From assembly GCF_000759475.1 (NCBI RefSeq), contig NZ_CP009454.1, positions 2,232,001-2,296,000 on the forward strand: a stretch of DNA of 64,000 nucleotides, in the 5' to 3' direction. A program made the translations under genes and the position numbers. This DNA is from Pantoea rwandensis. Its GTDB lineage: Bacteria; Pseudomonadota; Gammaproteobacteria; Enterobacterales; Enterobacteriaceae. The notes beneath the pieces were generated by a model that did not search any database, was not told the DNA's origin, and saw nothing but the letters and a program-made list of their open reading frames with translations. Below are positions 1 to 64,000 of this stretch, one piece after another; the stretch's first letter is position 1; every line of letters starts with the position of its first letter.

Positions 1-1292
1 TTAAAGGCCCGAAAGAGGCGCTGGCAGCGGGCATCACACTGATTTATCAGGAAATCAATCTGGCGCCCAATCTCACGGTGGCAGAGAACATTTTTCTCGG
101 CAGCGAGATCACGCGTGGCGGGCTGGTGAAACGTCGGCAGATGGCAGAAGAAGCACAGCAGGTGATTGATCGTTTGGGTGCGCAATTCAGCGCAACCGAT
201 CTGGTGAGCAGGCTGAGCATCGCCGAGCAACAGCAGGTGGAGATCGCCCGCGCGCTGCATCGCAACAGCCGTATTCTGGTGATGGATGAACCCACTGCCG
301 CACTCTCCAATCGTGAAACCGAACAGCTGTTTGCGCTGATTAAACGCCTGCGCAGTGAAGGCATGGCGATCATTTATATCAGTCATCGCATGGCGGAAGT
401 GTATGAGCTCTCCGATCGCGTCAGCGTGCTGCGTGATGGACAGTATGTTGGCAGCCTGACGCGTGACCAACTGAATGCCAGTGAACTGGTGCGCATGATG
501 GTCGGGCGTCCACTCAGCGATCTGTTTAATAAAGATCGCGATATTCCCTTCGGTGAGGTCCGCCTGGCCGTTAATCATCTAACCGATAACCGGAAAGTGC
601 ATCCCAGCAGTCTCTCGGTGCGCGCCGGGGAAATTGTCGGGCTGGCAGGTTTGGTCGGTGCCGGGCGCAGTGAGCTGGCACAGCTGATTTTTGGCGTGCA
701 CCAGCCGAAAGGCGGCGAGCTCTGGATCGACGGTGAGAAGGTGAAAATTCACTCCCCGCGGGATGCCATAGCACGTGGCATTGGTTTCCTGACCGAGAAC
801 CGTAAAGAGCAAGGGCTGTTTCTGGAACTGGCCGCGCAGGAAAACATCGTGATGGCCACGCTGGAGCGTGATGCCAGTTACGGTCTGCTCAATCGGCGCA
901 AAGGGCAAAAGATCGCCGGTGATGCCATCGAATCACTCAATATCCGTGTGCCGCACGCCCAGGTGCGGGCAGGTGGATTATCGGGCGGTAACCAACAGAA
1001 GCTGCTGATTTCACGCTGGGTGGCGATTGCACCGCGCATCCTGCTGCTGGACGAACCCACGCGCGGCGTGGATGTCGGCGCCAAAAGCGAAATCTACCGC
1101 ATGATGAATCAGATGGCGCAACAGGGCGTGGCGATATTGATGATCTCCAGCGAGCTGCCGGAGGTGGTCGGGATGAGTGACCGCGTCTACGTGATGCGCG
1201 AAGGCAGCATTGCGGGCGAGTTGAGCGGCGCAGAGATCAGCCAGGAAAACATCATGACACTGGCCACCGGCGCACAGCCGGTTCAGGCCTGA
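1..1292 (+). CDS. Sugar ABC transporter ATP-binding protein, RbsA type (5' end outside window)
   Basis: This is the ATPase of a ribose/xylose-type (CUT2) sugar importer, with two nucleotide-binding domains in one chain. The reading frame is open from base 3, so the gene begins before the window. What is visible holds the end of the first domain ([17 protein letters not shown] signature, then VMDEPTAAL Walker B) and all of the second ([11 protein letters not shown]alker [11 protein letters not shown] signature, [11 protein letters not shown]alker B). About 430 residues are visible of roughly 500 usual for the family. It is followed after 10 bp by the permease gene with a GAGGAGA ribosome site, so the two are co-transcribed. 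The substrate cannot be read from this protein; the downstream isomerase points to a pentose or hexose. Confidence 0.93.
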
Positions 1293-1302
1293 GGAGACCG
1301 AA

Positions 1303-2286
1303 ATGACCAGTGAAACCGCACGCGTAAAAAGTCCTACGCTCAAACGCGCCTTAATGAGCGATCTGCTGCAAACGGTGGGCATTCTGCCGATTTTGATTCT
1401 GATTGTGGCGGTTTTTGGCTTTGTCGCACCGAACTTCTTTACCGAAGCCAACCTGCTGAATATCACCCGCCAGGCTTCGATCAATATCGTGCTGGCAGCA
1501 GGCATGACCTTTGTCATCCTCACTGGCGGGATAGATTTATCCGTCGGTTCGATGCTCGGCACCACGGCGGTGGTGGCGATGGTGGTGTCACTCGATCCCG
1601 CCTTTGCCGGGCTGACGATACCGGCGGCGCTCGGCGCAGGGCTGATTATGGGGCTTTTCAACGGCATTTTAGTGGCGTGGGCCGGTTTACCGCCCTTTAT
1701 CGTCACGCTCGGCACCTATACCGCCTTGCGCGGCGCGGCTTATTTGCTGGCGAACGGCACCACCGTCATCAACTCTGACATCAATTTTGAGTGGATAGGC
1801 AACGGTTATCTCGGGCCGATCCCATGGCTGATCATTATTGCCTTTGCCGTCATCGCGCTGTGCTGGTTCATTCTGCGCCGCACCACCCTGGGCGTGCACA
1901 TCTACGCTGTGGGCGGCAACATGCAGGCGGCTCGTCTTACCGGCATTAAGGTCGGCATGGTGCTGGTGTTTGTCTATGCCATGAGCGGCATGTTGTCGGG
2001 ATTGGGCGGATTGATGAGTGCATCACGCCTTTACAGTGCCAACGGCAATCTGGGGGTGGGATACGAGTTGGATGCGATAGCGGCGGTGATCCTGGGCGGT
2101 ACCAGTTTTGTCGGCGGCATCGGCACCATCACCGGCACGCTAATTGGTGCGCTGATTATCGCCACGTTGAACAACGGCATGACGCTGATGGGCGTGTCTT
2201 ACTTCTGGCAACTGGTGATTAAGGGCGGAGTGATCATTATTGCCGTGCTGATCGATAAGTACCGTACGCGTCATCACGTGGGTTAA
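1303..2286 (+). CDS. Sugar ABC transporter permease, RbsC type
   Basis: This is the inner-membrane channel of the CUT2 sugar importer, 327 residues, the usual RbsC length. It is almost entirely hydrophobic, with 8-10 predicted membrane segments. It carries the family sequences AAGMTFVILTGGIDLSVGS near residue 65 and the glycine-rich AVILGGTSFVGGIGT near residue 260. ATG at 1303 has GAGGAGA 6-12 bp upstream. It lies between the ATPase and the binding-protein gene on the same strand. Assignment to the family is firm; the sugar is unknown. Confidence 0.93.
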   Translation: MTSETARVKSPTLKRALMSDLLQTVGILPILILIVAVFGFVAPNFFTEANLLNITRQASINIVLAAGMTFVILTGGIDLSVGSMLGTTAVVAMVVSLDPAFAGLTIPAALGAGLIMGLFNGILVAWAGLPPFIVTLGTYTALRGAAYLLANGTTVINSDINFEWIGNGYLGPIPWLIIIAFAVIALCWFILRRTTLGVHIYAVGGNMQAARLTGIKVGMVLVFVYAMSGMLSGLGGLMSASRLYSANGNLGVGYELDAIAAVILGGTSFVGGIGTITGTLIGALIIATLNNGMTLMGVSYFWQLVIKGGVIIIAVLIDKYRTRHHVG

Positions 2287-2366
2287 GGGCTATTTGCAAC
2301 AGGTTGTCACACAACGGCGATCTGCTGGGTCGCCAATATAATCAAAAAAGCAGGAGAACATCGACT

Positions 2367-3305
2367 ATGCGTTTTAATCCGATTATTACCGGACTGCTGG
2401 CGGCGACGTTGTTGAGTGCGCCACTGGTGCAGGCAAAAGAACTCAAATCCATTGGTGTCACGGTCGGCGATCTCGCCAACCCGTTCTTCGTGCAGATCAC
2501 CAAAGGCGCAGAGCTCAAGGCGCGCGAACTGGCGGGCGACAAGGTCAATGTGACGCTGGTCTCCAGCGGTTACGATCTCGGTCAGCAGGTGGCGCAGATT
2601 GATAACTTCATCGCCGCTAAAGTGGACATGATTATCCTGAACGCCGCCGACTCCAAAGGCATCGCGCCCGCGGTAAAACGTGCGCGTGACGCCGGAATTG
2701 TGGTGGTGGCGGTGGACGTGGCCGCAGACGGTGCTAACGCCACCATTACCTCCGATAACACCCAGGCTGGGGCGATGGCGTGTAAATACATCTCTGATCG
2801 CCTGAAAGACAAAGGTAACGTGGTGATCATCAACGGACCGCCTGTATCAGCGGTGCAAAACCGGGTTGAAGGCTGCATGAACGAGCTGAAAACCCATCCG
2901 GATATCAAACTGCTTTCCTACAACCAGAATGCCAAGGGCAGCCGTGATGGTGGCCTGGAAGTGATGACTGGACTGCTGTCAGCCAATCCGAAGATCGATG
3001 CGGTATTTGCGATCAATGATCCAACGGCGATAGGTGCGGATCTGGCGGCTAAACAGGCACAGCGCAGTGAGTTCTTTATTGTCGGCGTCGATGGATCGCC
3101 TGATGGTGAAGAGGCGCTGAAACGTAAAGGTTCGCTGTTTGTCGCAACGCCAGCACAGGACCCACAGGTGATGGCGGCCAAAGCGGTGGAGATTGGCTAC
3201 GACATCCTGCAGGGCAAACCCGCGCCTGACAAACCGGTGCTGATCCCGGTCACCATGATCGATCGCAATACCGTCAGCAGCTACAAAGGCTGGACAGTGA
3301 AATAA
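2367..3305 (+). CDS. Periplasmic sugar-binding protein, RbsB family
   Basis: This is the periplasmic receptor of the transporter, 312 residues. Start ATG 2367 is preferred over in-frame codons from 2304 because CAGGAGA lies 10 bp upstream and translation then opens with a signal peptide: MRFN, a hydrophobic stretch, and cleavage after LVQA. The mature part is a type I periplasmic-binding fold, with SIGVTVGDLANPFF at the start, a DNTQAGAMA segment and FIVGVDGSPDGEEAL near the C-terminus, as in RbsB and related proteins. About 80 bp separate it from the permease gene. The substrate is not determined; ribose, xylose/lyxose or allose-like sugars are all possible. Confidence 0.9.
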   Translation: MRFNPIITGLLAATLLSAPLVQAKELKSIGVTVGDLANPFFVQITKGAELKARELAGDKVNVTLVSSGYDLGQQVAQIDNFIAAKVDMIILNAADSKGIAPAVKRARDAGIVVVAVDVAADGANATITSDNTQAGAMACKYISDRLKDKGNVVIINGPPVSAVQNRVEGCMNELKTHPDIKLLSYNQNAKGSRDGGLEVMTGLLSANPKIDAVFAINDPTAIGADLAAKQAQRSEFFIVGVDGSPDGEEALKRKGSLFVATPAQDPQVMAAKAVEIGYDILQGKPAPDKPVLIPVTMIDRNTVSSYKGWTVK

Positions 3306-3355
3306 CGTTGATCACTTGAGGCGGTCTCTGGGCCGCCCGCATTGGGAGAGGAGTT

Positions 3356-4039
3356 ATGCATCGATCCGAAGTGAACGCCATTCTGCAACTCACCCGAGAA
3401 TTCTTTATGCGTCAGGACGTGCATCTGCCGCCGTGGGCCGATTATGGCCTCAGCCAATGGCGTGCGCTGGATAAACGCAGCGCAGAAGAGCTGCTGGCGC
3501 TGCATCTGGGCTGGGATGTCACCAGTTTTGGTGCTGATGATTTCTCTCAGACCGGCTTAACCTTGTTTACTCTGCGTAACGGATCGCGCGGCGGCCAGCC
3601 GTGGGGCAAACCCTATGCCGAAAAGATCATGCACGTGCGGGAAGGACAGGTGACGCCCATGCACTACCATCCGCAAAAAATGGAAGACATCATCAATCGC
3701 GGCGGCGGAAATCTGATCGTGACACTGCATAACCGCGCGGGCGACCGGCTTGATGATTCGCCGGTGAACGTCACGTTGGATGGCATCCGCCAGACTCACG
3801 CGGCGGGATCGCAACTGCGCCTGTCACCGGGTGAGAGCGTAACCCTGCAGCCCGGAATCTGGCACAGCTTCTGGGGCGAAGAGGGCTATGGCGATGTGCT
3901 GGTTGGCGAAGTCTCGATGCCCAACGATGACGAGCATGACAATGTCTTTCTCACGCCGCTGGCACGCTTCAACCCGATTGATGAGGATGAAGATCCGCGC
4001 TGGCTGTTGTGCAACGAATATCACCGCTGGCTGGCATAA
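3356..4039 (+). CDS. D-lyxose isomerase-like cupin (D-lyxose/D-mannose ketol-isomerase family)
   Basis: This 227-residue cupin fits the D-lyxose ketol-isomerase family (E. coli O157 sugar isomerase Z5750 type), which interconverts D-lyxose with D-xylulose and D-mannose with D-fructose using a divalent metal. The metal site is visible: MHYHPQKMED near residue 102 supplies two His and a Glu, and GIWHSFW near residue 169 supplies the last His. ATG 3356 follows GGAGAGGAG. It lies between the transporter genes and the aldolase/kinase pair, so it probably turns the imported aldose into a ketose for phosphorylation and cleavage. Family assignment is good; the true substrate is inferred. Confidence 0.83.
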   Translation: MHRSEVNAILQLTREFFMRQDVHLPPWADYGLSQWRALDKRSAEELLALHLGWDVTSFGADDFSQTGLTLFTLRNGSRGGQPWGKPYAEKIMHVREGQVTPMHYHPQKMEDIINRGGGNLIVTLHNRAGDRLDDSPVNVTLDGIRQTHAAGSQLRLSPGESVTLQPGIWHSFWGEEGYGDVLVGEVSMPNDDEHDNVFLTPLARFNPIDEDEDPRWLLCNEYHRWLA

Positions 4040-4050
4040 AGGAGTTCACG

Positions 4051-4911
4051 ATGGCACTGATTTCTCTGGCGCAGGGTCTGGCCCACGCGCAACAACACCA
4101 ATACGCACTCGGCGCATTTAACGTGCTCGATACCCACTTTCTGCGCGCCCTGTTTCAGGCGGCAGAGCAACAGCGATCGCCGTTTATCATCAATATCGCG
4201 GAAGTGCATTTTAAGTATGTCAGTCTCGCGCCTCTGATTGCCGCTATTCGCACCGAAGCGGCGCTGCATGATATCCCGGTAGTGCTTAATCTCGACCACG
4301 GTTTGCACTTTGAAGCGGTAATGCAGGCGATTCGCCTCGGTTTTACTTCGGTGATGTTTGATGGCTCAACCCTCAGCTATGAGGAAAATGTGCGTCAGAC
4401 GCGCGAAGTAGTGAAAATGTGCCACGCCATTGGCGTTTCGGTTGAAGCGGAACTCGGCGCGGTAGGTGGCGATGAAGGGGGGGCGCTGTTTGGCGAGGCT
4501 GACAGCAACAAGTTTACCGATCCTGCTTTGGCGGCGGAGTTTGTCCAGTCGACCGGGATCGATTGTCTGGCCGTGGCGATTGGCAATGCGCACGGCAAAT
4601 ACAAAGGCGAACCGAAACTTGATTTTGACCGTCTGGCGGCCATTCGCGCGGCCGCAGGCATTCCTCTGGTGCTGCATGGCGGCTCAGGGATCAGTGACGC
4701 CGATTTCCGCCACGCCATCAGCCTGGGCATCCATAAAATCAATTTCTACACGGGCATGTCGCAAGCCGCACTCGGTGCAATTGAAAAGCAAATTACCCAG
4801 CGTGATGCCCGCTACGACGCCTTTGCTGAACTGCTGATGGCGGTAGAACACGATATTGCCAATGTGGTGGCGCAGCAGATGCAGGTGTTTGGCAGCGCCG
4901 GGAGGGCCTGA
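4051..4911 (+). CDS. Class II ketose-phosphate aldolase (FbaA/GatY/KbaY family)
   Basis: This 286-residue protein is a zinc-dependent class II aldolase, which splits a ketose phosphate into dihydroxyacetone phosphate and an aldehyde. Family landmarks are visible: NLDHGLHFEAV near residue 80, VEAELGAVGG near 130, AIGNAHGKYKG near 177 and LVLHGGSGI near 205, which supply the zinc His residues and phosphate loop. ATG 4051 is chosen because AAAGGAG lies directly upstream; codons from 4009 lie inside the isomerase gene. It ends one base before the kinase start, so translation is probably coupled. The substrate, a ketose 1-phosphate or tagatose/fructose bisphosphate, cannot be decided from sequence. 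Confidence 0.88.
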   Translation: MALISLAQGLAHAQQHQYALGAFNVLDTHFLRALFQAAEQQRSPFIINIAEVHFKYVSLAPLIAAIRTEAALHDIPVVLNLDHGLHFEAVMQAIRLGFTSVMFDGSTLSYEENVRQTREVVKMCHAIGVSVEAELGAVGGDEGGALFGEADSNKFTDPALAAEFVQSTGIDCLAVAIGNAHGKYKGEPKLDFDRLAAIRAAAGIPLVLHGGSGISDADFRHAISLGIHKINFYTGMSQAALGAIEKQITQRDARYDAFAELLMAVEHDIANVVAQQMQVFGSAGRA

Positions 4912-4912
4912 C

Positions 4913-5965
4913 ATGGTGCAACGCAACGGTATTCTCGGTGCGGGCAGTATGCTGGTGGATCATGTGCAACGCATCACGCATTGGCCGGAACAAGGCTGGT
5001 TAGCCGAGATTACCCACAGCGAGAAGTGTAGCGGAGGCGCTGCACTGAATGTGCTGTTCACCCTGGCGCGCATGCAGGTCAATTTGCCGCTGGCGGGTGT
5101 CGGCATGGTGGGCGGGGACAGCGACGGCGATTACATCGTGCAGTTGCTGGACGAGCATCAGATTGATCGTCAGTTTGTGCAACGTACACACAGTGTCAGC
5201 ACGGCGATGACGCAAGTGATGACCACGCCCGATGGTCAACGTACGTTTTTCCATGCGCGCGGGGCCAATGCCGAGCTGGATTTGCCCCATTTTGCTGAAG
5301 TTGCCACGTCACACCGTATTTTTCATCTTGGCTATTTGCTGTTGCTGGATAGTCTCGACCAGCCAGATGAAGTGTTTGGTACGCGCAGTGCGCATCTGCT
5401 GGCACAAATGCAGCAACGCGGTTACCTCACGTCGCTGGATTTGGTGTCGCGAATCGGGGAGTATCGCCCGTTGGTGGTGCCGGCGTTATGCTGGCTCGAC
5501 TATCTGGTGATTAATGAACTGGAAGCACAATCACTCACCGGAGTGACGCTGCGCAGCGCTTCGGGGCTGGCAGCACCCAGCGCGTTTGCCGAGGCCGCCG
5601 CCTGGTTAATGGAACAGGGCGTGCGCCAACGCGTGGTGATCCATGCCCCTGAAGGTGCGTGGGGACAAGAGAGAATGGGTGAGAAAGGGTGGCAGCCGGC
5701 GTGGTGCCTGAAACCAGAGGAGATTGTGGGCAGTGTTGGCGCGGGAGATGCATTTTGCGCTGGGGTGTTATTTGCCAGCCATGAAGGTTGGCCCCTGCTG
5801 GAGACCTTGAAGTTGGCACACACCTGCGCCTGTTTCAATTTGCATGCAGCAAACGCGCTGGACGGCACGCGGCCATTGGCCGAGATGCAGCGCTGGATGG
5901 ATCAGGCAATCTGTGTTTCACGTGCGGCTGAAGCCGGACGCAATACATCAGCGGAAAATACGTAA
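4913..5965 (+). CDS. PfkB-family carbohydrate kinase
   Basis: This 350-residue ribokinase/PfkB-family protein phosphorylates a sugar with ATP. The N-terminal glycine-rich region (SGGAALNVLFTLARM near residue 40) and the catalytic anion-hole motif GSVGAGDAFCAG near residue 275, with its catalytic Asp, are intact. ATG 4913 follows GGGAGGGCC and starts one base after the aldolase stop. It is probably the third catabolic step of the operon, phosphorylating the ketose before aldol cleavage. Its last 64 bp (5902-5965) overlap the 3' end of the convergent response-regulator gene, so no terminator separates the two. Confidence 0.88.
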   Translation: MVQRNGILGAGSMLVDHVQRITHWPEQGWLAEITHSEKCSGGAALNVLFTLARMQVNLPLAGVGMVGGDSDGDYIVQLLDEHQIDRQFVQRTHSVSTAMTQVMTTPDGQRTFFHARGANAELDLPHFAEVATSHRIFHLGYLLLLDSLDQPDEVFGTRSAHLLAQMQQRGYLTSLDLVSRIGEYRPLVVPALCWLDYLVINELEAQSLTGVTLRSASGLAAPSAFAEAAAWLMEQGVRQRVVIHAPEGAWGQERMGEKGWQPAWCLKPEEIVGSVGAGDAFCAGVLFASHEGWPLLETLKLAHTCACFNLHAANALDGTRPLAEMQRWMDQAICVSRAAEAGRNTSAENT

Positions 5966-6648
5966 CCGAGGCCACGGATGGTGCGGATCAGGCTGGGTTG
6001 ATGTGGATTGGCTTCGATTTTCCGCCGCAGTCGCATAATGAGCACGTCTATAGTACGGTCGAACACCTCAAGACTTTCATTGTGGGTCAGTTCCAGCAGT
6101 TGATCGCGCGTCAGCACTTTGCGTGCGTGACCTACAAGGGCGCGCAACAGGGTATATTCGCCTTGGGTGAGGGCAACACTTTCGCGCTGAGGATTAAACA
6201 GCTGACAACGCGCATCATCCAGCCGCCAGCCATTGAATTGCCATCCTTCATCCTGCTGCGCATCAGCTTGTGCCAGACGCCCACAGCGACGCAATGCCGC
6301 ACGTGCACGCGCGACAACCACCCGAGGATTAAAGGGTTTGGCGATGTAATCATCAGCACCCATCTCTAATCCCACCACCATATCCGCTTCCGACCCCATT
6401 CCGGTCAGCATGATGACCAACAGGTCCGGCCGCTGTCGCTGCATCTGTTGCAGCACCAGTAAGCCGTTGGTGTCCGGTAGCATCATGTCCAGCATCACCA
6501 GGGAGATCTCCGGATGCAGGCTGAGCAGCGCAAGGGCATCTTTGCCCTGATGGCAGCTGTAGACGGTAAACACATGTTCACTCAAAACATCGTGCAGCAA
6601 TTCACACACGGCACGATCATCATCAACGACCAAAATCGCGGGCTTCAT
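5902..6648 (-). CDS. OmpR-family response regulator, orphan
   Basis: This 248-residue two-component regulator has an N-terminal receiver domain (acidic DDD at residues 9-11, phospho-acceptor D54 in VMLDMMLP, T82, K104 in IAKPF) and a C-terminal winged-helix OmpR/PhoB domain (residues ~135-235, ending RTIRGLGYVFS). All phosphorylation residues are present. No histidine kinase gene adjoins it: the convergent neighbour is the sugar kinase and the upstream neighbour is a purine permease. It may sense through a kinase elsewhere. Control of the sugar operon is possible from position, but that is inference. Confidence 0.92.
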   Translation of the reverse strand: MKPAILVVDDDRAVCELLHDVLSEHVFTVYSCHQGKDALALLSLHPEISLVMLDMMLPDTNGLLVLQQMQRQRPDLLVIMLTGMGSEADMVVGLEMGADDYIAKPFNPRVVVARARAALRRCGRLAQADAQQDEGWQFNGWRLDDARCQLFNPQRESVALTQGEYTLLRALVGHARKVLTRDQLLELTHNESLEVFDRTIDVLIMRLRRKIEANPHQPSLIRTIRGLGYVFSADVLRPASAARETQIA

Positions 6649-7068
6649 TGCACTGTCTCTTATGTTGCGAAAGGGTTAAAAAGCAGTGTAACCCGATGTT
6701 TTTAAGCTGCTGCCCTATGCTGCAGAAACGTGAGCGCCATCGCTGAGCAGTGTGCGAAAGCGTGCGGTGCCGCAATCTTTTTTCTCCTGAGGGCAGTAGA
6801 AGGGAAAACGATTGCGCAGCCATGGTGCAATGCACCATAATCGCGCCCTGATCGGGTTCAGAATTATCCTAACCGTAACCGCATTTTGAAACGTAAACGA
6901 TTGCGTACGGTGATGGCATAGCTATTGCTATGTGGACAGGGGAAAGCGGAAGGTGTGTCTGCCTTGGGTCCAGCGTGTGTCGCTTTCATCAATACAATAA
7001 TTAGTTTGTTAACCACATTGGCAAGAGAGAACGTGCACCCGTGCCGTCTCCGCTCATGAGAGATGATG
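6649..7068. other. Intergenic region between the regulator and the purine permease
   Basis: About 420 bp lie between the two divergent genes. The only clear element is the PurR box at 6891-6906. No short gene with a ribosome site and no purine-riboswitch-like fold was evident. Confidence 0.5.
6891..6906. promoter_or_regulatory. PurR operator
   Basis: ACGTAAACGATTGCGT matches the PurR palindrome ACGCAAACGTTTGCGT at 14 of 16 positions, including the central CG. It lies about 165 bp upstream of the NCS2 purine permease start, as expected for purine-repressed transport. The repression itself is inferred from known PurR biology. Confidence 0.72.
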
Positions 7069-8364
7069 ATGTTAGAAAAACTCTTCAAACTTAAAGCGCA
7101 CAACACCACCGTGCGCACCGAAATCATTGCGGGTATCACTACCTTCCTGGCCATGGCCTACATTCTGTTTGTTAACCCGAGCATTCTCGGTGCGACCGGC
7201 ATGGATAAGGGTGCGGTCTTTGTGGCGACCTGCTTAGCGGCGGCAATTGGCTGTGTGCTGATGGGGCTGATCGCCAACTATCCCATCGCGCTGGCACCGG
7301 GCATGGGTCTCAATGCTTTCTTCACTTATACCGTTGTGCTGCACATGGGTTACACCTGGCAGATCGCACTCGGTGCGGTATTCCTGTCAGCGGTGATCTT
7401 CTTTGCGCTGTCAATTTTTAAAATTCGTGAGTGGATTATTGCCAGTATCCCGCTTCCCTTGCGCGCGGGTATCGCTGCGGGTATCGGCTTGTTCCTGGCA
7501 TTGATCGCGCTGGAAGGCGCGGGCATCGTGGTGGATAACCCGGCAACACTGGTTGGCCTGGGCGATCTGACCAAACCGGGTCCGCTGCTGGCTCTGTTAG
7601 GGTTCTTCATCATTGTGGCACTGGAAGCGCGTCGCGTAACCGGCGCGGTGCTGATTGGCATCCTGATTGTCACCTTTATCTCGATGGGGATTGGCCTGAC
7701 GCCATTTGGTGGCGTGTTCTCCGCACCACCGTCAATTGCACCGACCTTTATGCAGTTGGATATCGCGGGTGCGTTTAACGTGGGTCTGGTGAGCGTCATC
7801 TTCGCCTTCCTGTTTGTGGATGTGTTCGATAACACCGGCACGTTGCTGGGTGTGACCAAGCGTGCCGGTCTGGCTGATGAGCAAGGCAATGTGCCGAAAA
7901 TGGGTCGTGCGCTGATCGCTGACAGTGCGGCTGCACTGTTTGGTTCATTACTGGGCACCTCAACCACCACCAGCTATGTGGAATCGGCTGCGGGTGTCAG
8001 TGCTGGTGGTCGTACCGGTTTGACGGCGATTGTGGTTGCGGTGTTGTTCCTGCTAAGCCTGTTCTTCTCACCGCTGGCCGGAAGCGTTCCGGTATACGCT
8101 ACCGCACCGGCATTGCTGTTTGTGGCGGTGTTAATGGCTTCTGGTCTGGCCGAAATCGACTGGAAAGATATCACCACGGCTGCGCCAGTGACCGTGACCG
8201 CGCTGACCATGCCTTTGACTTACTCAATCGCTAACGGTATCGCCTTCGGTTTCATTACCTGGACCGTAGTCAAACTGCTGAGTGGCCGTACGAAAGAGAT
8301 CAATGCCGCACTGGTGATTCTCTCGATTCTGTTCGTTATCAAACTGGGCTGGCTGAGCGCTTAA
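7069..8364 (+). CDS. NCS2-family purine permease (AdeP/AdeQ/GhxP group)
   Basis: This is an inner-membrane proton-coupled nucleobase importer of about 431 residues, the usual length. It has the AzgA-like signatures TEIIAGITTFLAMAYI near residue 20, LAPGMGLNAFFTY near 75, DVFDNTGTLLGV near 245 and GTSTTTSYVESAAGVSAGGRTG near 285. Three ATGs lie in tandem (7063, 7066, 7069). The last is chosen because GAGAG at 7058-7062 is correctly spaced only from it. The sequence resembles the adenine permeases AdeP and AdeQ more than GhxP, but adenine versus guanine/hypoxanthine cannot be settled here. An upstream PurR box supports purine transport. Confidence 0.9.
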   Translation: MLEKLFKLKAHNTTVRTEIIAGITTFLAMAYILFVNPSILGATGMDKGAVFVATCLAAAIGCVLMGLIANYPIALAPGMGLNAFFTYTVVLHMGYTWQIALGAVFLSAVIFFALSIFKIREWIIASIPLPLRAGIAAGIGLFLALIALEGAGIVVDNPATLVGLGDLTKPGPLLALLGFFIIVALEARRVTGAVLIGILIVTFISMGIGLTPFGGVFSAPPSIAPTFMQLDIAGAFNVGLVSVIFAFLFVDVFDNTGTLLGVTKRAGLADEQGNVPKMGRALIADSAAALFGSLLGTSTTTSYVESAAGVSAGGRTGLTAIVVAVLFLLSLFFSPLAGSVPVYATAPALLFVAVLMASGLAEIDWKDITTAAPVTVTALTMPLTYSIANGIAFGFITWTVVKLLSGRTKEINAALVILSILFVIKLGWLSA

Positions 8365-8375
8365 GTTTTGGTTTC

Positions 8376-8404
8376 CGGAAGCCCGCTCGGGCTTCCGTGT
8401 TTTC
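8376..8404 (+). terminator. Rho-independent terminator of the purine permease gene
   Basis: A 9-bp stem (CGGAAGCCC/GGGCTTCCG) with a 5-base loop is followed by TGTTTT, 11 bp after the stop codon. Confidence 0.75.
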
Positions 8405-8697
8405 AGTTTCATCCCCCGCAAATATTTCCTGTGCGATTTCTCGCAATCCTTCGCTGTGGCGGCTTTTGTTATTTCTCTGCCAGTTTTAGCCTGTGCGGCG
8501 TATTGATGCCTGCCTGATTTTTTTTGCCGTGTATGGCGGGTTCGTGGAATGTTTAATCGGCTCGAATCTGTTTCACTACTCTGCAAGGTGAAGAGGTAGC
8601 CGGGACGCTCTGGAGGTTTGTAATGGAATACGCCATGCGTACTGCCCCGTTTCTTCCGCCACTTATTTACGTCGTCAGGAATATCGGAGGTTCAAAA

Positions 8698-9312
8698 ATG
8701 GAAGAGCTTACTCAACGAGTCGGGTTGTTGGAAAAGACCACCCATCAAATTCAACAGGATGTTGCCGTCCTGACCGCGCGATCGGAGAATTTTGCGACCA
8801 GAGCTGATATCTGCACGCTGCGTAGCGAACTGCTGGGTGAAATGGGACAGTCGGAAAAGCGTAGCGATGGCAAGTTTGACAAGATGGCGCTGAATTTCGA
8901 CGACAAGCTTGGAAAAATGGCGTTGCACTTTGACGATAAATTGGAAAAGTTAGAAGTGCGTATCGACGGCAAGCTGGACAAAATGGCGCTGCACTTTGAC
9001 GATAAACTGGAAAAGTTAGAAGTGCGTATCGACGACAAGCTGGACAAAATGGAACTGCGCATCGACGACAAGCTGGACAAAATGGAACTGCGCATCGATG
9101 ACAAGCTGGACAAAATGGAACAACGCATCGATGTGAAGTTTGAACGCATGGATGAAAAATTCGAGAAGAAATTTGTCAGGATCGATGAGAAGTTTGAAAA
9201 GCTGAATGTGAAATTTGAAAAGCTGAATGATCGACTAACCTGGTCAATTATGGTGCCCGCTATTCTGGCTGTGCTGGCCTGGTTTGTGAAAGACCTGTTG
9301 GTGAAAGTTTGA
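8698..9312 (+). CDS. Membrane-anchored coiled-coil protein with hendecad repeats
   Basis: This 204-residue protein is not recognised as a named family. Residues ~1-57 are helical and charged. Then come eight near-identical 11-residue units of the type DKLDKMELRID, followed by 7-residue units (EKFEKLN, VKFEKLN), and last a hydrophobic segment (residues ~182-195) that should anchor it in the membrane. Hendecads followed by heptads suggest a long parallel coiled coil with changing supercoil. There are two good starts in the same frame: ATG 8623 with GGAGG 6 bp upstream, and ATG 8698 with GGAGG 7 bp upstream. The second is chosen because the helical region begins there; the first would add 25 residues. 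Confidence 0.75.
   Translation: MEELTQRVGLLEKTTHQIQQDVAVLTARSENFATRADICTLRSELLGEMGQSEKRSDGKFDKMALNFDDKLGKMALHFDDKLEKLEVRIDGKLDKMALHFDDKLEKLEVRIDDKLDKMELRIDDKLDKMELRIDDKLDKMEQRIDVKFERMDEKFEKKFVRIDEKFEKLNVKFEKLNDRLTWSIMVPAILAVLAWFVKDLLVKV
8869..9132 (+). repeat. Eight tandem 33-bp coding units (11-residue hendecads)
   Basis: Eight consecutive 33-bp units encode 11-residue segments beginning G/DKxxKM or DKLEKL and ending in D. The last three differ from one another by only a few bases, so copy number could change by slippage or recombination. Confidence 0.85.
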
Positions 9313-9328
9313 CCTGTAATCCAATATC

Positions 9329-9354
9329 ATTCCGGCCCCAGTGGGACCGGAATG
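9329..9354. terminator. Hairpin between convergent genes
   Basis: CATTCCGG pairs with CCGGAATG around a GC-rich top with one mismatch. It lies in the 48-bp gap between the coiled-coil gene and amn. No T-run flanks it, so its terminator role is only likely. Confidence 0.4.
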
Positions 9355-9360
9355 AAGCAT

Positions 9361-10809
9361 TTACCTGAACGGTGGTTCATTAAAGGTGCGCAGTTTCCTT
9401 GAATGCAACTTATCGCCCTCAGCACGCAGCAGCTCAACCGCGCAGATGCCGATCTGCAGATGCTCAGAAATCGCCCCTTCATAGAAGCGATTCGCCTGGC
9501 CCGGCAGTTTAATTTCGCCGTGCAGTGGTTTATCCGACACGCACAGCAAGGTGCCATAGGGAACGCGGAAGCGATAACCCTGTGCCGCGATAGTGGCGCT
9601 CTCCATGTCTACCGCGACCGCGCGGCTCAGGTTGAAACGCAGCGCGGAAGCGGAGTAACGCAGCTCCCAGTTGCGATCGTCCGTTGTTACCACCGTACCC
9701 GTGCGCAGCCGCTGTTTCACCTCTTCTCCCGGCATGCCGCTCACGGCCTTAGTGGCGTCATACAGCGCTCGCTGCACTTCAGCAATGCTTGGAATAGGAA
9801 TGTCCGGCGGCAGCACGCTATCCAGCACATGGTCGTCTCGCAAATAAGCATGCGCCAGCACGTAATCACCGATGGTCTGGCTTTCGCGCAGGCCGCCGCA
9901 GTGACCAATCATCAACCAGGCGTGCGGACGTATCACTGCGAGGTGGTCGCAGATGGTTTTGGCATTGGACGGACCCACACCAATGTTCACCAGTGTGATG
10001 CCACGACGATTTGGTGACGTCAGGTGCCAGGCGGGCATCTGGTGCTTTTTCCACGCCAGATCAGACATCATTGCTGTGGGATCCTGGGTGTCAGCGGTGA
10101 TCACCACATCGCCAGCACAGGCAAGGCTGTCATAAGGTGTGGAGGGATCCTGAACCTGTTCAATGGCCCAACGCACGAACTCATCAACATAACGCGTGTA
10201 ATTGGTAAACAGCACAAACGGCTGGAAGTGCTCCACAGCGGTGCCGGTGTAATGGCGTAAACGCGCCAGAGAGAAGTCGGTGCGCAGCGCATCGAAATGT
10301 GACAGCGGGAAAATCGCGTTGGCATGGAAGAGGCCGTCTGCGGTTTCATCGCCAATCTGTGACAGTTCAGTGGTAGGGAAATGGCGCGCAATGCTGGCGC
10401 TCATCGAGCGATCCAGTGTCAGGCCATCGATCACGTAGGGGTACGGGATCTCCTGCTGGGAAGGCACCACTTCAACCAGGACGTCGTACTCTTTCTCCAG
10501 CATCTGCAGCTGCTCACTCAGATAGTGGCGCAACAGTGCCGGGCGGGTAATGGTGGTGCTATAACTGCCGGTGTGGGTAAAACGTCCCCATGCACGAGTG
10601 CGGTTTTGCTGTGGGCCTTCACCCAGCCAGGTGATGCGCAGTTCCGGATAAACAAACAGGCCTTTCTGTCGCGCATCCTCATCCGGTAGCGTGCCCTGTG
10701 TCGTGAAATCGCGAATCGCATTACGCAGTGCTTCCACCGCACTGTCATACAGGCGCTCCAGCTCATCCAGTGCTTGCTGGCTACTCAATCCGTTCCGTTG
10801 CGTATTCAT
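9361..10809 (-). CDS. amn: AMP nucleosidase
   Basis: Amn hydrolyses AMP to adenine and ribose 5-phosphate in the cytoplasm and helps set adenylate levels. The 482-residue product matches the E. coli length (484). It has the N-terminal AMN-specific domain and a C-terminal nucleoside-phosphorylase fold with VNIGVGPSNAKT and IGHCGGLRESQ. ATG 10809 has AAGGAGA upstream. An upstream in-frame extension to 11013 has no comparable ribosome site and would add 68 unlike residues. Adenine released here could be balanced by the nearby purine permease, but the two are not in one operon. Confidence 0.95.
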   Translation of the reverse strand: MNTQRNGLSSQQALDELERLYDSAVEALRNAIRDFTTQGTLPDEDARQKGLFVYPELRITWLGEGPQQNRTRAWGRFTHTGSYSTTITRPALLRHYLSEQLQMLEKEYDVLVEVVPSQQEIPYPYVIDGLTLDRSMSASIARHFPTTELSQIGDETADGLFHANAIFPLSHFDALRTDFSLARLRHYTGTAVEHFQPFVLFTNYTRYVDEFVRWAIEQVQDPSTPYDSLACAGDVVITADTQDPTAMMSDLAWKKHQMPAWHLTSPNRRGITLVNIGVGPSNAKTICDHLAVIRPHAWLMIGHCGGLRESQTIGDYVLAHAYLRDDHVLDSVLPPDIPIPSIAEVQRALYDATKAVSGMPGEEVKQRLRTGTVVTTDDRNWELRYSASALRFNLSRAVAVDMESATIAAQGYRFRVPYGTLLCVSDKPLHGEIKLPGQANRFYEGAISEHLQIGICAVELLRAEGDKLHSRKLRTFNEPPFR

Positions 10810-11154
10810 AGATTCTCCTTCAGGAAACGTGGACCGATTTGACCAGAGCATAGCGGATAAACACCCCAGCACGATGAATAATCTGTGATCGACCGCATTC
10901 TGCACCATCACGGTGCTGGTATGCGGCTTAACTCTGGCTATGTTTATGATTAGCAGGGATGTCAACTCGCGCCTTGTCTGCCCTGGCGCGATGTCACTGC
11001 AAAAAGCTGCCACCGACCGTCTTCTTTGGCGAGTTTCTTGCTTATTTCATAACCGTGGCCCTACCAGCCACACTATGCGCTGCAAAAGTTTCAGAAATTG
11101 ATTTCTCCCAGGCCGTGGTATGGCTCCGTTCCTGACCCGTTGAGGATTGAAAGC
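10810..11154. other. Divergent intergenic region between amn and the liv-type operon
   Basis: About 345 bp hold the promoters of two divergent units. No RNA gene, short gene with a ribosome site, or strong known operator was recognised. Lrp-type control of the transporter is plausible from the family but no site can be claimed. Confidence 0.5.
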
Positions 11155-12270
11155 ATGTCTTTGAAATTCATGAAACACCCAGTGAAGGTGGTACTTGCAG
11201 GTTGCCTGAGCATGGCATTTTACGCTCAGGCGGATATCAAGATTGGTGTGGCAGGCCCGTTCTCTGGCCCGAATGCGACCTACGGGGCGCAATATTGGAA
11301 GGGCGCAAGTCAGGCAGCCGATGATATCAATGCCGCTGGCGGTATTAACGGCGAAAAAATTGTGCTGGTGCAGGGCGATGATGCCTGTGAACCCAAGCAG
11401 GCGGTGTCGGTAGCAAACCGACTTGTCGATCAGGACAAAGTGATGGCGGTGGTGGGGCACTTCTGCTCCTCTTCCACCATGCCCGCGTCAGAGGTGTATG
11501 ACGAAGCTGGCGTGCTGGCGATTACTCCCGGATCAACCAACCCGCAAATTACCGAGCGCGGCATGAAAACCATGTTCCGTATGTGTGGCCGTGACGATCA
11601 GCAAGGCGCGATTGCAGCGGACTTCATTATCGACAAACTGAAAGCGAAAAAGGTGGCGGTCATCCATGACAAAGACACTTACGGTCAGGGGCTGGCCGAT
11701 GCCACCAAAGCTGCGCTGGAAAAACGCGGAGTAAAAGAGGTGCTTTATGAAGGGCTTTCTCGCGGTGAGAAGGACTTCAATGCGCTGGTCACCAAGATTG
11801 GCGCGGTGAAACCCGACGTGGTCTATTTTGGTGGCTGTCACCCGGAAGCCGGTCCTTTGGTGCGCCAGATGCGTGAACAAGGCGTGAATGCCGCCTTCTT
11901 CTCCGGTGACTGCATCGTGACGGAAGAGATGGTAACAGCGGCAGGCGGCCCTCAGTACACCAAAGGGGTATACATGACCTTTGGCAATGACCCGCGCACC
12001 ATTCCGGATGGCAAAGCGGTGATTGAGAAGTTCCGTGCCAGCGGTTTCGAACCGGAAGGTTACACCCTGTACGCTTACGCCTCTGTGCAGGCCATTGCGG
12101 CGGCTTACAAAGCGGCGGGTAAAGACAACGCGAAAGCCAGCGATTGGTTGAAAGCGAATAGCGTTGACACCGTCATGGGTAAAAAAGCCTGGGATGGTAA
12201 AGGCGATCTGAAAGTCTCGGATTATGTGGTTTATCAGTGGGATGACAAAGGCAAATATCACCAACTGTAA
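11155..12270 (+). CDS. Branched-chain amino acid ABC transporter, periplasmic binding protein (LivK/LivJ type)
   Basis: This 371-residue periplasmic receptor binds leucine, isoleucine and valine, or a related amino acid, and feeds the LivHMGF complex. It opens with a signal peptide (hydrophobic from residue ~10, cleavage after AQA) and then the Leu/Ile/Val-binding fold: IKIGVAGPFSGPNATYG, DDINAAGGINGEKI, GDDACEPKQAV and VGHFCSSSTMPAS, all typical of LivJ/LivK. ATG 11155 is chosen with GAGG at 11142-11145; codons from 11098 lack a ribosome site. A terminator-like hairpin separates it from the permease genes, which fits the usual excess of binding protein. Confidence 0.92.
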   Translation: MSLKFMKHPVKVVLAGCLSMAFYAQADIKIGVAGPFSGPNATYGAQYWKGASQAADDINAAGGINGEKIVLVQGDDACEPKQAVSVANRLVDQDKVMAVVGHFCSSSTMPASEVYDEAGVLAITPGSTNPQITERGMKTMFRMCGRDDQQGAIAADFIIDKLKAKKVAVIHDKDTYGQGLADATKAALEKRGVKEVLYEGLSRGEKDFNALVTKIGAVKPDVVYFGGCHPEAGPLVRQMREQGVNAAFFSGDCIVTEEMVTAAGGPQYTKGVYMTFGNDPRTIPDGKAVIEKFRASGFEPEGYTLYAYASVQAIAAAYKAAGKDNAKASDWLKANSVDTVMGKKAWDGKGDLKVSDYVVYQWDDKGKYHQL

Positions 12271-12280
12271 TTCGATACGC

Positions 12281-12304
12281 GGCCCCGTATCACGGGGCCT
12301 TTCG
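12281..12304 (+). terminator. Intra-operon attenuating terminator
   Basis: GGCCCCGT and ACGGGGCC form an 8-bp stem followed by TTTCG, between the binding-protein and first permease genes. It should reduce rather than stop transcription into livHMGF. Confidence 0.65.
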
Positions 12305-12350
12305 CCATTGGGCGCGAGGTATGCGCTCCCTTTACGCGCGGGATGGATTT

Positions 12351-13265
12351 ATGGACGCCTTCTTCTTACAGCAGTTGATCAACGGCCTGACGCTGGGCGC
12401 AGTGTATGGGTTGATCGCCATCGGTTACACCATGGTTTACGGCATTATCGGCATGATCAACTTCGCGCATGGCGAGTTGTATATGATCTCCGCCTATTTG
12501 TGCGCGATAGGCTTAGCACTCCTGAGCTTCTTCGGTATTCACTCCTTCCCGTTGCTGATTTTTGGCACTTTGCTGTTCACCATTATTGTCACGGCGGCTT
12601 ATGGCTGGGCCATCGAGCGTATTGCTTATCGCCCCCTGCGTAACTCGACACGTCTTGCACCGTTGATTTCCGCCATCGGCATGTCGCTGATTCTGCAAAA
12701 CTACGTGCAGCTCAGCCAGGGCCCCAACCAGCAGGGCATTCCGACGCTGCTCACGGGGGTGTTGCGCATGGAAGTGGATGGCGGCATTGTGCAAATCACC
12801 TGGACCAAGGTCTTTATCCTGATAGCCGCGTTTTGTGGTATGGCGCTGCTCACCTGGATTATTCAGTACACCAAACTTGGGCGCATCTGCCGGGCTGTTC
12901 AGCAGGATCGGCGCATGGCATCCATTCTTGGCATTAACACCGATCGCGTGATTTCGCTGGTGTTTGTCATCGGCGCAGCCATGGCCGGACTGGCGGGTGT
13001 GCTGGTGACCATGAACTATGGCACGTTTGATTTTTATGCGGGATTCATCATTGGTATCAAAGCCTTCACGGCGGCGGTGCTGGGCGGTATCGGTTCTCTA
13101 CCTGGTGCCATGCTCGGTGGACTGCTACTTGGGGTAGCGGAAGCGCAGTTTGCGGGGCTGGTTAACTCTGACTACAAAGATGTGTTCTCGTTTTCGCTGC
13201 TGGTGGTGATTTTAATCTTCCGTCCGCAGGGACTGCTGGGTCGTCCGCTGGTCGCGAAAGTGTGA
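12351..13265 (+). CDS. livH: Branched-chain amino acid ABC transporter permease LivH
   Basis: This is one of the two inner-membrane channel subunits, 304 residues against 308 in E. coli. The sequence LQQLINGLTLGAVYGLIAIG at the start, YTMVYGIIGMINFAHGE near residue 30 and KAFTAAVLGGIGSLPGAM near residue 235 are LivH hallmarks. ATG 12351 is chosen over 12321 because the protein then begins just before its first membrane segment, as in LivH. It lies 10 bp upstream of livM. Confidence 0.92.
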   Translation: MDAFFLQQLINGLTLGAVYGLIAIGYTMVYGIIGMINFAHGELYMISAYLCAIGLALLSFFGIHSFPLLIFGTLLFTIIVTAAYGWAIERIAYRPLRNSTRLAPLISAIGMSLILQNYVQLSQGPNQQGIPTLLTGVLRMEVDGGIVQITWTKVFILIAAFCGMALLTWIIQYTKLGRICRAVQQDRRMASILGINTDRVISLVFVIGAAMAGLAGVLVTMNYGTFDFYAGFIIGIKAFTAAVLGGIGSLPGAMLGGLLLGVAEAQFAGLVNSDYKDVFSFSLLVVILIFRPQGLLGRPLVAKV

Positions 13266-13275
13266 GGAAGCCACG

Positions 13276-14559
13276 ATGAATGCAATGACGCAAAAAGCGG
13301 GCGTGCGTGAAGCATTGCTCGACACGCTGCTGGCGGGAGTAATTGCGCTGGTGGTGTTTGGTCCGATTGTGGGTGTGGTGCTGGATGGTTACAGCTTCAA
13401 ACTGTCGCCGCAACGTGTAGCGCTGTTGGTGGGACTGGTGATGGCAGGGCGCTTAATGCTCAGCCTGTTCACCAGTACGCTTTATGGTCAACGCTTTATA
13501 CGCAAGTTTGAAGGCAATGATGATGGCGTATATGTCCGCGAGCCGGGTTATCGCTCGCGGATGCGCTGGATATTGCCGCTGATACTGATTGCTGCGCTGG
13601 CCTTTCCTTTTCTCTCCAGTAAATACCTGCTAACGGTCGCTATTCTGGGGCTGATTTATGTGCTGCTGGGGCTAGGGCTCAATATTGTGGTGGGGTTGGC
13701 CGGATTACTCGATTTGGGTTATGTCGCATTTTATGCCATCGGCGCTTATGGCCTGGCGCTGGGCTACGAGTACCTCGGCCTGGGGTTCTGGAGTATGTTG
13801 CCGATCGCGGCATTAATGGCGGCGTTTGCCGGAGCGTTGCTGGGGTTTCCGGTGCTGCGCATGCATGGTGACTATCTGGCGATTGTGACCCTCGGCTTTG
13901 GTGAAATCATCCGTCTGGTCTTAACCAACTGGTTGTCATTTACCGGCGGCCCCAATGGCGTATCGGTGCCTTCACCGACATTTTTTGGCCTCGAATTTGC
14001 TCGCCGGGCGCGGGACGGGGGGGTGCCTTATCACGAGTTTCTGCATCTCGATTACAACCCCAATATGAAATTTATCTTCATTTATGTGGTGCTGGTACTC
14101 GTGGTGCTGCTGGTGCTGTTGATCAAGCATCGGTTAACGCGCATGCCCATTGGCCGCGCCTGGGAAGCATTGCGGGAAGATGAAATTGCCTGCCGCGCCA
14201 TGGGGCTTAACCATGTACTGGTCAAACTCTCCGCCTTTATGTTGGGTGCCTCGACAGCCGGGATTGCCGGGGTGTTTTTCGCCAGCTATCAGGGGTTCGT
14301 CAATCCCACTTCCTTTACTTTTTTCGAATCGGCATTAATCCTGGCGATTGTGGTTCTGGGGGGGATGGGCTCGACACTCGGCGTGGTGCTTGCCGCCTTT
14401 GTGCTGACGGTCGCGCCGGAACTGCTGCGTAGTTTTGCCGAATATCGCGTGCTGCTGTTTGGCATGCTGATGGTGTTAATGATGATTTGGCGACCACGCG
14501 GATTGGTTCGTACCGCGCGTGTGGGTGTTCCGCTGCGGAAAGGAGTGCGCCATGAGTGA
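13276..14559 (+). CDS. livM: Branched-chain amino acid ABC transporter permease LivM
   Basis: This is the second channel subunit, 427 residues (E. coli LivM 425). It has the N-terminal domain peculiar to enterobacterial LivM, then a core with GLGLNIVVGLAGLLDLGYVAFYAIGA written across residues ~130-155, the coupling sequence GRAWEALREDEIACRAMGLN near residue 290, and a final segment MMIWRPRGLV. ATG 13276 follows GAGGAAG. Its stop overlaps the livG start by 8 bp. Confidence 0.92.
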   Translation: MNAMTQKAGVREALLDTLLAGVIALVVFGPIVGVVLDGYSFKLSPQRVALLVGLVMAGRLMLSLFTSTLYGQRFIRKFEGNDDGVYVREPGYRSRMRWILPLILIAALAFPFLSSKYLLTVAILGLIYVLLGLGLNIVVGLAGLLDLGYVAFYAIGAYGLALGYEYLGLGFWSMLPIAALMAAFAGALLGFPVLRMHGDYLAIVTLGFGEIIRLVLTNWLSFTGGPNGVSVPSPTFFGLEFARRARDGGVPYHEFLHLDYNPNMKFIFIYVVLVLVVLLVLLIKHRLTRMPIGRAWEALREDEIACRAMGLNHVLVKLSAFMLGASTAGIAGVFFASYQGFVNPTSFTFFESALILAIVVLGGMGSTLGVVLAAFVLTVAPELLRSFAEYRVLLFGMLMVLMMIWRPRGLVRTARVGVPLRKGVRHE

Positions 14560-15427
14560 TGCCATTCTACAAGTTGATCACTTAATGATGCGCTTTGGCG
14601 GCATCAAAGCCCTGAACGATGTCAGCCTTTCTGTGGCGCGCGGTTCGGTTACCTCATTAATCGGTCCGAACGGGGCGGGAAAAACCACGGTGTTCAACTG
14701 CCTGACCGGGTTTTATCGCGCCACCGGCGGGCGCATCATACTCAATGCCCACCAGCGCAGTACCGACGTGATTCAGGTACTGGGGCAAAAAATTCATCCG
14801 CAGGACTGGCTTCATCCGGCACGGCTGGGATCGCGTGTTTGGTACAAAATGTTTGGCGGCGCGCATCTGGTTAACCGTGCTGGACTGGCGCGGACGTTCC
14901 AGAACATCCGCTTGTTTCGTGAGATGTCGGTGGTAGAGAACCTGCTGGTGGCGCAGCACATGCAGGTCAATCGTCAACTGCTGGCCGGTGTATTGAATAC
15001 CCGTGGTTATCGCGAAGCAGAAAACCGCGCGTTAGACCGCGCGTTCTTCTGGCTGGAAAATGTGGATTTGGTCTCCAGCGCCAATCGACTGGCTGGCACG
15101 CTCTCGTATGGTCAGCAGCGCCGACTGGAGATTGCGCGCGCCATGTGCACGCGACCGGAACTCATTTGCCTGGACGAGCCCGCAGCGGGACTCAATCCCG
15201 TTGAAACCGATGCGCTGAGTCAGATATTGCATCGCTTACGCGCCGATCACCGTATCAGCGTGTTGTTGATTGAGCACGACATGCCGATGGTCATGCGTAT
15301 CTCCGATCACATTGTGGTGCTGGATCATGGCGATGTTATTGCACAGGGGACGCCGCAGCAAATTCGCCACGATCCCAACGTTATCGCCGCTTATCTCGGC
15401 GCAGATGAGGAGAGCGACCATGACTGA
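14552..15427 (+). CDS. livG: Branched-chain amino acid ABC transporter ATPase LivG
   Basis: This is a cytoplasmic ATPase that powers the transporter with LivF. Walker A is IGPNGAGKTTVF near residue 37, the signature LSYGQQRRLEIARA near 190, Walker B LICLDEPAAGLNP, and the switch region VLLIEHDM. The C-terminal extension typical of LivG is present. At 291 residues it is about 35 longer than E. coli LivG (255). The extra lies between the Walker A domain and the Q-loop (ARTFQN), in a segment rich in His/Trp/Arg. ATG 14552 overlaps the livM stop by 8 bp, so translation is coupled. Confidence 0.92.
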   Translation: MSDAILQVDHLMMRFGGIKALNDVSLSVARGSVTSLIGPNGAGKTTVFNCLTGFYRATGGRIILNAHQRSTDVIQVLGQKIHPQDWLHPARLGSRVWYKMFGGAHLVNRAGLARTFQNIRLFREMSVVENLLVAQHMQVNRQLLAGVLNTRGYREAENRALDRAFFWLENVDLVSSANRLAGTLSYGQQRRLEIARAMCTRPELICLDEPAAGLNPVETDALSQILHRLRADHRISVLLIEHDMPMVMRISDHIVVLDHGDVIAQGTPQQIRHDPNVIAAYLGADEESDHD

Positions 15428-16169
15428 ACCGATGTTAAGTTTTGAACAGGTGGACGTGTTTTATGGCCCGGTTCAGGCGCTCAGACAGGTTTCCCTGACG
15501 GTGAACCAGGGGGAAACGGTGGCGCTGATCGGCGCTAACGGCGCGGGAAAATCTACGCTGCTGATGTCGATTTTTGGCCAGCCGCGCATTGCCAGTGGTG
15601 ACATTCGCTTACGCGGCGAGTCGATCAGCCATCGCAGCACCCATTTTATCGCCGCCAGCGGCATTGCGCAGGCGCCCGAAGGCCGCCGCATCTTTCCCGA
15701 TATGACGGTGGAGGAGAACCTGCTGATGGGCACGATTGCGGTGGGCGACCGCTTTGTGAAAGAGGACAAGGAGCGGATGTACCAGCTGTTCCCACGTCTG
15801 CTCGAACGCCGCAAACAGCGTGCGATGACGCTTTCCGGGGGTGAGCAGCAGATGCTGGCGATTGCGCGTGCGCTGATGAGCCGCCCTAAATTGTTACTGC
15901 TGGATGAACCGAGTCTCGGGCTGGCGCCGATTGTGGTGAAGCAGATCTTCAACATCCTTCGCGAACTCACCCAGCAGGGCATGACGCTGTTCCTGGTAGA
16001 ACAAAATGCCCGTCATGCGCTGCGACTGGCCGATCGCGGTTATGTGATGGTCAACGGAGAGATAAAACTGAGCGGCAGTGGGGAAGAACTCCTAAATAAC
16101 GATGAGGTGCGCAGCGCTTATCTCGGTGGTGCAGCGGATCCTGCGGTGGTGGCGACAAAAAGTTTGTAA
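15420..16169 (+). CDS. livF: Branched-chain amino acid ABC transporter ATPase LivF
   Basis: This is the partner ATPase of LivG, 249 residues, with intact Walker A (IGANGAGKSTLL), Q-loop (GIAQAPEGRRIFPDMTVEENL, a LivF mark), signature (LSGGEQQMLAIARA), Walker B (LLLLDEPSLGLAP) and VEQNA switch. Its ATG at 15420 overlaps the livG stop by 8 bp, repeating the livM-livG overlap and confirming one transcription unit. It is the last gene of the operon. Confidence 0.93.
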   Translation: MTEPMLSFEQVDVFYGPVQALRQVSLTVNQGETVALIGANGAGKSTLLMSIFGQPRIASGDIRLRGESISHRSTHFIAASGIAQAPEGRRIFPDMTVEENLLMGTIAVGDRFVKEDKERMYQLFPRLLERRKQRAMTLSGGEQQMLAIARALMSRPKLLLLDEPSLGLAPIVVKQIFNILRELTQQGMTLFLVEQNARHALRLADRGYVMVNGEIKLSGSGEELLNNDEVRSAYLGGAADPAVVATKSL

Positions 16170-16289
16170 TAATGATTAAATGGTGATGGGAAACACTTTG
16201 CATATTTCTCAGTGGCCTATCATCATTATTACTCTTCTTCCTCTCCAAAGTGATTTGGTACTCCCTTGCAAAATCCTGGCGTAGCAGTG

Positions 16290-17702
16290 ATGCGGGCGGT
16301 CAGAAATACGGCGTGGTATCCGAAACGTCGCTCTTATCGCACGCTGTTGTGGCGTGAAATTACCCCGTTAGCCGTGCCCATCTTTATTGAAAATCTGTGC
16401 GTGATGCTGATGGGCGTCCTGAGTACTTTCCTCGTGAGCTGGCTGGGGAAAGAGGCGATGGCGGGCGTGGGTCTGGCCGACAGCTTCAACATGGTGATTA
16501 TCTCCTTCTTTGCGGCGATTGATCTCGGCACCACGGTGGTGGTGGCCTTTAGCCTTGCCAAGCGCAACGGCAAACGCGCGCGCGCAGCTACGCGGCAGTC
16601 GCTAGGCTTGATGACGGTGCTGGCATTCGTGCTGGTGATTGTGATTGAGATCTGGGGGCATCTGATTATCGATGTTATTGCGGGCAGCGCGGAACCCAAG
16701 GTGAAGGAACTGGCGCTGAGCTACCTGCAAACGTCGGCGTGGAGCTATCCGGCCGCGGCGATCGCCCTGATCGGTAGCGGCTCGCTGCGCGGAGCGGGAA
16801 ACACCAAAATTCCGATGCTGATTAATGGCGGCATGAATATCCTTAATATCGTGATCAGTAGCGTACTGATTTATGGTGCGATGGGGTGGGAAGGGATGGG
16901 CTTTGTCGGGGCCGGGTTGGGATTAACCATTTCACGCTATATCGGCGCGGCGGCCGCCATTTATGTGCTGTATCGTGGCATTACGCCGGCATTAAGAATC
17001 AGTATCGCCAGCTATTTCCGTCGCTGGGATCGCAACATCCTGATGGAAGTGCTGGGGATCGGGGTACCGGCCAGTATTGAGTCGGTGCTGTTTAACGGCG
17101 GTAAATTGCTGACGCAGATTTTTGTGGCAGGTATGGGCACCAATGAAATCGCGGGTAACTTTATCGCGTTCTCCATTGCCACTTTAATTAACCTTCCGGG
17201 CAACGCCCTCGGTTCGGCTTCCACCATCATTACCGGTAAGCGGCTGGGTAAAAATCAGGTGATGCAGGCGGAAAGGCAGATTAAACATGTGTTCTGGCTG
17301 GCGATGATTGGGCTGTGCACACTGGCATTGATTACCGTACCACTGGCGGGCACGCTGGCTAAATTTTACACCCGCGATCCCGAAGTTATCGAAGTCACCA
17401 AACACCTCATCTGGCTCAATGCGGCCTTTATGCCCATCTGGACCGCATCCTGGGTGCTGCCTGCTGGTTTGAAAGGCGCGCGCGATGCGCGTTACACCAT
17501 GTACGTGTCGATGTTCAGCATGTGGGGTGCGCGCGTAGTTGCCGGCTACGTGTTGGGGATCATGCTCGGTATGGGTGTGGTCGGGGTGTGGCTGGGTATG
17601 TTCCTCGATTGGACGGTGCGCGGTGTGTTCTTCTGGTTCCGTTTGACCAGTGGCAAGTGGCTTAACAATTATCGACGCATGCTGGCCAAAAGCCGGGCAT
17701 AA
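16290..17702 (+). CDS. yeeO: MATE-family exporter YeeO (FMN/FAD exporter)
   Basis: This inner-membrane multidrug and toxin extrusion family protein has 12 membrane segments. The sequence follows E. coli YeeO closely from WREITPLAVPIF onward (LGKEAMAGVGLADSFNMV, AIDLGTTVVVAFSL, IGSGSLRGAGNTKIP, WVLPAGLKGARDARY). YeeO has been shown to export flavins, so flavin export is inferred. The start is uncertain: ATG 16290 is used, a TTG at 16266 is possible, and neither has a strong ribosome site. In E. coli the gene lies near the asn tRNA genes and amn, as here. A GC-rich hairpin follows the stop. Confidence 0.88.
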   Translation: MRAVRNTAWYPKRRSYRTLLWREITPLAVPIFIENLCVMLMGVLSTFLVSWLGKEAMAGVGLADSFNMVIISFFAAIDLGTTVVVAFSLAKRNGKRARAATRQSLGLMTVLAFVLVIVIEIWGHLIIDVIAGSAEPKVKELALSYLQTSAWSYPAAAIALIGSGSLRGAGNTKIPMLINGGMNILNIVISSVLIYGAMGWEGMGFVGAGLGLTISRYIGAAAAIYVLYRGITPALRISIASYFRRWDRNILMEVLGIGVPASIESVLFNGGKLLTQIFVAGMGTNEIAGNFIAFSIATLINLPGNALGSASTIITGKRLGKNQVMQAERQIKHVFWLAMIGLCTLALITVPLAGTLAKFYTRDPEVIEVTKHLIWLNAAFMPIWTASWVLPAGLKGARDARYTMYVSMFSMWGARVVAGYVLGIMLGMGVVGVWLGMFLDWTVRGVFFWFRLTSGKWLNNYRRMLAKSRA

Positions 17703-17707
17703 CCTGC

Positions 17708-17734
17708 ATGGCCGCCGTAGCAGTAGGCGGCCAT
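17708..17734 (+). terminator. Hairpin after yeeO
   Basis: ATGGCCGCC pairs with GGCGGCCAT around a 9-base loop just after the stop codon. The following sequence is AT-rich but has no T-run, so termination strength is uncertain. Confidence 0.45.
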
Positions 17735-17837
17735 GAATATATGCATTAATTGGGATTCCATCGCATAACTAATCGTTTTGGTTATAAAGCAAGTTACGCT
17801 TTACTGTCAGGGTCAACCATTACTGGAGAACCTGACG

Positions 17838-18005
17838 ATGAAAACGATGCTGTCACAGTGGTTCCATCGCCTGATCAACGCCACATCGACACCCGCTGAA
17901 GAGCGTGAATTCGATCTCAGCAATCATATTGATCTGCTGATCCCGGTCAGCCAGCTTTATGGCATTGAATTCCACCCGTCGGTTTATCGCTACTATGAGC
18001 GATGA
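17838..18005 (+). CDS. Small hypothetical protein, 55 residues
   Basis: This short gene is not recognised. It encodes a 55-residue soluble protein with an amphipathic N-terminal helix (MLSQWFHRLI) and an aromatic C-terminus (Tyr-Arg-Tyr-Tyr-Glu-Arg). ATG 17838 follows GGAGA with good spacing, and a clear terminator follows at 18061, so it is a self-contained unit. It lies between yeeO and fiu. Confidence 0.6.
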   Translation: MKTMLSQWFHRLINATSTPAEEREFDLSNHIDLLIPVSQLYGIEFHPSVYRYYER

Positions 18006-18060
18006 ACGCCTGCATCACGTTATGCGTTACAGCTACTGGAATGAACTGTGCGCGCTGCTT

Positions 18061-18092
18061 AAAAACCCGCTGCCCTGTCCAGCGGGTTTTTT
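18061..18092 (+). terminator. Rho-independent terminator
   Basis: AAAACCCGCT and AGCGGGTTTT form a 10-bp stem followed by TT, 55 bp after the small gene. The A- and T-rich arms would let it work on both strands. Confidence 0.8.
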
Positions 18093-18236
18093 GTGCCTGA
18101 ATGATAGCCCTTCCTGACGACTTCTTGAGCAAACCCTGACGCAACTCTCCTGCTGGCACTGATTGTATTAATTATGTAAGGCCACCGTAAAGAAATGTAT
18201 TCCCAAGCCGCTGCGCTCATGCAAGAATAAAAAAGT

Positions 18237-18263
18237 AAATGATAACCATTGGCGTTATCATTT
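18237..18263. promoter_or_regulatory. Fur box upstream of fiu
   Basis: A perfect dyad with 10-bp arms (AAATGATAAC / GTTATCATTT) around a 7-bp centre resembles the Fur operator GATAATGATAATCATTATC. It lies about 100 bp upstream of the fiu start, where iron-dependent repression is expected. Confidence 0.78.
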
Positions 18264-18364
18264 AGGTGTTGCATCCCGAGGCAGTGGAGGTCAGGGCAGG
18301 TTACATGCGCTGATTTGCCGGATGCGATGAGCCCGTCAATAACGATAAGAAATTTACCTTTTAA

Positions 18365-20644
18365 ATGGAAAACAATCGCAATTTGCCGTTTGGCAGTTTC
18401 AATTCGCTGACCCTGTTCACCGGGCTATGTATCGGTATTTCACCTGCTGCCGCTCTGGCCGCTGATAATGCCAACAAAAAAACAGACGATACTCTCGTGG
18501 TGACGGCGCAAACGCCTTCACTGTATGCGCCTAATACATCTGCCGATCCCAAATTCACGCGCCCGCTGGTGGATACCACCCGCACCATGACGGTGATTCC
18601 TGATCAGGTTATTAAAGATCAAGGCGTCAATAACCTGACCGATGCACTGAAGAATGTGCCAGGTGTGGGGGCGTTTTATGCTGGGGAAAATGGCAGTTCT
18701 TCGACCGGTGATGCCGTGTATATGCGTGGCATGGATACGTCGAACAGCATCTATGTGGACGGTATTCGTGATATTGGTAGCGTGACACGCGATACCTTTA
18801 ATACTCAGCAGATTGAAGTGATTAAAGGGCCGTCCGGCACCGATTACGGTCGCAGCGCGCCGTCGGGTTCAATCAACATGATCAGTAAGCAGCCGCGTCT
18901 GGACACGGGCCTGGATGCATCGGTCAGTGTCGGTAGTGCGTGGATGCGCCGCGGTACGCTGGACTATAACCAGGCTATCAACGACAGCAGCGCGTTTCGC
19001 CTCAATCTGATGGGCGAGAAAACCCACGATGCCGCACGCGATAATGTGCAAAATGAGCGTTATGGTGTCGCGCCTTCACTGGCATTGGGTCTGGATACGT
19101 CAACACGTTTATACCTGAACTATCTGCATGTACATCAGAACAATACGCCAGATGGTGGCATCCCAACCATCGGCCTGCCGGGATACGCATCGCCGACGGC
19201 AGCCACTTCTGCACTCAACCATTCTGGCAAAGTGGCGACCAGCAATTATTACGGCACCGATTCCGATTTCGATAAATCCACCACGGATAGCGGCACCGTT
19301 CGCTTCGAGCACGATCTCAGCGACAGCACCACGATTCGTAACACCACACGTTGGTCGCGCGTGAAGCAGGAGTATCTGCTGACCGCAGTAATGGGCAGCA
19401 CCATTACTACGCCAAATCCTAATGATGTTGGCACCTGGACCTGGACGCGCAACGTAAACCTGAAAGATGTCAGTAACCGCATTCTTACCAACCAGACCAA
19501 TATTACCTCGAAATTCTATACCGGTTCAGTGGGGCATGATGTCAGTGCTGGCGTGGAATTCACGCGTGAAAACCAGACCAACTACGGCGTCAACGCCATT
19601 ACTGCGCCTGCGGTTAACATCTACCATCCGATCAGCAGCATTTCTGTGGGAGGGCTGGATCGCAACGGCGCCAATGCCAACGGGCAGACCGATACCACCG
19701 GAATTTATGCCTTCGATACGCTGGCTATGACCAAAAACTTCGAGCTGAACGGCGGCATTCGTCTTGATAGCTATCACACCGATTATGACAGTGCCACGGC
19801 GTGTGGCGGCAGCGGGCGCGGTGCACTAGCGTGTCCGACGGGCATCGCACGCGGCACGCCGCTCACTACCGTTGATACGGCCAAGTCTGGCAATCTGGTG
19901 AACTGGAAAGCGGGTGCGCTCTATCGTCTGACCGAGCAGGGCAATGTTTACGTCAACTATGCTATTTCTCAGCAGCCTCCAGGCGGCAGCAGCTTTGCGC
20001 TGGCGGCAGGTGGCACCGGCAATAGTGCTAACCGCACTGATTTCAAACCGCAAAAAGCCAAATCAAGCGAAGTGGGAACCAAATGGCAGGTGCTGGATAA
20101 ACGCCTGTTGTTGAATGCTGCACTGTTCCGTACCGATATCGAGAATGAAGTGGACGCTAACGACGACGGCACTTATTCGCAAACCGGTAAAAAACGCGTA
20201 GAGGGCTATGAGCTTTCAGCTACCGGCAACATCACCCCAGATTGGGAAGTGATCGCCGGTTACACCCAGCAGCACGCTTCGGTGAAAGAGGGCGCAGCGG
20301 TTGCTCAGGATGGCTCTTCTGCTATCGCTTATACACCGAAACACGCCTTCACCTTGTGGACGCAATATCAGGCCACTGATGCGATTTCTGTTGGCGCGGG
20401 TGCGCGTTACGTGGGCAGTTTGCGTCGCGGCAGCGATGGTGCGGTAGGCACGCCAGACCATACAGAAGGATATTGGGTGGCCGATGCGAAGCTGGGCTAC
20501 AAGGTTAATAATAACCTCGATCTGCAGCTCAACGCGTACAATATTTTCGATACCAACTATGTGGCTTCCATCAATAAGAGTGGTTACCGCTACCATCCGG
20601 GTGAGCCACGTACCTTCCTGTTAACGGCAAACGTGCACTTCTAA
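18365..20644 (+). CDS. fiu: Catecholate siderophore receptor Fiu
   Basis: This is an outer-membrane TonB-dependent receptor that imports ferric catecholates (dihydroxybenzoylserine and similar). The 759-residue product matches E. coli Fiu (760) almost throughout: MENNRN start, signal peptide to about residue 31, TonB box DDTLVVTA, plug domain (NVPGVGAFYAGENG, IKGPSGTDYGRSAPSGSINM), and a barrel ending RTFLLTANVHF with the terminal Phe needed for outer-membrane insertion. It is preceded by a Fur box and followed after 47 bp by ybiX, as in E. coli. Confidence 0.95.
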   Translation: MENNRNLPFGSFNSLTLFTGLCIGISPAAALAADNANKKTDDTLVVTAQTPSLYAPNTSADPKFTRPLVDTTRTMTVIPDQVIKDQGVNNLTDALKNVPGVGAFYAGENGSSSTGDAVYMRGMDTSNSIYVDGIRDIGSVTRDTFNTQQIEVIKGPSGTDYGRSAPSGSINMISKQPRLDTGLDASVSVGSAWMRRGTLDYNQAINDSSAFRLNLMGEKTHDAARDNVQNERYGVAPSLALGLDTSTRLYLNYLHVHQNNTPDGGIPTIGLPGYASPTAATSALNHSGKVATSNYYGTDSDFDKSTTDSGTVRFEHDLSDSTTIRNTTRWSRVKQEYLLTAVMGSTITTPNPNDVGTWTWTRNVNLKDVSNRILTNQTNITSKFYTGSVGHDVSAGVEFTRENQTNYGVNAITAPAVNIYHPISSISVGGLDRNGANANGQTDTTGIYAFDTLAMTKNFELNGGIRLDSYHTDYDSATACGGSGRGALACPTGIARGTPLTTVDTAKSGNLVNWKAGALYRLTEQGNVYVNYAISQQPPGGSSFALAAGGTGNSANRTDFKPQKAKSSEVGTKWQVLDKRLLLNAALFRTDIENEVDANDDGTYSQTGKKRVEGYELSATGNITPDWEVIAGYTQQHASVKEGAAVAQDGSSAIAYTPKHAFTLWTQYQATDAISVGAGARYVGSLRRGSDGAVGTPDHTEGYWVADAKLGYKVNNNLDLQLNAYNIFDTNYVASINKSGYRYHPGEPRTFLLTANVHF

Positions 20645-20654
20645 GATTCACCAT

Positions 20655-20670
20655 GGGGCGTTCGCGCCCC
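20655..20670 (+). terminator. Short hairpin between fiu and ybiX
   Basis: GGGGCG and CGCCCC close a TTCG tetraloop. No T-run follows. It may stabilise the fiu message or dampen readthrough rather than stop it. Confidence 0.4.
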
Positions 20671-20691
20671 TATTTATGAGAGAACACCGCG

Positions 20692-21369
20692 ATGATGTAT
20701 CACATTCCTGCAGTACTGACGCCAGAAGACGTGGCGAATTTCAGTTCGCTGCTGCAACAGGCCGAATGGATTGACGGACGCGCCACGGTGGGCAGCCAGG
20801 GCGCCACGGTAAAAAATAATCAGCAGATTGATACGCGTACGCCGCTTTATGATCGCTTGCAAACCGCAGTGATGCAGGCTTTGAACAACAATCCGCTGTT
20901 CTTCTCTGCTGCACTACCGCGCTCCATTTCTACACCGCTGTTTAACCGTTACGAACAGGGTGAAACCTACGGCTTTCACGTTGATGGCGCGGTGAGACAT
21001 AACGGTGCCGCTGGCTGGATGCGAACCGATCTCTCGGCCACGCTCTTTCTCAGTGAACCTGACAGTTATGACGGCGGCGAACTGGTGATTGAAGACACTT
21101 ATGGTCAACATAAGGTGAAATTGCCTGCCGGCCATCTGGTGCTTTACCCTTCGAGCAGTCTGCACTGTGTCACACCGGTGACGCGCGGCGCACGTGTGGC
21201 GTCGTTTCTGTGGATTCAGTCGATGGTGCGTGATGATAAGCAACGCGCCATGCTGTTCGAACTGGACCGCAATATCCAAAGCCTCAAAGCGCGTCATGGT
21301 GATAGCGATGAGCTGCTGTCCCTGCTGAACATGTATCACAACCTGTTGCGGGGGTGGACGGAAGTGTAA
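20692..21369 (+). CDS. ybiX: Fe(II)/2-oxoglutarate-dependent dioxygenase YbiX (PiuC family)
   Basis: This 225-residue PKHD-type hydroxylase has the iron ligands HVD near residue 98 and a His in SSSLHCV near residue 161, followed by the 2-oxoglutarate-binding Arg. YbiX/PiuC genes regularly sit beside catecholate-receptor genes, and this one follows fiu in the same order as in E. coli. The reaction is unknown; a role in handling imported siderophore is inferred. ATG 20692 has GAGAG upstream. Confidence 0.92.
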
Positions 21370-21413
21370 CGAATGAGGGGGGCTTGCAGAGTGCACGCCT
21401 TCACCTGATGACG

Positions 21414-21437
21414 CAAAGGTTCATATTTGAACCTTTG
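21414..21437. repeat. Perfect inverted repeat, first copy
   Basis: CAAAGGTTCA and TGAACCTTTG flank TATT, 45 bp after the ybiX stop. There is no T-run, so it looks more like an operator than a terminator. A second, similar site lies at 21485. Confidence 0.6.
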
Positions 21438-21484
21438 ACCTGTTCTATTGAGCGTCCTGGCGTTTAAAATTCAAATCACGCTAT

Positions 21485-21508
21485 GAAAGGCTCAATAAAT
21501 GAACCTTA
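21485..21508. repeat. Inverted repeat, second copy
   Basis: GAAAGGCTCA and TGAACCTTAA flank ATAA, the same arms as the site at 21414 with a few differences. Site centres are 71 bp apart, near seven helical turns. Confidence 0.5.
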
Positions 21509-21581
21509 AGCGCGCAAAGTCTGGTGAGTGATGTCGAAGTCAGTGTGCCAGAGACGAGGGAGCAACCGTGTGATTAACAGC

Positions 21582-21613
21582 AAAAAGCCCGCTCAGGTTT
21601 CCCTGAGCGGGCT
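21582..21613 (-). terminator. Terminator of the tRNA-Asn gene
   Basis: An 11-bp stem (GCCCGCTCAGG/CCTGAGCGGGC) with a 4-base loop is followed on the minus strand by TTTTTG, 11 bp beyond the tRNA 3' end. Confidence 0.85.
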
Positions 21614-21623
21614 TCTCTAAATA

Positions 21624-21699
21624 TGGCTCCTCTGACTGGACTCGAACCAGTGACATACGGATTAACAGTCCGCCGTTCTACCGACTGAACTACAGAGGA
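21624..21699 (-). tRNA. tRNA-Asn (anticodon GTT)
   Basis: This is a 76-nt cloverleaf on the minus strand: acceptor TCCTCTG/CAGAGGA, D-arm with AGTCGGTAGA, anticodon GTT (plus-strand 21664-21666) in the stem CGGAC/GTCCG context, T-arm GGTTCGAGTCC, discriminator G and encoded CCA. It lies beside mtfA as asnT does in E. coli. The asn tRNA 3' ends are the known integration site of high-pathogenicity-island integrases; no integrase lies on the 3' side here. Confidence 0.97.
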
Positions 21700-21802
21700 A
21701 TCGTGTGAACGAGGCGCATATTAATGGCACCTCCTGAATGTGTCAACAGCTAGAAATACATTTGCATTCAACTGGCTAGCAATAGTACAAAGCGATCGCG
21801 AT

Positions 21803-22570
21803 TTAATCAGAACCTGCTGAAAGACGCGCCATCGGGTCCTGACGATAAAACAGTTGTAAGTGGCGATACATCGCAGGGAAGCGATCCGCCAGTAAATCAG
21901 GGGCGCTGAAAAAGTATTCCGACAGCACTGCAAAGCATTCGGCAGGATCGCTGGCAGCGTAGGGATCGATAGTCGCCGCCTGTTCACCCACCAATTCCAC
22001 TTCCGCCTCAATCTCTTCCATCGCCTGTAGCAAGTCCTTCTCCCATTGGGCGACATCTCGTAAGGCAATGGCGGGAATACCGCTGGTATAGCCGCTGCCG
22101 CGTGCATCGAGTTTATGCGCGATTTCATGGATGACGAGGTTGTAGCCGGAAAGGTCGAAAGAGTCCTGAATATCCAGGGCATTTAACACCACCGGACCTT
22201 GTGTCCAGCTTTGACCAGCATGCACTGCAGGTGCCTGGTGGACTAAGCCGCTGCTGTCTTCCCAACGGTCGTCAACATTGAAGGGCTCGGGATAAATTAA
22301 CACTTCATGAAAGCCATCCAGCCACTCCAGACCGAGCTTCAACACGGGCAGGCAAAACAGCAAGGCAAGGCGTGCCAGCTGTCGTTCGTCGAGTTGCAGT
22401 CCATTCAACAGCGAGATTTTTTTTTGTTGCAGAAAGCGTTGGGCAAGCGTGGTCAGGACGCTTTGCTCTTCAGTCGTCAGCAGCGAGAAGATCGGTTGCG
22501 CCAGCGCCTGTTGCCAGGGAAGTGCCGTGACGGTTGTATCTACCTGCGCATTCCATGGCCATTTGAACAT
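21803..22570 (-). CDS. mtfA: MtfA, Mlc-titration factor (zinc peptidase)
   Basis: MtfA binds the glucose repressor Mlc and relieves repression of ptsG. It has the zinc-metallopeptidase motif HEIAHK (HExxH) near residue 150 and a distal Glu ligand in [13 protein letters not shown]. The 255-residue sequence follows E. coli MtfA through [33 protein letters not shown] and [12 protein letters not shown]. Start ATG 22570 gives MFKWPW, matching MIKWPW in E. coli. It is next to tRNA-Asn, the same neighbourhood as in E. coli. Confidence 0.95.
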
Positions 22571-22701
22571 CGCGCGACTCACTCTGCAGGGCGGAAAGGG
22601 TTATCCTGGCGCGACAAAAAAGAAAATGCCAGCGCGGAATCAAAGCCGTGTATTCAATCAGTTACTGCAGGTTTTTTCTGTGATTAAGATGGCAAAGCAG
22701 G

Positions 22702-22731
22702 AAAATTGCCCTCACCCAGGCGGGTGAGGGC
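22702..22731 (-). terminator. Terminator of the ASCH-like gene
   Basis: A 10-bp perfect stem (GCCCTCACCC/GGGTGAGGGC) is followed on the minus strand by AATTTTCC, 10 bp after the stop codon. Confidence 0.75.
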
Positions 22732-22740
22732 TGAAGACAG

Positions 22741-23421
22741 TTAACTCTCGCGATCAACGCGTTGAAACTCGATCACCCATACCCACGGGTTCACTTCCCA
22801 ACTGGTGGCGCCATACTGCTTCTGCCACGCTTTACGATAGGCTTCTTTCGGCGATTCTGCGTTCATGTTCATCGTGAAGAAGTTATTCAGGAAGTGCGTA
22901 TCTGTTTGTACGCCTTCAGCCATGATGTCATCTTCACTGATGTCCTGAATCTTTTCAGCACGTACCGAGGTAATCGCCAAATCAATACGGCTGGCCCAGC
23001 GCGGCATATGAATCGCCGTTTGCCAGCCAAACTGCTCGGCGTGCTCCACATCGTCATCCAACTGACCCAGTTCATTGCTGTCGGAACGATACTGACAGAA
23101 AGCCGGGCTACGGAACGGCAGTGGATCGCGTTCATATTCGGCGAGTTGCTCTTCTGGCACGATGGGGCCGCGCCAGGTTTCACGCACCCACAATCGGTCA
23201 CCTGCCTGGCCAAACGGGCAGTGCGAGCTGACATCTGCCATCGACATCAATTTATAGCCATGCAAATGGTTGGCGCTAACGTCAAATGCATGCACGCCTT
23301 CGTGATGATCCTGGCCTGGGCCAAAAGCCTGGGTTTTCATAATGCGCCGGGTTTGCGTCTGCTGGCCAACCAGCAGGGCGCGGACCCGCTGTTCGGAAAA
23401 AAGAATCGGCCGTTCTTTCAT
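22741..23421 (-). CDS. Phage-type ASCH/PUA-like protein, 226 residues
   Basis: The opening KERPILFSEQRVRALLVGQQTQTRR and the segment GDRLWVRETWRGP (given here as separate motifs) match a protein family common in enterobacterial prophages and built on an ASCH (PUA-like, probably RNA-binding) fold. The C-terminus EVNPWVWVIEFQRV also fits. ATG 23421 has GAGGT 6-10 bp upstream; an ATG at 23433 has none. It stands alone with its own terminator and no other phage genes, so it is either a domesticated prophage gene or a chromosomal member of the family. The function is unknown. Confidence 0.65.
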   Translation of the reverse strand: MKERPILFSEQRVRALLVGQQTQTRRIMKTQAFGPGQDHHEGVHAFDVSANHLHGYKLMSMADVSSHCPFGQAGDRLWVRETWRGPIVPEEQLAEYERDPLPFRSPAFCQYRSDSNELGQLDDDVEHAEQFGWQTAIHMPRWASRIDLAITSVRAEKIQDISEDDIMAEGVQTDTHFLNNFFTMNMNAESPKEAYRKAWQKQYGATSWEVNPWVWVIEFQRVDRES

Positions 23422-24011
23422 TACGTACCTCATGTAGTGTTACTCACCCGGAAAACTTCGACGAATCACCCGCATCAGCAGATGTGAGAGTTAGCATAAT
23501 GGGTTTGAATCAATTTGCTTAATAATTTGTCGCCTCAGTATCAGGCTATTCCTGCATATTCCGGTTTTAAAAATGGCGCTTAAGCAAAATACATGCTGGA
23601 AATGCCTTCTCAGGCGAGAGAAAACCAGAAATATCCCCTATACAGTACGTTATAACGGCCTGCATGGGAATCTTTTCAGATTTTCCCGTGAGCGTTTATC
23701 GCTTTTACCTTGTGATAGTTAGCATCATTAACTGGAATAATTCAAAAGCGTGAATACTGTTGATGGTGGAAATAGATTACGCCTGTTTAACAGAGTTATT
23801 TAACTGCAATGACGCTAAGGAAATGCCTAAAACGTGATCTCCGCTGGGAAAGCGACATTAACAGCGCTATAACAAGATCGGGATCGCATTTTTACGCTTT
23901 GCACATCCAGGAAGGATGTAAAAAAAGTGTCACGACCAGACCGCTATGATGTCCCCAGGAGCAGCACCCTGAATTGGCGGTGCTTTTATAACAGCAATAA
24001 GGAGAAGCACG
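23422..24011. other. Intergenic region of 590 bp
   Basis: No gene with a convincing ribosome site was found. Near the right end (23963-23987), AGCACC/GGTGCT with a 10-base loop is followed by TTTT, 25 bp before the yedJ start. It could be an attenuator of yedJ or the end of a small RNA. The rest is AT-rich with no recognised site. Confidence 0.45.
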
Positions 24012-24710
24012 ATGTCACTCACCCGCTGGCAACAACGCTACGAGAACTGGCTGCAGCAAAACTGGCTGCACGATGATAAAGCCCATGATATCGCGCACCT
24101 GCGTCGTGTCTGGATGAGCGCCACGCGCATCATGCAGCACAGTGCAGCCGATCCTATGGTGGTCCTCACCGCCTGTTACTTCCATGACGTGGTTAACCTT
24201 CCCAAAAACCATCCAGAGCGCCATCTGGCTTCCACCTATGCGGCTGAAGAGACACGCCGAATTTTGCAGCAGGACTTTCCGGACTTCCCACAGGAATTGC
24301 TCGAGGGTGTCGCCCATGCTGTCCAGGCGCACAGTTTCAGCGCACGCATCACGCCACTGACATTGGAAGCAAAAATTGTTCAGGATGCCGATCGCCTCGA
24401 GTCTTTAGGTGCTATCGGCCTCGCACGCGTTTTCTACACGGCCGGGGCGTTGGGCCGTCCGCTGTTTGACAGTGAAGATCCATTAGGAAAAGAACGTGAA
24501 TTAGACGATGTGAAATGGACGTTGGACCACTTCCAGAAGAAACTTTTACGCTTGCCCGAAACCATGCAAACCGAAGCGGGGCGCCTGCTGGCGGAGCATA
24601 ATGCGGATTTCCTGGTGCACTATATGGCTAAGCTGTGCGCGGAATTGCAGGGCAATCTCACCAGCATTGATGAGTCTGTATTAAGGGATTTCAGCCCTAT
24701 ACACTCTTAA
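24012..24710 (+). CDS. yedJ: HD-domain phosphohydrolase YedJ
   Basis: This 232-residue metal-dependent HD-superfamily hydrolase has the HD motif YFHDVVN near residue 57, an upstream His in KAHDIAHLRRV, and QDADRLESLGAIGLARVF near residue 125, as in E. coli YedJ (231 residues). The substrate is unknown, probably a nucleotide. In E. coli it lies next to dcm-vsr; here two genes, a ribbon-helix-helix protein and a chemoreceptor, separate it from dcm. ATG 24012 follows AAGGAG. Confidence 0.9.
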   Translation: MSLTRWQQRYENWLQQNWLHDDKAHDIAHLRRVWMSATRIMQHSAADPMVVLTACYFHDVVNLPKNHPERHLASTYAAEETRRILQQDFPDFPQELLEGVAHAVQAHSFSARITPLTLEAKIVQDADRLESLGAIGLARVFYTAGALGRPLFDSEDPLGKERELDDVKWTLDHFQKKLLRLPETMQTEAGRLLAEHNADFLVHYMAKLCAELQGNLTSIDESVLRDFSPIHS

Positions 24711-24786
24711 TATTAAATTTTTATGACAGTCTGTTAACTTTCATCTTCTTCCGCTACGTTGTTGTAAATCAAAAGGGAGTATGAAG

Positions 24787-25035
24787 ATGACCGAGACCGT
24801 TAACTTAACCATTAAAATTGACCCGGCTCTGAAAGAGCACATCAAACAGTTAGCCGCCGATAACCAAATCTCCATGAGTCAGGAGATCGTTAACCGCCTG
24901 CAGGCCAGTTTACATGCGGTTGAGCAACCGGCCGTCGATAGTCTGAATACCGAAGAAGCGGTCGCTGAACAGCTCTCCGCGTCTGAACTGAAGCAGGTAC
25001 GTGCACTGCTGAAGAAAGGCAAAAAGAAAAAATAA
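24787..25035 (+). CDS. Ribbon-helix-helix (Arc-type) DNA-binding protein
   Basis: This 82-residue protein has an Arc/MetJ-like ribbon-helix-helix fold: a basic beta strand (VNLTIKIDPAL), then two helices with SMSQEIVNRLQASL, the usual Arc pattern. A spacer of about 30 residues leads to a lysine-rich tail (KKGKKKK) that may bind DNA or RNA non-specifically. ATG 24787 is preferred over 24781 because GGGAG at 24775-24779 is spaced correctly only from it. No toxin gene is adjacent, so it is probably a transcription regulator rather than an antitoxin. Its target is unknown. Confidence 0.75.
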   Translation: MTETVNLTIKIDPALKEHIKQLAADNQISMSQEIVNRLQASLHAVEQPAVDSLNTEEAVAEQLSASELKQVRALLKKGKKKK

Positions 25036-25042
25036 GCGATAT

Positions 25043-25071
25043 AAAAAACCCGTCATTGACGGGTTTTTTTA
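25043..25071. terminator. Bidirectional terminator between convergent genes
   Basis: AAAAAACCCGTC and GACGGGTTTTTTT form a strong stem with A- and T-runs on both sides. It serves the ribbon-helix-helix gene and the convergent chemoreceptor gene. Confidence 0.9.
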
Positions 25072-25080
25072 TCTTTGTAC

Positions 25081-26682
25081 TCAAGCGGCATCGACGCGGA
25101 ATTGCTGTGCCCGCTGGGCGAGGCGATCAGAGAGTTCACGCAATTGTGTAGCCGAATTGACCTGATGGGCGTTGAGCGCTTCGTTTTGCTGTAGCTGATT
25201 ACTCATCTCCACCACTTCGTGCGCAATTTTACTGACGCGGTGACTTTGCGCGGTGCTATTTTGCTGCAACTCATCGAGTTGCGTTACGACTCCCGACACC
25301 GCGCCGCTGATTTGTGTAAACAACACTTCCAGCGCTTTCACTTTGTCAAAACCATCATTCACATGCTGCTGGGTGTGCTGAATTAAACCATCAATCTGAC
25401 GCGTTGATTCACCACTCTTTTGCGACAGCAGTCCCATCTCTTTGGCGACGACGGAGAAACTGCGACCGTACGAACCGGCGTGGGCGGATTCAATCGCGGC
25501 ATTCAACGACAGCAAACGGGTTTGCATCGACAGGCTATCCAGCATGCCGACAATTCCGGCGATATCACCCGAAGCTGTAACGATCTGCTGCATTTTGAGT
25601 TCCATATTGTCGACTTCCGTGGCGCAGTTGCGCATCAGGGCATCGGCTGACTGCGCCTCCTGTGTGGCCTGCTGCGAGAACTGCGCACCAATTTCGACCT
25701 CTTCAGACACGCGATGTAAACGCTGTGACAAATGGTGGAAGCTGGCATTCTGCGCCTGATGTTGTTGCATGACTTGTTCGTTATGCTGCTGCATATCTTC
25801 TGCACCGGCCGCCACGCTGACCGCAACAGTATTAATGTCACTGACAATCTGCTGCAGACCGAAGCGCATCGACTCGATCGACTGAAACAGCTGGCGCGTC
25901 TCCAGGCACTGGCGACGCGGCGTGTCATGGCTCGGTACCAGGTCACCTGTGGCAATCTGTTCCAGCTGTCGGTTGGCGCGTCGTAGCGGCAATAGCACGC
26001 CGCGCATCAGCAGGCTGGAGGCCAGCACCAGTAGCGCCATCAAAATGGCACTAACGATCAGCGACATATTGCGACTCTGCTTTAGCGTACTGAGGGTATT
26101 TTGATTCACGCTGCTCAACTGATGGTTGGCTTGTTCAATCTCGCTGAACCAGGCATCGTTAAACTGCTGCTGGAATGCCTGCATCGGCACCATAAAGAAG
26201 GCATTGATGTCATTGGCCGCTAACCCTTTCAACTGCTCTTGCAAACCTTCCGCTAACATTGCAAAGCCCTGAGCCAGCGGGCTGTCCGCTTTAGCATGGT
26301 AGGCGGTGAACAGTGCTTGGGCTTTTTTTAACGAATCATCAGAGGCGGCCGCCAGACTTTTCCAGCTATCGACTGAGCCGCTTTGCTGATCCTGCATTAA
26401 ATAGATACCGGCACGGTGGCTGTTATCACTGGCGGTGAGCAACTCGATACGTGCTTTATCCAGCAGGGCCAATCTTTCCCGCAGTTGATTGGCTTGCTGG
26501 AGTGAAATTTGCGTCTGATTAACGTGATTACTGAGCAGCAGTACGCCCGCGAACTGCAGTAAACAAAACAGCACGATAAACAGCAAAAACTGGCTGCGCA
26601 GGCTGGTCAGCCAAAGCGGCATACGCCAGGTAAGACGAGTACGTAAACGCAGCGGTAACGAGATTACAGAAAGGAGTGACAT
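25081..26682 (-). CDS. Methyl-accepting chemotaxis-like protein with atypical signalling tip
   Basis: This 533-residue transmembrane receptor has a membrane segment at residues ~30-50, a periplasmic helical region to ~205, a second membrane segment at ~207-228, a HAMP-like linker and a long coiled-coil signalling domain. The hairpin tip that should read [20 protein letters not shown] reads LSMQTRLLSLNAAIESAHAG. Positions equivalent to Tsr F373, N376, R388 and E391 are M, R, H and S. Those residues contact CheA/CheW or the receptor trimer, so normal kinase control is doubtful. No C-terminal NWETF pentapeptide is present. It lies between yedJ and dcm, where E. coli has no receptor. Confidence 0.85.
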   Translation of the reverse strand: MSLLSVISLPLRLRTRLTWRMPLWLTSLRSQFLLFIVLFCLLQFAGVLLLSNHVNQTQISLQQANQLRERLALLDKARIELLTASDNSHRAGIYLMQDQQSGSVDSWKSLAAASDDSLKKAQALFTAYHAKADSPLAQGFAMLAEGLQEQLKGLAANDINAFFMVPMQAFQQQFNDAWFSEIEQANHQLSSVNQNTLSTLKQSRNMSLIVSAILMALLVLASSLLMRGVLLPLRRANRQLEQIATGDLVPSHDTPRRQCLETRQLFQSIESMRFGLQQIVSDINTVAVSVAAGAEDMQQHNEQVMQQHQAQNASFHHLSQRLHRVSEEVEIGAQFSQQATQEAQSADALMRNCATEVDNMELKMQQIVTASGDIAGIVGMLDSLSMQTRLLSLNAAIESAHAGSYGRSFSVVAKEMGLLSQKSGESTRQIDGLIQHTQQHVNDGFDKVKALEVLFTQISGAVSGVVTQLDELQQNSTAQSHRVSKIAHEVVEMSNQLQQNEALNAHQVNSATQLRELSDRLAQRAQQFRVDAA

Positions 26683-26804
26683 CTAACGCCCCCAAAAATA
26701 AAAAGGAGTATTGGGAGCGGGCGTGACAGTTCGGTGACAGCGGACGCGATTCAGCGCAAAACAGCATAATGCGCGTCCCTAAAGGAAATTATGGCCCTGT
26801 GGCG

Positions 26805-28205
26805 CTAAGCGTTTTGGCTAAGATGCTGTTCGATAAGTGGCGAAAGTAGCTTTGCCACAGCAGCAAAAACCGGCACCACCACGGAGTTGCCAAATTGCTT
26901 ATAAGCCTGGGTATCCGAGACCGGAATACGGAACTGGCTTTGCCCCGGCGCCTCAAAACCCATCAGTCGGGCGCATTCGCGCGGTGTTAACCGACGCGGA
27001 CGCAGGGCCATATTGCTGGCGTGCTGGAAATCCGCTTCACCTTGCGCCTGATCCCAGCCGCGATCAATCAGGATTTCAGAACCGTCTTTGTAGTAGCGCG
27101 CTGACAGGGTGCGTACGCATACGTTGGGATTACGGGGATCGTTAAGACCAAAGCCGAAGCCATTACCTTTGGCCTTGTGCTTTTTGGCGTATTGATAGAG
27201 ATAGTTCCACAGTGTCGGTGACAAGGTGTACTTCGCGTCCGGTGTCGGCTCAAGCAAACTCTGCAGCGTGGGTACCTGCTGCGGATAGTGTTGAGAGAGC
27301 GCGCGCAGTGAAAAGCCGTCGCTCAATCCGGTGTCACGACGAATACCCACCAGCAAAATACGTTCGCGATGTTGCGGCAGAAAATGGCGCGCATCTACCA
27401 CTTTTGCATCCGGTGTCGCGCTGTCGGCGGCATCGGCAACGTCGTATCCGAGTTCGTCCAGCGTCGCCATGATGATGGCAAAGGTGCGTCCTTTGTCGTG
27501 GCTCTTGAGGTTTTTCACATTCTCCAATACGAAGAACGGTGGCTTTTTGGCAGCCAAAATCCGCGCCACATCAAAGAACAAGGTGCCTTGTGCTTCACAC
27601 TCGAAACCGTGTGCACGGCCTAACGCATTTTTTTTGCTGACGCCGGCCAGTGAAAACGGCTGGCAGGGAAAGCCCGCCAGTAGCACCTGATGGTCCGGGA
27701 TGGTTTGGTCGATGTGCTGATAAATCGCCTGCTCGTCAGCGAGTCCTGCGGGCTGCGTCACTAATCGGATATCACTGTTGAACTGGTGTCGTTGCGGATC
27801 GCTATAGTGATTGGCTTTATACGTGCGTACCGCTTCTTTATTCCATTCACTGGTGAACACGCACTGGCCGCCAATCTGTTCAAAGCCGCGACGAATCCCA
27901 CCGATACCGGCAAACAGGTCGACAAATTGAAATTTAGGCGCGGCGTAATGTGCAGGGCGCGAAGGCAGTAACGCTTGCAGGCTGCTGACTTCACGGCTGG
28001 AAAGCGCAGGCACGCTGCTTTTGCCCTGACGAATGCGATTCAGACGCGGCACGCTCCAGTCGCATCCCCCCGCTTCGGTTAAGGTGTGCACCACATCGCG
28101 TGCGGCATAGATATCGAGAACCTGCAATAACAGCGATGTGGCGTCATCCGAAGGGGCAGAAAATGAGGGGGGTGAAACCGTCGCGGCGGGATCGATAGCA
28201 AGCAT
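26805..28205 (-). CDS. dcm: DNA cytosine-C5 methyltransferase Dcm
   Basis: Dcm methylates the inner cytosine of CCWGG. The 466-residue product (E. coli 472) has the ordered C5-methyltransferase motifs: [16 protein letters not shown] (AdoMet binding), [11 protein letters not shown] (catalytic Cys), [20 protein letters not shown], and the C-terminal [10 protein letters not shown]. The target-recognition region [10 protein letters not shown] matches Dcm. No restriction endonuclease gene accompanies it. In E. coli vsr follows and overlaps dcm on the same strand; here vsr is divergent. Confidence 0.95.
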
Positions 28206-28332
28206 GCGTTTTTCCTTAACAGTGAAGCCGCTATGCTATCACTCCTCGCGCCTTCACACACTTGTTGCGCGTGCCTTTCGCTTTTACGCCAAACCGCTAA
28301 AGTTGAAAGAGCCTCATTAAAAAGGAGACGCC

Positions 28333-28809
28333 ATGGTCGACGTCCACTCGCAAGCCATTCGCAGCAAAAATATGCGCGCCATTCGCAATCAGGACACGGC
28401 GATAGAGCAGCGTATCGCGTTGATTTTAAAAGATCGTGGCTTTAGCTATCGTGTGCAGGATAAAGCGTTGCCGGGTCGGCCTGACTTTGTCCTGCCACAG
28501 GAACGAGCGATTATCTTTGTCCATGGCTGTTTCTGGCATCGTCATCACTGCTATTTATTCAAGATGCCTGCGACGCGCACCGAGTTCTGGAATGGCAAAA
28601 TTAACAGCAATGTTGAACGTGACCGCCGTTATATCGGCCAATTACAACAAAGCGGCTGGAAAGTGCTGATTGTCTGGGAATGCGCGCTGCGCGGTAAATT
28701 GCGCCTTGAAGATGAGGCGCTGATTGAACGACTGGAAGAGTGGCTGCTGGCCGCTATGCACAGTGGCGAAATCGATCATCAAGGCTTGCATCACTATCGC
28801 GTTGAATAG
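28333..28809 (+). CDS. vsr: Very short patch repair endonuclease Vsr
   Basis: Vsr nicks 5' of the T in T:G mismatches that arise by deamination of Dcm-methylated cytosine. The 158-residue product matches E. coli Vsr: RSKNMRAI, PGRPDFVLP with the catalytic Asp, HGCFWHRHHCYLFK (zinc-binding Cys/His), PATRTEFW, NVERDRR and LIVWECALRG. ATG 28333 follows AAAGGAG. It is divergent from dcm across 127 bp, so the two can still share a promoter region. Confidence 0.95.
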   Translation: MVDVHSQAIRSKNMRAIRNQDTAIEQRIALILKDRGFSYRVQDKALPGRPDFVLPQERAIIFVHGCFWHRHHCYLFKMPATRTEFWNGKINSNVERDRRYIGQLQQSGWKVLIVWECALRGKLRLEDEALIERLEEWLLAAMHSGEIDHQGLHHYRVE

Positions 28810-28879
28810 CGTGTGATTGTTGCTTTTAGCCGCCATAACGGTTTAGATCTTCTCTTTCTCTGGGACGCGGAATCGAGCC

Positions 28880-29155
28880 ATGAGCAGTATCAAACTGACG
28901 GTCAAACGCCTGTATCAACTCCGTGATGAACGGATGGTGAACACCCACGCAACGGCACGCATTTATTTGGGCGAGCAACTGGTGGCCACCGAGGAGATCA
29001 GCGGAATGACGGAAAGTCCGGTGAGCAAATATGTGCACACTGGCGATCTTGCCGGGCAAACACTTCGCGTCGAATGGGACTGTGCGGGCATCGCTGATAT
29101 GTCAGTGACGGCGGTTGAGCGATGCCCCTGTTGTCAGGATCACAAAACGGAATAA
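28880..29155 (+). CDS. Hypothetical protein, 91 residues, C-terminal Cys cluster
   Basis: The family is not recognised. The protein is small and soluble, with predicted beta strands ([34 protein letters not shown]) and a CPCC motif six residues from the C-terminus that could bind metal or form disulfides. It occupies the place that E. coli gives to yedA, between vsr and yedI. Its stop lies 11 bp before the TTG start of yedI, so the two are probably co-transcribed. The ribosome site is weak. Confidence 0.6.
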
Positions 29156-29166
29156 GGATAACTATT

Positions 29167-30078
29167 TTGGCAGGAACCAGTTTACTCACGCTTCTGGATG
29201 ACATTGCAACGCTGCTTGATGATATTTCAGTGATGGGCAAGGTCGCGGCAAAGAAGACCGCTGGCGTATTGGGGGATGATCTCTCACTCAATGCTCAGCA
29301 GGTCACCGGTGTAAAAGCCAACCGTGAATTACCCGTGGTCTGGAGCGTAGCGAAAGGCTCTTTTCTCAATAAATTAATCCTGGTACCGCTGGCGCTGATT
29401 ATCTCGGCGTTTGCGCCCTGGCTTATTACACCGCTGTTGATGCTGGGCGGCGCTTACCTTTGCTATGAAGGCGTGGAAAAGGTGCTGCATAGCCTGAATC
29501 ACGATAAAGCTGAAAGCAGTCCGGAGGCACGTCAACAGCGTCTGGACAAGCTGGCGCAGCAGGATCCGCGCCAGTTCGAAAAAGATAAAGTGAAAGGCGC
29601 TGTACGCACCGATTTTATTCTTTCAGCGGAAATTGTGGCGATTACCTTAGGGATTGTCTCTGAAGCACCGCTGCTGAATCAGGTACTGATTCTGGCGGGG
29701 ATCGCGATTCTGGTCACGATTGGCGTTTACGGCATCGTGGCGATGATCGTGAAAATCGACGACCTCGGGTACTGGCTGCGGGAAAAATCCTCCACGCTGG
29801 CGCAGGCGATCGGCAGTGCGCTGTTAGCCCTGGCGCCCTGGCTGATGAAGGTGTTATCGGTGGTGGGTACGGTAGCGATGTTTCTGGTCGGTGGCGGCAT
29901 CATTGTGCACGGTATTGCCCCGTTACATCATGCCATCAGTGAGTACAGCAGCGGCTTCCATGGCGTTATCTCCGCCTTGCTGAGCAACGGTGCCAATCTG
30001 GTACTCGGATTTATCATTGGGTCGATCGTGCTGTTGGCGGTAAATCTGGTTGCGAAAGTGCGCGGTAAATCGGTATAA
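29167..30078 (+). CDS. yedI: Inner-membrane protein YedI (DUF808 family)
   Basis: This 303-residue polytopic membrane protein matches E. coli YedI in long blocks: [51 protein letters not shown] and [16 protein letters not shown]. The start is taken as TTG 29167, with AAGGAT 8-13 bp upstream, because the N-terminus then aligns with the E. coli one. An ATG at 29122 in the same frame lies inside the previous gene and would add 15 unrelated residues. The function is unknown. Confidence 0.9.
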
Positions 30079-30117
30079 AGCGCAGGAATTTATCAATCAC
30101 GGGTCAGGAGAACGATG

Positions 30118-30249
30118 ATGAACGACGATATGTTTGAATTTGATATCGATGCGCAGCTGGAACAGGCTGAAGCGAAAGCAGCTGAAAAAGCCAATGAAGT
30201 CCCGGCTGATATCAGTGATGAAGCAGACTGTGAAGGTTGCAAAATCTGA
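30118..30249 (+). CDS. Small acidic protein with C-terminal CxxC, 43 residues
   Basis: This short gene encodes a 43-residue, strongly acidic, Ala/Glu-rich helical peptide ending DCEGCKI. The terminal CxxC could bind a metal or take part in thiol exchange. It has AGGAG at 30106-30110 with ideal spacing to ATG 30118 (ATG 30115 is also in frame), follows yedI by 39 bp, and is followed by a clear terminator. Those signals make it a likely real gene. The family is not recognised. Confidence 0.7.
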   Translation: MNDDMFEFDIDAQLEQAEAKAAEKANEVPADISDEADCEGCKI

Positions 30250-30272
30250 TTTTCCCACCCGGGAAAGCATTC

Positions 30273-30304
30273 AAAGCCGATAATAATTTTTATCGGCTTT
30301 TTTT
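30273..30304 (+). terminator. Terminator after the small CxxC gene
   Basis: AAAGCCGATA and TATCGGCTTT form a 10-bp stem with an 8-base AT loop, followed by TTTT. It ends the yedI unit. Confidence 0.85.
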
Positions 30305-30429
30305 ATAAACAACATTTTACACTGCTTATTCCGATTTCGTCGCAGTAATAACATTATCCTATAGGCACAAATGGGGTTCAGCTGCTATAACTTTATTCGT
30401 TCATTCAACGGAAAAAGGGAGGGCGCGGT

Positions 30430-30609
30430 ATGACCTTTGCGATCAGTGACGAAGTTCAGCATAAAGAGGGCGGACCCACAATGGTGGTGACCGGCTATGC
30501 CAGCGGAATGGTAGAGTGTCGTTGGTATGATGGCTACAGCGTGCGCCGTGAGGCGTTCCGTAGTGACGAACTGAGTCACTTATCCGGAGCGCGCCAGCTG
30601 GCTAGCTAA
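30430..30609 (+). CDS. yodC: YodC family protein
   Basis: This 59-residue protein matches E. coli YodC (60 residues) over KEGGPTMVVTGYASGMVECRW (read as two blocks) and WYDGYSVRREAF. The function is unknown; proteins of this family have a small beta-barrel-like fold also seen in DUF2158. ATG 30430 lies in the same place relative to yedI and dgcQ as in E. coli. A terminator follows directly. Confidence 0.9.
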   Translation: MTFAISDEVQHKEGGPTMVVTGYASGMVECRWYDGYSVRREAFRSDELSHLSGARQLAS

Positions 30610-30616
30610 GCGTGTG

Positions 30617-30647
30617 CGGGACGGTGATGCCGTCCCGTTGCGTTTTT
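30617..30647 (+). terminator. Terminator after yodC
   Basis: CGGGACGG and CCGTCCCG form an 8-bp stem followed by TTGCGTTTTTT. Confidence 0.85.
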
Positions 30648-30741
30648 TACCTATTTGATTTTCCTTTGATCCCTGCCTGTACGACTTTTCTCCTGCTGAC
30701 TACACTTTTCGCATCCGCCCTTTACCGAATAACTGTCGCCC

Positions 30742-32394
30742 ATGCCCACTACGCCTTTGACGCCACGCACTGGTAATCCTTTTTTACCGGTGCATCTCTG
30801 CTTTCTGGCGGTCTTTTTGTTCTCTGCTTTTCTCACCGTGCATGAAGCGATTGAACTGAAAAATAACTATGAAGCACGTCAGCGCGCACAGTTGGCTGAA
30901 ATCCAGAAAAACCTCGACAGTCAGTTTCAGGAAAGTATCGATGAGCTGATGTTTTACGAGAAAATGCTCAACTATGCGTTGATGCATCCGCTCGATTCGA
31001 GCCAAACGCGCGAAGCGATTACCCGCTTTGAGCAACTGCGCCAGCAAACCACCTGGCAATTAAAGTTGGCCAGCCTGCGCAGTATGCCGCTCAATGGGGT
31101 GAGTGACAGTTGGCTGGCGCGTGATCCCTTGCTGCTGCGAAAAAACGATCAATTGATTGCAGAACTGCGCGCTGCAATGGAATTCAGCTTTATCATGCAG
31201 TTCAGCGACCCCGCTCAGGACTTTCACTCACGCTTTTGGTATATCTCGCGCGCCGGTTTCTTCATCAGCTCACGTCCGCCGCAAAGCCCGCAAGAGCTGG
31301 AAGAGAGTTATAGCACCATGACGCAGCGTCCCTATTTTCGCGACCAGGCACCCAATAATCCATTACATGCCCGGTTGCGCTGGACGGAAGCCTATCAGGG
31401 GGAATTCAACGAAGGGCTGATGATGACGGTAAGCACGCCGATCGTCAGTCATGGCTACTGGTACGGTGTACTGTCGATGGATTTCACCCAGTCACGCATC
31501 CATGCGTTGATGGCCGAAGCACGACACAGCTTGCTGCAAGGCAAGCTGCTGATAGTGGACCGCTCGCTGAAAGAAATCACCCGCTTGCATGCACCCAACG
31601 ATGAGCCGCTGACGCCTGAACAGCAGGCGCGTCTGGAGAGCCGAATCCGGCAACTGCCCGGTGGTGTCATGCGCCTTGGCACTCAGTTTGCCAGTTGGAG
31701 CAAATTAAAGAATGTGGACGCGTATATCGTTAATATTCAGAGCCTGAGGCAGGGGATGTCACAGGAGCTGGGCCGCGTTTCACTCTTCTTACTCAGCATG
31801 TGGCTGCTGTTTGTTCTGCTGCTGCTGGTGGCGCATCAGGTCATTATTCGTCTGGTACGTCGTATGGACGATCTTTCCGCCAAACTCACCTGGCGCGCCA
31901 ACTACGACGGTATGACGCGACTACTCAATCGTAATGCGTTTTTTGAACAGTTTGTCGCGATCTCTGCCCACAGTCAGCAGCAGCAAACGCCGCTTGCGGT
32001 GATTCAGCTGGATGTCGATCACTTCAAGAAAGTGAACGATACCTGGGGCCATGCGGCGGGCGATCAGGCGTTGATCAGAGTGGCAGGTGTGATTAGCCAT
32101 ACGCTGCGCAAATATGATGTGGCGGGTCGTATTGGTGGGGAGGAGTTTTGCATCGTGCTGCCGGAAACCACGCTGGCGGATGCGATTGCCGTCGCTGAGC
32201 GAATCCGCACGCGTTTAGCGGCAAAAACCATTCTGGTCAATTGTAATTCGACTTTCAACATTACCCTGTCTGCCGGCGTGACCGGCAGCGAAGAGCAGGG
32301 CGATTATCATGTGGAGAGCCTGCAAGCCACCGCCGATCGCCGCCTGTATCTGGCGAAAACCGGCGGTCGCAACCGCGTGGTAGCAGAAGATTAA
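30742..32394 (+). CDS. dgcQ: Diguanylate cyclase DgcQ (YedQ)
   Basis: This 550-residue inner-membrane enzyme makes cyclic di-GMP. It has an N-terminal membrane segment (residues ~15-33), a large periplasmic sensor region, a second membrane segment (~340-370) and a C-terminal GGDEF domain with the active sequence GGEEF at residues 465-469. It follows E. coli DgcQ (YedQ) along its length, including LPLNGVSD-like and YISRAGFFIS-like segments in the periplasmic part. The inhibitory RxxD site is not seen in the usual position. Its last 4 bp overlap the convergent gpgS stop. Confidence 0.9.
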   Translation: MPTTPLTPRTGNPFLPVHLCFLAVFLFSAFLTVHEAIELKNNYEARQRAQLAEIQKNLDSQFQESIDELMFYEKMLNYALMHPLDSSQTREAITRFEQLRQQTTWQLKLASLRSMPLNGVSDSWLARDPLLLRKNDQLIAELRAAMEFSFIMQFSDPAQDFHSRFWYISRAGFFISSRPPQSPQELEESYSTMTQRPYFRDQAPNNPLHARLRWTEAYQGEFNEGLMMTVSTPIVSHGYWYGVLSMDFTQSRIHALMAEARHSLLQGKLLIVDRSLKEITRLHAPNDEPLTPEQQARLESRIRQLPGGVMRLGTQFASWSKLKNVDAYIVNIQSLRQGMSQELGRVSLFLLSMWLLFVLLLLVAHQVIIRLVRRMDDLSAKLTWRANYDGMTRLLNRNAFFEQFVAISAHSQQQQTPLAVIQLDVDHFKKVNDTWGHAAGDQALIRVAGVISHTLRKYDVAGRIGGEEFCIVLPETTLADAIAVAERIRTRLAAKTILVNCNSTFNITLSAGVTGSEEQGDYHVESLQATADRRLYLAKTGGRNRVVAED

Positions 32395-33611
32395 ACTTTG
32401 CCTTCGTTATCCTCTTCCACTGCCTGATAAATCCGCTGCAGGATATCCGGGAAAGCCGATTGCACGCGGCTCCAGCTGGGAATGAAAGGTTTCTCATTAG
32501 GCCGCTCAATAAAGGATTGTCCGGCATCGAGTATCGCCTGAGTGAACATCTCGACCGCCGCTTCCTCAATATGCTGATCAAACTTTAGGCCATTCATTGT
32601 CGCTTCGTGGTTGTAAATCTCCATCATATCCAGCGCGTTGCGATAATAAGTGGCTTTGAGCACGCGGAACGAATCACTGGTGAGCGGCACGCCCATGGTC
32701 GCCAGCTTACGCAGCAACGATTGCACAATATCATTGCTCATACGTTTCAGGCCGCCGGTGCCATCTTCTTCTGCCAGCGGCTGATGTTTGTGATCGTAGT
32801 TATTGGCAATCTCCACCTGACAGGTTTGTCGCGTGGTGTAGTTGCGGTAAATCTCCGATAGCACGCCAATTTCCAGCCCCCAGTCGCCAGGAATTTTGAT
32901 GCCGTTCAGCACATGGGTGCGCATGGCGAATTCGCCGGAAAGTGGGTAGCGGAAGCTGGTGAGGTAATCCAGATACTCAGAATGGCCATACACTTTTTGT
33001 AGCGAACGCAGCAACGGGCCTACCAGCAAGCGACCTACGCGGCCATTGAGCTTGCCGTCCGCAACACGTGCGTAAAACCCTTTACAAAATTCGTATTGAA
33101 ACGAGGGGTTGGCGAGCGGGTAGAGTAAGCGCGCCAGCATGCTGCGCTCATAGGTGACGATATCGCAGTCATGCAGCGCCACGCACTGAGTGCGATCCGA
33201 GGCCAGCGTATACCCAGTGCAGAACCACACGTTACGCCCTTTGCCCGGCTGGCTCGGCGACAACCCTTCTTTATCCAGTTCAGCATCCAGCGCTTTCAAT
33301 CGCGGGCCATCATTCCACAGGATGCGATGGCGTTGTGGTAAACGAGAAAAGAACTCACGAGCAAAGAGAAACTGGTCGCGGTCAGCACGGTCGAGGCCAA
33401 TCACAATCTCATCCAGATAAGGCACTTTAGCCAGCTCATTGACGATGTTATCCAGCGCCGGACCCTCCAGTTCTGAGAACAGGGAGGGCAGAATCAGCCC
33501 CATTTTGCGTTTGCGCGCGAAACGTACCATCTCTTTTTCCAGCGATTCAACGCTGCGTTGGGTGAGATTATGAAAGTTAGTAATGACACCATTTTGGTAA
33601 AAATCACTCAT
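32391..33611 (-). CDS. gpgS: Glucosyl-3-phosphoglycerate synthase
   Basis: This 406-residue GT-A glycosyltransferase belongs to the GpgS/MpgS group, which transfers glucose from a nucleotide sugar to 3-phosphoglycerate as the first step of glucosylglycerate synthesis. Visible features are LILPSLFSELEGPAL and IVIGLDRADRDQF at the nucleotide end, the metal-binding DCD in VALHDCDIVTYE, and LSGEFAMRTHVL plus DWGLEIGVLSEI in the acceptor half. AAGGATGAG precedes ATG 33611. It lies 23 bp after the yedP-type phosphatase gene on the same strand, which supplies the second step. E. coli K-12 has yedP but no gpgS at this place. Confidence 0.88.
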   Translation of the reverse strand: MSDFYQNGVITNFHNLTQRSVESLEKEMVRFARKRKMGLILPSLFSELEGPALDNIVNELAKVPYLDEIVIGLDRADRDQFLFAREFFSRLPQRHRILWNDGPRLKALDAELDKEGLSPSQPGKGRNVWFCTGYTLASDRTQCVALHDCDIVTYERSMLARLLYPLANPSFQYEFCKGFYARVADGKLNGRVGRLLVGPLLRSLQKVYGHSEYLDYLTSFRYPLSGEFAMRTHVLNGIKIPGDWGLEIGVLSEIYRNYTTRQTCQVEIANNYDHKHQPLAEEDGTGGLKRMSNDIVQSLLRKLATMGVPLTSDSFRVLKATYYRNALDMMEIYNHEATMNGLKFDQHIEEAAVEMFTQAILDAGQSFIERPNEKPFIPSWSRVQSAFPDILQRIYQAVEEDNEGKV

Positions 33612-33634
33612 TTTCTCATCCTTAGGTCAGAGGG

Positions 33635-34432
33635 TTATTCGGGTTGCGCGAGAAAATAGTCCAGCCCTTCACGCCAGCCCTGCGGGCCGACATGCGCGGT
33701 GTGATAGACATTCTGTTGATCGCGCCGTGAGAGGATCACCGGAGTTTTACTGAATCCTTTAATCACCACGGCATAATCCACCTGCTCCAGCATCGGCACA
33801 TCATTGGGGCCATCGCCGAGGCCGATGGTGGTGCGCTTCTCCCCGGTACGTTGTTCGATATGCTGCTGGAGCTGATGCAGTGCAATGCCTTTACCGCAGC
33901 CCGCTGGCATCACATGCCAGAATCGTCCTCCCTGGGTGAGCGTCAGGTTGTGTTCCGCCAGCGCCGCGCGAAAATCATCCAGCTTTTCGCCATCATCGCG
34001 CCAAAGTATGACTTCTGAAGCATCGCGCAAGCGGCTCTGGCTGGCTTCGGCCAGGGTTAATCCGGTGAAGCGGGCCACGTCCGCATCACTGAAGTCGTGA
34101 AAACCGGTGAAACGGAAGGTGGGTTGCAGTGTTTTCAATGAGCGGCACAGCGCAAGATAGTTTTCGCCCGGTTCCTCCGCTGCAATCTGCTCGCCATTAA
34201 AAGCGATAAACGCCCCGTTTTCAGCGATGAAAGGGGTACCGGAAAGACCCAGGCGTTTCTGTAAGGGGATCATTTCAGCGGCCGTTTTACTGGAACAAAA
34301 CACCACGGGAATCGCCTGCTGTTTGAGGCGCTGCAACCATTCACTGGCGGCATCCCAGTTGTAATCATGATGATCTAACAGCGAGCCATCGAGATCGGTC
34401 ACAATCATCAGCGACGAGTTAAGTCTAAGCAT
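33635..34432 (-). CDS. yedP: Glycosyl-3-phosphoglycerate phosphatase (YedP/MpgP family)
   Basis: This 266-residue HAD-superfamily (type IIB) phosphatase has the nucleophile motif TDLDGSLLD, the CSSKTAAEM segment (motif II), and LGLGDGPNDVPML-like motif IV (here GLGDGPNDVP). It follows E. coli YedP, annotated as mannosyl-3-phosphoglycerate phosphatase-related. Paired with gpgS it should remove phosphate from glucosyl-3-phosphoglycerate to give glucosylglycerate, a compatible solute. ATG 34432 is preferred over GTG 34438 because GGAG is properly spaced only from the former. Confidence 0.88.
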   Translation of the reverse strand: MLRLNSSLMIVTDLDGSLLDHHDYNWDAASEWLQRLKQQAIPVVFCSSKTAAEMIPLQKRLGLSGTPFIAENGAFIAFNGEQIAAEEPGENYLALCRSLKTLQPTFRFTGFHDFSDADVARFTGLTLAEASQSRLRDASEVILWRDDGEKLDDFRAALAEHNLTLTQGGRFWHVMPAGCGKGIALHQLQQHIEQRTGEKRTTIGLGDGPNDVPMLEQVDYAVVIKGFSKTPVILSRRDQQNVYHTAHVGPQGWREGLDYFLAQPE

Positions 34433-34676
34433 CAACACACTCCTTACGCCAGGCGCGTCCGTAAAGCAGAGAGTAATCAGTATAATAGCGTTATGACGAT
34501 CACACTTTTATGCGAGTGGTTCACGTCAACTTCCAGGATAAATCTTAAATCAACAGGGTGACGATTAGGGACGTGCACACATTGCGCATAAAAGAAACAC
34601 AGTAGGCACACGGTGTTTTCGGTAACAAATGGGGAAGGTCATGCTTTTTTGTTCGTTTTACACGCAAGATTGGGAC

Positions 34677-34704
34677 TTGTCTTGTGTTGACTAAAGCGTA
34701 GTCT
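34677..34704 (+). promoter_or_regulatory. Sigma-70-type promoter of DsrA
   Basis: TTGTCT (34677-34682), a 16-bp spacer and TAGTCT (34699-34704) lie six bases before the predicted RNA start at 34711. Confidence 0.6.
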
Positions 34705-34710
34705 GAGTCA

Positions 34711-34783
34711 GGTGTTAAGAATTTCCTGGTGTAACGAATTTACTGAATTATTTTACCCGGCCATCCCGCCGGGTATTTTTTTT
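34711..34783 (+). ncRNA. dsrA: DsrA small regulatory RNA
   Basis: A 21-nt block beginning ATTTCCTGGTG at 34721 is identical to nucleotides 11-31 of E. coli DsrA, the part that pairs with the rpoS leader. The position, between yodD and yedP-type genes, is the same as in E. coli. The RNA ends in a terminator stem (TACCCGGC/GCCGGGTA) plus a run of eight T. Predicted length is about 73 nt against 87 in E. coli. The shortening removes the middle stem-loop, which in E. coli carries the hns-pairing sequence. DsrA activates rpoS translation with Hfq in E. coli. Confidence 0.88.
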
Positions 34784-34795
34784 ATGAAATCGATT

Positions 34796-35029
34796 TCAAC
34801 GGTTAACTTCAGTGATCGAGAAGTCACGGATATCGAGTTCAAATGCCTCAGCCAGTTCGATATAAGAGTCATAGGCTTCACCATTCACTTTCACCCGGTG
34901 AGCGTGTTCCGCTTCCATGAACTCTTTAACCTCGCCTGAGGTTTTCTTCTGAATCGCTTCCAGCAATGCTTCAACGTCAATGTTCACTTCGCGCTGCACG
35001 TTGTCACTGTACTCTTTTGCGGTTGTCAT
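34796..35029 (-). CDS. yodD: YodD, stress-induced small protein
   Basis: This 77-residue protein matches E. coli YodD (75 residues) at both ends: TAKEYSDN followed by REVNIDVEALLEAI, and AEAFELDIRDFSITEVNR. Biochemical function is unknown; in E. coli yodD responds to peroxide and acid stress. ATG 35029 has GGGAGG upstream. It is convergent with DsrA and its stop lies 13 bp from the end of the DsrA T-run. Confidence 0.92.
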   Translation of the reverse strand: MTTAKEYSDNVQREVNIDVEALLEAIQKKTSGEVKEFMEAEHAHRVKVNGEAYDSYIELAEAFELDIRDFSITEVNR

Positions 35030-35347
35030 AGTCGGCCTCCCAGAGGCGATGAGATTCTTTATCAGTATAGACAACGGGGAGAATGGGCAGGAAAGGGCGG
35101 ATTTCAGGCAAAAAAAAGCCCGCGCTGCGCGGGCAAAAATCCTTGTTACTTTTAGGTTGACTGCGCCTTTGGGGTTGGTGCAGTACGAAGAAGTGTACGG
35201 GCTGCCCGCGTCAGAAGTCTCTCTGCGTACTGTTAAGAAAGTGAAAAGCCGCGTTCTGACAGAACTTTACCCACCTGTCATCTCATTAATCGAATCAGCG
35301 GCTATGCTTAGAGCTTGACGATAAATAAGTGATATCAGGGAGTTAGT
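35030..35347. other. Intergenic region of 318 bp between yodD and the PMP3-like gene
   Basis: It holds the minus-strand terminator-like hairpin at 35109-35134. To its right, a plus-strand frame from GTG 35178 to TGA 35318 encodes 46 residues (LVQYEEVYGLPASEV, KKVKSRVL) with GGGG upstream. It looks more protein-like than chance, but no family is recognised. It may be a short gene or the remnant of one. Confidence 0.35.
35109..35134 (-). terminator. Minus-strand terminator-like hairpin
   Basis: GCCCGCG and CGCGGGC form a 7-bp stem with a 3-base loop, followed on the minus strand by nine T. No annotated minus-strand gene lies immediately upstream of it, so an unrecognised short transcript may end here. 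Confidence 0.6.
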
Positions 35348-35506
35348 ATGGATTTTATTCGAATTGTAATTGCGATTTTACTGCCACCGCTGGGGGTATT
35401 TCTGCAGGTGGGCTTTGGCGGCGCCTTCTGGCTGAATATCCTGCTCACGTTGTGTGGTTACATCCCGGGCATTGTGCATGCAGTTTGGGTAATCGCCCGA
35501 CGCTGA
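35348..35506 (+). CDS. PMP3/YqaE-family membrane peptide
   Basis: This 52-residue two-helix membrane peptide has the PMP3 (UPF0057) pattern: DFIRIVIAILLPPLGVFLQVG, then FWLNILLTLCGYIPGIVHAVWVI (given as two helices). PMP3 peptides in yeast, plants and bacteria (E. coli YqaE) are linked to salt or osmotic stress and membrane potential. AGGGAGT precedes ATG 35348. The gene stands alone before dsrB on the same strand. Confidence 0.88.
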   Translation: MDFIRIVIAILLPPLGVFLQVGFGGAFWLNILLTLCGYIPGIVHAVWVIARR

Positions 35507-35573
35507 TCCGGATCAGGCAGCCGCCATTTTCTTCCGTTACACTGTATTCAGGACAATATCTGGAGAGTAATCA

Positions 35574-35768
35574 ATGCAGGTGAATGACCGCGTAACGGTA
35601 AAAACCGATGGCGGCCCACGTCGCGTGGGTACGGTACTGGCAGTTGAAGGCTTTAACGAAGGGACCATGTATCTGGTGGCGCTGGAGGATTATCCGCTGG
35701 GGATTTGGTTCTTTAATGAAAGCGACCATGCGGAAGGGGTGTTTGTTGAGCCCTACGAGGAAGCTTAA
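35574..35768 (+). CDS. dsrB: DsrB protein
   Basis: This 64-residue protein follows E. coli DsrB (62 residues) almost throughout: [34 protein letters not shown] and GIWFFNE. The function is unknown; in E. coli dsrB is RpoS-dependent. GGAGAG precedes ATG 35574. It keeps its position between rcsA and yodD, with a chemoreceptor gene inserted on the rcsA side. Confidence 0.93.
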
Positions 35769-35776
35769 GACTGCGT

Positions 35777-35806
35777 AAAAAATCAGGTGCACATAAGGTG
35801 CACCTG
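35777..35806. terminator. Terminator between dsrB and the chemoreceptor gene
   Basis: CAGGTGCAC and GTGCACCTG form a 9-bp stem with a 5-base loop. Six A on the left give a T-run on the minus strand, so it ends the convergent chemoreceptor transcript and may also stop dsrB. Confidence 0.75.
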
Positions 35807-35845
35807 TTGTGTATCAACCCCTGCCATCAATGACGGCGTAAGGGT

Positions 35846-37552
35846 TTAGAACGTTTCCCAGTTGTCATTGCTGTTCGCCGCTGCCAATGCTGGACGCGGT
35901 GTCAGCGTAGGGGACTTCAGGGTGGCTGATGAAGGTGCCATCACCCGCGATGCGGGCGAATCGTTAAGTTTAAATGCTGCAACGGCCTGCGTCAGACGGC
36001 CCGCCTGATCTTCCAGCGAGGCTGCCGCTGAAGAGGCTTCTTCCACCAGCGAGGCGTTCTGCTGGGTCACGTTGTCCATCTCGGTAACCGCCAGGCTCAC
36101 CTGCTGAATGCCCCGGCTCTGCTCATCGGAGGCGGCGGCAATCTCCGACATAATATCGGTCACGCGACGCACCGCCTCGACGATCTCACCCATGGTCGAG
36201 CCGGCTTCACCCACCTGATGTGAACCGTTATTAATCAGGTCAACCGACTCGGCAATCAGCGATTCAATCTCTTTCGCGGCCTGGGCACTGCGCTGGGCCA
36301 GATTGCGCACTTCGCTCGCCACGACAGCGAAACCACGCCCTTGCTCACCAGCACGCGCTGCTTCTACCGCTGCGTTCAGCGCCAGGATATTGGTCTGGAA
36401 GGCGATACTGTTAATGACGTTGGTGATCTCAGCAATTTTCTTCGAGCTGCCAGAGATATTGTTCATGGTTTTCACTACGCCATGCACCAACTCGCCACCG
36501 CTACGGGCTTTGCCGGAAGCATCCGCAGCCAGTTGACTGGCATGGTGGGCGTTCTCCGCATTTTGCTTCACGGTCGCGGTGAGCTGTTCCATGCTGGCAG
36601 CAGTTTGCTCCAGCGCAGAAGCCTGCTCTTCAGTGCGTGAGGACAAATCGGTGTTACCGGCGGAAATCTCGCTTGATCCTTGATAGATCGCAACGGCGCC
36701 TTCGCGGACGGTGCCGACAGTACGCACCAGTGCGGCCTGCATCAGTTGCAGATTATGCAACAGGCTGCCGATCTCGCTACGGCCATACGCTTGTTCCGGT
36801 GCGGTCAGATCGCCCTGAGCAATGCGCCCGATGCGCTCAACCGACTGACGCAGTGGGCTGATCACCACACGACGCAGGAAGACGAAGGTGAGGAGCACCA
36901 ATACCAGAGCAGCAGCAAAGGCCACAGCCATGGCAATAAAGCCGACGCGGGACTGGTGCGCGGCTTCCGCGTTGATCGCTTCGGCACGGTCAGTACGAAT
37001 TTTTATCGCTTTCAGTAATACCGCGTTATACGCATCATCCAACTTGCGTGTCACGTCGGTTTCCTGCGCCACGATCCCTTCGAAGCTGCCTTGCTTAGCC
37101 GACTCAATCATCGGCTTCAATCCCTTATCGATATAGTCATTGAATGCCGCGGTGAGTGGCGCATCCAGCGCGATATCTTCTGGCGTTTTCGCCTTGCGGT
37201 CCATATAAGTTTTAAAACCGTCACGCGCTTGCTTGATGCGGGTCTCGGTGCGCGCCAGATCGGCACGATAGCCGTCCATTTCCCCAATACGGGCAGCGGC
37301 GCCGGATTGCAGCACGTTCAGGCGAGCGGTACGCAGATGGTTCGAGCTATTAGAGATGCCCATACGGATTTGAATTTCATCCGTCGCATCGTTGAGGGAA
37401 TTATTACTCTGGATTAAGAAATAGCTGGCGAGGCCGATACACAGGGCAAAAAGCAGCAGAATGCCACCAAAGATCATGCTGAAAAGAGGCATCAGGCGCA
37501 GGTTCTGCCAGATGCTGAGCTTATATTGCTCATCAATCGATGCTGTTTTCAT
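35846..37552 (-). CDS. Methyl-accepting chemotaxis protein, Tar/Tsr type
   Basis: This 568-residue receptor is a canonical enterobacterial chemoreceptor: membrane segment 1 at ~25-45, a periplasmic four-helix ligand domain, membrane segment 2 at ~200-220, HAMP, and a signalling domain with the intact tip IAFQTNILALNAAVEAARAG. Methylation-site stretches rich in Glu/Gln-Ala and the C-terminal NWETF pentapeptide that tethers CheR and CheB are both present. ATG 37552 is chosen because it aligns with Tsr/Tar starts; the frame to 37654 crosses a promoter. A sigma-28 promoter lies 39 bp upstream, so it is made with late flagellar genes. The ligand is unknown. Confidence 0.93.
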   Translation of the reverse strand: MKTASIDEQYKLSIWQNLRLMPLFSMIFGGILLLFALCIGLASYFLIQSNNSLNDATDEIQIRMGISNSSNHLRTARLNVLQSGAAARIGEMDGYRADLARTETRIKQARDGFKTYMDRKAKTPEDIALDAPLTAAFNDYIDKGLKPMIESAKQGSFEGIVAQETDVTRKLDDAYNAVLLKAIKIRTDRAEAINAEAAHQSRVGFIAMAVAFAAALVLVLLTFVFLRRVVISPLRQSVERIGRIAQGDLTAPEQAYGRSEIGSLLHNLQLMQAALVRTVGTVREGAVAIYQGSSEISAGNTDLSSRTEEQASALEQTAASMEQLTATVKQNAENAHHASQLAADASGKARSGGELVHGVVKTMNNISGSSKKIAEITNVINSIAFQTNILALNAAVEAARAGEQGRGFAVVASEVRNLAQRSAQAAKEIESLIAESVDLINNGSHQVGEAGSTMGEIVEAVRRVTDIMSEIAAASDEQSRGIQQVSLAVTEMDNVTQQNASLVEEASSAAASLEDQAGRLTQAVAAFKLNDSPASRVMAPSSATLKSPTLTPRPALAAANSNDNWETF

Positions 37553-37590
37553 ATCCTTGCTCTCATTTTGGGTAGGTGTTCTGAGAACAA

Positions 37591-37617
37591 GCATCGGCAG
37601 TTCAGGCCAAAGGATTA
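37591..37617 (-). promoter_or_regulatory. Sigma-28 (FliA) promoter of the chemoreceptor gene
   Basis: On the minus strand, TAATCCTT-N11-GCCGATGC resembles the flagellar consensus TAAAGTTT-N11-GCCGATAA with exact spacing. It is 39 bp from the start codon. Confidence 0.65.
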
Positions 37618-37658
37618 GGGGGCGAAGTGAGACCTGGCTCGCAGATCCAGGCAAAACG

Positions 37659-37690
37659 ACAAAGGGCCAATCTGCGGATTGGCCCTTTGT
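37659..37690 (-). terminator. Terminator of rcsA
   Basis: A perfect 14-bp stem with a TGCG loop lies 39 bp after the rcsA stop. On the minus strand a CGTTTTG stretch follows. Confidence 0.75.
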
Positions 37691-37728
37691 CGGCTACGGC
37701 TATTTACTCAAACTGTTCACATGCAGGA

Positions 37729-38364
37729 CTATCGCACGTTGACATAAATACCGGAGGTCACGTTATCGGTCAGTCGCACCACATGATAAATAACCTGTTT
37801 ATTATGTGTCTTAATTTTGCGTTTTATATTACCTTTGTGTGACGATACCGTTTTGGCTTTAATTTGCATCTTGTCTGAAATTTGAATGGTGTCATGACCT
37901 GACATCCACATTTTCAGCATATTTGACTCAGTCTGACTTAATGTCAGTGGGTGAATATCCAGGCCTGCTGAAATACGCGGGGTTGCGCTGAGTTTCTTTT
38001 GCAGGTAAGTGCCAAGCAGTGAGTCCAGAGTCGAAGTTTTCACCGATTTTGATGTAATAATCAAGTTCTTACGAACGTAGAGGTATTCCTCAAAATGGAT
38101 GTTCGAGATCGCCATAAAGATAAAAAATAGCGTATCTGGATGCTGCATAATAATGGCGCGAATACGATCGCTGGAATCAGCTTCATGAATAAAACATTCT
38201 TCATTAATAAAGACGACACCAGGTTTAAGCTGTTCACATCTTTGTTGCAATTGTTCAATATCAGAGACCGGAGTAATATTTTTCTTTTTAACTCCTTTGG
38301 CCGACATATAGTCTGATAATCCCAGGCGTGTGTAGTTACATGAATCCATAATAATCGTTGGCAT
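37729..38364 (-). CDS. rcsA: RcsA, capsule regulator (LuxR-type)
   Basis: RcsA pairs with RcsB to activate capsular polysaccharide (colanic acid, amylovoran, stewartan) genes and is normally degraded by Lon. The 211-residue product matches E. coli RcsA: STIIMD-like start (PTIIMDSC), [37 protein letters not shown], and a C-terminal helix-turn-helix with [20 protein letters not shown] (residues ~165-184) and [17 protein letters not shown] 38364 gives the conserved start. The gene adjoins fliR as in E. coli. Confidence 0.96.
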
Positions 38365-38993
38365 TATAGCGACCCTCACCAATTTGTTATCCGTTTAAAT
38401 CAACGATGAATACGCGTTTGCGGTACGAGAGAGATTTCCAAAGACACTTTTTTATTCTGCTCGGCAGATTGGCGAATGATATCCGTGCGCCATCATGACT
38501 CTATCCCTGAACCCTTCTGCGAAGTTTTTTGTGTTACTTCCACGTCACTCTTGTCCCCGCGATAGTGGGAATCGCCGGGAGTTTGCATTAAGTGTGTAAT
38601 TCGCTCTGTTTTTGAGAGCCCTGTCACTATCGCGCAAGTCACAGACAAATCTGATAGGACAATTCTTAAAAACATTTGAATCGCGAAAGTGTGACGTTTC
38701 AGCGAGTGTTGACAATGCCGGAAAAAAGGGATTTAGACAAGAAAAATCGCTGTAAAATTTTTTTTGTTTAAAAACAGCCCTTTGAGCATTTATTCAACCA
38801 ATTCACAAGGTTTATCGCCTTAGGAATCGTCTGACTAAAATACGCGAAGCGCCGTTTAATAAGAATAATTTTCACCTGAAATGCGCATTTATCAGAATAA
38901 CCTCAGTTGATTTCTGAGAAATATGGTTCGAAAAATGCGCAGATTGATTTTGAATACTTAACTATCGCATAAGAACTTCTACAGAATCGTTAA
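38365..38993. other. Long regulatory region between fliR and rcsA
   Basis: These 629 bp are AT-rich and hold no convincing gene. They contain the RcsAB box at 38655-38668 and must contain the rcsA promoter. In E. coli the corresponding region is silenced by H-NS and relieved by DsrA, whose gene is also in this window. A minus-strand ORF at 38493-38675 lacks a ribosome site and overlaps the box. Confidence 0.6.
38655..38668 (-). promoter_or_regulatory. RcsAB box
   Basis: On the minus strand TAAGAATTGTCCTA matches the RcsAB consensus TaAGAATATTCcTA at 12 of 14 positions, about 290 bp upstream of rcsA. This fits the autoactivation of rcsA known in E. coli, Klebsiella and Erwinia. Confidence 0.65.
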
Positions 38994-39782
38994 TTATCGT
39001 GCGCGGGAGAGTTCTGAGACAAACTGCGCGAGTAAATCAAAGACTTCGCCGAAGAGATGTTCGCAGAAGGGGGCGAGCAGCGGCATCATCATACCCAGAC
39101 TGAGGATCCCCACCGTTAAGGTAATCGGAAAGCCAATCGCGAAAACCGACAGTTGTGGTGAAACACGGTTTAACAAACCTAGTGCCATGTTTAGCGTGAG
39201 CAATAAAACAATTAAGGGTAGCGCTAACATCATCCCATTAAGGAAAATTAACCCGGCGGACTTCACCAGCGCCATAAAAGCATTGGCGTTGAGGGGGTGA
39301 TCGTTAATCGGCAGGGTATGAAAACTGTCCACCAGCAGCGAAATCAGCCACAGGTGTCCGTTGAAGGTCAGAAACAGCAGCATCGCCAGCATATCGAGAA
39401 AACGCGCCAGCACCGGCATGTTAAGGCGGCTGCCAGGATCAAAGAAGGTGGCAAAGGATAAGCCCATCTGTAAACCCACGACTTCACCGGCCATACGCAC
39501 CGCGGCAAACGCCAGTTGCATCGTCAGGCCAATCCCTACACCAATCAATAATTGCTGTAACAGGATCCAAAAACCGGCGGGGGTAAATAACGTGACTTCA
39601 ACCGGGGGCAACACAGGAATGACGATCCAGGTCGTCAAAACTGCGAGGCCCACTTTCACGCGCTTGGGAATGGATTTCTCACTCAGCACCGGCGCACTGG
39701 CGAAGAGTGCCAGCAAACGCACCATCGGCCAGAAAAATTGAGCGACCCAATGGACCAGCTGGCTGCTATCGAGATTAATCAT
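38994..39782 (-). CDS. fliR: Flagellar export gate protein FliR
   Basis: FliR is one of the core channel proteins (FliP-FliQ-FliR) of the flagellar type III export gate. The 262-residue sequence is highly hydrophobic, with about six membrane segments and the family stretches [21 protein letters not shown] (start portion) and [14 protein letters not shown]. Its start overlaps the fliQ stop by one base (TAATG-type junction), and it is the last gene of the long flagellar operon. Confidence 0.95.
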
Positions 39783-40051
39783 CAGCCGATGATATAAGGC
39801 AAGTTGGTCAACAGATTACGCATGTAATCCAGTATCAGGTTCAGCATCCACGGGCCGGCAATCACCGCGGTGGCGGCAACGGCAAGGATCTTAGGAATAA
39901 AGGAGAGTGTCTGTTCGTTGACCTGCGTGGCCGCCTGTAACAGGCTGATGATCAGACCGCTGACCAGTGCCGCCAGCAACAGCGGGGCGGCGAGCATCAG
40001 GGCAATTCGCATTGCTTCCTGGCCGATGACCATAACCGATTCGGGTGTCAT
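39782..40051 (-). CDS. fliQ: Flagellar export gate protein FliQ
   Basis: FliQ is an 89-residue protein with two membrane helices, present in several copies around the export channel. [21 protein letters not shown] at the start and [20 protein letters not shown] (the conserved cytoplasmic turn) are typical. It lies between fliP and fliR. Confidence 0.95.
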
Positions 40052-40128
40052 GCTGCGCTCCTGGCGTTATATGCTGCGGCTTTCAGGCCGGCCGGATTGA
40101 GAGTTGCCATCGACTTTTCTCTGCGCCG

Positions 40129-40863
40129 CTAGGAGTAGAAACTTTGAGCCAGTGAACCCACCAGCAGCTGCCAGCCATCCACCAACACAAATAACATCAG
40201 CTTGAATGGCAGAGAAATGGTCGCCGGCGGCACCATCATCATCCCCAATGCCATCAACACGCTGGCAACCACCAGGTCGATGATTAGGAACGGGATAAAT
40301 ACAGTAAAACCAATCTGGAAAGCGGTTTTCAGTTCACTGGTGACGTAAGCCGGCAGCAAAATGCGCATCGGCACGGCTTCCGGGCCTTGAATCGGTGCGG
40401 TGTTGGCGAGACGAGCAAACAGCGCTAAATCGGCTTCACGTGTTTGGCGCAGCATAAACTCACGCAGCGGCTGAGCGCCTTTGTCGATCGCTACATCCAT
40501 GCTGATTTTGTCCTGGCTGAACGGCAAATAGGCATCGCTGTAAATCTTGTCGAAGGTCGGCGCCATAATAAAGAAGGTTAAAAACAGCGCAAGGCCAAGC
40601 AAAACCTGATTGGGTGGCGCAGAAGGCGTGCCTAAGGCGTTACGCAGCAAGCCAAAAACAATGATGATGCGCGTGAAGCTGGTCATCATCAGCAAAATGG
40701 CCGGAATAAAGGTCAGCGAGGTGATAAACACCAGCGTCTGCACCGGCAGTGACCAGCTCTGGCCGCCATTCGCCAGAGGCTGGCTGACCAGTCCTGGCAA
40801 TTGCGCATGGGCAACCGGTGCCAGCAACAGCAGTGGCAAAAGGGGAAGCAATCGACGCATCAT
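40129..40863 (-). CDS. fliP: Flagellar export gate protein FliP
   Basis: FliP forms the pentameric core of the export channel. The 244-residue product begins with a cleavable signal peptide (cleavage after AHA), as in E. coli, then has [38 protein letters not shown] and [19 protein letters not shown] (separate blocks), all conserved. The start (ATG 40863, or ATG 40860) overlaps the fliO stop. Confidence 0.95.
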
Positions 40864-41255
40864 TGGGGTTTTCCGGGACGTTTAACCAGGTTCTGCAACA
40901 GCTGACGAAAATCCTGCGGCGCCACGGTTTTGCTCACCAACTCTTCAGGTGGCAGCGGCGGCAGTGAATGCAGATGGGTAATTTGCTGGGCGGTGACGCC
41001 CAGCACTAAACGCGCATCGGCGGTATCAACAATCACTACCCGCTCCTGACGACCCACCTGCACACTGGCGCTAATTTTCAGCGCCTGGGTGTTGACGGTT
41101 TTGGGCGCAAAGCCAAGGCGTTTTGCCAGCCAGCCACAGGCCAGAATCAGCAGAACAATCACTGCCAGCACGCTGCTGACTTGTCCAATCACCGAACCGG
41201 TAGAGACCACCGGCTGGCTATGAACAGGCTGGCCGATTTGCGCGTTCTTTAACAT
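40860..41255 (-). CDS. fliO: Flagellar assembly protein FliO
   Basis: FliO is a bitopic membrane chaperone that helps assemble the FliP ring. This 131-residue protein has one membrane helix (residues ~24-43) followed by a cytoplasmic domain with [21 protein letters not shown]. The sequence is poorly conserved outside this, but the position between fliN and fliP is decisive. Confidence 0.92.
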
Positions 41256-41257
41256 GC

Positions 41258-41665
41258 TTAACGGCTCAGACGACGCATACGTTCAGATGGCGTAATAATG
41301 TCGGTGATACGCACGCCATATTTGTCGTTCACGACCACGACTTCGCCCTGCGCAATCAGGTAGCCGTTGATCAGAATATCCAGGGGTTCACCCGCCAGGC
41401 CATCCAATGCCACCACGGAACCCTGCGTCAGGCGCAACAGTTCTTTGATGGTCATCTTGGTGCGACCCAGTTCCACGGTGAGTTTGACCGGAATATCCAT
41501 AATCAGATCGATGTCTTGCAGCGAGCCACTGGCGCCGTTGCTTTCAAACGATTTGAAAACGTTCTCTGTTGGATCAGGCGTGCTGGTGGTTGCCTGCTCG
41601 TTCATTGCCTCAGCCCACAGGTCGTCCGCAGAAATATCATCGGACGGTTTTTTGCTGTCACTCAT
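41258..41665 (-). CDS. fliN: Flagellar motor switch protein FliN
   Basis: FliN forms most of the cytoplasmic C-ring and binds the export chaperone FliH. The 135-residue product has a variable acidic N-terminus and the conserved SpoA domain: IMDIPVKLTVELGRTKMTIKE, LRLTQGSVVALDGLAGEPLDI, VVVNDKYGVRITDI (separate blocks). Its start overlaps the fliM end by 8 bp. Confidence 0.96.
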   Translation of the reverse strand: MSDSKKPSDDISADDLWAEAMNEQATTSTPDPTENVFKSFESNGASGSLQDIDLIMDIPVKLTVELGRTKMTIKELLRLTQGSVVALDGLAGEPLDILINGYLIAQGEVVVVNDKYGVRITDIITPSERMRRLSR

Positions 41666-42665
41666 CGGGCTGTTCCTCGTTCAGCGAATTCAAAATCGGG
41701 TTAATCAGGTGTTCAACACGCAGCGCGTACTGGCCATTCATGGTGCCATATTGGCTGGTCAGCACGGGTACGCCATCGACGTGAGCAATGATGCGGTCCG
41801 GCTTCTCAATGGGCAGGACGTCACCAGGTTTCAATTGCAAAATACGTGACAGGCGCATGGATGTTTCCGCGAAGTGGGCAATCAGCTCCAGCTCCGAGTG
41901 CTGCACCTGTTTCACCAGATTGTCGCGCCAGTGCGTATCTTCCTGACGGGAGTTTTCCAGTGGTGGATTGACCAGCAGCTCGCGCAGCGGCTCAATCATT
42001 GAAAACGGAATACAGATATTAAATTCACCCACCAGGTTACCAATCTCTACCTGGAACGGGGTGTTGACGACGATATCGTTCGGTGAAGTGGTGATGTTGG
42101 TAAATTTCACCTGCATTTCCGAACGGACGTACTCAACATCCAGCGGGTAAATCGCTTTCCAGGCATCGCTGTAACCATCCAGCGCCAGCTTCAGCATGCG
42201 GCGGATGACGCGTTGCTCGGTATGGGTAAACTCACGGCCTTCCACTTTGGTCGGGAAACGGCCATCACCACCAAACAGGTTATCTACGGCGATAAACACC
42301 AGACTCGGTGAAAATACCACCAGCGCAGTACCGCGCAGCGGTTTCAGGTGGATCAGGTTCAGGTTGGTTGGCACCGGTAAATTGCGGGCAAACTCATGGT
42401 AAGGCTGAATCTTGATCGCACCGACACTGATATCCGGGCTACGGCGCAGCAGGTTAAACAGCGCCATACGAAAATGACGGGCAAAACGCTCGTTAATGAT
42501 CTCCAGCGCCTGCAGACGCTCGCGCACCACGCGACGCTGGGTATTGGGATCATAGGGACGGATATCGCCATCGGTCCCTTTGGAACTGTTCTCTACTTCC
42601 GCGCTGTCACTGTCGCCATTAAGCAGCGCGTCAATCTCAGCCTGGGAGAGAATGCTATCGCCCAT
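41658..42665 (-). CDS. fliM: Flagellar motor switch protein FliM
   Basis: FliM is the C-ring subunit that binds phosphorylated CheY and sets rotation direction. The 335-residue product has the N-terminal CheY-binding peptide MGDSILSQAEIDALLNG, the middle domain with YDPNTQRRVVRERLQALEII and FGGDGRFPTKVEGREFT, and the C-terminal SpoA domain (LKPGDVLPIEKPD). It starts 4 bp after fliL. Confidence 0.96.
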   Translation of the reverse strand: MGDSILSQAEIDALLNGDSDSAEVENSSKGTDGDIRPYDPNTQRRVVRERLQALEIINERFARHFRMALFNLLRRSPDISVGAIKIQPYHEFARNLPVPTNLNLIHLKPLRGTALVVFSPSLVFIAVDNLFGGDGRFPTKVEGREFTHTEQRVIRRMLKLALDGYSDAWKAIYPLDVEYVRSEMQVKFTNITTSPNDIVVNTPFQVEIGNLVGEFNICIPFSMIEPLRELLVNPPLENSRQEDTHWRDNLVKQVQHSELELIAHFAETSMRLSRILQLKPGDVLPIEKPDRIIAHVDGVPVLTSQYGTMNGQYALRVEHLINPILNSLNEEQPDE

Positions 42666-42669
42666 TAAA

Positions 42670-43155
42670 TCACCTCAAAATGAAGGCGGTAAACAGCACG
42701 TCACTGACCACCTGTGGCGGTTGCGTTTTTACCAGCGGTGGCGCCAATGCCTGTTTGATCTGCTCAACCAGGGCCTGCTTACCTTGTTCGGTGGCAAGCT
42801 GAGCGGCACTTTGACGTGAGAGCAGCAGCAATAAACGGCTGCGCACCTCAGGCAGGTAATCATTCAACCGACGACGGGTATCCTCATCGGGCAGACGCAG
42901 GGTAAATCCTACGTACAACACACGGTCGGGATCGTTGTCAGGATTGACCAGGTTAACCGTAAACGTATCCATTGCAAAAAATACAGGGGCGGCCGGTGGC
43001 TCAACTTTCGCCGCTTCCGGTTTGTCATCCCCGTGTTTATTCATCATTCGCCAGACTGCATAGCCTGCCACGCTGCAAGCGGCCAGCGTTACAATCAGTA
43101 ACACCGGTATTAGTAGTGAACGTTTGCGGCCTTTAGCTTTCGCGTTATCAGACAT
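42670..43155 (-). CDS. fliL: Flagellar basal-body protein FliL
   Basis: FliL surrounds the stator units and supports torque under load. The 161-residue product has one membrane helix (residues ~14-32) and a periplasmic domain with [37 protein letters not shown] and [13 protein letters not shown] at the end. About 130 bp separate it from fliK, which may hold an internal promoter. Confidence 0.95.
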
Positions 43156-43285
43156 GTTTGCAGTTACTTCCTGTGAATTATGGGCAAGCCTCTCGGCTCG
43201 CCTGGACAGATTATCCCGCGTCTTAAGTCAAACAATGGGAAGAAAAGACGCGGGTTTTACGCTTACCTTCAGCGTTTAGCCGCTG

Positions 43286-44563
43286 TCAGGCAAAGATATC
43301 GACAGCGCCGTTACCTGTCGCGCGCGCCTGGAGGGCTGCCGGGACGGCAATAGGCGTTATCTCGTTTTCACTGTCCTGGGAGAGGGTAAAGCTGCCGTAC
43401 TGGCCATCACGGCGTCCTTCCTGCTGGCCCTGATAATTCTGGCTTTGTGCGAAGGCGTCGCTGCTGACATTACTCTGTCCCAGGTTAATACCGCTCTCCG
43501 CCAGCGCTGAACGCAGCTGAGGAAGAGCCGCTTCCAGCGCGGCCCTCACTTGGCTGTGGCTGGAAACCATACTTAACTGCGCCTGATCCTTGTCGAGGGT
43601 CAGGTTGATCTGGATTGCACCCAAATCTTCGGGATGTAAGCGCAATTCGGCATTTTGCTGACCGTTGCGACTAAACATCACGATTTGCTGGCTTAACGCC
43701 TGCTGCCACTCATTGCTGCCGAGTTGGGCATTCAGCATCGGCGTCGACGGAGTGGTGCTGGTCGTCGCCGTACTGTTGGTCAGTGTGCTACTGCTGCTGA
43801 CCGGGGCGCTGGTTAAGGCTGTTACCGTGTCGCTCTGAGTATTACGATGTTCTTCCGGTTTGCTGAGCGTGCTCAGCACCTGCTTAAAGCTTTCATCCAG
43901 TGACAGCGCGCTGTTACTGTTGCTGGCCGTGGTGCTGGCGGCAGCGGCACTGCTACTGGTTGGCGTCGTACTGGTATCACGGCTAACACCGCTCAGCACA
44001 TCGCTGGATTTCTTATGAGGCGTACTGTCGGACTGTGCCTCTTGTTCATCTTTCACGGCGCTCTGCAGCGTTCGGCTTAACAATGATCCGTTTAGCGTAG
44101 TCCCTGCATCGGCAGATGTTGTATCCGTGCTGGCGCTGACGGCGCTCTGACTGTTTCGCGCTTCAACCGCAACCGGTAACATCGCGAACAGTGCCTGAAC
44201 ATTCTGTAAGTCGCTGGCACTTAACGAACTTGCTTCAGACTTGTCTTTATCATCGGCTGATTTCAGCGTGGCTTTAGTGTTTTCCGGTTGTAAAAGTGCG
44301 TTTAACGCCTCTGGTTTGTCCAGTGCCTGCAATAACGCGCTTAATGATGCTTTTGTGACGCCTTTTTCATCGACTTCTGCTGTCAGATCAGTCGATTGCG
44401 TGTTAACACCTTGTTGCTGAGCCAGTGTCAGTAAGCGGTTACCCAGTTCAGTGATAAAACCCTGTGGCAGCGCATCTGTACCCAGCAAATTGTCCGATGC
44501 AACAGCACTGTCTGCATCGCTGACTTTAGAGGTTTGCGTAACCATAGTTGGCAGCGTAATCAT
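43286..44563 (-). CDS. fliK: Flagellar hook-length control protein FliK
   Basis: FliK is exported and measures the hook, then switches export specificity through FlhB. The 425-residue product has the usual low-complexity Ser/Thr-rich middle (residues ~125-270) and a folded C-terminal domain with the conserved [20 protein letters not shown] and [20 protein letters not shown]. Length is near that of Salmonella (405). It overlaps fliJ by 4 bp. Confidence 0.94.
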
Positions 44564-45003
44564 TCGCCTCTCCTCATAGCGGCCCGTTGGGCAAATTCAT
44601 CCATCCGTTTCTGATCGAGACGGTTTTCTTGTCGTAATGCGTTTTCGGCAGCCCGAGTGATCAGCGTTTGATAAGCATTCAATCGCTTATGCTTTTCTTG
44701 CCAGCTGCTCAGCGCCTGATCCAAACGTTGATTCCACTGATTCAGCTGTTGCCGATGCTGTTCAATGGCTTTTTCCAGCGTCTGGATAAACTGGTGATAA
44801 TTGGTCCAGCGCAGGCTGGAAATACCGCCTGACATATCGGTGTTGAGCTTATTGCGGTACTCATCCTGATAGTCGAGCAGCATGGTGAGCTGCTCATCTG
44901 CCTGCTTTACGCCACGGCGCATGTCACCTAAATGAATCACGGCCTGTTCCAGATCCTGCTCCGCCATATCGCGCAGCTTATCGATTGCACTGGCAGTTTT
45001 CAT
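44560..45003 (-). CDS. fliJ: Flagellar export chaperone FliJ
   Basis: FliJ is the coiled-coil stalk of the export ATPase, resembling the F1 gamma subunit. This 147-residue protein is almost entirely helical and charged, with [22 protein letters not shown] near the N-terminus. It follows fliI by 23 bp and overlaps fliK. Confidence 0.93.
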
Positions 45004-45026
45004 GGCTTACCTCGCTTGGGCTCGCG

Positions 45027-46391
45027 CTAGCCGAACATGGCCTGCAGGTGCAGACTGGCGTCGTCATAGTCGCTGCGTTCGAAAATACCCTGTTGCAGGA
45101 AGGCTTCCATCTCAGGGTAAAGCTTGATGGCTTTATCGAGCATCGGATCGCTTCCAGCGGCATACGCGCCTACACTCACCAGATCGCGGTTGCGCTGGAA
45201 ACTGGAGAGCAGTTGTTTGAACTGACGCACGCGCGCGTAGTGGTTGTCATCAATTAACGCGGTCATCGCACGGCTGATTGAGGCTTCAATATCAATCGCC
45301 GGATAGTGACCGGCTTCGGCCAGACGGCGCGACAAGACAATGTGACCATCAAGAATGGCGCGCGCCGAGTCGGCAATCGGGTCTTGCTGATCGTCACCTT
45401 CGGTAAGCACGGTATAGAACGCCGTAATCGAACCGCCGCCGTGGGTGCCGTTACCGGCGCGTTCCACCAGGGCAGGGAGCTTCGCGAACACAGAAGGCGG
45501 ATACCCTTTGGTGGCCGGTGGCTCACCAATCGCCAGGGCGATCTCACGCTGCGCCATGGCGTAGCGGGTGAGGGAGTCCATGATCAGCAGCACGTGCTGG
45601 CCGCGATCGCGAAAATCTTCCGCGATGCGTGTGGCATACGCGGCACCCTGCATACGCAGCAGCGGTGAAACGTCAGCCGGTGCGGCGATCACCACCGAGC
45701 GCGCACGACCTTCAGCGCCGAGGATGTTCTCAATGAATTCCTTAACTTCACGGCCACGTTCACCGATCAGGCCAACCACAATCACATCGGCTTTGGTGTA
45801 ACGTGCCATCATGCCAAGCAGCACCGACTTACCGACGCCAGAACCCGCAAACAGACCCATACGCTGACCGCGCCCGACAGTCAGCAGGGCGTTGATCGCT
45901 CGGACGCCGGTATCCAGCACATCGTGGATTGGCGTACGTTGCAGTGGGTTAAACGGTGCGGTGATTAATGGCGCGCGATAGCCGGTATCCGGGGCAGGTA
46001 AACCATCCAGCGGTTTGCCTGCGCCATCCAGCACGCGGCCGAGCAGTTCTGGCCCAAGTAGCAGTTGTTTACCGCCTTGTGCGTTGTCACCGCTAAAACG
46101 GGCATAAACGCGCGCACCTGGCAAAATGCCGTCCACTTCTTCCAGTGGCATCATCAACAGTTTCTGACCGTTGAAACCCACTACTTCACTCTCTACTTCA
46201 GTGATGTTGTTGCCGTCGTGACGTTCGATGATGCAGGTCGCACCAAGCGGCAGTTGCAGTCCGGTGGCTTCCAGTACTAAACCGGTGGCGCGGGTCAGAC
46301 GACCATAGCGGCGCACGGTCTGCACCTGCGAAATACGATCCTCGAAAGCATCGAGTGCGCCAAGCCAGCGGGAAAGACGCGACGAGGTCAT
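45027..46391 (-). CDS. fliI: Flagellum-specific ATPase FliI
   Basis: FliI is the hexameric ATPase that energises type III export. The 454-residue product has Walker [32 protein letters not shown], Walker [19 protein letters not shown] and the [20 protein letters not shown] loop. ATG 46391 aligns with E. coli FliI and its A is also the last base of the fliH stop (TAATG), showing tight coupling; the frame continues to 46421 inside fliH but without reason to start there. Confidence 0.96.
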
Positions 46392-47092
46392 TACAAGGTC
46401 CCCGGTGCGGCCAGACGGCACAGTTCCTGCCAGCGGGTTGCCACGCTGGCATCGAGATCGCCATCTTCGGCGCTGAGTTTACAGCCGCCGGGATGCAGTG
46501 AGTTATCGGCGAGCAGTTTCCAGCCGTGCAGATCCAGCGTCGGGCCCAGTGTCTGCTCAATGCGCTGTAAATCATCAGGATGCACGCGCAGCTGCGGCTT
46601 GCCGCTGAACATCGGTTCTTGCTGAATCAGTTGCTGAATCTGGCGCAGCAGGGCGGTGCCATCCACTTGTGTGGCCTGGCCAATCACCGTGCGCGCCGCT
46701 TCCAGCGCCAGCTGCATCAGACGTGAGGCGATGACGCTATCCAGCGCTTCCAGCGTGTGATGGAACTCAGTCACTAACTGCTGCATACGCGCCTGCAAGG
46801 GCGCCTGCTGCTGTTGGGCATCGGCCAGTCCCTGCTGGAAACCGGCGTCGTAACCGTTCTGCTGCGACTCGGCAAAACCCTTTTGATAGCCTTCGCTGTA
46901 GCCTTGCGTCTGTGCATCTTTGCGCATCTGCTGCTGCATGCGCTCCAGCATCTGCTGTTGCTCAGCTTCGGCACTCATTTCGACATCCACAGCCGGCTCT
47001 TCCTGCGGCGGTTCTTCTGCCGCTTTGAAGGTGCTGCCTAAATCATCAGGCTGCCAGCGCTGCCACGCACGGGCGGAAAAGGCATCAGACAT
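46391..47092 (-). CDS. fliH: Flagellar assembly protein FliH
   Basis: FliH regulates FliI and tethers it to FliN. The 233-residue product has a glutamine-rich N-terminal half with the GxxxG-type helix repeats ([22 protein letters not shown], as separate repeats) typical of FliH, and a folded C-terminal half with [18 protein letters not shown] sequence. ATG 47092 overlaps the fliG stop by 8 bp; the frame from 47113 lies in fliG. Confidence 0.94.
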
Positions 47093-48077
47093 AAGTTTCC
47101 TCGCCACCACCAATTACCATTTCGCCGGATTCTGCCAGGCGACGGACCACCAGCAGGATCGCTTTCTGTTCGTTCTCCACGGCCGACATACGCACCGGGC
47201 CACGGTTGGCCAGATCGTCGCGCAGGATATCGGCTGCACGCGCTGACATGTTCTTGAGGAACTTCTCGCGCAGCGGCTGTTCGGCACCTTTCAGTGCAAC
47301 CAGCAACTGCTCGGACTCCACTTCCTGCAGCAGGCGCTGGATACTGCGATCGTCCACTTCCACCAGGTTTTCGAACAGGAACATCTCGTCGATGATCTTC
47401 TGTGCCAGCTCGCCGTCGAAGTCGCGTACCGCTTCGATAACCGCCTCTTCCTGCTGCGTTTTCATCAGGTTGATGATTTCGGCTGCGGTTCTCACGCCGC
47501 CCATCTTCGCACGCTTGAGGTTGGTACCATCCAGCAGGCCGTTCAGCACCTCGGTCAGTTCTGCCAGCGCCGCTGGCTGGACACCGCCGAAGGTTGCGAT
47601 ACGCAGCATCACGTCGTGGCGCAGACGTTCGTCGAACAGCGCCAGAATATCCGCAGCCTGGCCACGTTTGAGGTGCACCAGGATGGTGGCGATAATCTGC
47701 GGATGTTCGTCGCGGATAAGATCGGCCGCTGCCTGCGGTTCCATAAAGTTGAGCGTTTCCATGCCGCTGGTGGTCTCGTTTTTCTCGAGAATATCTTCCA
47801 GCAGGCTGGAGGCACGCTCCTCGCCCAGCGCTTTGATCAGCACCGAACGCAGGTAGTCGTTGGAGTTCAGGCTCAGCGCCGCAAACTGCTCGGCATCCGC
47901 TTCAAACTCGCGCAGCACTTCGGTCAGTTGCTTGTGCGACACCTGACGCATCCCCGCCATCGCGGCGCTCAGGTGCTGCACTTCACGCTGGTTGAGATGT
48001 TTGAACACCTCGGCCGCACGCTCTTCGCCAATGGTCATCATCAGAATGGCGCTTTTTTCAGTACCGGTCAGACTCAT
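47085..48077 (-). CDS. fliG: Flagellar motor switch protein FliG
   Basis: FliG joins the MS ring to the C ring and contacts the stator MotA. The 330-residue product has the N-terminal FliF-binding domain ([20 protein letters not shown]), the EHPQI motif (here [11 protein letters not shown]), the GG linker region, and the C-terminal torque helix with [18 protein letters not shown] and [19 protein letters not shown]. It overlaps fliF by 4 bp. Confidence 0.97.
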
Positions 48078-49810
48078 AGTTCTTTACTCATCCATTCGCG
48101 GATAACCAGCGCCACAACGCGCGGATCGTTTTCAGACATATCGCGGATGCGCTGGCTCATCACCTCGGCGCTCATGCGGTTATTCGATTTACGCTCTTGA
48201 TCCAACTCATCTTTACTGAGCTGCACGTTGTAGGCTTCTTCAGATTCCAGCGCTTCCGCACGTGCTGCCGCCGCCTCTGCTGCCGCCTGCTCCTGCGCTT
48301 TCTTACGCATCAGCTGCGGACGAACCAGTTTGCGATACAGGATGAAGGCAACCAACGCCACCAGCAGCCAGCGACCACCGCTCATCAACATGTCGAAGAA
48401 GGCTTGCGATTGCCAGAACGGCAGGTCACCGCCAGACGGCTCAGTCATGTTGAACTGCGAGTTCACCACGTTGACGCTGTCGCCACGATTCTGCGAGTAG
48501 CCCATCGCTTCACGGGTCAGGTCTTCAATCTGTTTGATCTGCTGATCGTTCAGTGCAACGGCTTTGCCTTTGCCGTCATCACGGTAGTTCACCACCACGG
48601 CCACTGACAGACGCTGCACATCGCCGACGTTCACCTTGGTGTGGCGAATGGTGCGGTCCAGCTCGTAGTTCACGGTGTCGTTACGGCTTGAACTGCTCGG
48701 GCCGCTGCTTTGCTGCGTGCTGGTGGTGGTGCCGTTGTTGTTTGCCGCGTTGTTCTGGCCATTAGCATTCTGACCATTGGCATTCTGGCCGTTGGCATTT
48801 TGCTGCTGCGGATTATTAACCGGCGCAGTATTCGCAGGGGCAGGTTGATTCGACAACGCACCCGGCACGCCGCCTGGGTAGGGGCTACCGTTCTGCTGGT
48901 TAGTATTGGTCTGACGCGAGCGAATGGCCGTGCTGTTCGGATCGGCGTTCGGTTTGTACTTCTCGTCAGTTTGTTCGCTGCGGTCAAAGTTGATCTGCGC
49001 TGTCACCTGCGCATGCACATTGCCCTGCCCAACAATCGGATTCAGGATGGCTTCGATACGTTGCTGGTAACGCGCTTCCACTTCAGACGCGTACTTCAGC
49101 TGTGCATCATTCAGGTCACGACCTTCGCTGTCAGAACGGGTCAGCAGGCGACCGGCCTGATCCACCACGGTCACGTTGCCTGGCGGCAGACCGGCGACGC
49201 TGCTCGACACCATATGCTGAATGGCCTGAATCTGGCCTTCATCTAATGCACGACCCGGTTGCAGGTTCAATGTCACGGAGGCCGAAGGCGCTTTCTGCTC
49301 ACGCACGAACAGCGTGGGTTTTGGCATCGCCAGATGCACGCGCGCGCTCTTGACCGGGCCGAGCGTTTCAATGGTGCGGGCCAGCTCACCTTCCAGCGCA
49401 CGCTGGTAGTTGATCTGCTCGCTGAACTGGCTGATGCCGAACTTCTCTTTGTCCATCAGCTCAAAGCCAACAGAGCCACCTTTCGGCAGCCCCTGTTGCG
49501 CCAGGCGCAGACGCAGTTCATGTACCTTATCGGCAGGCACCATCAAGGCACCGCCGTTTTCGGCGAACTGGTAAGGAATGTTCATTTGCGTCAGTTGGGT
49601 AACAATCGCGCCGCCATCCTCATCGGAGAGGTTGTTATAAAGGACGCGATAGTCAGGGGCTTTAGCCCACAGCACCAATGCAAAAACCACTGCGATAGCG
49701 GCAGCGGCAGCAACAATGATAGGAATTCGCGGATTGGCGCGCAGGCGGGCCAGAAGGTCATTCAGACCTTTCTTTGCGGTATCTTGTGTGGCGGCTGCAC
49801 TCGCATTCAT
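48074..49810 (-). CDS. fliF: Flagellar MS-ring protein FliF
   Basis: FliF forms the membrane MS ring on which the flagellum is built. The 578-residue product has two membrane helices (~32-51 and ~465-485), ring-building domains ([39 protein letters not shown]) and the C-terminal FliG-binding tail ([18 protein letters not shown]). It is about 25 residues longer than in E. coli because of an Asn/Gln/Ser-rich insert with three NANGQ units (48753-48797). ATG 49810 has CAGGAA upstream and fits FliF starts; the longer frame to 49930 adds unrelated residues. Confidence 0.96.
48753..48797 (-). repeat. Three tandem 15-bp units in fliF
   Basis: Three copies of a 15-bp unit (plus-strand form TTCTGGCCATTAGCA) encode the pentapeptide NANGQ in the loop of the second ring domain. 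Only 1-2 bases differ between copies. Confidence 0.8.
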
Positions 49811-50045
49811 GACCGATTCCTGCCTGACATAATTGACCGGGTAAGTTGTGGTGACAAAACAGACTCCCTGAAGCAACGTCTTAAATGAAATTCCAATCTT
49901 ATGGCTGGCATTATTGATGAATCGGGTCACTTCGATGGCTGGATAAGCTGGGTTTTTTACGTTTATTTAGCGCCTTTGTCCTATTGACAGTGTGTTAACT
50001 TTTGCAGCGTGAAAATTTAAACCCTTCTTTAATGAGGTACAGGCA

Positions 50046-50357
50046 ATGTCGATTCAGGCAATTGATGGTGTGTTGCAGCAGCTGCAGTTAACGTCGTTAC
50101 AGGCCAGCGGCAAGCAGGCCGAGTCAACCAATCAGGTAGATTTTGGTGCCACCATGAAAGCCGCACTGGATAAGATCAGCGACACGCAAACCGCGGCTCG
50201 CACCCAGGCGCAGGATTTTGAAATGGGCAAACCGGGCATCCAGTTAAACGATGTGATGGTCGATCTGCAGAAATCCTCCATTTCCATGCAAATGGGGATT
50301 CAGGTGCGTAACAAACTGGTCTCGGCGTACACCGATATCATGAATATGCAGGTGTAG
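50046..50357 (+). CDS. fliE: Flagellar hook-basal body protein FliE
   Basis: FliE joins the MS ring to the rod. The 103-residue product has the conserved C-terminal half [40 protein letters not shown] (recognised across residues ~62-103). It is divergent from fliF across 235 bp, the usual enterobacterial arrangement, and that gap should hold the FlhDC-dependent class II promoters of both, though I could not place them. Confidence 0.96.
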
Positions 50358-50466
50358 TAGCGGCACAGATTGTTGCGGTGTCAGGCGGGAAAGCATTTAT
50401 CTTTTTCAGTAACAGCGGCATGATGCTGGCCTGACACACAGCGTATATCGAGAAGAGGATTCTCAC

Positions 50467-51174
50467 GTGAAGCCCACCCTGCTGCTGCTGATGGCAACGA
50501 TCTTGCTATCCGGCTGTGATAATAAAAATGCGGACTTTGCACCGCAGATGAAAAATTACGCTTACCTCTATCAGTTCGAAGCCATTCCCGGCAAAGTCAA
50601 AAGCACTCATCAGCGCCTGTTTAGCGCCGATGACACGCCAATCTTTGATGTCGATATCGCGTTCGATGGGCAAGGCTGTATTTCCCATGTGAAATCGATC
50701 GATAAAGCCGGAGAGATCACCGAAGTGACGCGGGAAGGTGATAAACTGACTGGCACTGAGAACGGCCAGGATGTGGTCGTCACGCTGAATAAGCAGTGCG
50801 CGCTATTAAAAAAAGTCACGCCCACCATGACGGTGGATATTGGCTATAACGAACAGGGTTGGGTCGATCAAATCTCCTCTCCCGCCTCTGATGTTAAATT
50901 CCATCTGACCTACAATAACGTCGGTGATATGACGCTGTTAAGTATTAAGAAGGGCGATGAGGAAGTTTCACGCGCCAGTGCCAAACATGATACGGACGCG
51001 AAAAAGATATCCGACGTGGTCACGACGGTGCAAAGAAACGAGCAGAGCAAGACGGTCACCACCCAGTGCCAATATAAGAATGATGTCCCTTTCCGTTGCG
51101 ACACCGTAACCACCGACGCCGCAGGGCAAGTGACGGATAGGCAGTACGGCACCATAGATGTCACCTATTATTGA
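50467..51174 (+). CDS. Lipoprotein resembling YnfC (UPF0257)
   Basis: The 235-residue product starts with a lipoprotein signal (LLSGC, acylated Cys at residue 17) followed by Asp, which would keep it in the inner membrane under the +2 rule. The C-terminal part (CQYKNDVPFRCDTVTTD ending in TIDVTYY) resembles E. coli YnfC, ending in NTIDYY with the same Cys spacing. The start is GTG 50467 with AAGAGG upstream. The function is unknown. It is the first gene of the accessory block beyond fliE and has its own terminator. Confidence 0.72.
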   Translation: MKPTLLLLMATILLSGCDNKNADFAPQMKNYAYLYQFEAIPGKVKSTHQRLFSADDTPIFDVDIAFDGQGCISHVKSIDKAGEITEVTREGDKLTGTENGQDVVVTLNKQCALLKKVTPTMTVDIGYNEQGWVDQISSPASDVKFHLTYNNVGDMTLLSIKKGDEEVSRASAKHDTDAKKISDVVTTVQRNEQSKTVTTQCQYKNDVPFRCDTVTTDAAGQVTDRQYGTIDVTYY

Positions 51175-51184
51175 TGCCTGAGTA

Positions 51185-51207
51185 AGCCGCAAATGCGGCT
51201 TTTTTTA
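51185..51207 (+). terminator. Terminator of the YnfC-like gene
   Basis: AGCCGC and GCGGCT around AAAT are followed by seven T. Confidence 0.88.
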
Positions 51208-51403
51208 CGCCGTTAATATCGGCGTCGATAAGCGAAGCGCTAAATAAAACAATAACTTACTGATCAAATACGCCTTCGGTATGATAGAGTGTGCCAGTCA
51301 GGAAAGCATTCTTCAGAGCAGGGAACTCGGTGTGCAACATGCGCATCACGCGAGGCGTTGAGGAGTGTTGAGTAAGGGCTGCAGCGACAAGAAGCGTGTA
51401 AGA

Positions 51404-51586
51404 ATGAAAGAAGGTTATTACTGGGTTAGAGATAAAGATAATCCACCAGAAGTCTGGCGATATATAAAGCAGTTTGGCTGGTATCGTCCCTGCGTTGCCG
51501 TGCCCATCACGTTAAGCTCTTTTAAGTTAATGAATTACCAGGTCATCAGCGATCGATTATTACCACCGGGTTATTTCCCGCTTTAA
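51404..51586 (+). CDS. Small hypothetical protein, 60 residues
   Basis: The family is not recognised. The product is aromatic and proline-rich (EGYYWVRDKDNPPEVWRYI, LLPPGYFPL at the end) and looks like a compact soluble domain. The ribosome site before ATG 51404 is weak; a longer frame from TTG 51365 is possible. A terminator (51593-51616) follows at once, which supports a real short unit. Confidence 0.5.
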   Translation: MKEGYYWVRDKDNPPEVWRYIKQFGWYRPCVAVPITLSSFKLMNYQVISDRLLPPGYFPL

Positions 51587-51592
51587 ATTAAA

Positions 51593-51616
51593 AAACCGCC
51601 GGCTGATGGGCGGTTT
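51593..51616. terminator. Terminator between convergent genes
   Basis: AAACCGCC and GGCGGTTT form an 8-bp stem flanked by an A-run on the left and TTTTT on the right. It can serve both the small gene and the convergent bluF. Confidence 0.8.
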
Positions 51617-51632
51617 TTGTCATTTCTGGGGC

Positions 51633-52847
51633 TCAGGACTTAATTTCCGGCCAGGCGATGGCCGGGAAGCCGTTTAACTGCGGACGGGCGAACAAATATC
51701 CCTGGAACTGGCTAATGCCCGCGGCTTCCAGCCACATCCACTCTTCCGCTTTCTCCACGCCTTCGGCGATGACCGCAATTTCCAGCGAGTTACAGCACTT
51801 AATGATGGCATGCAAAATGGCCTGTTTAGGACCGCTTTTGTGCACATCGCTGATCAACTCACGATCAATCTTAATTTTGTCCGGCTGGAATTTGGATAAT
51901 AGTGACAGGCCAGCAAAGCCCGCGCCGAAATCATCCAATGCCAGACTGATACCCGCCGATTTCAGTTTACGCACCTGTGCCGCAAACTCATCGGTGCGCG
52001 AGATGATCTCATTTTCAGTGACTTCAACAATCACCTGCTCGGGTACCAAACCATTGGCTTCAATCTGCGTCAGCAGAAACTCCACCGCATCAGGAACCGT
52101 GACCAAAGACATTGGCAGCAGGTTAATGGAGATACTGTGTTCGCCAATACCTAACTTTTTCGCCAGTTCGAACGCCAGCTTTTTAGACTGAATATCCGCT
52201 TGATAAACAGCCTCGCCACCAAAGGCAGAAAAGTACTCGCCAGGTGAACCGCCATTCGGGGTGCGGATTAACGCCTCATATGACGCCACGCGGCGTGCAA
52301 ACGGATCGATAATCGGCTGAAAGGCAAAGTGGCACTCTTTCAGTGAGTCAATGACTTCATCCTGAAGGGTACGAGAGGGCTCATCCGCAATGAATTCCCA
52401 GGTGCTGGCTGCGGGGATTTCAAAGTAGTTTTCTTTATCACGAGCGATTACAAAGGTGCGCAGGAATTGCAATGCGCGATCATCGTAGGTCAGCTGATAG
52501 CGCGAGGTACCTTTGTCTAACACGGCTTGTAGCACCATGGATTTATCATGCTCGCGTAAATCAAACAGCTCCATCCCCACTTTGCCGAAGCGGCGAGCGG
52601 GAGCAAAGTCATGCATTAACTCCACCAGATTGTGGTGGCGGGCGTCCTGGCAAATGCGATCATAAATACCCTGCACAGCATCACGGGGCCCTTCAAGTAA
52701 CTGGAAGAAGTGCAGTCCATCAAAAAGCAGAATGCCTGTGACATCGTGCGAACTGTTTTTGTTATTCGCTTTTGTCACCATGTCCTCAAGGGTTTTGATA
52801 GGTACGTGGTCATGGAGGTGACTGCGATAAATAATGGTGGTCAGCAT
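51633..52847 (-). CDS. bluF: Blue-light sensor BluF with an apparently active EAL domain
   Basis: This 404-residue protein pairs a BLUF flavin domain (residues 1-~95; flavin-contacting Y7, N31 and Q49 present) with an EAL c-di-GMP phosphodiesterase domain (~165-400). It follows E. coli BluF (YcgF) along its length. In E. coli the EAL part is degenerate and acts by binding the repressor BluR. Here the catalytic set is complete: EAL at 191-193, N242, the EVTE motif at 275-278, DDFGAG at 305-310, K324/K326, AEGVE at 361-365 and QGYLF at 382-386. A light-controlled phosphodiesterase is therefore likely. No bluR gene is adjacent. Confidence 0.93.
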   Translation of the reverse strand: MLTTIIYRSHLHDHVPIKTLEDMVTKANNKNSSHDVTGILLFDGLHFFQLLEGPRDAVQGIYDRICQDARHHNLVELMHDFAPARRFGKVGMELFDLREHDKSMVLQAVLDKGTSRYQLTYDDRALQFLRTFVIARDKENYFEIPAASTWEFIADEPSRTLQDEVIDSLKECHFAFQPIIDPFARRVASYEALIRTPNGGSPGEYFSAFGGEAVYQADIQSKKLAFELAKKLGIGEHSISINLLPMSLVTVPDAVEFLLTQIEANGLVPEQVIVEVTENEIISRTDEFAAQVRKLKSAGISLALDDFGAGFAGLSLLSKFQPDKIKIDRELISDVHKSGPKQAILHAIIKCCNSLEIAVIAEGVEKAEEWMWLEAAGISQFQGYLFARPQLNGFPAIAWPEIKS

Positions 52848-53094
52848 AGCGATTGTCCGGACAGCTTATTATTGTGGGGCCTACAGTAGCAGGCCTGGGG
52901 CGGGGGCTGTCCACCAATATAGACTCGAACCGTAAACTATTTTCCAATTAATGAGCTAACCGAAACGGCTAGCGAAAGGGCGTCAAATCGAATTGTTAAT
53001 TAATTGCACTGGGGGAGTATCTACGATAAATAATTTCGATTGAATGGATAAATAAAAAGCGTATCTTGGCCCTCGTTAACCAGAGGTGAGCATA

Positions 53095-53343
53095 ATGTTA
53101 CGCGACTATTTAAAGATTGATGATAGCGACCGTTTAGTTGAACAGAGCGTATTAAGACTCAACAACCGCGGTCAGGAAGATGTCACTGAATGGCATATTG
53201 TTAGCGTAGACGGCAAGCAAAAAGGCAGCGTGACGCTGTTCGACAAGCTCTGCAATCGCCGCTCATATTGCGTTAATTATCGCATTACGCAGAAGGATGT
53301 GCACGGGAGGGTTGTCGTCGATCATCTGACCGACGTTTTGTAA
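53095..53343 (+). CDS. Hypothetical protein, 82 residues
   Basis: The family is not recognised. It is a small soluble protein, probably beta-rich (DVTEWHIVSVDGKQKGSVTLFD, then RRSYCVNYRITQKDVHGRVV as a second sheet). ATG 53095 has the excellent site GAGGTGA just upstream, and a terminator follows at 53370. It is a self-contained unit between bluF and the repressor gene. Confidence 0.65.
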   Translation: MLRDYLKIDDSDRLVEQSVLRLNNRGQEDVTEWHIVSVDGKQKGSVTLFDKLCNRRSYCVNYRITQKDVHGRVVVDHLTDVL

Positions 53344-53369
53344 TAATTGCCGTAGTTTTGATTGTTTTG

Positions 53370-53392
53370 ACCCGCTCATAGGCGGGTTTTTT
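53370..53392. terminator. Terminator between convergent genes
   Basis: ACCCGC and GCGGGT around TCATAG are followed by TTTTT on the plus strand. Confidence 0.8.
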
Positions 53393-53400
53393 GCATTCTG

Positions 53401-54048
53401 TTACCTGACGCGATAGCGGCGCATTTCCATCATAGTTCCGATTAATTCAATCTTTTTCTCAGACGATGTCTGCACAGGAAAATCCTCATTCAACGGTCGT
53501 AACGAGAAAATTTGTTCGTCGTGCTGTTCAGTCATCAGGCGATAAATACGTACCAGAACCTCGCTATTGATGTGCGCCAACACCACATCACCCGGTTGCG
53601 GCGCAACCGCTGGGTCGAAAATCAGCGTATCGCCGGGTCGGTAGTCAGGTTGCATCGCGGCATCATCCAGAGTGATCGCCAACGCCGATTCACTCAGTTT
53701 GCTATCGCTATAGAGAAAGCGGGTTGCCTGCTGCTGAATCAATAAGCGCTGCTCCTGCATCCATGCTGCCGCTTGTGTCAGAGTGATCAACGGCAGGGCG
53801 CTGACGTCACTGACTTTAGACGGGGTGGTAAACACCTCGCCCTCACCATCAATAATCCATGCGGCAGTACATTGCAGCAGTTCTGCCAGCCTTAACAGAT
53901 TCTCGCCACGCGGAAGGGTCTCGTCCTTTTCCCATTGTGAAACAGCAACGTGTGACACGCCAATGCCGCTTGCCACCCCTTGCTGTGTCAGCTTCAGGTT
54001 TTTACGACGGCTGCGGATGCGCTCACCCACAGATTCTTTTTTCATCAT
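53401..54048 (-). CDS. CI-like repressor (XRE helix-turn-helix plus S24-like domain) without cleavage dyad
   Basis: This 215-residue protein is built like phage CI/C2 repressors: an XRE helix-turn-helix (residues ~8-60, GVASGIGVSHVAVSQWEKDE), a linker, and an S24/LexA-type C-terminal domain (~120-210, DYRPGDTLIFDP, QPGDVVLAHI). The catalytic Ser of the DSM motif is replaced (DAAMQP, A131) and the catalytic Lys is Arg (VRIYR, R167). No Ala-Gly cleavage pair is seen in the linker. It should bind operators but not self-cleave with RecA. It faces the three-gene operon at 54193 across paired palindromes. Phage origin is likely. Confidence 0.88.
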   Translation of the reverse strand: MMKKESVGERIRSRRKNLKLTQQGVASGIGVSHVAVSQWEKDETLPRGENLLRLAELLQCTAAWIIDGEGEVFTTPSKVSDVSALPLITLTQAAAWMQEQRLLIQQQATRFLYSDSKLSESALAITLDDAAMQPDYRPGDTLIFDPAVAPQPGDVVLAHINSEVLVRIYRLMTEQHDEQIFSLRPLNEDFPVQTSSEKKIELIGTMMEMRRYRVR

Positions 54049-54072
54049 CTTGACAACTCCTCTGTGTTTTAC

Positions 54073-54114
54073 TTAAGTATACTTAAATTCATTAATTAAA
54101 GTAAACTTAAATTC
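54073..54114. promoter_or_regulatory. Paired operators between the repressor gene and the three-gene operon
   Basis: TTAAGTATACTTAA (54073-54086) is a perfect palindrome, and TTAAAGTAAACTTAA (54096-54110) is a close copy; their right halves repeat at a 24-bp interval (GTATACTTAAATTC and GTAAACTTAAATTC). This is the usual layout of a repressor's operators in a divergent promoter. Binding by the adjacent CI-like protein is inferred. Confidence 0.65.
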
Positions 54115-54118
54115 TGAT

Positions 54119-54176
54119 GTTGGCCGCATAGCTGGCAAGGGCGGCCAACATGTTCCTCAGGCGGATCCCTTGCCAG
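54119..54176 (+). promoter_or_regulatory. Leader with two competing inverted repeats
   Basis: GTTGGCCGC (54119-54127) pairs with GCGGCCAAC (54141-54149); CTGGCAAGGG (54132-54141) pairs with CCCTTGCCAG (54167-54176). The left arm of the second lies in the loop of the first, so they exclude each other or form a pseudoknot. The second ends 6 bp before the ribosome site of the first gene in the operon. Confidence 0.45.
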
Positions 54177-54192
54177 TTAAGAGAGGTGAGGC

Positions 54193-54582
54193 ATGGAAAG
54201 TAGTTTGGTGACCAGCGTCGGTGCGCTGCTTCTCGGTGGCGGTGCGGCAGCTGTGTTCTGGAAACCCTTAATGGCAGGCATCGCGGCCATCGTCACCAGC
54301 AATCGCGCCGGCGGCGAGATCATCACCAGCTACAAAGAGCAGGTGATGCTTCTCAAAGAGAGCCATGCGCTGATGCGCCAGGAGAATGATGACCTGCGTA
54401 TTCGCCACGACAAAAACCTGCGGCGCATCTCTTCGCTGGAGACCGATCTACGGCTGATAAAGAACGCGTTGGGCATTCTGTTAGCCACCACGGAATCTGA
54501 TCATAGCGATAAATTCCGCAGTCAGATCAATCAACTGATCACCACCTTAGAGGAGAGTCGCGATGGTGCAGATAAACAGTGA
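54193..54582 (+). CDS. Membrane-anchored coiled-coil protein, 129 residues
   Basis: The family is not recognised. A glycine/alanine-rich N-terminal membrane segment (residues ~5-35) leads to a charged helical region with coiled-coil pattern (YKEQVMLLKESHALMRQEN, SLETDLRLIKNALGIL) and an acidic tail. GAGGTGAGG precedes ATG 54193. It is the first gene of an operon divergent from the CI-like repressor and its end overlaps the next gene by 20 bp. Size and topology recall phage accessory membrane proteins, but no specific match can be claimed. Confidence 0.7.
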   Translation: MESSLVTSVGALLLGGGAAAVFWKPLMAGIAAIVTSNRAGGEIITSYKEQVMLLKESHALMRQENDDLRIRHDKNLRRISSLETDLRLIKNALGILLATTESDHSDKFRSQINQLITTLEESRDGADKQ

Positions 54583-54892
54583 GTTTTCAGTGCGAGGCCA
54601 CCGGCGTCAGCTACTGCTAGGCGGCCTGCTGCTGATGCTGTCGCTGCTGTGTGTGGCGATGACGATTATGTTCGTGTTCGTGAATAACAGCGCCAATCGC
54701 CGGGTGGAAGACATTCGCCAGCAGTACCGTGCGATTTCGGACCGGAGGGAAGCGCGGGTGGCCGAACTGACCAGCCAGTTAGTGACGTTGCAGAAAAAAC
54801 TCGATGGCTTGCCGAATCGCACCGCGAACAAAACGGCGGACAAAGTGAAGCAGGTGGTGGGGGAGGACGCGCCGCCCGAATCGACGCATTAA
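54563..54892 (+). CDS. Membrane-anchored coiled-coil protein, 109 residues
   Basis: The family is not recognised. After a short basic N-terminus there is one strong membrane helix (residues ~17-40, LLLGGLLLMLSLLCVAMTIM) and then a charged coiled coil (RRVEDIRQQY, ARVAELTSQLVTLQKKLDGL) and an acidic end. The topology resembles phage Rz-type spanins and other single-pass coiled-coil proteins, without a diagnostic motif. It overlaps the previous gene by 20 bp and ends 7 bp before the next start, so the three are translated together. Confidence 0.7.
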   Translation: MVQINSEFSVRGHRRQLLLGGLLLMLSLLCVAMTIMFVFVNNSANRRVEDIRQQYRAISDRREARVAELTSQLVTLQKKLDGLPNRTANKTADKVKQVVGEDAPPESTH

Positions 54893-54899
54893 GGAGGCC

Positions 54900-55658
54900 A
54901 TGATGAGTATTACCGAGCGGATTGCAGTTGGCTTCGGCCGATTGCGGTCTTTATTAAGCAAGAAGGAGAAAATTATGAGCGACCAAACTGTAATCGAAAA
55001 TAGTGCAACAACTGCAACACCGGATGCCAGCACGCTGTCACCGTTAGAGAGTTTTGCTAATGAGGTGGCGGGGAAGGCGGAGAGCAGTGCATCAGCGGCA
55101 GATGGCTCAACTTCAGCCGTGAGTAACGCGCCAGGGCAGGACGCCATAGCACCAGTGTTAAGCAGCGTGCCTGCAACGGATGCTTCAACGACAAACGTGG
55201 ATAGTGAACCAGCACAGGACGTCTCAACAGCAGCCGTGAGTAGCGTGCCAGCGTCGGATGCTTCTACGCCCGCGGTGAATAGTTTTCCAGCAGCTGACGC
55301 CACACTTCCCGCTGAAGACAGTGCAGCTGTCCCAGACACCTCAACGCCAGCAGTGAATGCTGGCAGCGAGGCACAACCTGCAGCGGCCGTAGCGGATGCA
55401 ACGGATCTCACTCAGCAGTTGGCCACGCCGGATCCGCTAGCAAACGGTTCTGCCAGCGCCGGGCCTTCATCGGCTTCTACCGTCGGCAATCTGGCTGAGC
55501 AGCCTGTAGCAGGAATCATTACGGATGCGGTCAGTCAGGATATCAGCGCTAGCGTGAAGGACTTCACTCAGGCATTCAACTTTGTCGAAAGTGGGGTTGA
55601 GAAGTTAGGTACGGCCGCGAAGGATGAGCTGATTGCCCTCGCGCGCAAGTATCTTTAA
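54900..55658 (+). CDS. Ala/Ser/Thr-rich low-complexity protein, up to 252 residues
   Basis: The family is not recognised. Residues ~50-190 are disordered with imperfect repeats of the type SSVPATDAST, SSVPASDAST, VNSFPAADAT. A conserved-looking helical C-terminus (DISASVKDFTQAFNFVESGVEK) ends in ELIALARKYL. No signal peptide is seen. There are two in-frame starts: ATG 54900 with AAGGAGG, which adds the amphipathic SITERIAVGFGRLRSLL, and ATG 54975 with AAGGAG. Both could be used. It is the last gene of the three-gene operon; a terminator follows 7 bp after the stop. Confidence 0.7.
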   Translation: MMSITERIAVGFGRLRSLLSKKEKIMSDQTVIENSATTATPDASTLSPLESFANEVAGKAESSASAADGSTSAVSNAPGQDAIAPVLSSVPATDASTTNVDSEPAQDVSTAAVSSVPASDASTPAVNSFPAADATLPAEDSAAVPDTSTPAVNAGSEAQPAAAVADATDLTQQLATPDPLANGSASAGPSSASTVGNLAEQPVAGIITDAVSQDISASVKDFTQAFNFVESGVEKLGTAAKDELIALARKYL

Positions 55659-55664
55659 TTCTGT

Positions 55665-55686
55665 GGCGGCCTTCGGGTCGCCTTTT
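55665..55686 (+). terminator. Terminator of the three-gene operon
   Basis: GGCGGCC and GGTCGCC pair around a TTCG tetraloop and are followed by TTTT. Confidence 0.75.
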
Positions 55687-55785
55687 CATCTTCCGATTAT
55701 TCTTAATGCGGTCTCGCTATTTTCTACTAACTTTAATCATTCAGACGTTATTTAAACGGGTTTAATTAGCGAAAAGGAAGATAGC

Positions 55786-56052
55786 ATGAGTGATACAGAG
55801 GCAATCAAAACCAAAACTGACTACCTGCGTGATGTCACCTCCCAGTTAAAAGAGATGCGTCACTATGCGCAGACCAATACTGAGACGCTATCCAGCCACT
55901 GGTTGGCATTTGATGCAGGCGAGTACAAAGATAAAGAGTACGCAGGACGTTTTGACACGCTGCTCAACAAGCAGGGACAGCTGTTAGATGATATTGAGCT
56001 GGCGATTCAGGATTTAGAGATCGCCATCAATCACAGCGAGCAAGAAGGCTAA
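55786..56052 (+). CDS. Hypothetical protein, 88 residues
   Basis: The family is not recognised. It is a soluble, acidic, all-helical protein (TDYLRDVTSQLKEMRHYAQ, LLDDIELAIQDLEIAINHS), possibly a helical bundle. AAAGGAAG precedes ATG 55786, and it has its own upstream AT-rich region (55687-55785). It lies between the three-gene operon and the convergent DinI-like gene. Confidence 0.62.
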   Translation: MSDTEAIKTKTDYLRDVTSQLKEMRHYAQTNTETLSSHWLAFDAGEYKDKEYAGRFDTLLNKQGQLLDDIELAIQDLEIAINHSEQEG

Positions 56053-56071
56053 GTTCCCCCACGCTGGTGGC

Positions 56072-56311
56072 TTAATCGGCCACCAGCCACATCTCGGCTT
56101 CATCAAACATCTCTTCAACAATACGCGCTACGGTTGCTTTATCGTTCTTACTTAAATCGGTATCGATAGCGTTGCGTTCCATCGGCTTAACGCGCACCTC
56201 AATCTCTGGGAAGACGCGTTGCACGCGTTTCTCAAGCTCCTGCAAAATCATCTCACGCGCGCCCGGCAGACCGGCAACGTTGCGTTTATCGTAAATCAAC
56301 TCCACAAACAT
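56072..56311 (-). CDS. DinI-family protein
   Basis: This 79-residue protein fits the DinI family (E. coli DinI, 81 residues), which binds and modulates RecA filaments; DinI-like domains also occur in phage 186 Tum-type antirepressors. It shows the family pattern: an N-terminal strand (MFVELIYDKRN), a basic helix (ELEKRVQRVFPEIEVRV), and the acidic C-terminal helix with IVEEMFDEAEMWLV. ATG 56311 is chosen because an ATG at 56344 would leave only 4 bp to the LexA box. The LexA box 38 bp upstream makes it SOS-inducible. Confidence 0.82.
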   Translation of the reverse strand: MFVELIYDKRNVAGLPGAREMILQELEKRVQRVFPEIEVRVKPMERNAIDTDLSKNDKATVARIVEEMFDEAEMWLVAD

Positions 56312-56348
56312 CAGGGCATTCCATTCATCAAGCGGGTGCGCCATATTA

Positions 56349-56364
56349 CTGTAAATAAAAACAG
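56349..56364. promoter_or_regulatory. LexA (SOS) box
   Basis: CTGTAAATAAAAACAG has the invariant CTGT and ACAG ends and an AT-rich centre, close to CTGTATATATATACAG. It is 38 bp upstream of the DinI-like start and 117 bp from the divergent gene at 56481. Confidence 0.85.
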
Positions 56365-56480
56365 TGGCAAGTGATGAACCGTTGCGCCGCGAAAATTTTT
56401 TGTTTCTGGCAAGCGCAGCACCACATTTGCGTTGATACTCAACAGCGTTACACAGGGAAATGGATTCATGAGGGGGTAAT

Positions 56481-56774
56481 ATGCGGCAACTGGTGATCGA
56501 TATTCTGCTGAAAATGGCAAAGATGGATACGGATGCAAAAGAACTGGTGGCACAGGTGGAGGCACAATCACTGCTGCTGGCGGCATTATTGATTCAGGCT
56601 AAAGAGGATAATTCGCTGACCATCACGGAAACCGTGCAGGACGCCATCGTTACCGCATCGCGTTCTGGCGAGTTGTTTCTACAGTCAGACGTGGATCTGC
56701 TATTGACGCACATTAACCGCCTGCTAGCCGTTGCGCGTTATGTCGAAGTGAAGGGAGTCGAGCGAGAAGGATAG
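56481..56774 (+). CDS. Hypothetical protein, 97 residues
   Basis: The family is not recognised. It is a soluble, mostly helical protein (LVIDILLKMAKMDTDAKELV, VEAQSLLLAALLIQAKED). GGGGGTAA precedes ATG 56481. It is divergent from the DinI-like gene and might share its SOS control. Strong hairpins follow. Confidence 0.6.
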   Translation: MRQLVIDILLKMAKMDTDAKELVAQVEAQSLLLAALLIQAKEDNSLTITETVQDAIVTASRSGELFLQSDVDLLLTHINRLLAVARYVEVKGVEREG

Positions 56775-56823
56775 GGTAAAAAATACTACCTCTGGAGGGG
56801 AAATCCAGCAACTCCTCCAGAGG
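56775..56823 (-). terminator. Terminator on the minus strand
   Basis: CCTCTGGAGG (56789-56798) and CCTCCAGAGG (56814-56823) form a 10-bp stem, followed on the minus strand by TAGTATTTTTTA. It probably ends the minus-strand gene at 56972. Confidence 0.65.
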
Positions 56824-56868
56824 CGGCGCAATAGCACCTTCGTTCAAGGACAATCTACGACCGAAGCC

Positions 56869-56899
56869 GTCAGATAGAAGTTATACAACTTCTTCTGAC
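56869..56899 (+). terminator. Long hairpin after the 97-residue gene
   Basis: GTCAGA and AGAAGTT pair with AACTTCT and TCTGAC around ATAC, a 13-bp stem with one bulged T. A T-run (CTTTTTCC) follows about 10 bp later. Confidence 0.5.
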
Positions 56900-56971
56900 T
56901 TGTACAACTTTTTCCTTGCCGATTTGTGTGGTTGGAGGTGTGCTTGAGATATATTTTTAGGGCCGCTGCGC

Positions 56972-57295
56972 TTAAAGTTCGTTCTTGATGCAAAACTCTT
57001 CCCACGTCATGCCGAGCGCTTCCGCATGTGATTTCAGGTAAGTTTCAATGGCTTCAGCCGCAACCGCTTTATCAGGCTCTGCCAGTTGAATGGAAAACAG
57101 CATGCCATCCAGCTTTTTCTGGCGTAAGAATGCCGCATAAATGCGCTCAGCGTGCCACTCGCGCAGTTGGCGCAGTGACAGGTTGGCCGCGCGCGCGTCG
57201 CTCTCGGTCAGTTCATCCAGCGCGGCTTGAAAATCGGCGTGTGCGGCAAAAAACATCGTGCGTGCCTGGGCGTAATACTCTTCTGGGGTTTTCAT
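56972..57295 (-). CDS. Small conserved hypothetical protein, 107 residues
   Basis: The protein is soluble and helical, with KTPEEYYAQARTMFF at the start and a C-terminal EALGMTWEEFCIKNEL. That ending and the overall layout recall the small proteobacterial DUF6388 proteins, but this is a tentative match. ATG 57295 has AGGAA upstream; the frame upstream to 57502 crosses the yedD promoter. It is divergent from yedD. Confidence 0.6.
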   Translation of the reverse strand: MKTPEEYYAQARTMFFAAHADFQAALDELTESDARAANLSLRQLREWHAERIYAAFLRQKKLDGMLFSIQLAEPDKAVAAEAIETYLKSHAEALGMTWEEFCIKNEL

Positions 57296-57443
57296 GCGAA
57301 TTTCCTGCTTATCGACTTGCGCGCTAGTGTAACGTGCGCGAGCCGTATTGTCAGGCTCAGCTGGCTTTTCACCGAGATTCCTTGCGTAACTTACGCGAAA
57401 AATTATAACGTAGCCGCCATTGAGGCGAGTGTAGGGACCAGGA

Positions 57444-57911
57444 ATGAAAAAGTGGATGGTATTGGCCGCGCTGGGCTTGAGCGGATGTGCGCAGATCAGC
57501 AATTACGATGAAGCGGTAAAAACCCCGGCACCAGTGGAATTGCAAGGTAACTGGCAAACTGTCGGACCGCAGAGCAAGTTGATCAGTGGCCAGGCGATGG
57601 GCAGTCTGATCATTGGTGCAGAAGGCGACACGCTGGACTGCCGCCAGTGGCAGCGCGTGATAGCTAAACCGGGCAAGTTAACCCGCCTGAGCGATGAGTG
57701 GGTCAACGTGACGCGGCAGGTGCGCGTCATGCCGATAACGCTGGAGAACGGTGAACTGCGTTATGACGGCTTGCGCATGCGTAAGGTCGATCAACCCACC
57801 GTTGAGTGCCAGCAGGCGCTGGAGCAGGTGGCGAAGCGTCCAAAAGAGGCGGTGATACAGGATATTCAGCCGCAGATTATGGAGCCGGTGTCGGTCCCTG
57901 CGCAGAAGTGA
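57444..57911 (+). CDS. yedD: Lipoprotein YedD
   Basis: The 155-residue product begins with a lipoprotein signal (LGLSGC, acylated Cys at residue 15) and follows E. coli YedD closely: YDEAVKTPAP, GNWQTVGPQ, GSLIIGAEGDTLDCRQWQRVI and PGKLTRLSDEW. The C-terminus is about 18 residues longer than in E. coli. It is an envelope protein; the function is unknown, and E. coli yedD is reported among Rcs-regulated genes. It is convergent with fliT, the E. coli neighbourhood. Confidence 0.92.
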   Translation: MKKWMVLAALGLSGCAQISNYDEAVKTPAPVELQGNWQTVGPQSKLISGQAMGSLIIGAEGDTLDCRQWQRVIAKPGKLTRLSDEWVNVTRQVRVMPITLENGELRYDGLRMRKVDQPTVECQQALEQVAKRPKEAVIQDIQPQIMEPVSVPAQK

Positions 57912-57928
57912 TGCCGTAAGCAAAGCAT

Positions 57929-57963
57929 AAAAAAAACGGGTGAGCATCAGCTCACCCGTTTCT
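57929..57963. terminator. Bidirectional terminator between yedD and fliT
   Basis: ACGGGTGAGC and GCTCACCCGT form a 10-bp stem with an ATCA loop, an A-run on the left and TTTCT on the right. Confidence 0.85.
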
Positions 57964-57981
57964 CATTCAGCCCGCCGCGCA

Positions 57982-58335
57982 TTAATTCTGCGGCAGATAC
58001 ACATTACCTTGCTTGCCGTAAGCACTCATCACCGACTTTTGCATCGTGGATTGACCAATCAACTGCGACAGTTCGTCCATGCGCGCCTGTAGTAGACGTC
58101 TGACTTCACTCTCATTGTCCAGGATATGGCGCAGTACCGGGCGCAGTTGTTCTTGCATAGAGTTGGACGGTGGCGAGGCCTCAGTCGAGCGGGCCAACGT
58201 TTGCACCGCACTGACGTAATCCACTTCCTTAATAATCAGGTCATCCCATTCGCCGTCTGCGGCAAGGCGCAGCATTCCATGGCTGAGATCGAGTAGCTGT
58301 TGGTAAACGTTTATCAGTTGCGGTGCGTTATTCAT
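57982..58335 (-). CDS. fliT: Flagellar export chaperone FliT
   Basis: FliT is the chaperone of the filament cap FliD and also restrains FlhDC. The 117-residue helical product has [21 protein letters not shown] at the N-terminus, as in FliT. Its start overlaps the fliS stop by one base. Confidence 0.92.
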
Positions 58336-58742
58336 TAAACGGCGTCCTGAAGGTGTTGAGGTTGTGCGACTTCTTTCCAGGCATCCGCGATGTTACGCAG
58401 AAGGCCTTCTACTTCTTCGAGAGCTTCAACATCATTACGCAGATTCGCCTGAATCAAACGGCGAACCATATAGGCATAAAGACCTAACAGATTGTCGGTG
58501 AGGTCATCGCCTGACTGCTCATCCAGACCCTGCTTCAGTCCGCTTTCGATGATGTTAATCGCTTTGGAAATCGAATTACCTTTTCCCTGAATATTGCCAT
58601 CCTGCATAAACAGGCGAGCACGGATCAGTGCACTGATCGCGCCGTCAAACAGCAGCGTGATCAGTTGCTGTTGGTTGGCGCTCATTACGGAGCTTTCCAC
58701 ACCAATTTTTGCATAGGCCTGAGTGCCATTTGCGCTGTACAT
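58335..58742 (-). CDS. fliS: Flagellin chaperone FliS
   Basis: FliS binds the C-terminus of flagellin before export. The 135-residue product begins [18 protein letters not shown], with [20 protein letters not shown] and [20 protein letters not shown], all conserved. ATG 58742 is used because GGAG is properly spaced from it; a GTG 6 bp earlier is in frame. Confidence 0.95.
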
Positions 58743-58751
58743 GTTCACTCC

Positions 58752-60178
58752 TTACGATTTCGAGCTAGAGCTGCTTGACGTATCGAACTGCTGCGTCAGG
58801 TAAGAACTGGTGCTGTTCAGCGAGCTCATGGTGACGTCGAGCTGGGTAAACTGCGCTTTGTAACGCGCGATCATATTGTTGATACGCGTGTTCATGTCGT
58901 TGTACTGCTCGGTCAGATTGTTCAGCGTCTTACTGACACCGTCTTTTGCTGACTGAATGCTGCCAGTGGAAGAGAGCCAGCTGGTGAGGTTAGTGGCCAA
59001 GGTGGTGGTGATGCCGGTGGTTTTGCCGTCACCCACAATCATCTGTTTGATGCCATCCGGATCCTTCGTCAACTCGGTTTTGAGCTTGTCGGAATCCAGC
59101 GTCAATTCACCCGTCGTCGGATCAGAAGTAATGCCAATCTGTGCCAGCGTTTTATAGGTTGAAGAGCTCGACGAGTTGGTCAACATGCTTTTGATCTGCG
59201 TCTGGATGCTGCGCAGGGTGCTATCACCACCAGAGCGCCGTTGCTGGAGTCCTGAGTATCGGAACCAACGTCGACTGCTGTGTATTTGGTCAGGCTATTG
59301 AACTGATCCAGCAGGGTGTTGTAAGCAGTGACAAAGTTTGAGATCGCGGTGGTCGCTTTAGAGGTATCTTGCGCGACAGTCAGCGTCTGGTTACCGGTGG
59401 TTGTGTCATTCAGGTTGAGCGTGATCCCTTCCAGCGCATCACTGATGGTGTTGCTGCTGTTGGTGATCTCAACGTTGTTCACCGTCAGTTTGGCATCCTG
59501 CGCCGCCACGCTCACGTCCATCGGGTTATCGGCATCGGTCTTGGTCGAATCAAAACCGACGATATTGTTCAGGGTGTCATCGCCCGTCACGCTAATCGAT
59601 GAAACGGCATTGGCCTCACCCGTTTTGGAAGAGGTCAGCGACAAGCGGTAAGAGCCGTCTGCCACTTTGATAATACTTGCGCTGACGCCGGCGCTGGCAC
59701 CGTTGATGGCGTCACGCATGCCAGTCAATGACGTCTGGTCGGTGGTCAGCGAGATATCTTTGCTGGAGCCATCAGCGAGCTTGATGGTCAGGGTGCGGCT
59801 GGTGGCAGAGCTGTCGCCCAATGCGTTGGTGTTGCTGGTTTGCACCGCAGAGGTCAGGGTCTGCGCCTGTGCCAGCTGCGTGACAGCCACATTATATTTA
59901 CCGGCCACCACAGTGCCAGACGTTGTCGCGCTAAAGGCGCTGCTGCTACTGGTGGCGGTGGTGGCAGAGAACAGGTCTGCACTGTTCAGCGCGGTGTTGG
60001 CGGTCTGGAAAGTCGTCAACGCACTGGAGAGCGTACCGTAGGCACTCAGCTTTGCGGTATAAGCGCTCTGCTGATTGGAGATCGGTGTTAAGGAGGCTTT
60101 TTCCGCAGTGGATAAGCTATCCAGGATACTACTCAAGTCGAGGCCTGAACCGACACCGAGGGTAGTGATACTAGCCAT
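58752..60178 (-). pseudogene. fliD: Filament cap protein FliD, broken by a single-base frameshift
   Basis: FliD caps the growing filament and is required for flagellin polymerisation. The N-terminal 318 residues read normally from ATG 60178 (ASITTLGVGSGLDLSSILDS). The frame then breaks near 59221-59232: GALV is followed by an out-of-frame VIAPCAAS and a stop at 59180. One extra base there would restore GDSTLRSIQTQIKSML and join the downstream frame, which carries the rest (NSSSSSTYKTLAQIGITSD to the C-terminal coiled coil) to 58752. Restored length would be about 475 residues, normal for FliD. It may be a true mutation or a sequencing error. Confidence 0.9.
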
Positions 60179-60220
60179 GTTGTTTCCTTTTCATGTCGAC
60201 ACGGAGAGTGAATACCGCGG

Positions 60221-60247
60221 TTATCGGCTTATTTGAGGCAAAGTTTA
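60221..60247 (-). promoter_or_regulatory. Sigma-28 (FliA) promoter of fliD
   Basis: On the minus strand TAAACTTT-N11-GCCGATAA matches the flagellar late-promoter consensus in 15 of 16 defined positions, 43 bp upstream of fliD. Confidence 0.92.
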
Positions 60248-60411
60248 GATTTATTTACCAGCGAGTGATAAAGCGAATAAAGGCTATAGAGAAGGGTATT
60301 TCTGGCGCTAGAAAAATGATCAAGTTGCACTAAAGAAGTGCGGGGGCAGGGCGATAAAGATAAGCGTGACAGGTTGAAGGGAAAAATTTTCGCCTGGTAC
60401 TAAAAAAAATC

Positions 60412-60438
60412 TAAAGGTTGTTTGAAGGCAGACGATAA
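60412..60438 (+). promoter_or_regulatory. Sigma-28 (FliA) promoter of fliC
   Basis: TAAAGGTT-N11-GACGATAA matches the consensus TAAAGTTT-N11-GCCGATAA with the right spacing, 76 bp upstream of the fliC start. Confidence 0.9.
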
Positions 60439-60513
60439 CAACTTTGACGGCGCTGAAGCCGGCGGGTTGAAGCCCACACCTTAACCAAAGACTTGATTAA
60501 TAGGAACTTAACC

Positions 60514-62199
60514 ATGGCTCAAGTAATTAACACCAACAGCCTCTCGCTGATCACCCAGAACAACATCAACAAAAACCAGTCAGCGCTCTCAACTTCTATC
60601 GAGCGTCTGTCATCTGGTCTGCGCATCAACAGCGCAAAAGACGATGCAGCAGGTCAGGCAATTGCCAACCGCTTCCAGTCAAACATCAATGGTCTGACTC
60701 AGGCTGCACGTAACGCCAACGACGGTATCTCTGCTGCGCAAACCACCGAAGGCGCACTGTCTGAAATCAACAACAACTTACAGCGTGTACGTGAACTGAC
60801 TGTACAGTCTCAGAACGGCACCAACAGCCAGTCTGACCTGGACTCAATCCAGGACGAAATCAAATCACGTCTGGACGAGATTGACCGCGTGTCAGGTCAG
60901 ACCACCTTCAACGGCGTGAACGTGCTGGCGAAAGATGGCTCTATGAAAATTCAGGTTGGTTCTAACGACGGTGAAACTATCACCATCGACCTGAAGAAAA
61001 TCGACTCTTCAACCTTGGGCCTGACTGGCTTCAACGTTAACGGTGCTGGATCCGTGGCTAATACTGCTGCAACAGGCGCTGACCTTAAAGCAGCTGGTAC
61101 TCAGATTGGTACAACCAATGGTTATACAGTCTCTGCTGGATTGAGCAAATCAACAGCGGCAGATGTACTGAGCAGCTTAGCTACTAATGATACTGTCACC
61201 GCTACCGTTGATAACGGTCTTACATCTACTCCAGCATCTAATACCTACACTTATGACAAAACAAGCGGTTCATTCTCATTTGGTGTTAATATCGGTGCAA
61301 ATACAGCCGCTCAAGGTACCAACACGGGCACTTTGCAAAGCTATCTGACTCCTAAAGCAGGTGATACTGCTAAGCTCTCTGTCACCATCGATGGCAGCGC
61401 CCAGGATGTTATTCTTTCCAGCGATGGTAAAATTACCGCGGCGGATGATAATTCTGTTCTTTATTTAGATACAACTGGCAACCTGACTAAAAACGGCAGT
61501 GGCTCACTGCAACAGGCCACGCTGAGCAGCCTTGCAACTAACCATACTGCTGCACCAGCTGTTAAAGCTGTAGATATCACGGCTGCTGATGGCACGAATA
61601 TTCACATGGCTGGTGGTAACGCAGCTGGTGATAGCGGTGCTATTACAATTACAAATGCTAAAATTAGCAGTGCAGCTTTAAATTCAGCAAGTACTGCTGC
61701 AGGATTCACTACTTCAACTGGTTATACTGTAAGCACTGCTGGTGCTGTGACTTCTGGTGGTAACGATGTATATACTCAGAAAGATGGTACACTGACAACT
61801 GATAACACCGTCACCTATTATCTTCAGGATGATGGTTCTGTTACTAACGGCTCAGGCAAAGCTGTATATAAAGATGCTGCTGGTAAACTTACAACTGATG
61901 CCGCTACCACATCAGCAACCACCGCAGATCCATTAAAAGCACTGGACGCCGCTATCAGCAGCATCGATAAGTTCCGTTCTTCACTGGGTGCGATTCAGAA
62001 CCGTCTGGATTCAGCGGTAACTAACCTGAACAATACCACCACCAACCTGTCTGAAGCACAGTCTCGTATTCAGGATGCTGACTACGCCACTGAAGTTTCA
62101 AGCATGTCTAAAGCACAGATCATCCAGCAGGCGGGTAACTCAGTGTTGGCTAAAGCTAACCAGGTTCCACAGCAGGTTCTGTCTCTGCTGCAGGGCTAA
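60514..62199 (+). CDS. fliC: Flagellin FliC
   Basis: FliC is the filament subunit. The 561-residue product has the conserved D0/D1 ends (AQVINTNSLSLITQNNINKNQ and, at the C-terminus, SLSQAQSRIQDADYATEVSSMSK-like sequence ending VLSLLQG). The TLR5-recognised helix LQRVRELTVQSQNG is intact. The central part (residues ~185-470) is Thr/Ala/Ser/Gly-rich and is the surface-exposed variable region. ATG 60514 gives the standard MAQV start. It is divergent from fliD, with a sigma-28 promoter upstream and a strong terminator after. Confidence 0.97.
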   Translation: MAQVINTNSLSLITQNNINKNQSALSTSIERLSSGLRINSAKDDAAGQAIANRFQSNINGLTQAARNANDGISAAQTTEGALSEINNNLQRVRELTVQSQNGTNSQSDLDSIQDEIKSRLDEIDRVSGQTTFNGVNVLAKDGSMKIQVGSNDGETITIDLKKIDSSTLGLTGFNVNGAGSVANTAATGADLKAAGTQIGTTNGYTVSAGLSKSTAADVLSSLATNDTVTATVDNGLTSTPASNTYTYDKTSGSFSFGVNIGANTAAQGTNTGTLQSYLTPKAGDTAKLSVTIDGSAQDVILSSDGKITAADDNSVLYLDTTGNLTKNGSGSLQQATLSSLATNHTAAPAVKAVDITAADGTNIHMAGGNAAGDSGAITITNAKISSAALNSASTAAGFTTSTGYTVSTAGAVTSGGNDVYTQKDGTLTTDNTVTYYLQDDGSVTNGSGKAVYKDAAGKLTTDAATTSATTADPLKALDAAISSIDKFRSSLGAIQNRLDSAVTNLNNTTTNLSEAQSRIQDADYATEVSSMSKAQIIQQAGNSVLAKANQVPQQVLSLLQG

Positions 62200-62225
62200 T
62201 CGCTACTTAAGCTCCTTGCTTATCA

Positions 62226-62250
62226 AACCCCGCTTCGGCGGGGTTTTTTT
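62226..62250 (+). terminator. Terminator of fliC
   Basis: AACCCCGC and GCGGGGTT around TTCG are followed by TTTTTT. Confidence 0.92.
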
Positions 62251-62313
62251 ATACCTGCATATCATGAATTTGCAGATATACTCACAGCTCTCACTATTCA
62301 CAGGACGTGAACC

Positions 62314-62682
62314 ATGCGTAATCGATTTGCCCTTTTAACGCTTCTCCTGGTCTCTGGCTGCGCGCCCATAAAACACCCTCGCACATACACGCAAAATCCT
62401 CCTGCGCCCGTTGTTACCGATCTCAAAAGTTATTACGACGCCGTCCACTTTGCTATCCAGACGCAGTTTTTTGACGTCGACAACTACGTTGGTAAAACCT
62501 GTCAGATAGACATTGATCTGGATGACAAAGGGCAGCTAAGCGACGTACATATGCGCACCGGTGATTTATCGCTTTGTACCGAAGCGTTGTATGCGGCTAA
62601 GCATGCTAAACTGCCGGTACCGCCTTCGGCAGAAGTGCATGAGAAGACCAAACATATGGTGATCAACTTCGCACCTCAGTGA
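62314..62682 (+). CDS. Lipoprotein with a TolA C-terminal-like domain
   Basis: The 122-residue product has a lipoprotein signal (LLVSGC, acylated Cys at residue 16), a short Pro-rich linker, and a domain (residues ~38-122) that resembles TolA domain III: YYDAVHFAIQTQFFDVDNYVGKTC, then LCTEALYAAKHAKLPVPPS. The two Cys (C63, C88) are 25 apart, as the disulfide pair of E. coli TolA domain III. TolA-III binds TolB, colicins and phage g3p. This protein lacks the TolA membrane helix and long helical domain. It lies between fliC and the HNH-like gene; the role is unknown. Confidence 0.78.
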   Translation: MRNRFALLTLLLVSGCAPIKHPRTYTQNPPAPVVTDLKSYYDAVHFAIQTQFFDVDNYVGKTCQIDIDLDDKGQLSDVHMRTGDLSLCTEALYAAKHAKLPVPPSAEVHEKTKHMVINFAPQ

Positions 62683-62852
62683 TAATTCCTGCATTAAACC
62701 AAATTTGATCTCATCAGCGACGATGATTTCCCCCAGCACCCTATAACCCTAAAAAAGTAACCAACCTGTTACAGTCCCGCACAGAATTGCCGATAACTAC
62801 CCCAGAATCATTCCCATTTTTTGCACGTCTTTTTTCTGTTTCTGGGGTGTCT

Positions 62853-63821
62853 ATGCGCTTCAATTATGACTTGTTACCGGGTGAGCTACTGACCTTCGAA
62901 GAGATTGCGTTGCGCTATGCGCAGCAGCATCCTGATGAGAAAGAACTCACCGCCCGCGGGTTGCTGAGCCCGTCGACCAGCTTTCGCAATTTGGTGATCC
63001 GCGCGGTGTTTGCGCAGGAGGAGATCAACAGTCCGTTAGAGGATCTGCTGTTCGTCTCTGACGATAACGAGCGCAAAAACTATCTGCGCCGTTTTGAGCA
63101 CTATCTGAAAAGCCAACAAGCTTTCCTTTATTTCCGCCGTAACGATGAGATTAAGAAGGAAGGGCGCTGGAAGGTGGTGGGTGAAACCCAGGTTTACGCC
63201 ATGCTGGATCCGAATTCGGCAGAAGCGCAGAACTTGCTCACCAGCCGGGGCTTCAAACTGGTGCTGATGCGACAGACGGAAGAGGAGGAGTATTGGCAGC
63301 TGTTTGATCCCCATGCGCACCCTTGCTTCCCACTGTCGCGCAAAATTCAGTTTCTGGTGGTGCTGAGTACGCCGCAGCATAAAGTGCCGACGGCGGTGAT
63401 GCCAGGCGCAGAAGTCGGGCGGCGCGTAAAGGCGAAAGTGTTCCAGCGTGCCAGCCAGGCAGAGTTTAATTCAGCCGTTAAAGCGCGCTATGGCGCCTGT
63501 ATTATCACCGGCACGCAGCTTACGGAACGTCACAGCTGGCCGTGGGTGGAGGCCTGCTATATCGATACACAAGAAAATGAAGAAGGTTTTCTTGCCGATA
63601 ACAGCGTCGATAACGGCTTGTTCCTGCGCAGTGACTTACAGCGGTTGTTTATCAATAAAATGATAAGCATAAACGCGGAAACCGGTCAGGTGCTGTTTAA
63701 TCCAGCGCTAGAAACTGAAGCGCCGATAAGCGATTTTTATCAGACACTTGAGGGCAAAACCTGTGCACTGTGGGACGCCGTGCCGCCTGGCACGCGGTTA
63801 AGGCTGAAAAACCTGCGCTAA
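62853..63821 (+). CDS. HNH-type nuclease-like protein with altered catalytic residues
   Basis: The 322-residue product ends in a domain resembling the HNH_2 family: FNSAVKARYGACIITGTQL near residue 205, then DNSVDNGLFLRSDLQRLF near 250. Typical members read AHI and DLHRLFD at the two key places; here they are CYI and DLQRLFI, so both His are lost and nuclease activity is doubtful. Residues 1-~190 are a separate region of unknown type that begins MRFNYDLLPGELLTFEEIALRY. ATG 62853 is used with a GGGG upstream; the frame from 62787 is less likely. It lies between fliC and fliA, where E. coli has no gene. Confidence 0.65.
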   Translation: MRFNYDLLPGELLTFEEIALRYAQQHPDEKELTARGLLSPSTSFRNLVIRAVFAQEEINSPLEDLLFVSDDNERKNYLRRFEHYLKSQQAFLYFRRNDEIKKEGRWKVVGETQVYAMLDPNSAEAQNLLTSRGFKLVLMRQTEEEEYWQLFDPHAHPCFPLSRKIQFLVVLSTPQHKVPTAVMPGAEVGRRVKAKVFQRASQAEFNSAVKARYGACIITGTQLTERHSWPWVEACYIDTQENEEGFLADNSVDNGLFLRSDLQRLFINKMISINAETGQVLFNPALETEAPISDFYQTLEGKTCALWDAVPPGTRLRLKNLR

Positions 63822-63831
63822 AGAAACCACC

Positions 63832-63856
63832 GATGGCGGTGCATTCCACCGCCATC
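63832..63856 (+). terminator. Hairpin after the HNH-like gene
   Basis: GATGGCGGTG and CACCGCCATC form a perfect 10-bp stem with a 5-base loop. No T-run follows, so termination is probable but unproven. Confidence 0.5.
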
Positions 63857-63964
63857 CATAACAAATTTGAAATAACCTCGCTTTTGCCCGCCTATTCTGC
63901 CAATCGAAACCCCTACAGAATTGGATAATCATGCCGATAACTTTATTAACGCAGGGTAGTCACC

Positions 63965-64000
63965 GTGAACGATCTCTATACGCCCGAAGGCGTGATGGAT
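63965..64000 (+). CDS. fliA: Flagellar sigma factor FliA (sigma-28), first 12 codons only
   Basis: The last 36 bases encode MNDLYTPEGVMD, which matches the start of E. coli FliA (MNDLYTAEGVMD), including the GTG start codon. FliA directs RNA polymerase to late flagellar promoters such as those of fliC, fliD and the chemoreceptor in this window. The rest lies beyond the window. Confidence 0.93.
   Translation, partial: MNDLYTPEGVMD

Follow-up and report, generated by a model that had tools for sequence, protein, structure and literature searches.

A 64,000-nucleotide window of the Pantoea rwandensis chromosome, to which all positions refer, raises the question of why a bacterium should keep a phage-type repressor divergent to a tightly packed operon, and whether DNA damage switches the pair. 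The P22 c2-type repressor gene, its operators and the operon m1-m2-m3 (54193-55658) make up a 2.3 kb cassette, 53395-55690. These limits were set against five empty sites (L198, L199, L201, L203 and L204), to which homology ends at ∼53394 and restarts at 55691. The neighbouring genes orf85 (53086..53343, + strand) on the left and cc88 (55786..56052, + strand; present in 56 of 61 genus genomes) on the right lie outside the cassette and are found at empty sites, as is a terminator-like hairpin between orf85 and rep (53369..53388, + strand). A terminator-like hairpin 3' of m3 (55665..55682, + strand) is, by inspection, absent from these sites. Two scans of 10 proteins each matched no phage structural gene among the ORFs around the cassette, consistent with the view, put forward in a sequence-only reading of this DNA, of a domesticated switch without such genes. 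An Rfam scan of 53000-57000 returned no match up to E 1, and the cassette DNA matched neither plasmids nor E. coli genomes. No open-licence paper pairing ‘domesticated prophage' with Pantoea was found, and in the available parts of open-licence papers on Pantoea, prophage and lysis cassettes, including PMC12724215, nothing was recognised as this locus.

The rep gene (53401..54048, − strand) encodes a repressor with HTH_3 and Peptidase_S24 domains (Pfam) that matches P22 c2 in the PDB at 2e-17. Its protease domain is degenerate: Ala131 and Arg167 align to the Ser and Lys of relatives that keep an intact dyad. This bears out the sequence-only reading, both on the two replacements and in its description of a phage-type repressor without a protease dyad lying divergent to an operon of membrane/coiled-coil type. 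Across the catalytic columns (L080 and the L079 repressor left out), the Lys is gone in 48/48 proteins, the cleavage-site Gly in 47/48 and the Ser in 38/48; Rep does not have the combination of Ala-Gly cleavage site and Ser/Lys dyad found in P22 c2-type repressors. The recognition-helix region, by comparison, is almost invariant, residues 31–35, 37–41, 43–44 and 46–48 being identical in 48/48. None of the next 14 repressor matches in genus genomes, down to E 1.3e-13, shares this region, so that the matches examined revealed no resident prophage of the same immunity.

Both of the paired palindromic operators previously proposed are present. The putative operator ACTTAAGTATACTTAAAT (54071..54088) has no mismatch to WNTTAAGNNNNCTTAANW, and the second, ATTAAAGTAAACTTAAAT (54095..54112), located 24 bp from the first, has one. 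At up to two mismatches the pattern gives 5 matches versus 3.98 expected, and is thus by itself no rarer than chance; the operator call rests on conservation, as TTAAGTATACTTAA is exact in 42 of 49 loci. Operators of the same type occur in phages P22, PA-1 (Pantoea ananatis) and vB_EhrS_59 (Erwinia), and in L289. A three-operator array at phage spacing is kept in L051, L053 and L278. In its own genome TTAAGNNNNCTTAA occurs exactly at three places, two of them outside the locus.

Products of the operon are small. m1 (54193..54582, + strand), which heads a phage lysis region, encodes an N-terminal hydrophobic segment and probably a coiled-coil domain. m2 (54563..54892, + strand), which overlaps m1 by 20 nt and follows it in prophages, specifies a single hydrophobic segment (22–40) and a probably helical region. 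After a 7 nt gap, m3 (54900..55658, + strand) encodes a short N-terminus, a variable Ala/Pro/Ser-rich linker and ∼40 conserved C-terminal residues; it has an internal in-frame ATG at 54975 with AAGGAG ahead of it, and belongs to PHROG 22600, a family of unknown function. No m3 match was obtained at 22 of the 49 cassette loci, so this gene is dispensable, and m2 carries an in-frame stop at two loci (L056 and L075). Against the INPHARED phage collection m1 and m2 gave no match at E 0.01; a prophage m2 gave weak matches, the best at E 0.03. The m1 leader (54117..54176, + strand) contains a pair of inverted repeats that interleave (54117-54126/54142-54151 with 54132-54141/54167-54176). Strict Watson-Crick knots of 6+6 bp are found in 6/21 leaders of one clade versus 45/2100 shuffles, and in 1/27 of the other clade (L095, identical to L094, was left out of the alignment). 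The second helix displays zero covariation, and two of five measures are not clearly better than shuffles (39 and 191 of 500), so that the pseudoknot stays a candidate.

The tight packing of the three genes was thus correctly described, and their origin is traceable to a phage lysis region. Lysis genes lie within ∼0.6 kb after m1-m2 relatives in 36 of 37 prophage loci, a count that, like that for m3 neighbourhoods, includes near-copies and hence loci that do not count as independent. In L079, the small membrane protein that served as a holin query belongs to the PHROGs ‘membrane protein' family and is not a holin; no locus in the count depends on it alone. L136 encodes an endolysin, a holin, both spanins and a terminase by PHROGs. 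Relatives of m3 come after the spanins in L136 and in PA-1, and of 55 viral loci other than the cassette, 18 have an Rz homologue ≤0.5 kb from the m3 relative. One prophage UViG contains, in order, a rep relative (43%, with intact QAG, Ser and Lys), 9.3 kb of DNA, m1, m2, a 180-aa ORF in the place of the endolysin, holin, Rz and m3; two deletions in such an arrangement would yield the cassette. These comparisons indicate that the cassette is very probably of phage origin and, with homologues in intact-looking prophages, it belongs among the domesticated (cryptic) prophage elements. A second m1 copy is present inside a prophage in G034, G038 and G054, showing that m1-m2 prophages can reside in a genome with the cassette.

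Of 61 genus genomes, 48 have rep, and exactly these 48 have m1; the two genes are divergent and syntenic in 48/48, with flagellar genes beside them. Chromosomal m1 sequences all fall to the same side of a branch (SH-aLRT 94, below the tool's star), and the three-operator loci L051, L053 and L278 have the deepest branching position in the neighbour tree (support 88), L278 placing the cassette in at least one further genus of the family. On the neighbour tree its presence requires 4 changes, with about three or four losses in the genus, and a repressor fossil was left in L199 after one such loss. Median pairwise dN/dS is 0.048 for m1, 0.165 for rep and 0.208 for m2; L078, L079, L080 and short or broken copies were left out, and the copies used were 48/49 for rep, 48/50 for m1, 46/50 for m2 and 46/48 for dinI. 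By these sequence comparisons the locus is old and vertically inherited at one site, and rep, m1 and m2 are under purifying selection. Its retention at a single chromosomal position in the majority of genomes suggests that the host bacteria use the cassette, perhaps in dealing with related viruses.

Does DNA damage control the switch? A dinI-family gene (56072..56344, − strand; PF06183) outside the cassette does, as first described, lie behind a LexA box; the box (CTGTAAATAAAAACAG, 56349..56364) is an exact CTGTN8ACAG. Its start is probably Met12 (56311), because in G031, G032 and G040 no open frame extends upstream of roughly that point. At up to one mismatch the box motif has 20 matches in the window versus 21.1 expected, which is chance level; the box itself is exact in 51 of the 60 loci examined. 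The divergent gene beyond it (56481..56774, + strand), also outside the cassette, is real, but its 97-residue product scores 97 bits against NCBIfam NF007598 (cut-off 78), identifying it as a member of the IraP anti-adaptor family. The sequence-only reading proposed that DNA damage induces the DinI-like or 97-residue protein, which, as an antirepressor, releases Rep and turns on m1-m2-m3. There is precedent in the Gifsy phages, where non-cleavable repressors are paired with LexA-controlled antirepressors, according to the available part of PMC3121763; moreover, Rep is of the non-cleavable type, the LexA-boxed gene is 2 kb away and dinI is near the cassette in 48/48 cassette loci. However, dinI is found in 59 of 61 genomes, among them 11 of the 13 without a cassette (ten of these also with cc88), and in six cassette-free genomes with dinI the orf85-cc88 interval is a near-empty site. 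Of 11 cassette-free loci, 9 have the box in exact form, and in 6 of 48 cassette loci no exact box was found (160 nt searched); iraP was found in 33 of the 48. The conservation search thus turned up dinI and its box where the cassette is missing, and cassettes in which no exact box was found, which is the pattern that the proposal had itself named as counting against it. Given this independent occurrence and the IraP identity, the SOS link is rejected: neither candidate is a LexA-controlled antirepressor co-inherited with the repressor, and we give the model almost no credence.

What, then, maintains the cassette? That it is a decaying relic without function would fit its repeated loss and the broken m2 genes, but is very improbable in view of dN/dS values well under 1 for rep, m1 and m2 and of the conservation of gene order and operator type across 48 genomes. 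Selection might act on immunity only, a non-inducible Rep silencing phages with P22-type operators while m1-m2-m3 are passengers. The near invariance of the recognition-helix region, the operator type shared with PA-1 and vB_EhrS_59, and the loss of cleavage residues, which would make immunity SOS-proof, all point in this direction; m1, however, is more constrained than rep, which is not expected of a passenger, and the helix region is shared by 0/14 of the further repressor matches, making this quite unlikely. It is also unlikely that m1-m2(-m3) serve a phage-unrelated envelope function, such as controlled leakage, vesicle release or envelope stress, under a captured repressor. Consistent with such a use are the strong purifying selection acting on m1, the long history of inheritance at a single site and the leader structure candidate conserved in one clade, although the lytic enzymes are gone and no particular host process is indicated.

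The explanation that we modestly favour sees in the cassette a domesticated, non-SOS phage immunity/lysis-flank switch, the remnant of a P22-type temperate phage; our view of its biological role is more tentative. Loss of early genes would have joined rep and its operators to the flanks of the lysis core, m1-m2 from before it and m3 from after it, with endolysin, holin and spanins lost from the cassette ancestor. Rep is expected to occupy the operators, keeping m1-m2-m3 down, and, having lost the residues for self-cleavage, should not be released by DNA damage. Its release would instead have to come from operators on invading or replicating phage DNA that titrate Rep, from a phage antirepressor or, by analogy with DicA/DicC, from slow switching. 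Once released, m1 and m2 may influence lysis by related phages from the inner membrane or, alternatively, may be kept for another envelope role. A speculative and on balance doubtful extension is that the SOS-proof repressor confers a standing immunity against relatives whose operators are P22-type and that, upon titration, m1-m2(-m3), lacking endolysin, holin and spanins, poison or mistime lysis by the invader. If the repressor or the operon does act on phages, this would be a defence assembled from the immunity and lysis region of the attacker itself. The locus also offers a record of stepwise domestication, from a living prophage relative through deep-branching three-operator and then two-operator forms to a post-loss fossil. 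It places the uncharacterised prophage lysis-flank genes m1, m2 and m3 under long-term host selection, and its 2.3 kb provide a simple setting in which to study their function.

Two m1 relatives are named DUF2730 in UniRef, the family of the Mu releasin gp25. Like gp25, as described in the available part of PMC9239132, m1 has a short N-terminus, one hydrophobic segment, a charged helical domain and an endolysin nearby; unlike the setting given there, the prophages here carry a holin or other small membrane protein. None of 19 m1 proteins matched PF10805, and profile comparison with Mu gp25 (hhalign, a single sequence as target) returned a probability of 0.6%. A search of the 61 genus genomes gave 0/61, but with controls likewise 0 it carries no weight. 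The charges around the best hydropathy window of m1, the only one covered by the topology check (N-out, C-in), are −1 before and +1 after. As the source-given name was not reproduced by PF10805 or hhalign, the assignment of m1 as a DUF2730 releasin was rejected. Rep resembles the Gifsy repressors in being phage-type and, judged by its residues, in that it should not be cleaved on DNA damage; in contrast to Gifsy, no linked antirepressor was recognised, the LexA-boxed neighbour being a DinI-family gene that is not co-inherited. With the P22 c2 and lambda CI repressors Rep shares the HTH, the operator type and the S24-like C-terminal domain, but it lacks the cleavage site and catalytic dyad, is located in the chromosome and faces the lysis-flank gene m1, where P22 c2 and lambda CI face early phage genes. 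A further parallel is the DicA-dicBF region of the cryptic prophage Qin of E. coli, in which a phage-type repressor likewise controls a retained operon encoding small products; according to the accessible portion of PMC10448788, relief of DicA comes from the antirepressor Rem and also from spontaneous switching. The Rep HTH scores 88.9 bits against the NCBIfam DicA model, below the cut-off of 101, and is thus related to DicA but outside that family, and m1-m3 did not match the DicB family in a domain scan. Unlike the DicA-dicBF region, the cassette stands alone, combines a degenerate S24 domain with lysis-flank genes, and has persisted across a genus and in at least one further genus of the family.

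The region at 53401-56774 contains the features that the sequence-only reading described, namely a repressor gene, palindromes, a packed divergent operon and a DinI-like gene with its box, and the first three constitute a domesticated phage immunity-plus-lysis-flank cassette. Comparison with five loci that lack it places its limits at ~53395-55690, between the terminator-like hairpin of the left-hand gene orf85 and a common stretch starting TTCCGATTATTC. The repressor gene, rep (53401-54048, minus strand), encodes HTH and Peptidase_S24 domains, and its closest solved relative is the P22 c2 DNA-binding domain (2e-17), followed by weaker matches to lambda CI and UmuD'. Two operator-like palindromes separate rep from the divergent, tightly packed operon m1-m2-m3 (plus strand; 54193-54582, 54563-54892 and 54900-55658, respectively).

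Among 48 Rep orthologues the catalytic Lys is lost in all (Arg in 46, Leu in one, Ala in one) and the cleavage-site Gly in 47, while Ser is replaced by Ala in 38 and kept in 10; self-cleavage is unlikely. These proteins show no variation at residues 31-35, 37-41, 43-44 and 46-48, which surround the recognition helix. This helix region is shared by none of 14 further repressor-like matches in the genus genomes, most of which have Gly, Ser and Lys in place. The operators are of the same type as in P22, PA-1, vB_EhrS_59 and locus L289. As neither the operator nor the LexA pattern by itself is commoner in the window than in shuffled sequence, weight was placed on conservation. Two operator sites, 21-24 bp apart, were scored in 44/49 loci and a single site in one, whereas in L051, L053 and L278 three sites are spaced as in phages (24-25 bp); a third site scored in L056 is probably due to chance. 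Exact TTAAGNNNNCTTAA also occurs at G000:C1:4230717 and 4303750 of the same genome, possible extra repressor targets.

The m1 and m2 products are small proteins with, in a simple window analysis, a single hydrophobic segment apiece; m1 was tested for membership of the Mu releasin family, which was not supported. In-frame stops in m2 of L056 and L075, and an altered m1 start in L075, represent decay in single lineages. The m3 linker is strongly variable, and an m3 match is absent in 22/49 loci; in L200, from a small genome (G030, 2.9 Mb), only the m3 end is left (8767-8883). A second in-frame ATG of m3 lies at 54975 behind AAGGAG, a similar motif precedes an inner Met in its phage relatives, and a dual start is possible. 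Median pairwise dN/dS, from simple pairwise counts on related sequences rather than a phylogenetic test, is 0.048 for m1, 0.208 for m2 and 0.165 for rep (0.141 in the DNA-binding part, 0.218 in the C-terminal part), with 0.041 and 0.048 for the comparison genes dinI and cc88 of the right-hand flank. The m1 leader (54117-54176) contains two interleaved inverted repeats in 21 genomes (20 distinct rows when aligned). Both-side changes affect 5/10 pairs of the first repeat; the second is almost invariant and displays none. The covariation score is 0.211; shuffled versions score 0.162 and slid ones 0.05-0.11. Neither the number of doubly changed pairs nor the number of pair types clearly exceeds that in shuffles, and a strict knot search was positive for 6/21 leaders versus ~2% of shuffles. 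The repeats, which have no Rfam match, are by their sequence a partly covarying pseudoknot candidate only.

Phage relatives reveal the origin of the parts. Three genus genomes (G054, G038 and G034) contain a second m1-m2 copy within a prophage. An endolysin, holin-like or Rz homologue follows m2 within ~0.6 kb in 36 of 37 prophage m1 loci, which include near-copies; in the exception the contig ends inside m2. Antitermination protein Q is upstream in L078 (Pfam) and, by homology, in several other prophage loci. That m1 and m2 stand first in the lysis region suggests an accessory function in lysis, or else that they are cargo at this position. The conserved m3 end occurs in 63 viral-contig loci (8 cassettes, 55 non-cassette), and a homologue of the queried Rz type lies ≤0.5 kb upstream in 18 of the latter. 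The order in L136, by PHROGs names, is m1, m2, endolysin, HNH, holin, inner and outer spanin, m3 and terminase, and in Pantoea phage PA-1, whose repressor (annotated in two pieces) is 40% identical to Rep, m3 directly follows an annotated Rz-like spanin. The viral-contig record UViG 2788500126_000005 encodes a repressor 43% identical to Rep with QAG, Ser and Lys intact, followed by 9.3 kb of other genes, replication-/nin-like by eye, and then by m1, m2, an ORF of 180 residues occupying the endolysin position, holin, Rz and m3. A phage of this kind that lost its early genes and its lytic core would leave the cassette.

The cassette is mostly a Pantoea feature by the names over 37 loci, which also include Mixta, Erwinia sp. 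S63 and [Erwinia] mediterraneensis; two records named Enterobacter with near-identical loci are probably misnamed. m1 was found in 3/149 family genomes (this one, that of L278, and G187, where it is in a prophage) and in none of 24 genomes of other families. The 49 chromosomal m1 proteins separate from 18 prophage proteins with an SH-aLRT of 94, below the tool's star. The outgroup L278, probably Duffyella, another genus of the family, judging from similarity to a named protein, carries the cassette in the same setting of flagellar genes. A neighbour-protein tree of 60 loci needs four presence changes, three forced by starred branches. At the empty site L199 a 48-nt remnant of rep persists in the gap: it matches a segment close to the 3' end of the gene at 79% identity (E 3e-7 in a small search) and agrees with rep in position and strand, showing that the G013 lineage lost the cassette. 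In some species (loci L092, L058 and L139) the interval upstream of the cassette contains prophage-like genes, judged by eye to be tail, UmuC-like and integrase-like, and it may be an integration hotspot.

The sequence-only reading had proposed an SOS-linked switch in which a DinI-like protein or a 97-residue product releases the repressor. The 97-residue gene is IraP, by family a sigma-S anti-adaptor (97 bits, cut-off 78), and is dropped as an antirepressor candidate. The dinI-family gene (56072-56344, minus strand) does have an exact CTGTN8ACAG box in front, at a normal distance if translation begins, as is probable, at the conserved Met12 (56311). It is near the cassette in 48/48 cassette loci, as expected of a neighbour older at the site. 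Full-length repressor (identity 43% or more) and m1 each occur in the same 48 of 61 genus genomes, dinI in 59 and cc88 in 56; 11 of the 13 cassette-free genomes have dinI, 10 of these cc88 too, and six retain the series BLUF-EAL, orf85, ~170-300 nt, cc88, dinI, iraP. Within the 160 nt searched, the exact LexA box is present in 42/48 cassette and 9/11 cassette-free loci (51/60 in total) and was not found in L278. These counts show that cassette and box are separable in both directions; they occur independently, the very outcome that the sequence-only reading said would count against it, and the SOS interpretation is not supported. Another exact CTGTN8ACAG lies at 24319-24334, the overall motif count being at chance level. 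Elsewhere, a LuxR-type regulator ORF (37729-38382), which may be RcsA-like, lies next to a flagellar export gene in a GC-poor stretch.

The arrangement of the domesticated cassette suggests that Rep, bound to its operators, would hold m1-m2-m3 down, and that a phage antirepressor or operator titration may release it. A phage-directed role, taken as a whole, is a tentative and somewhat doubtful proposal. The route of release would be comparable to that of DicA of Qin, whose HTH is related to that of Rep. The antirepressor Rem relieves DicA, which also switches spontaneously (PMC10448788).
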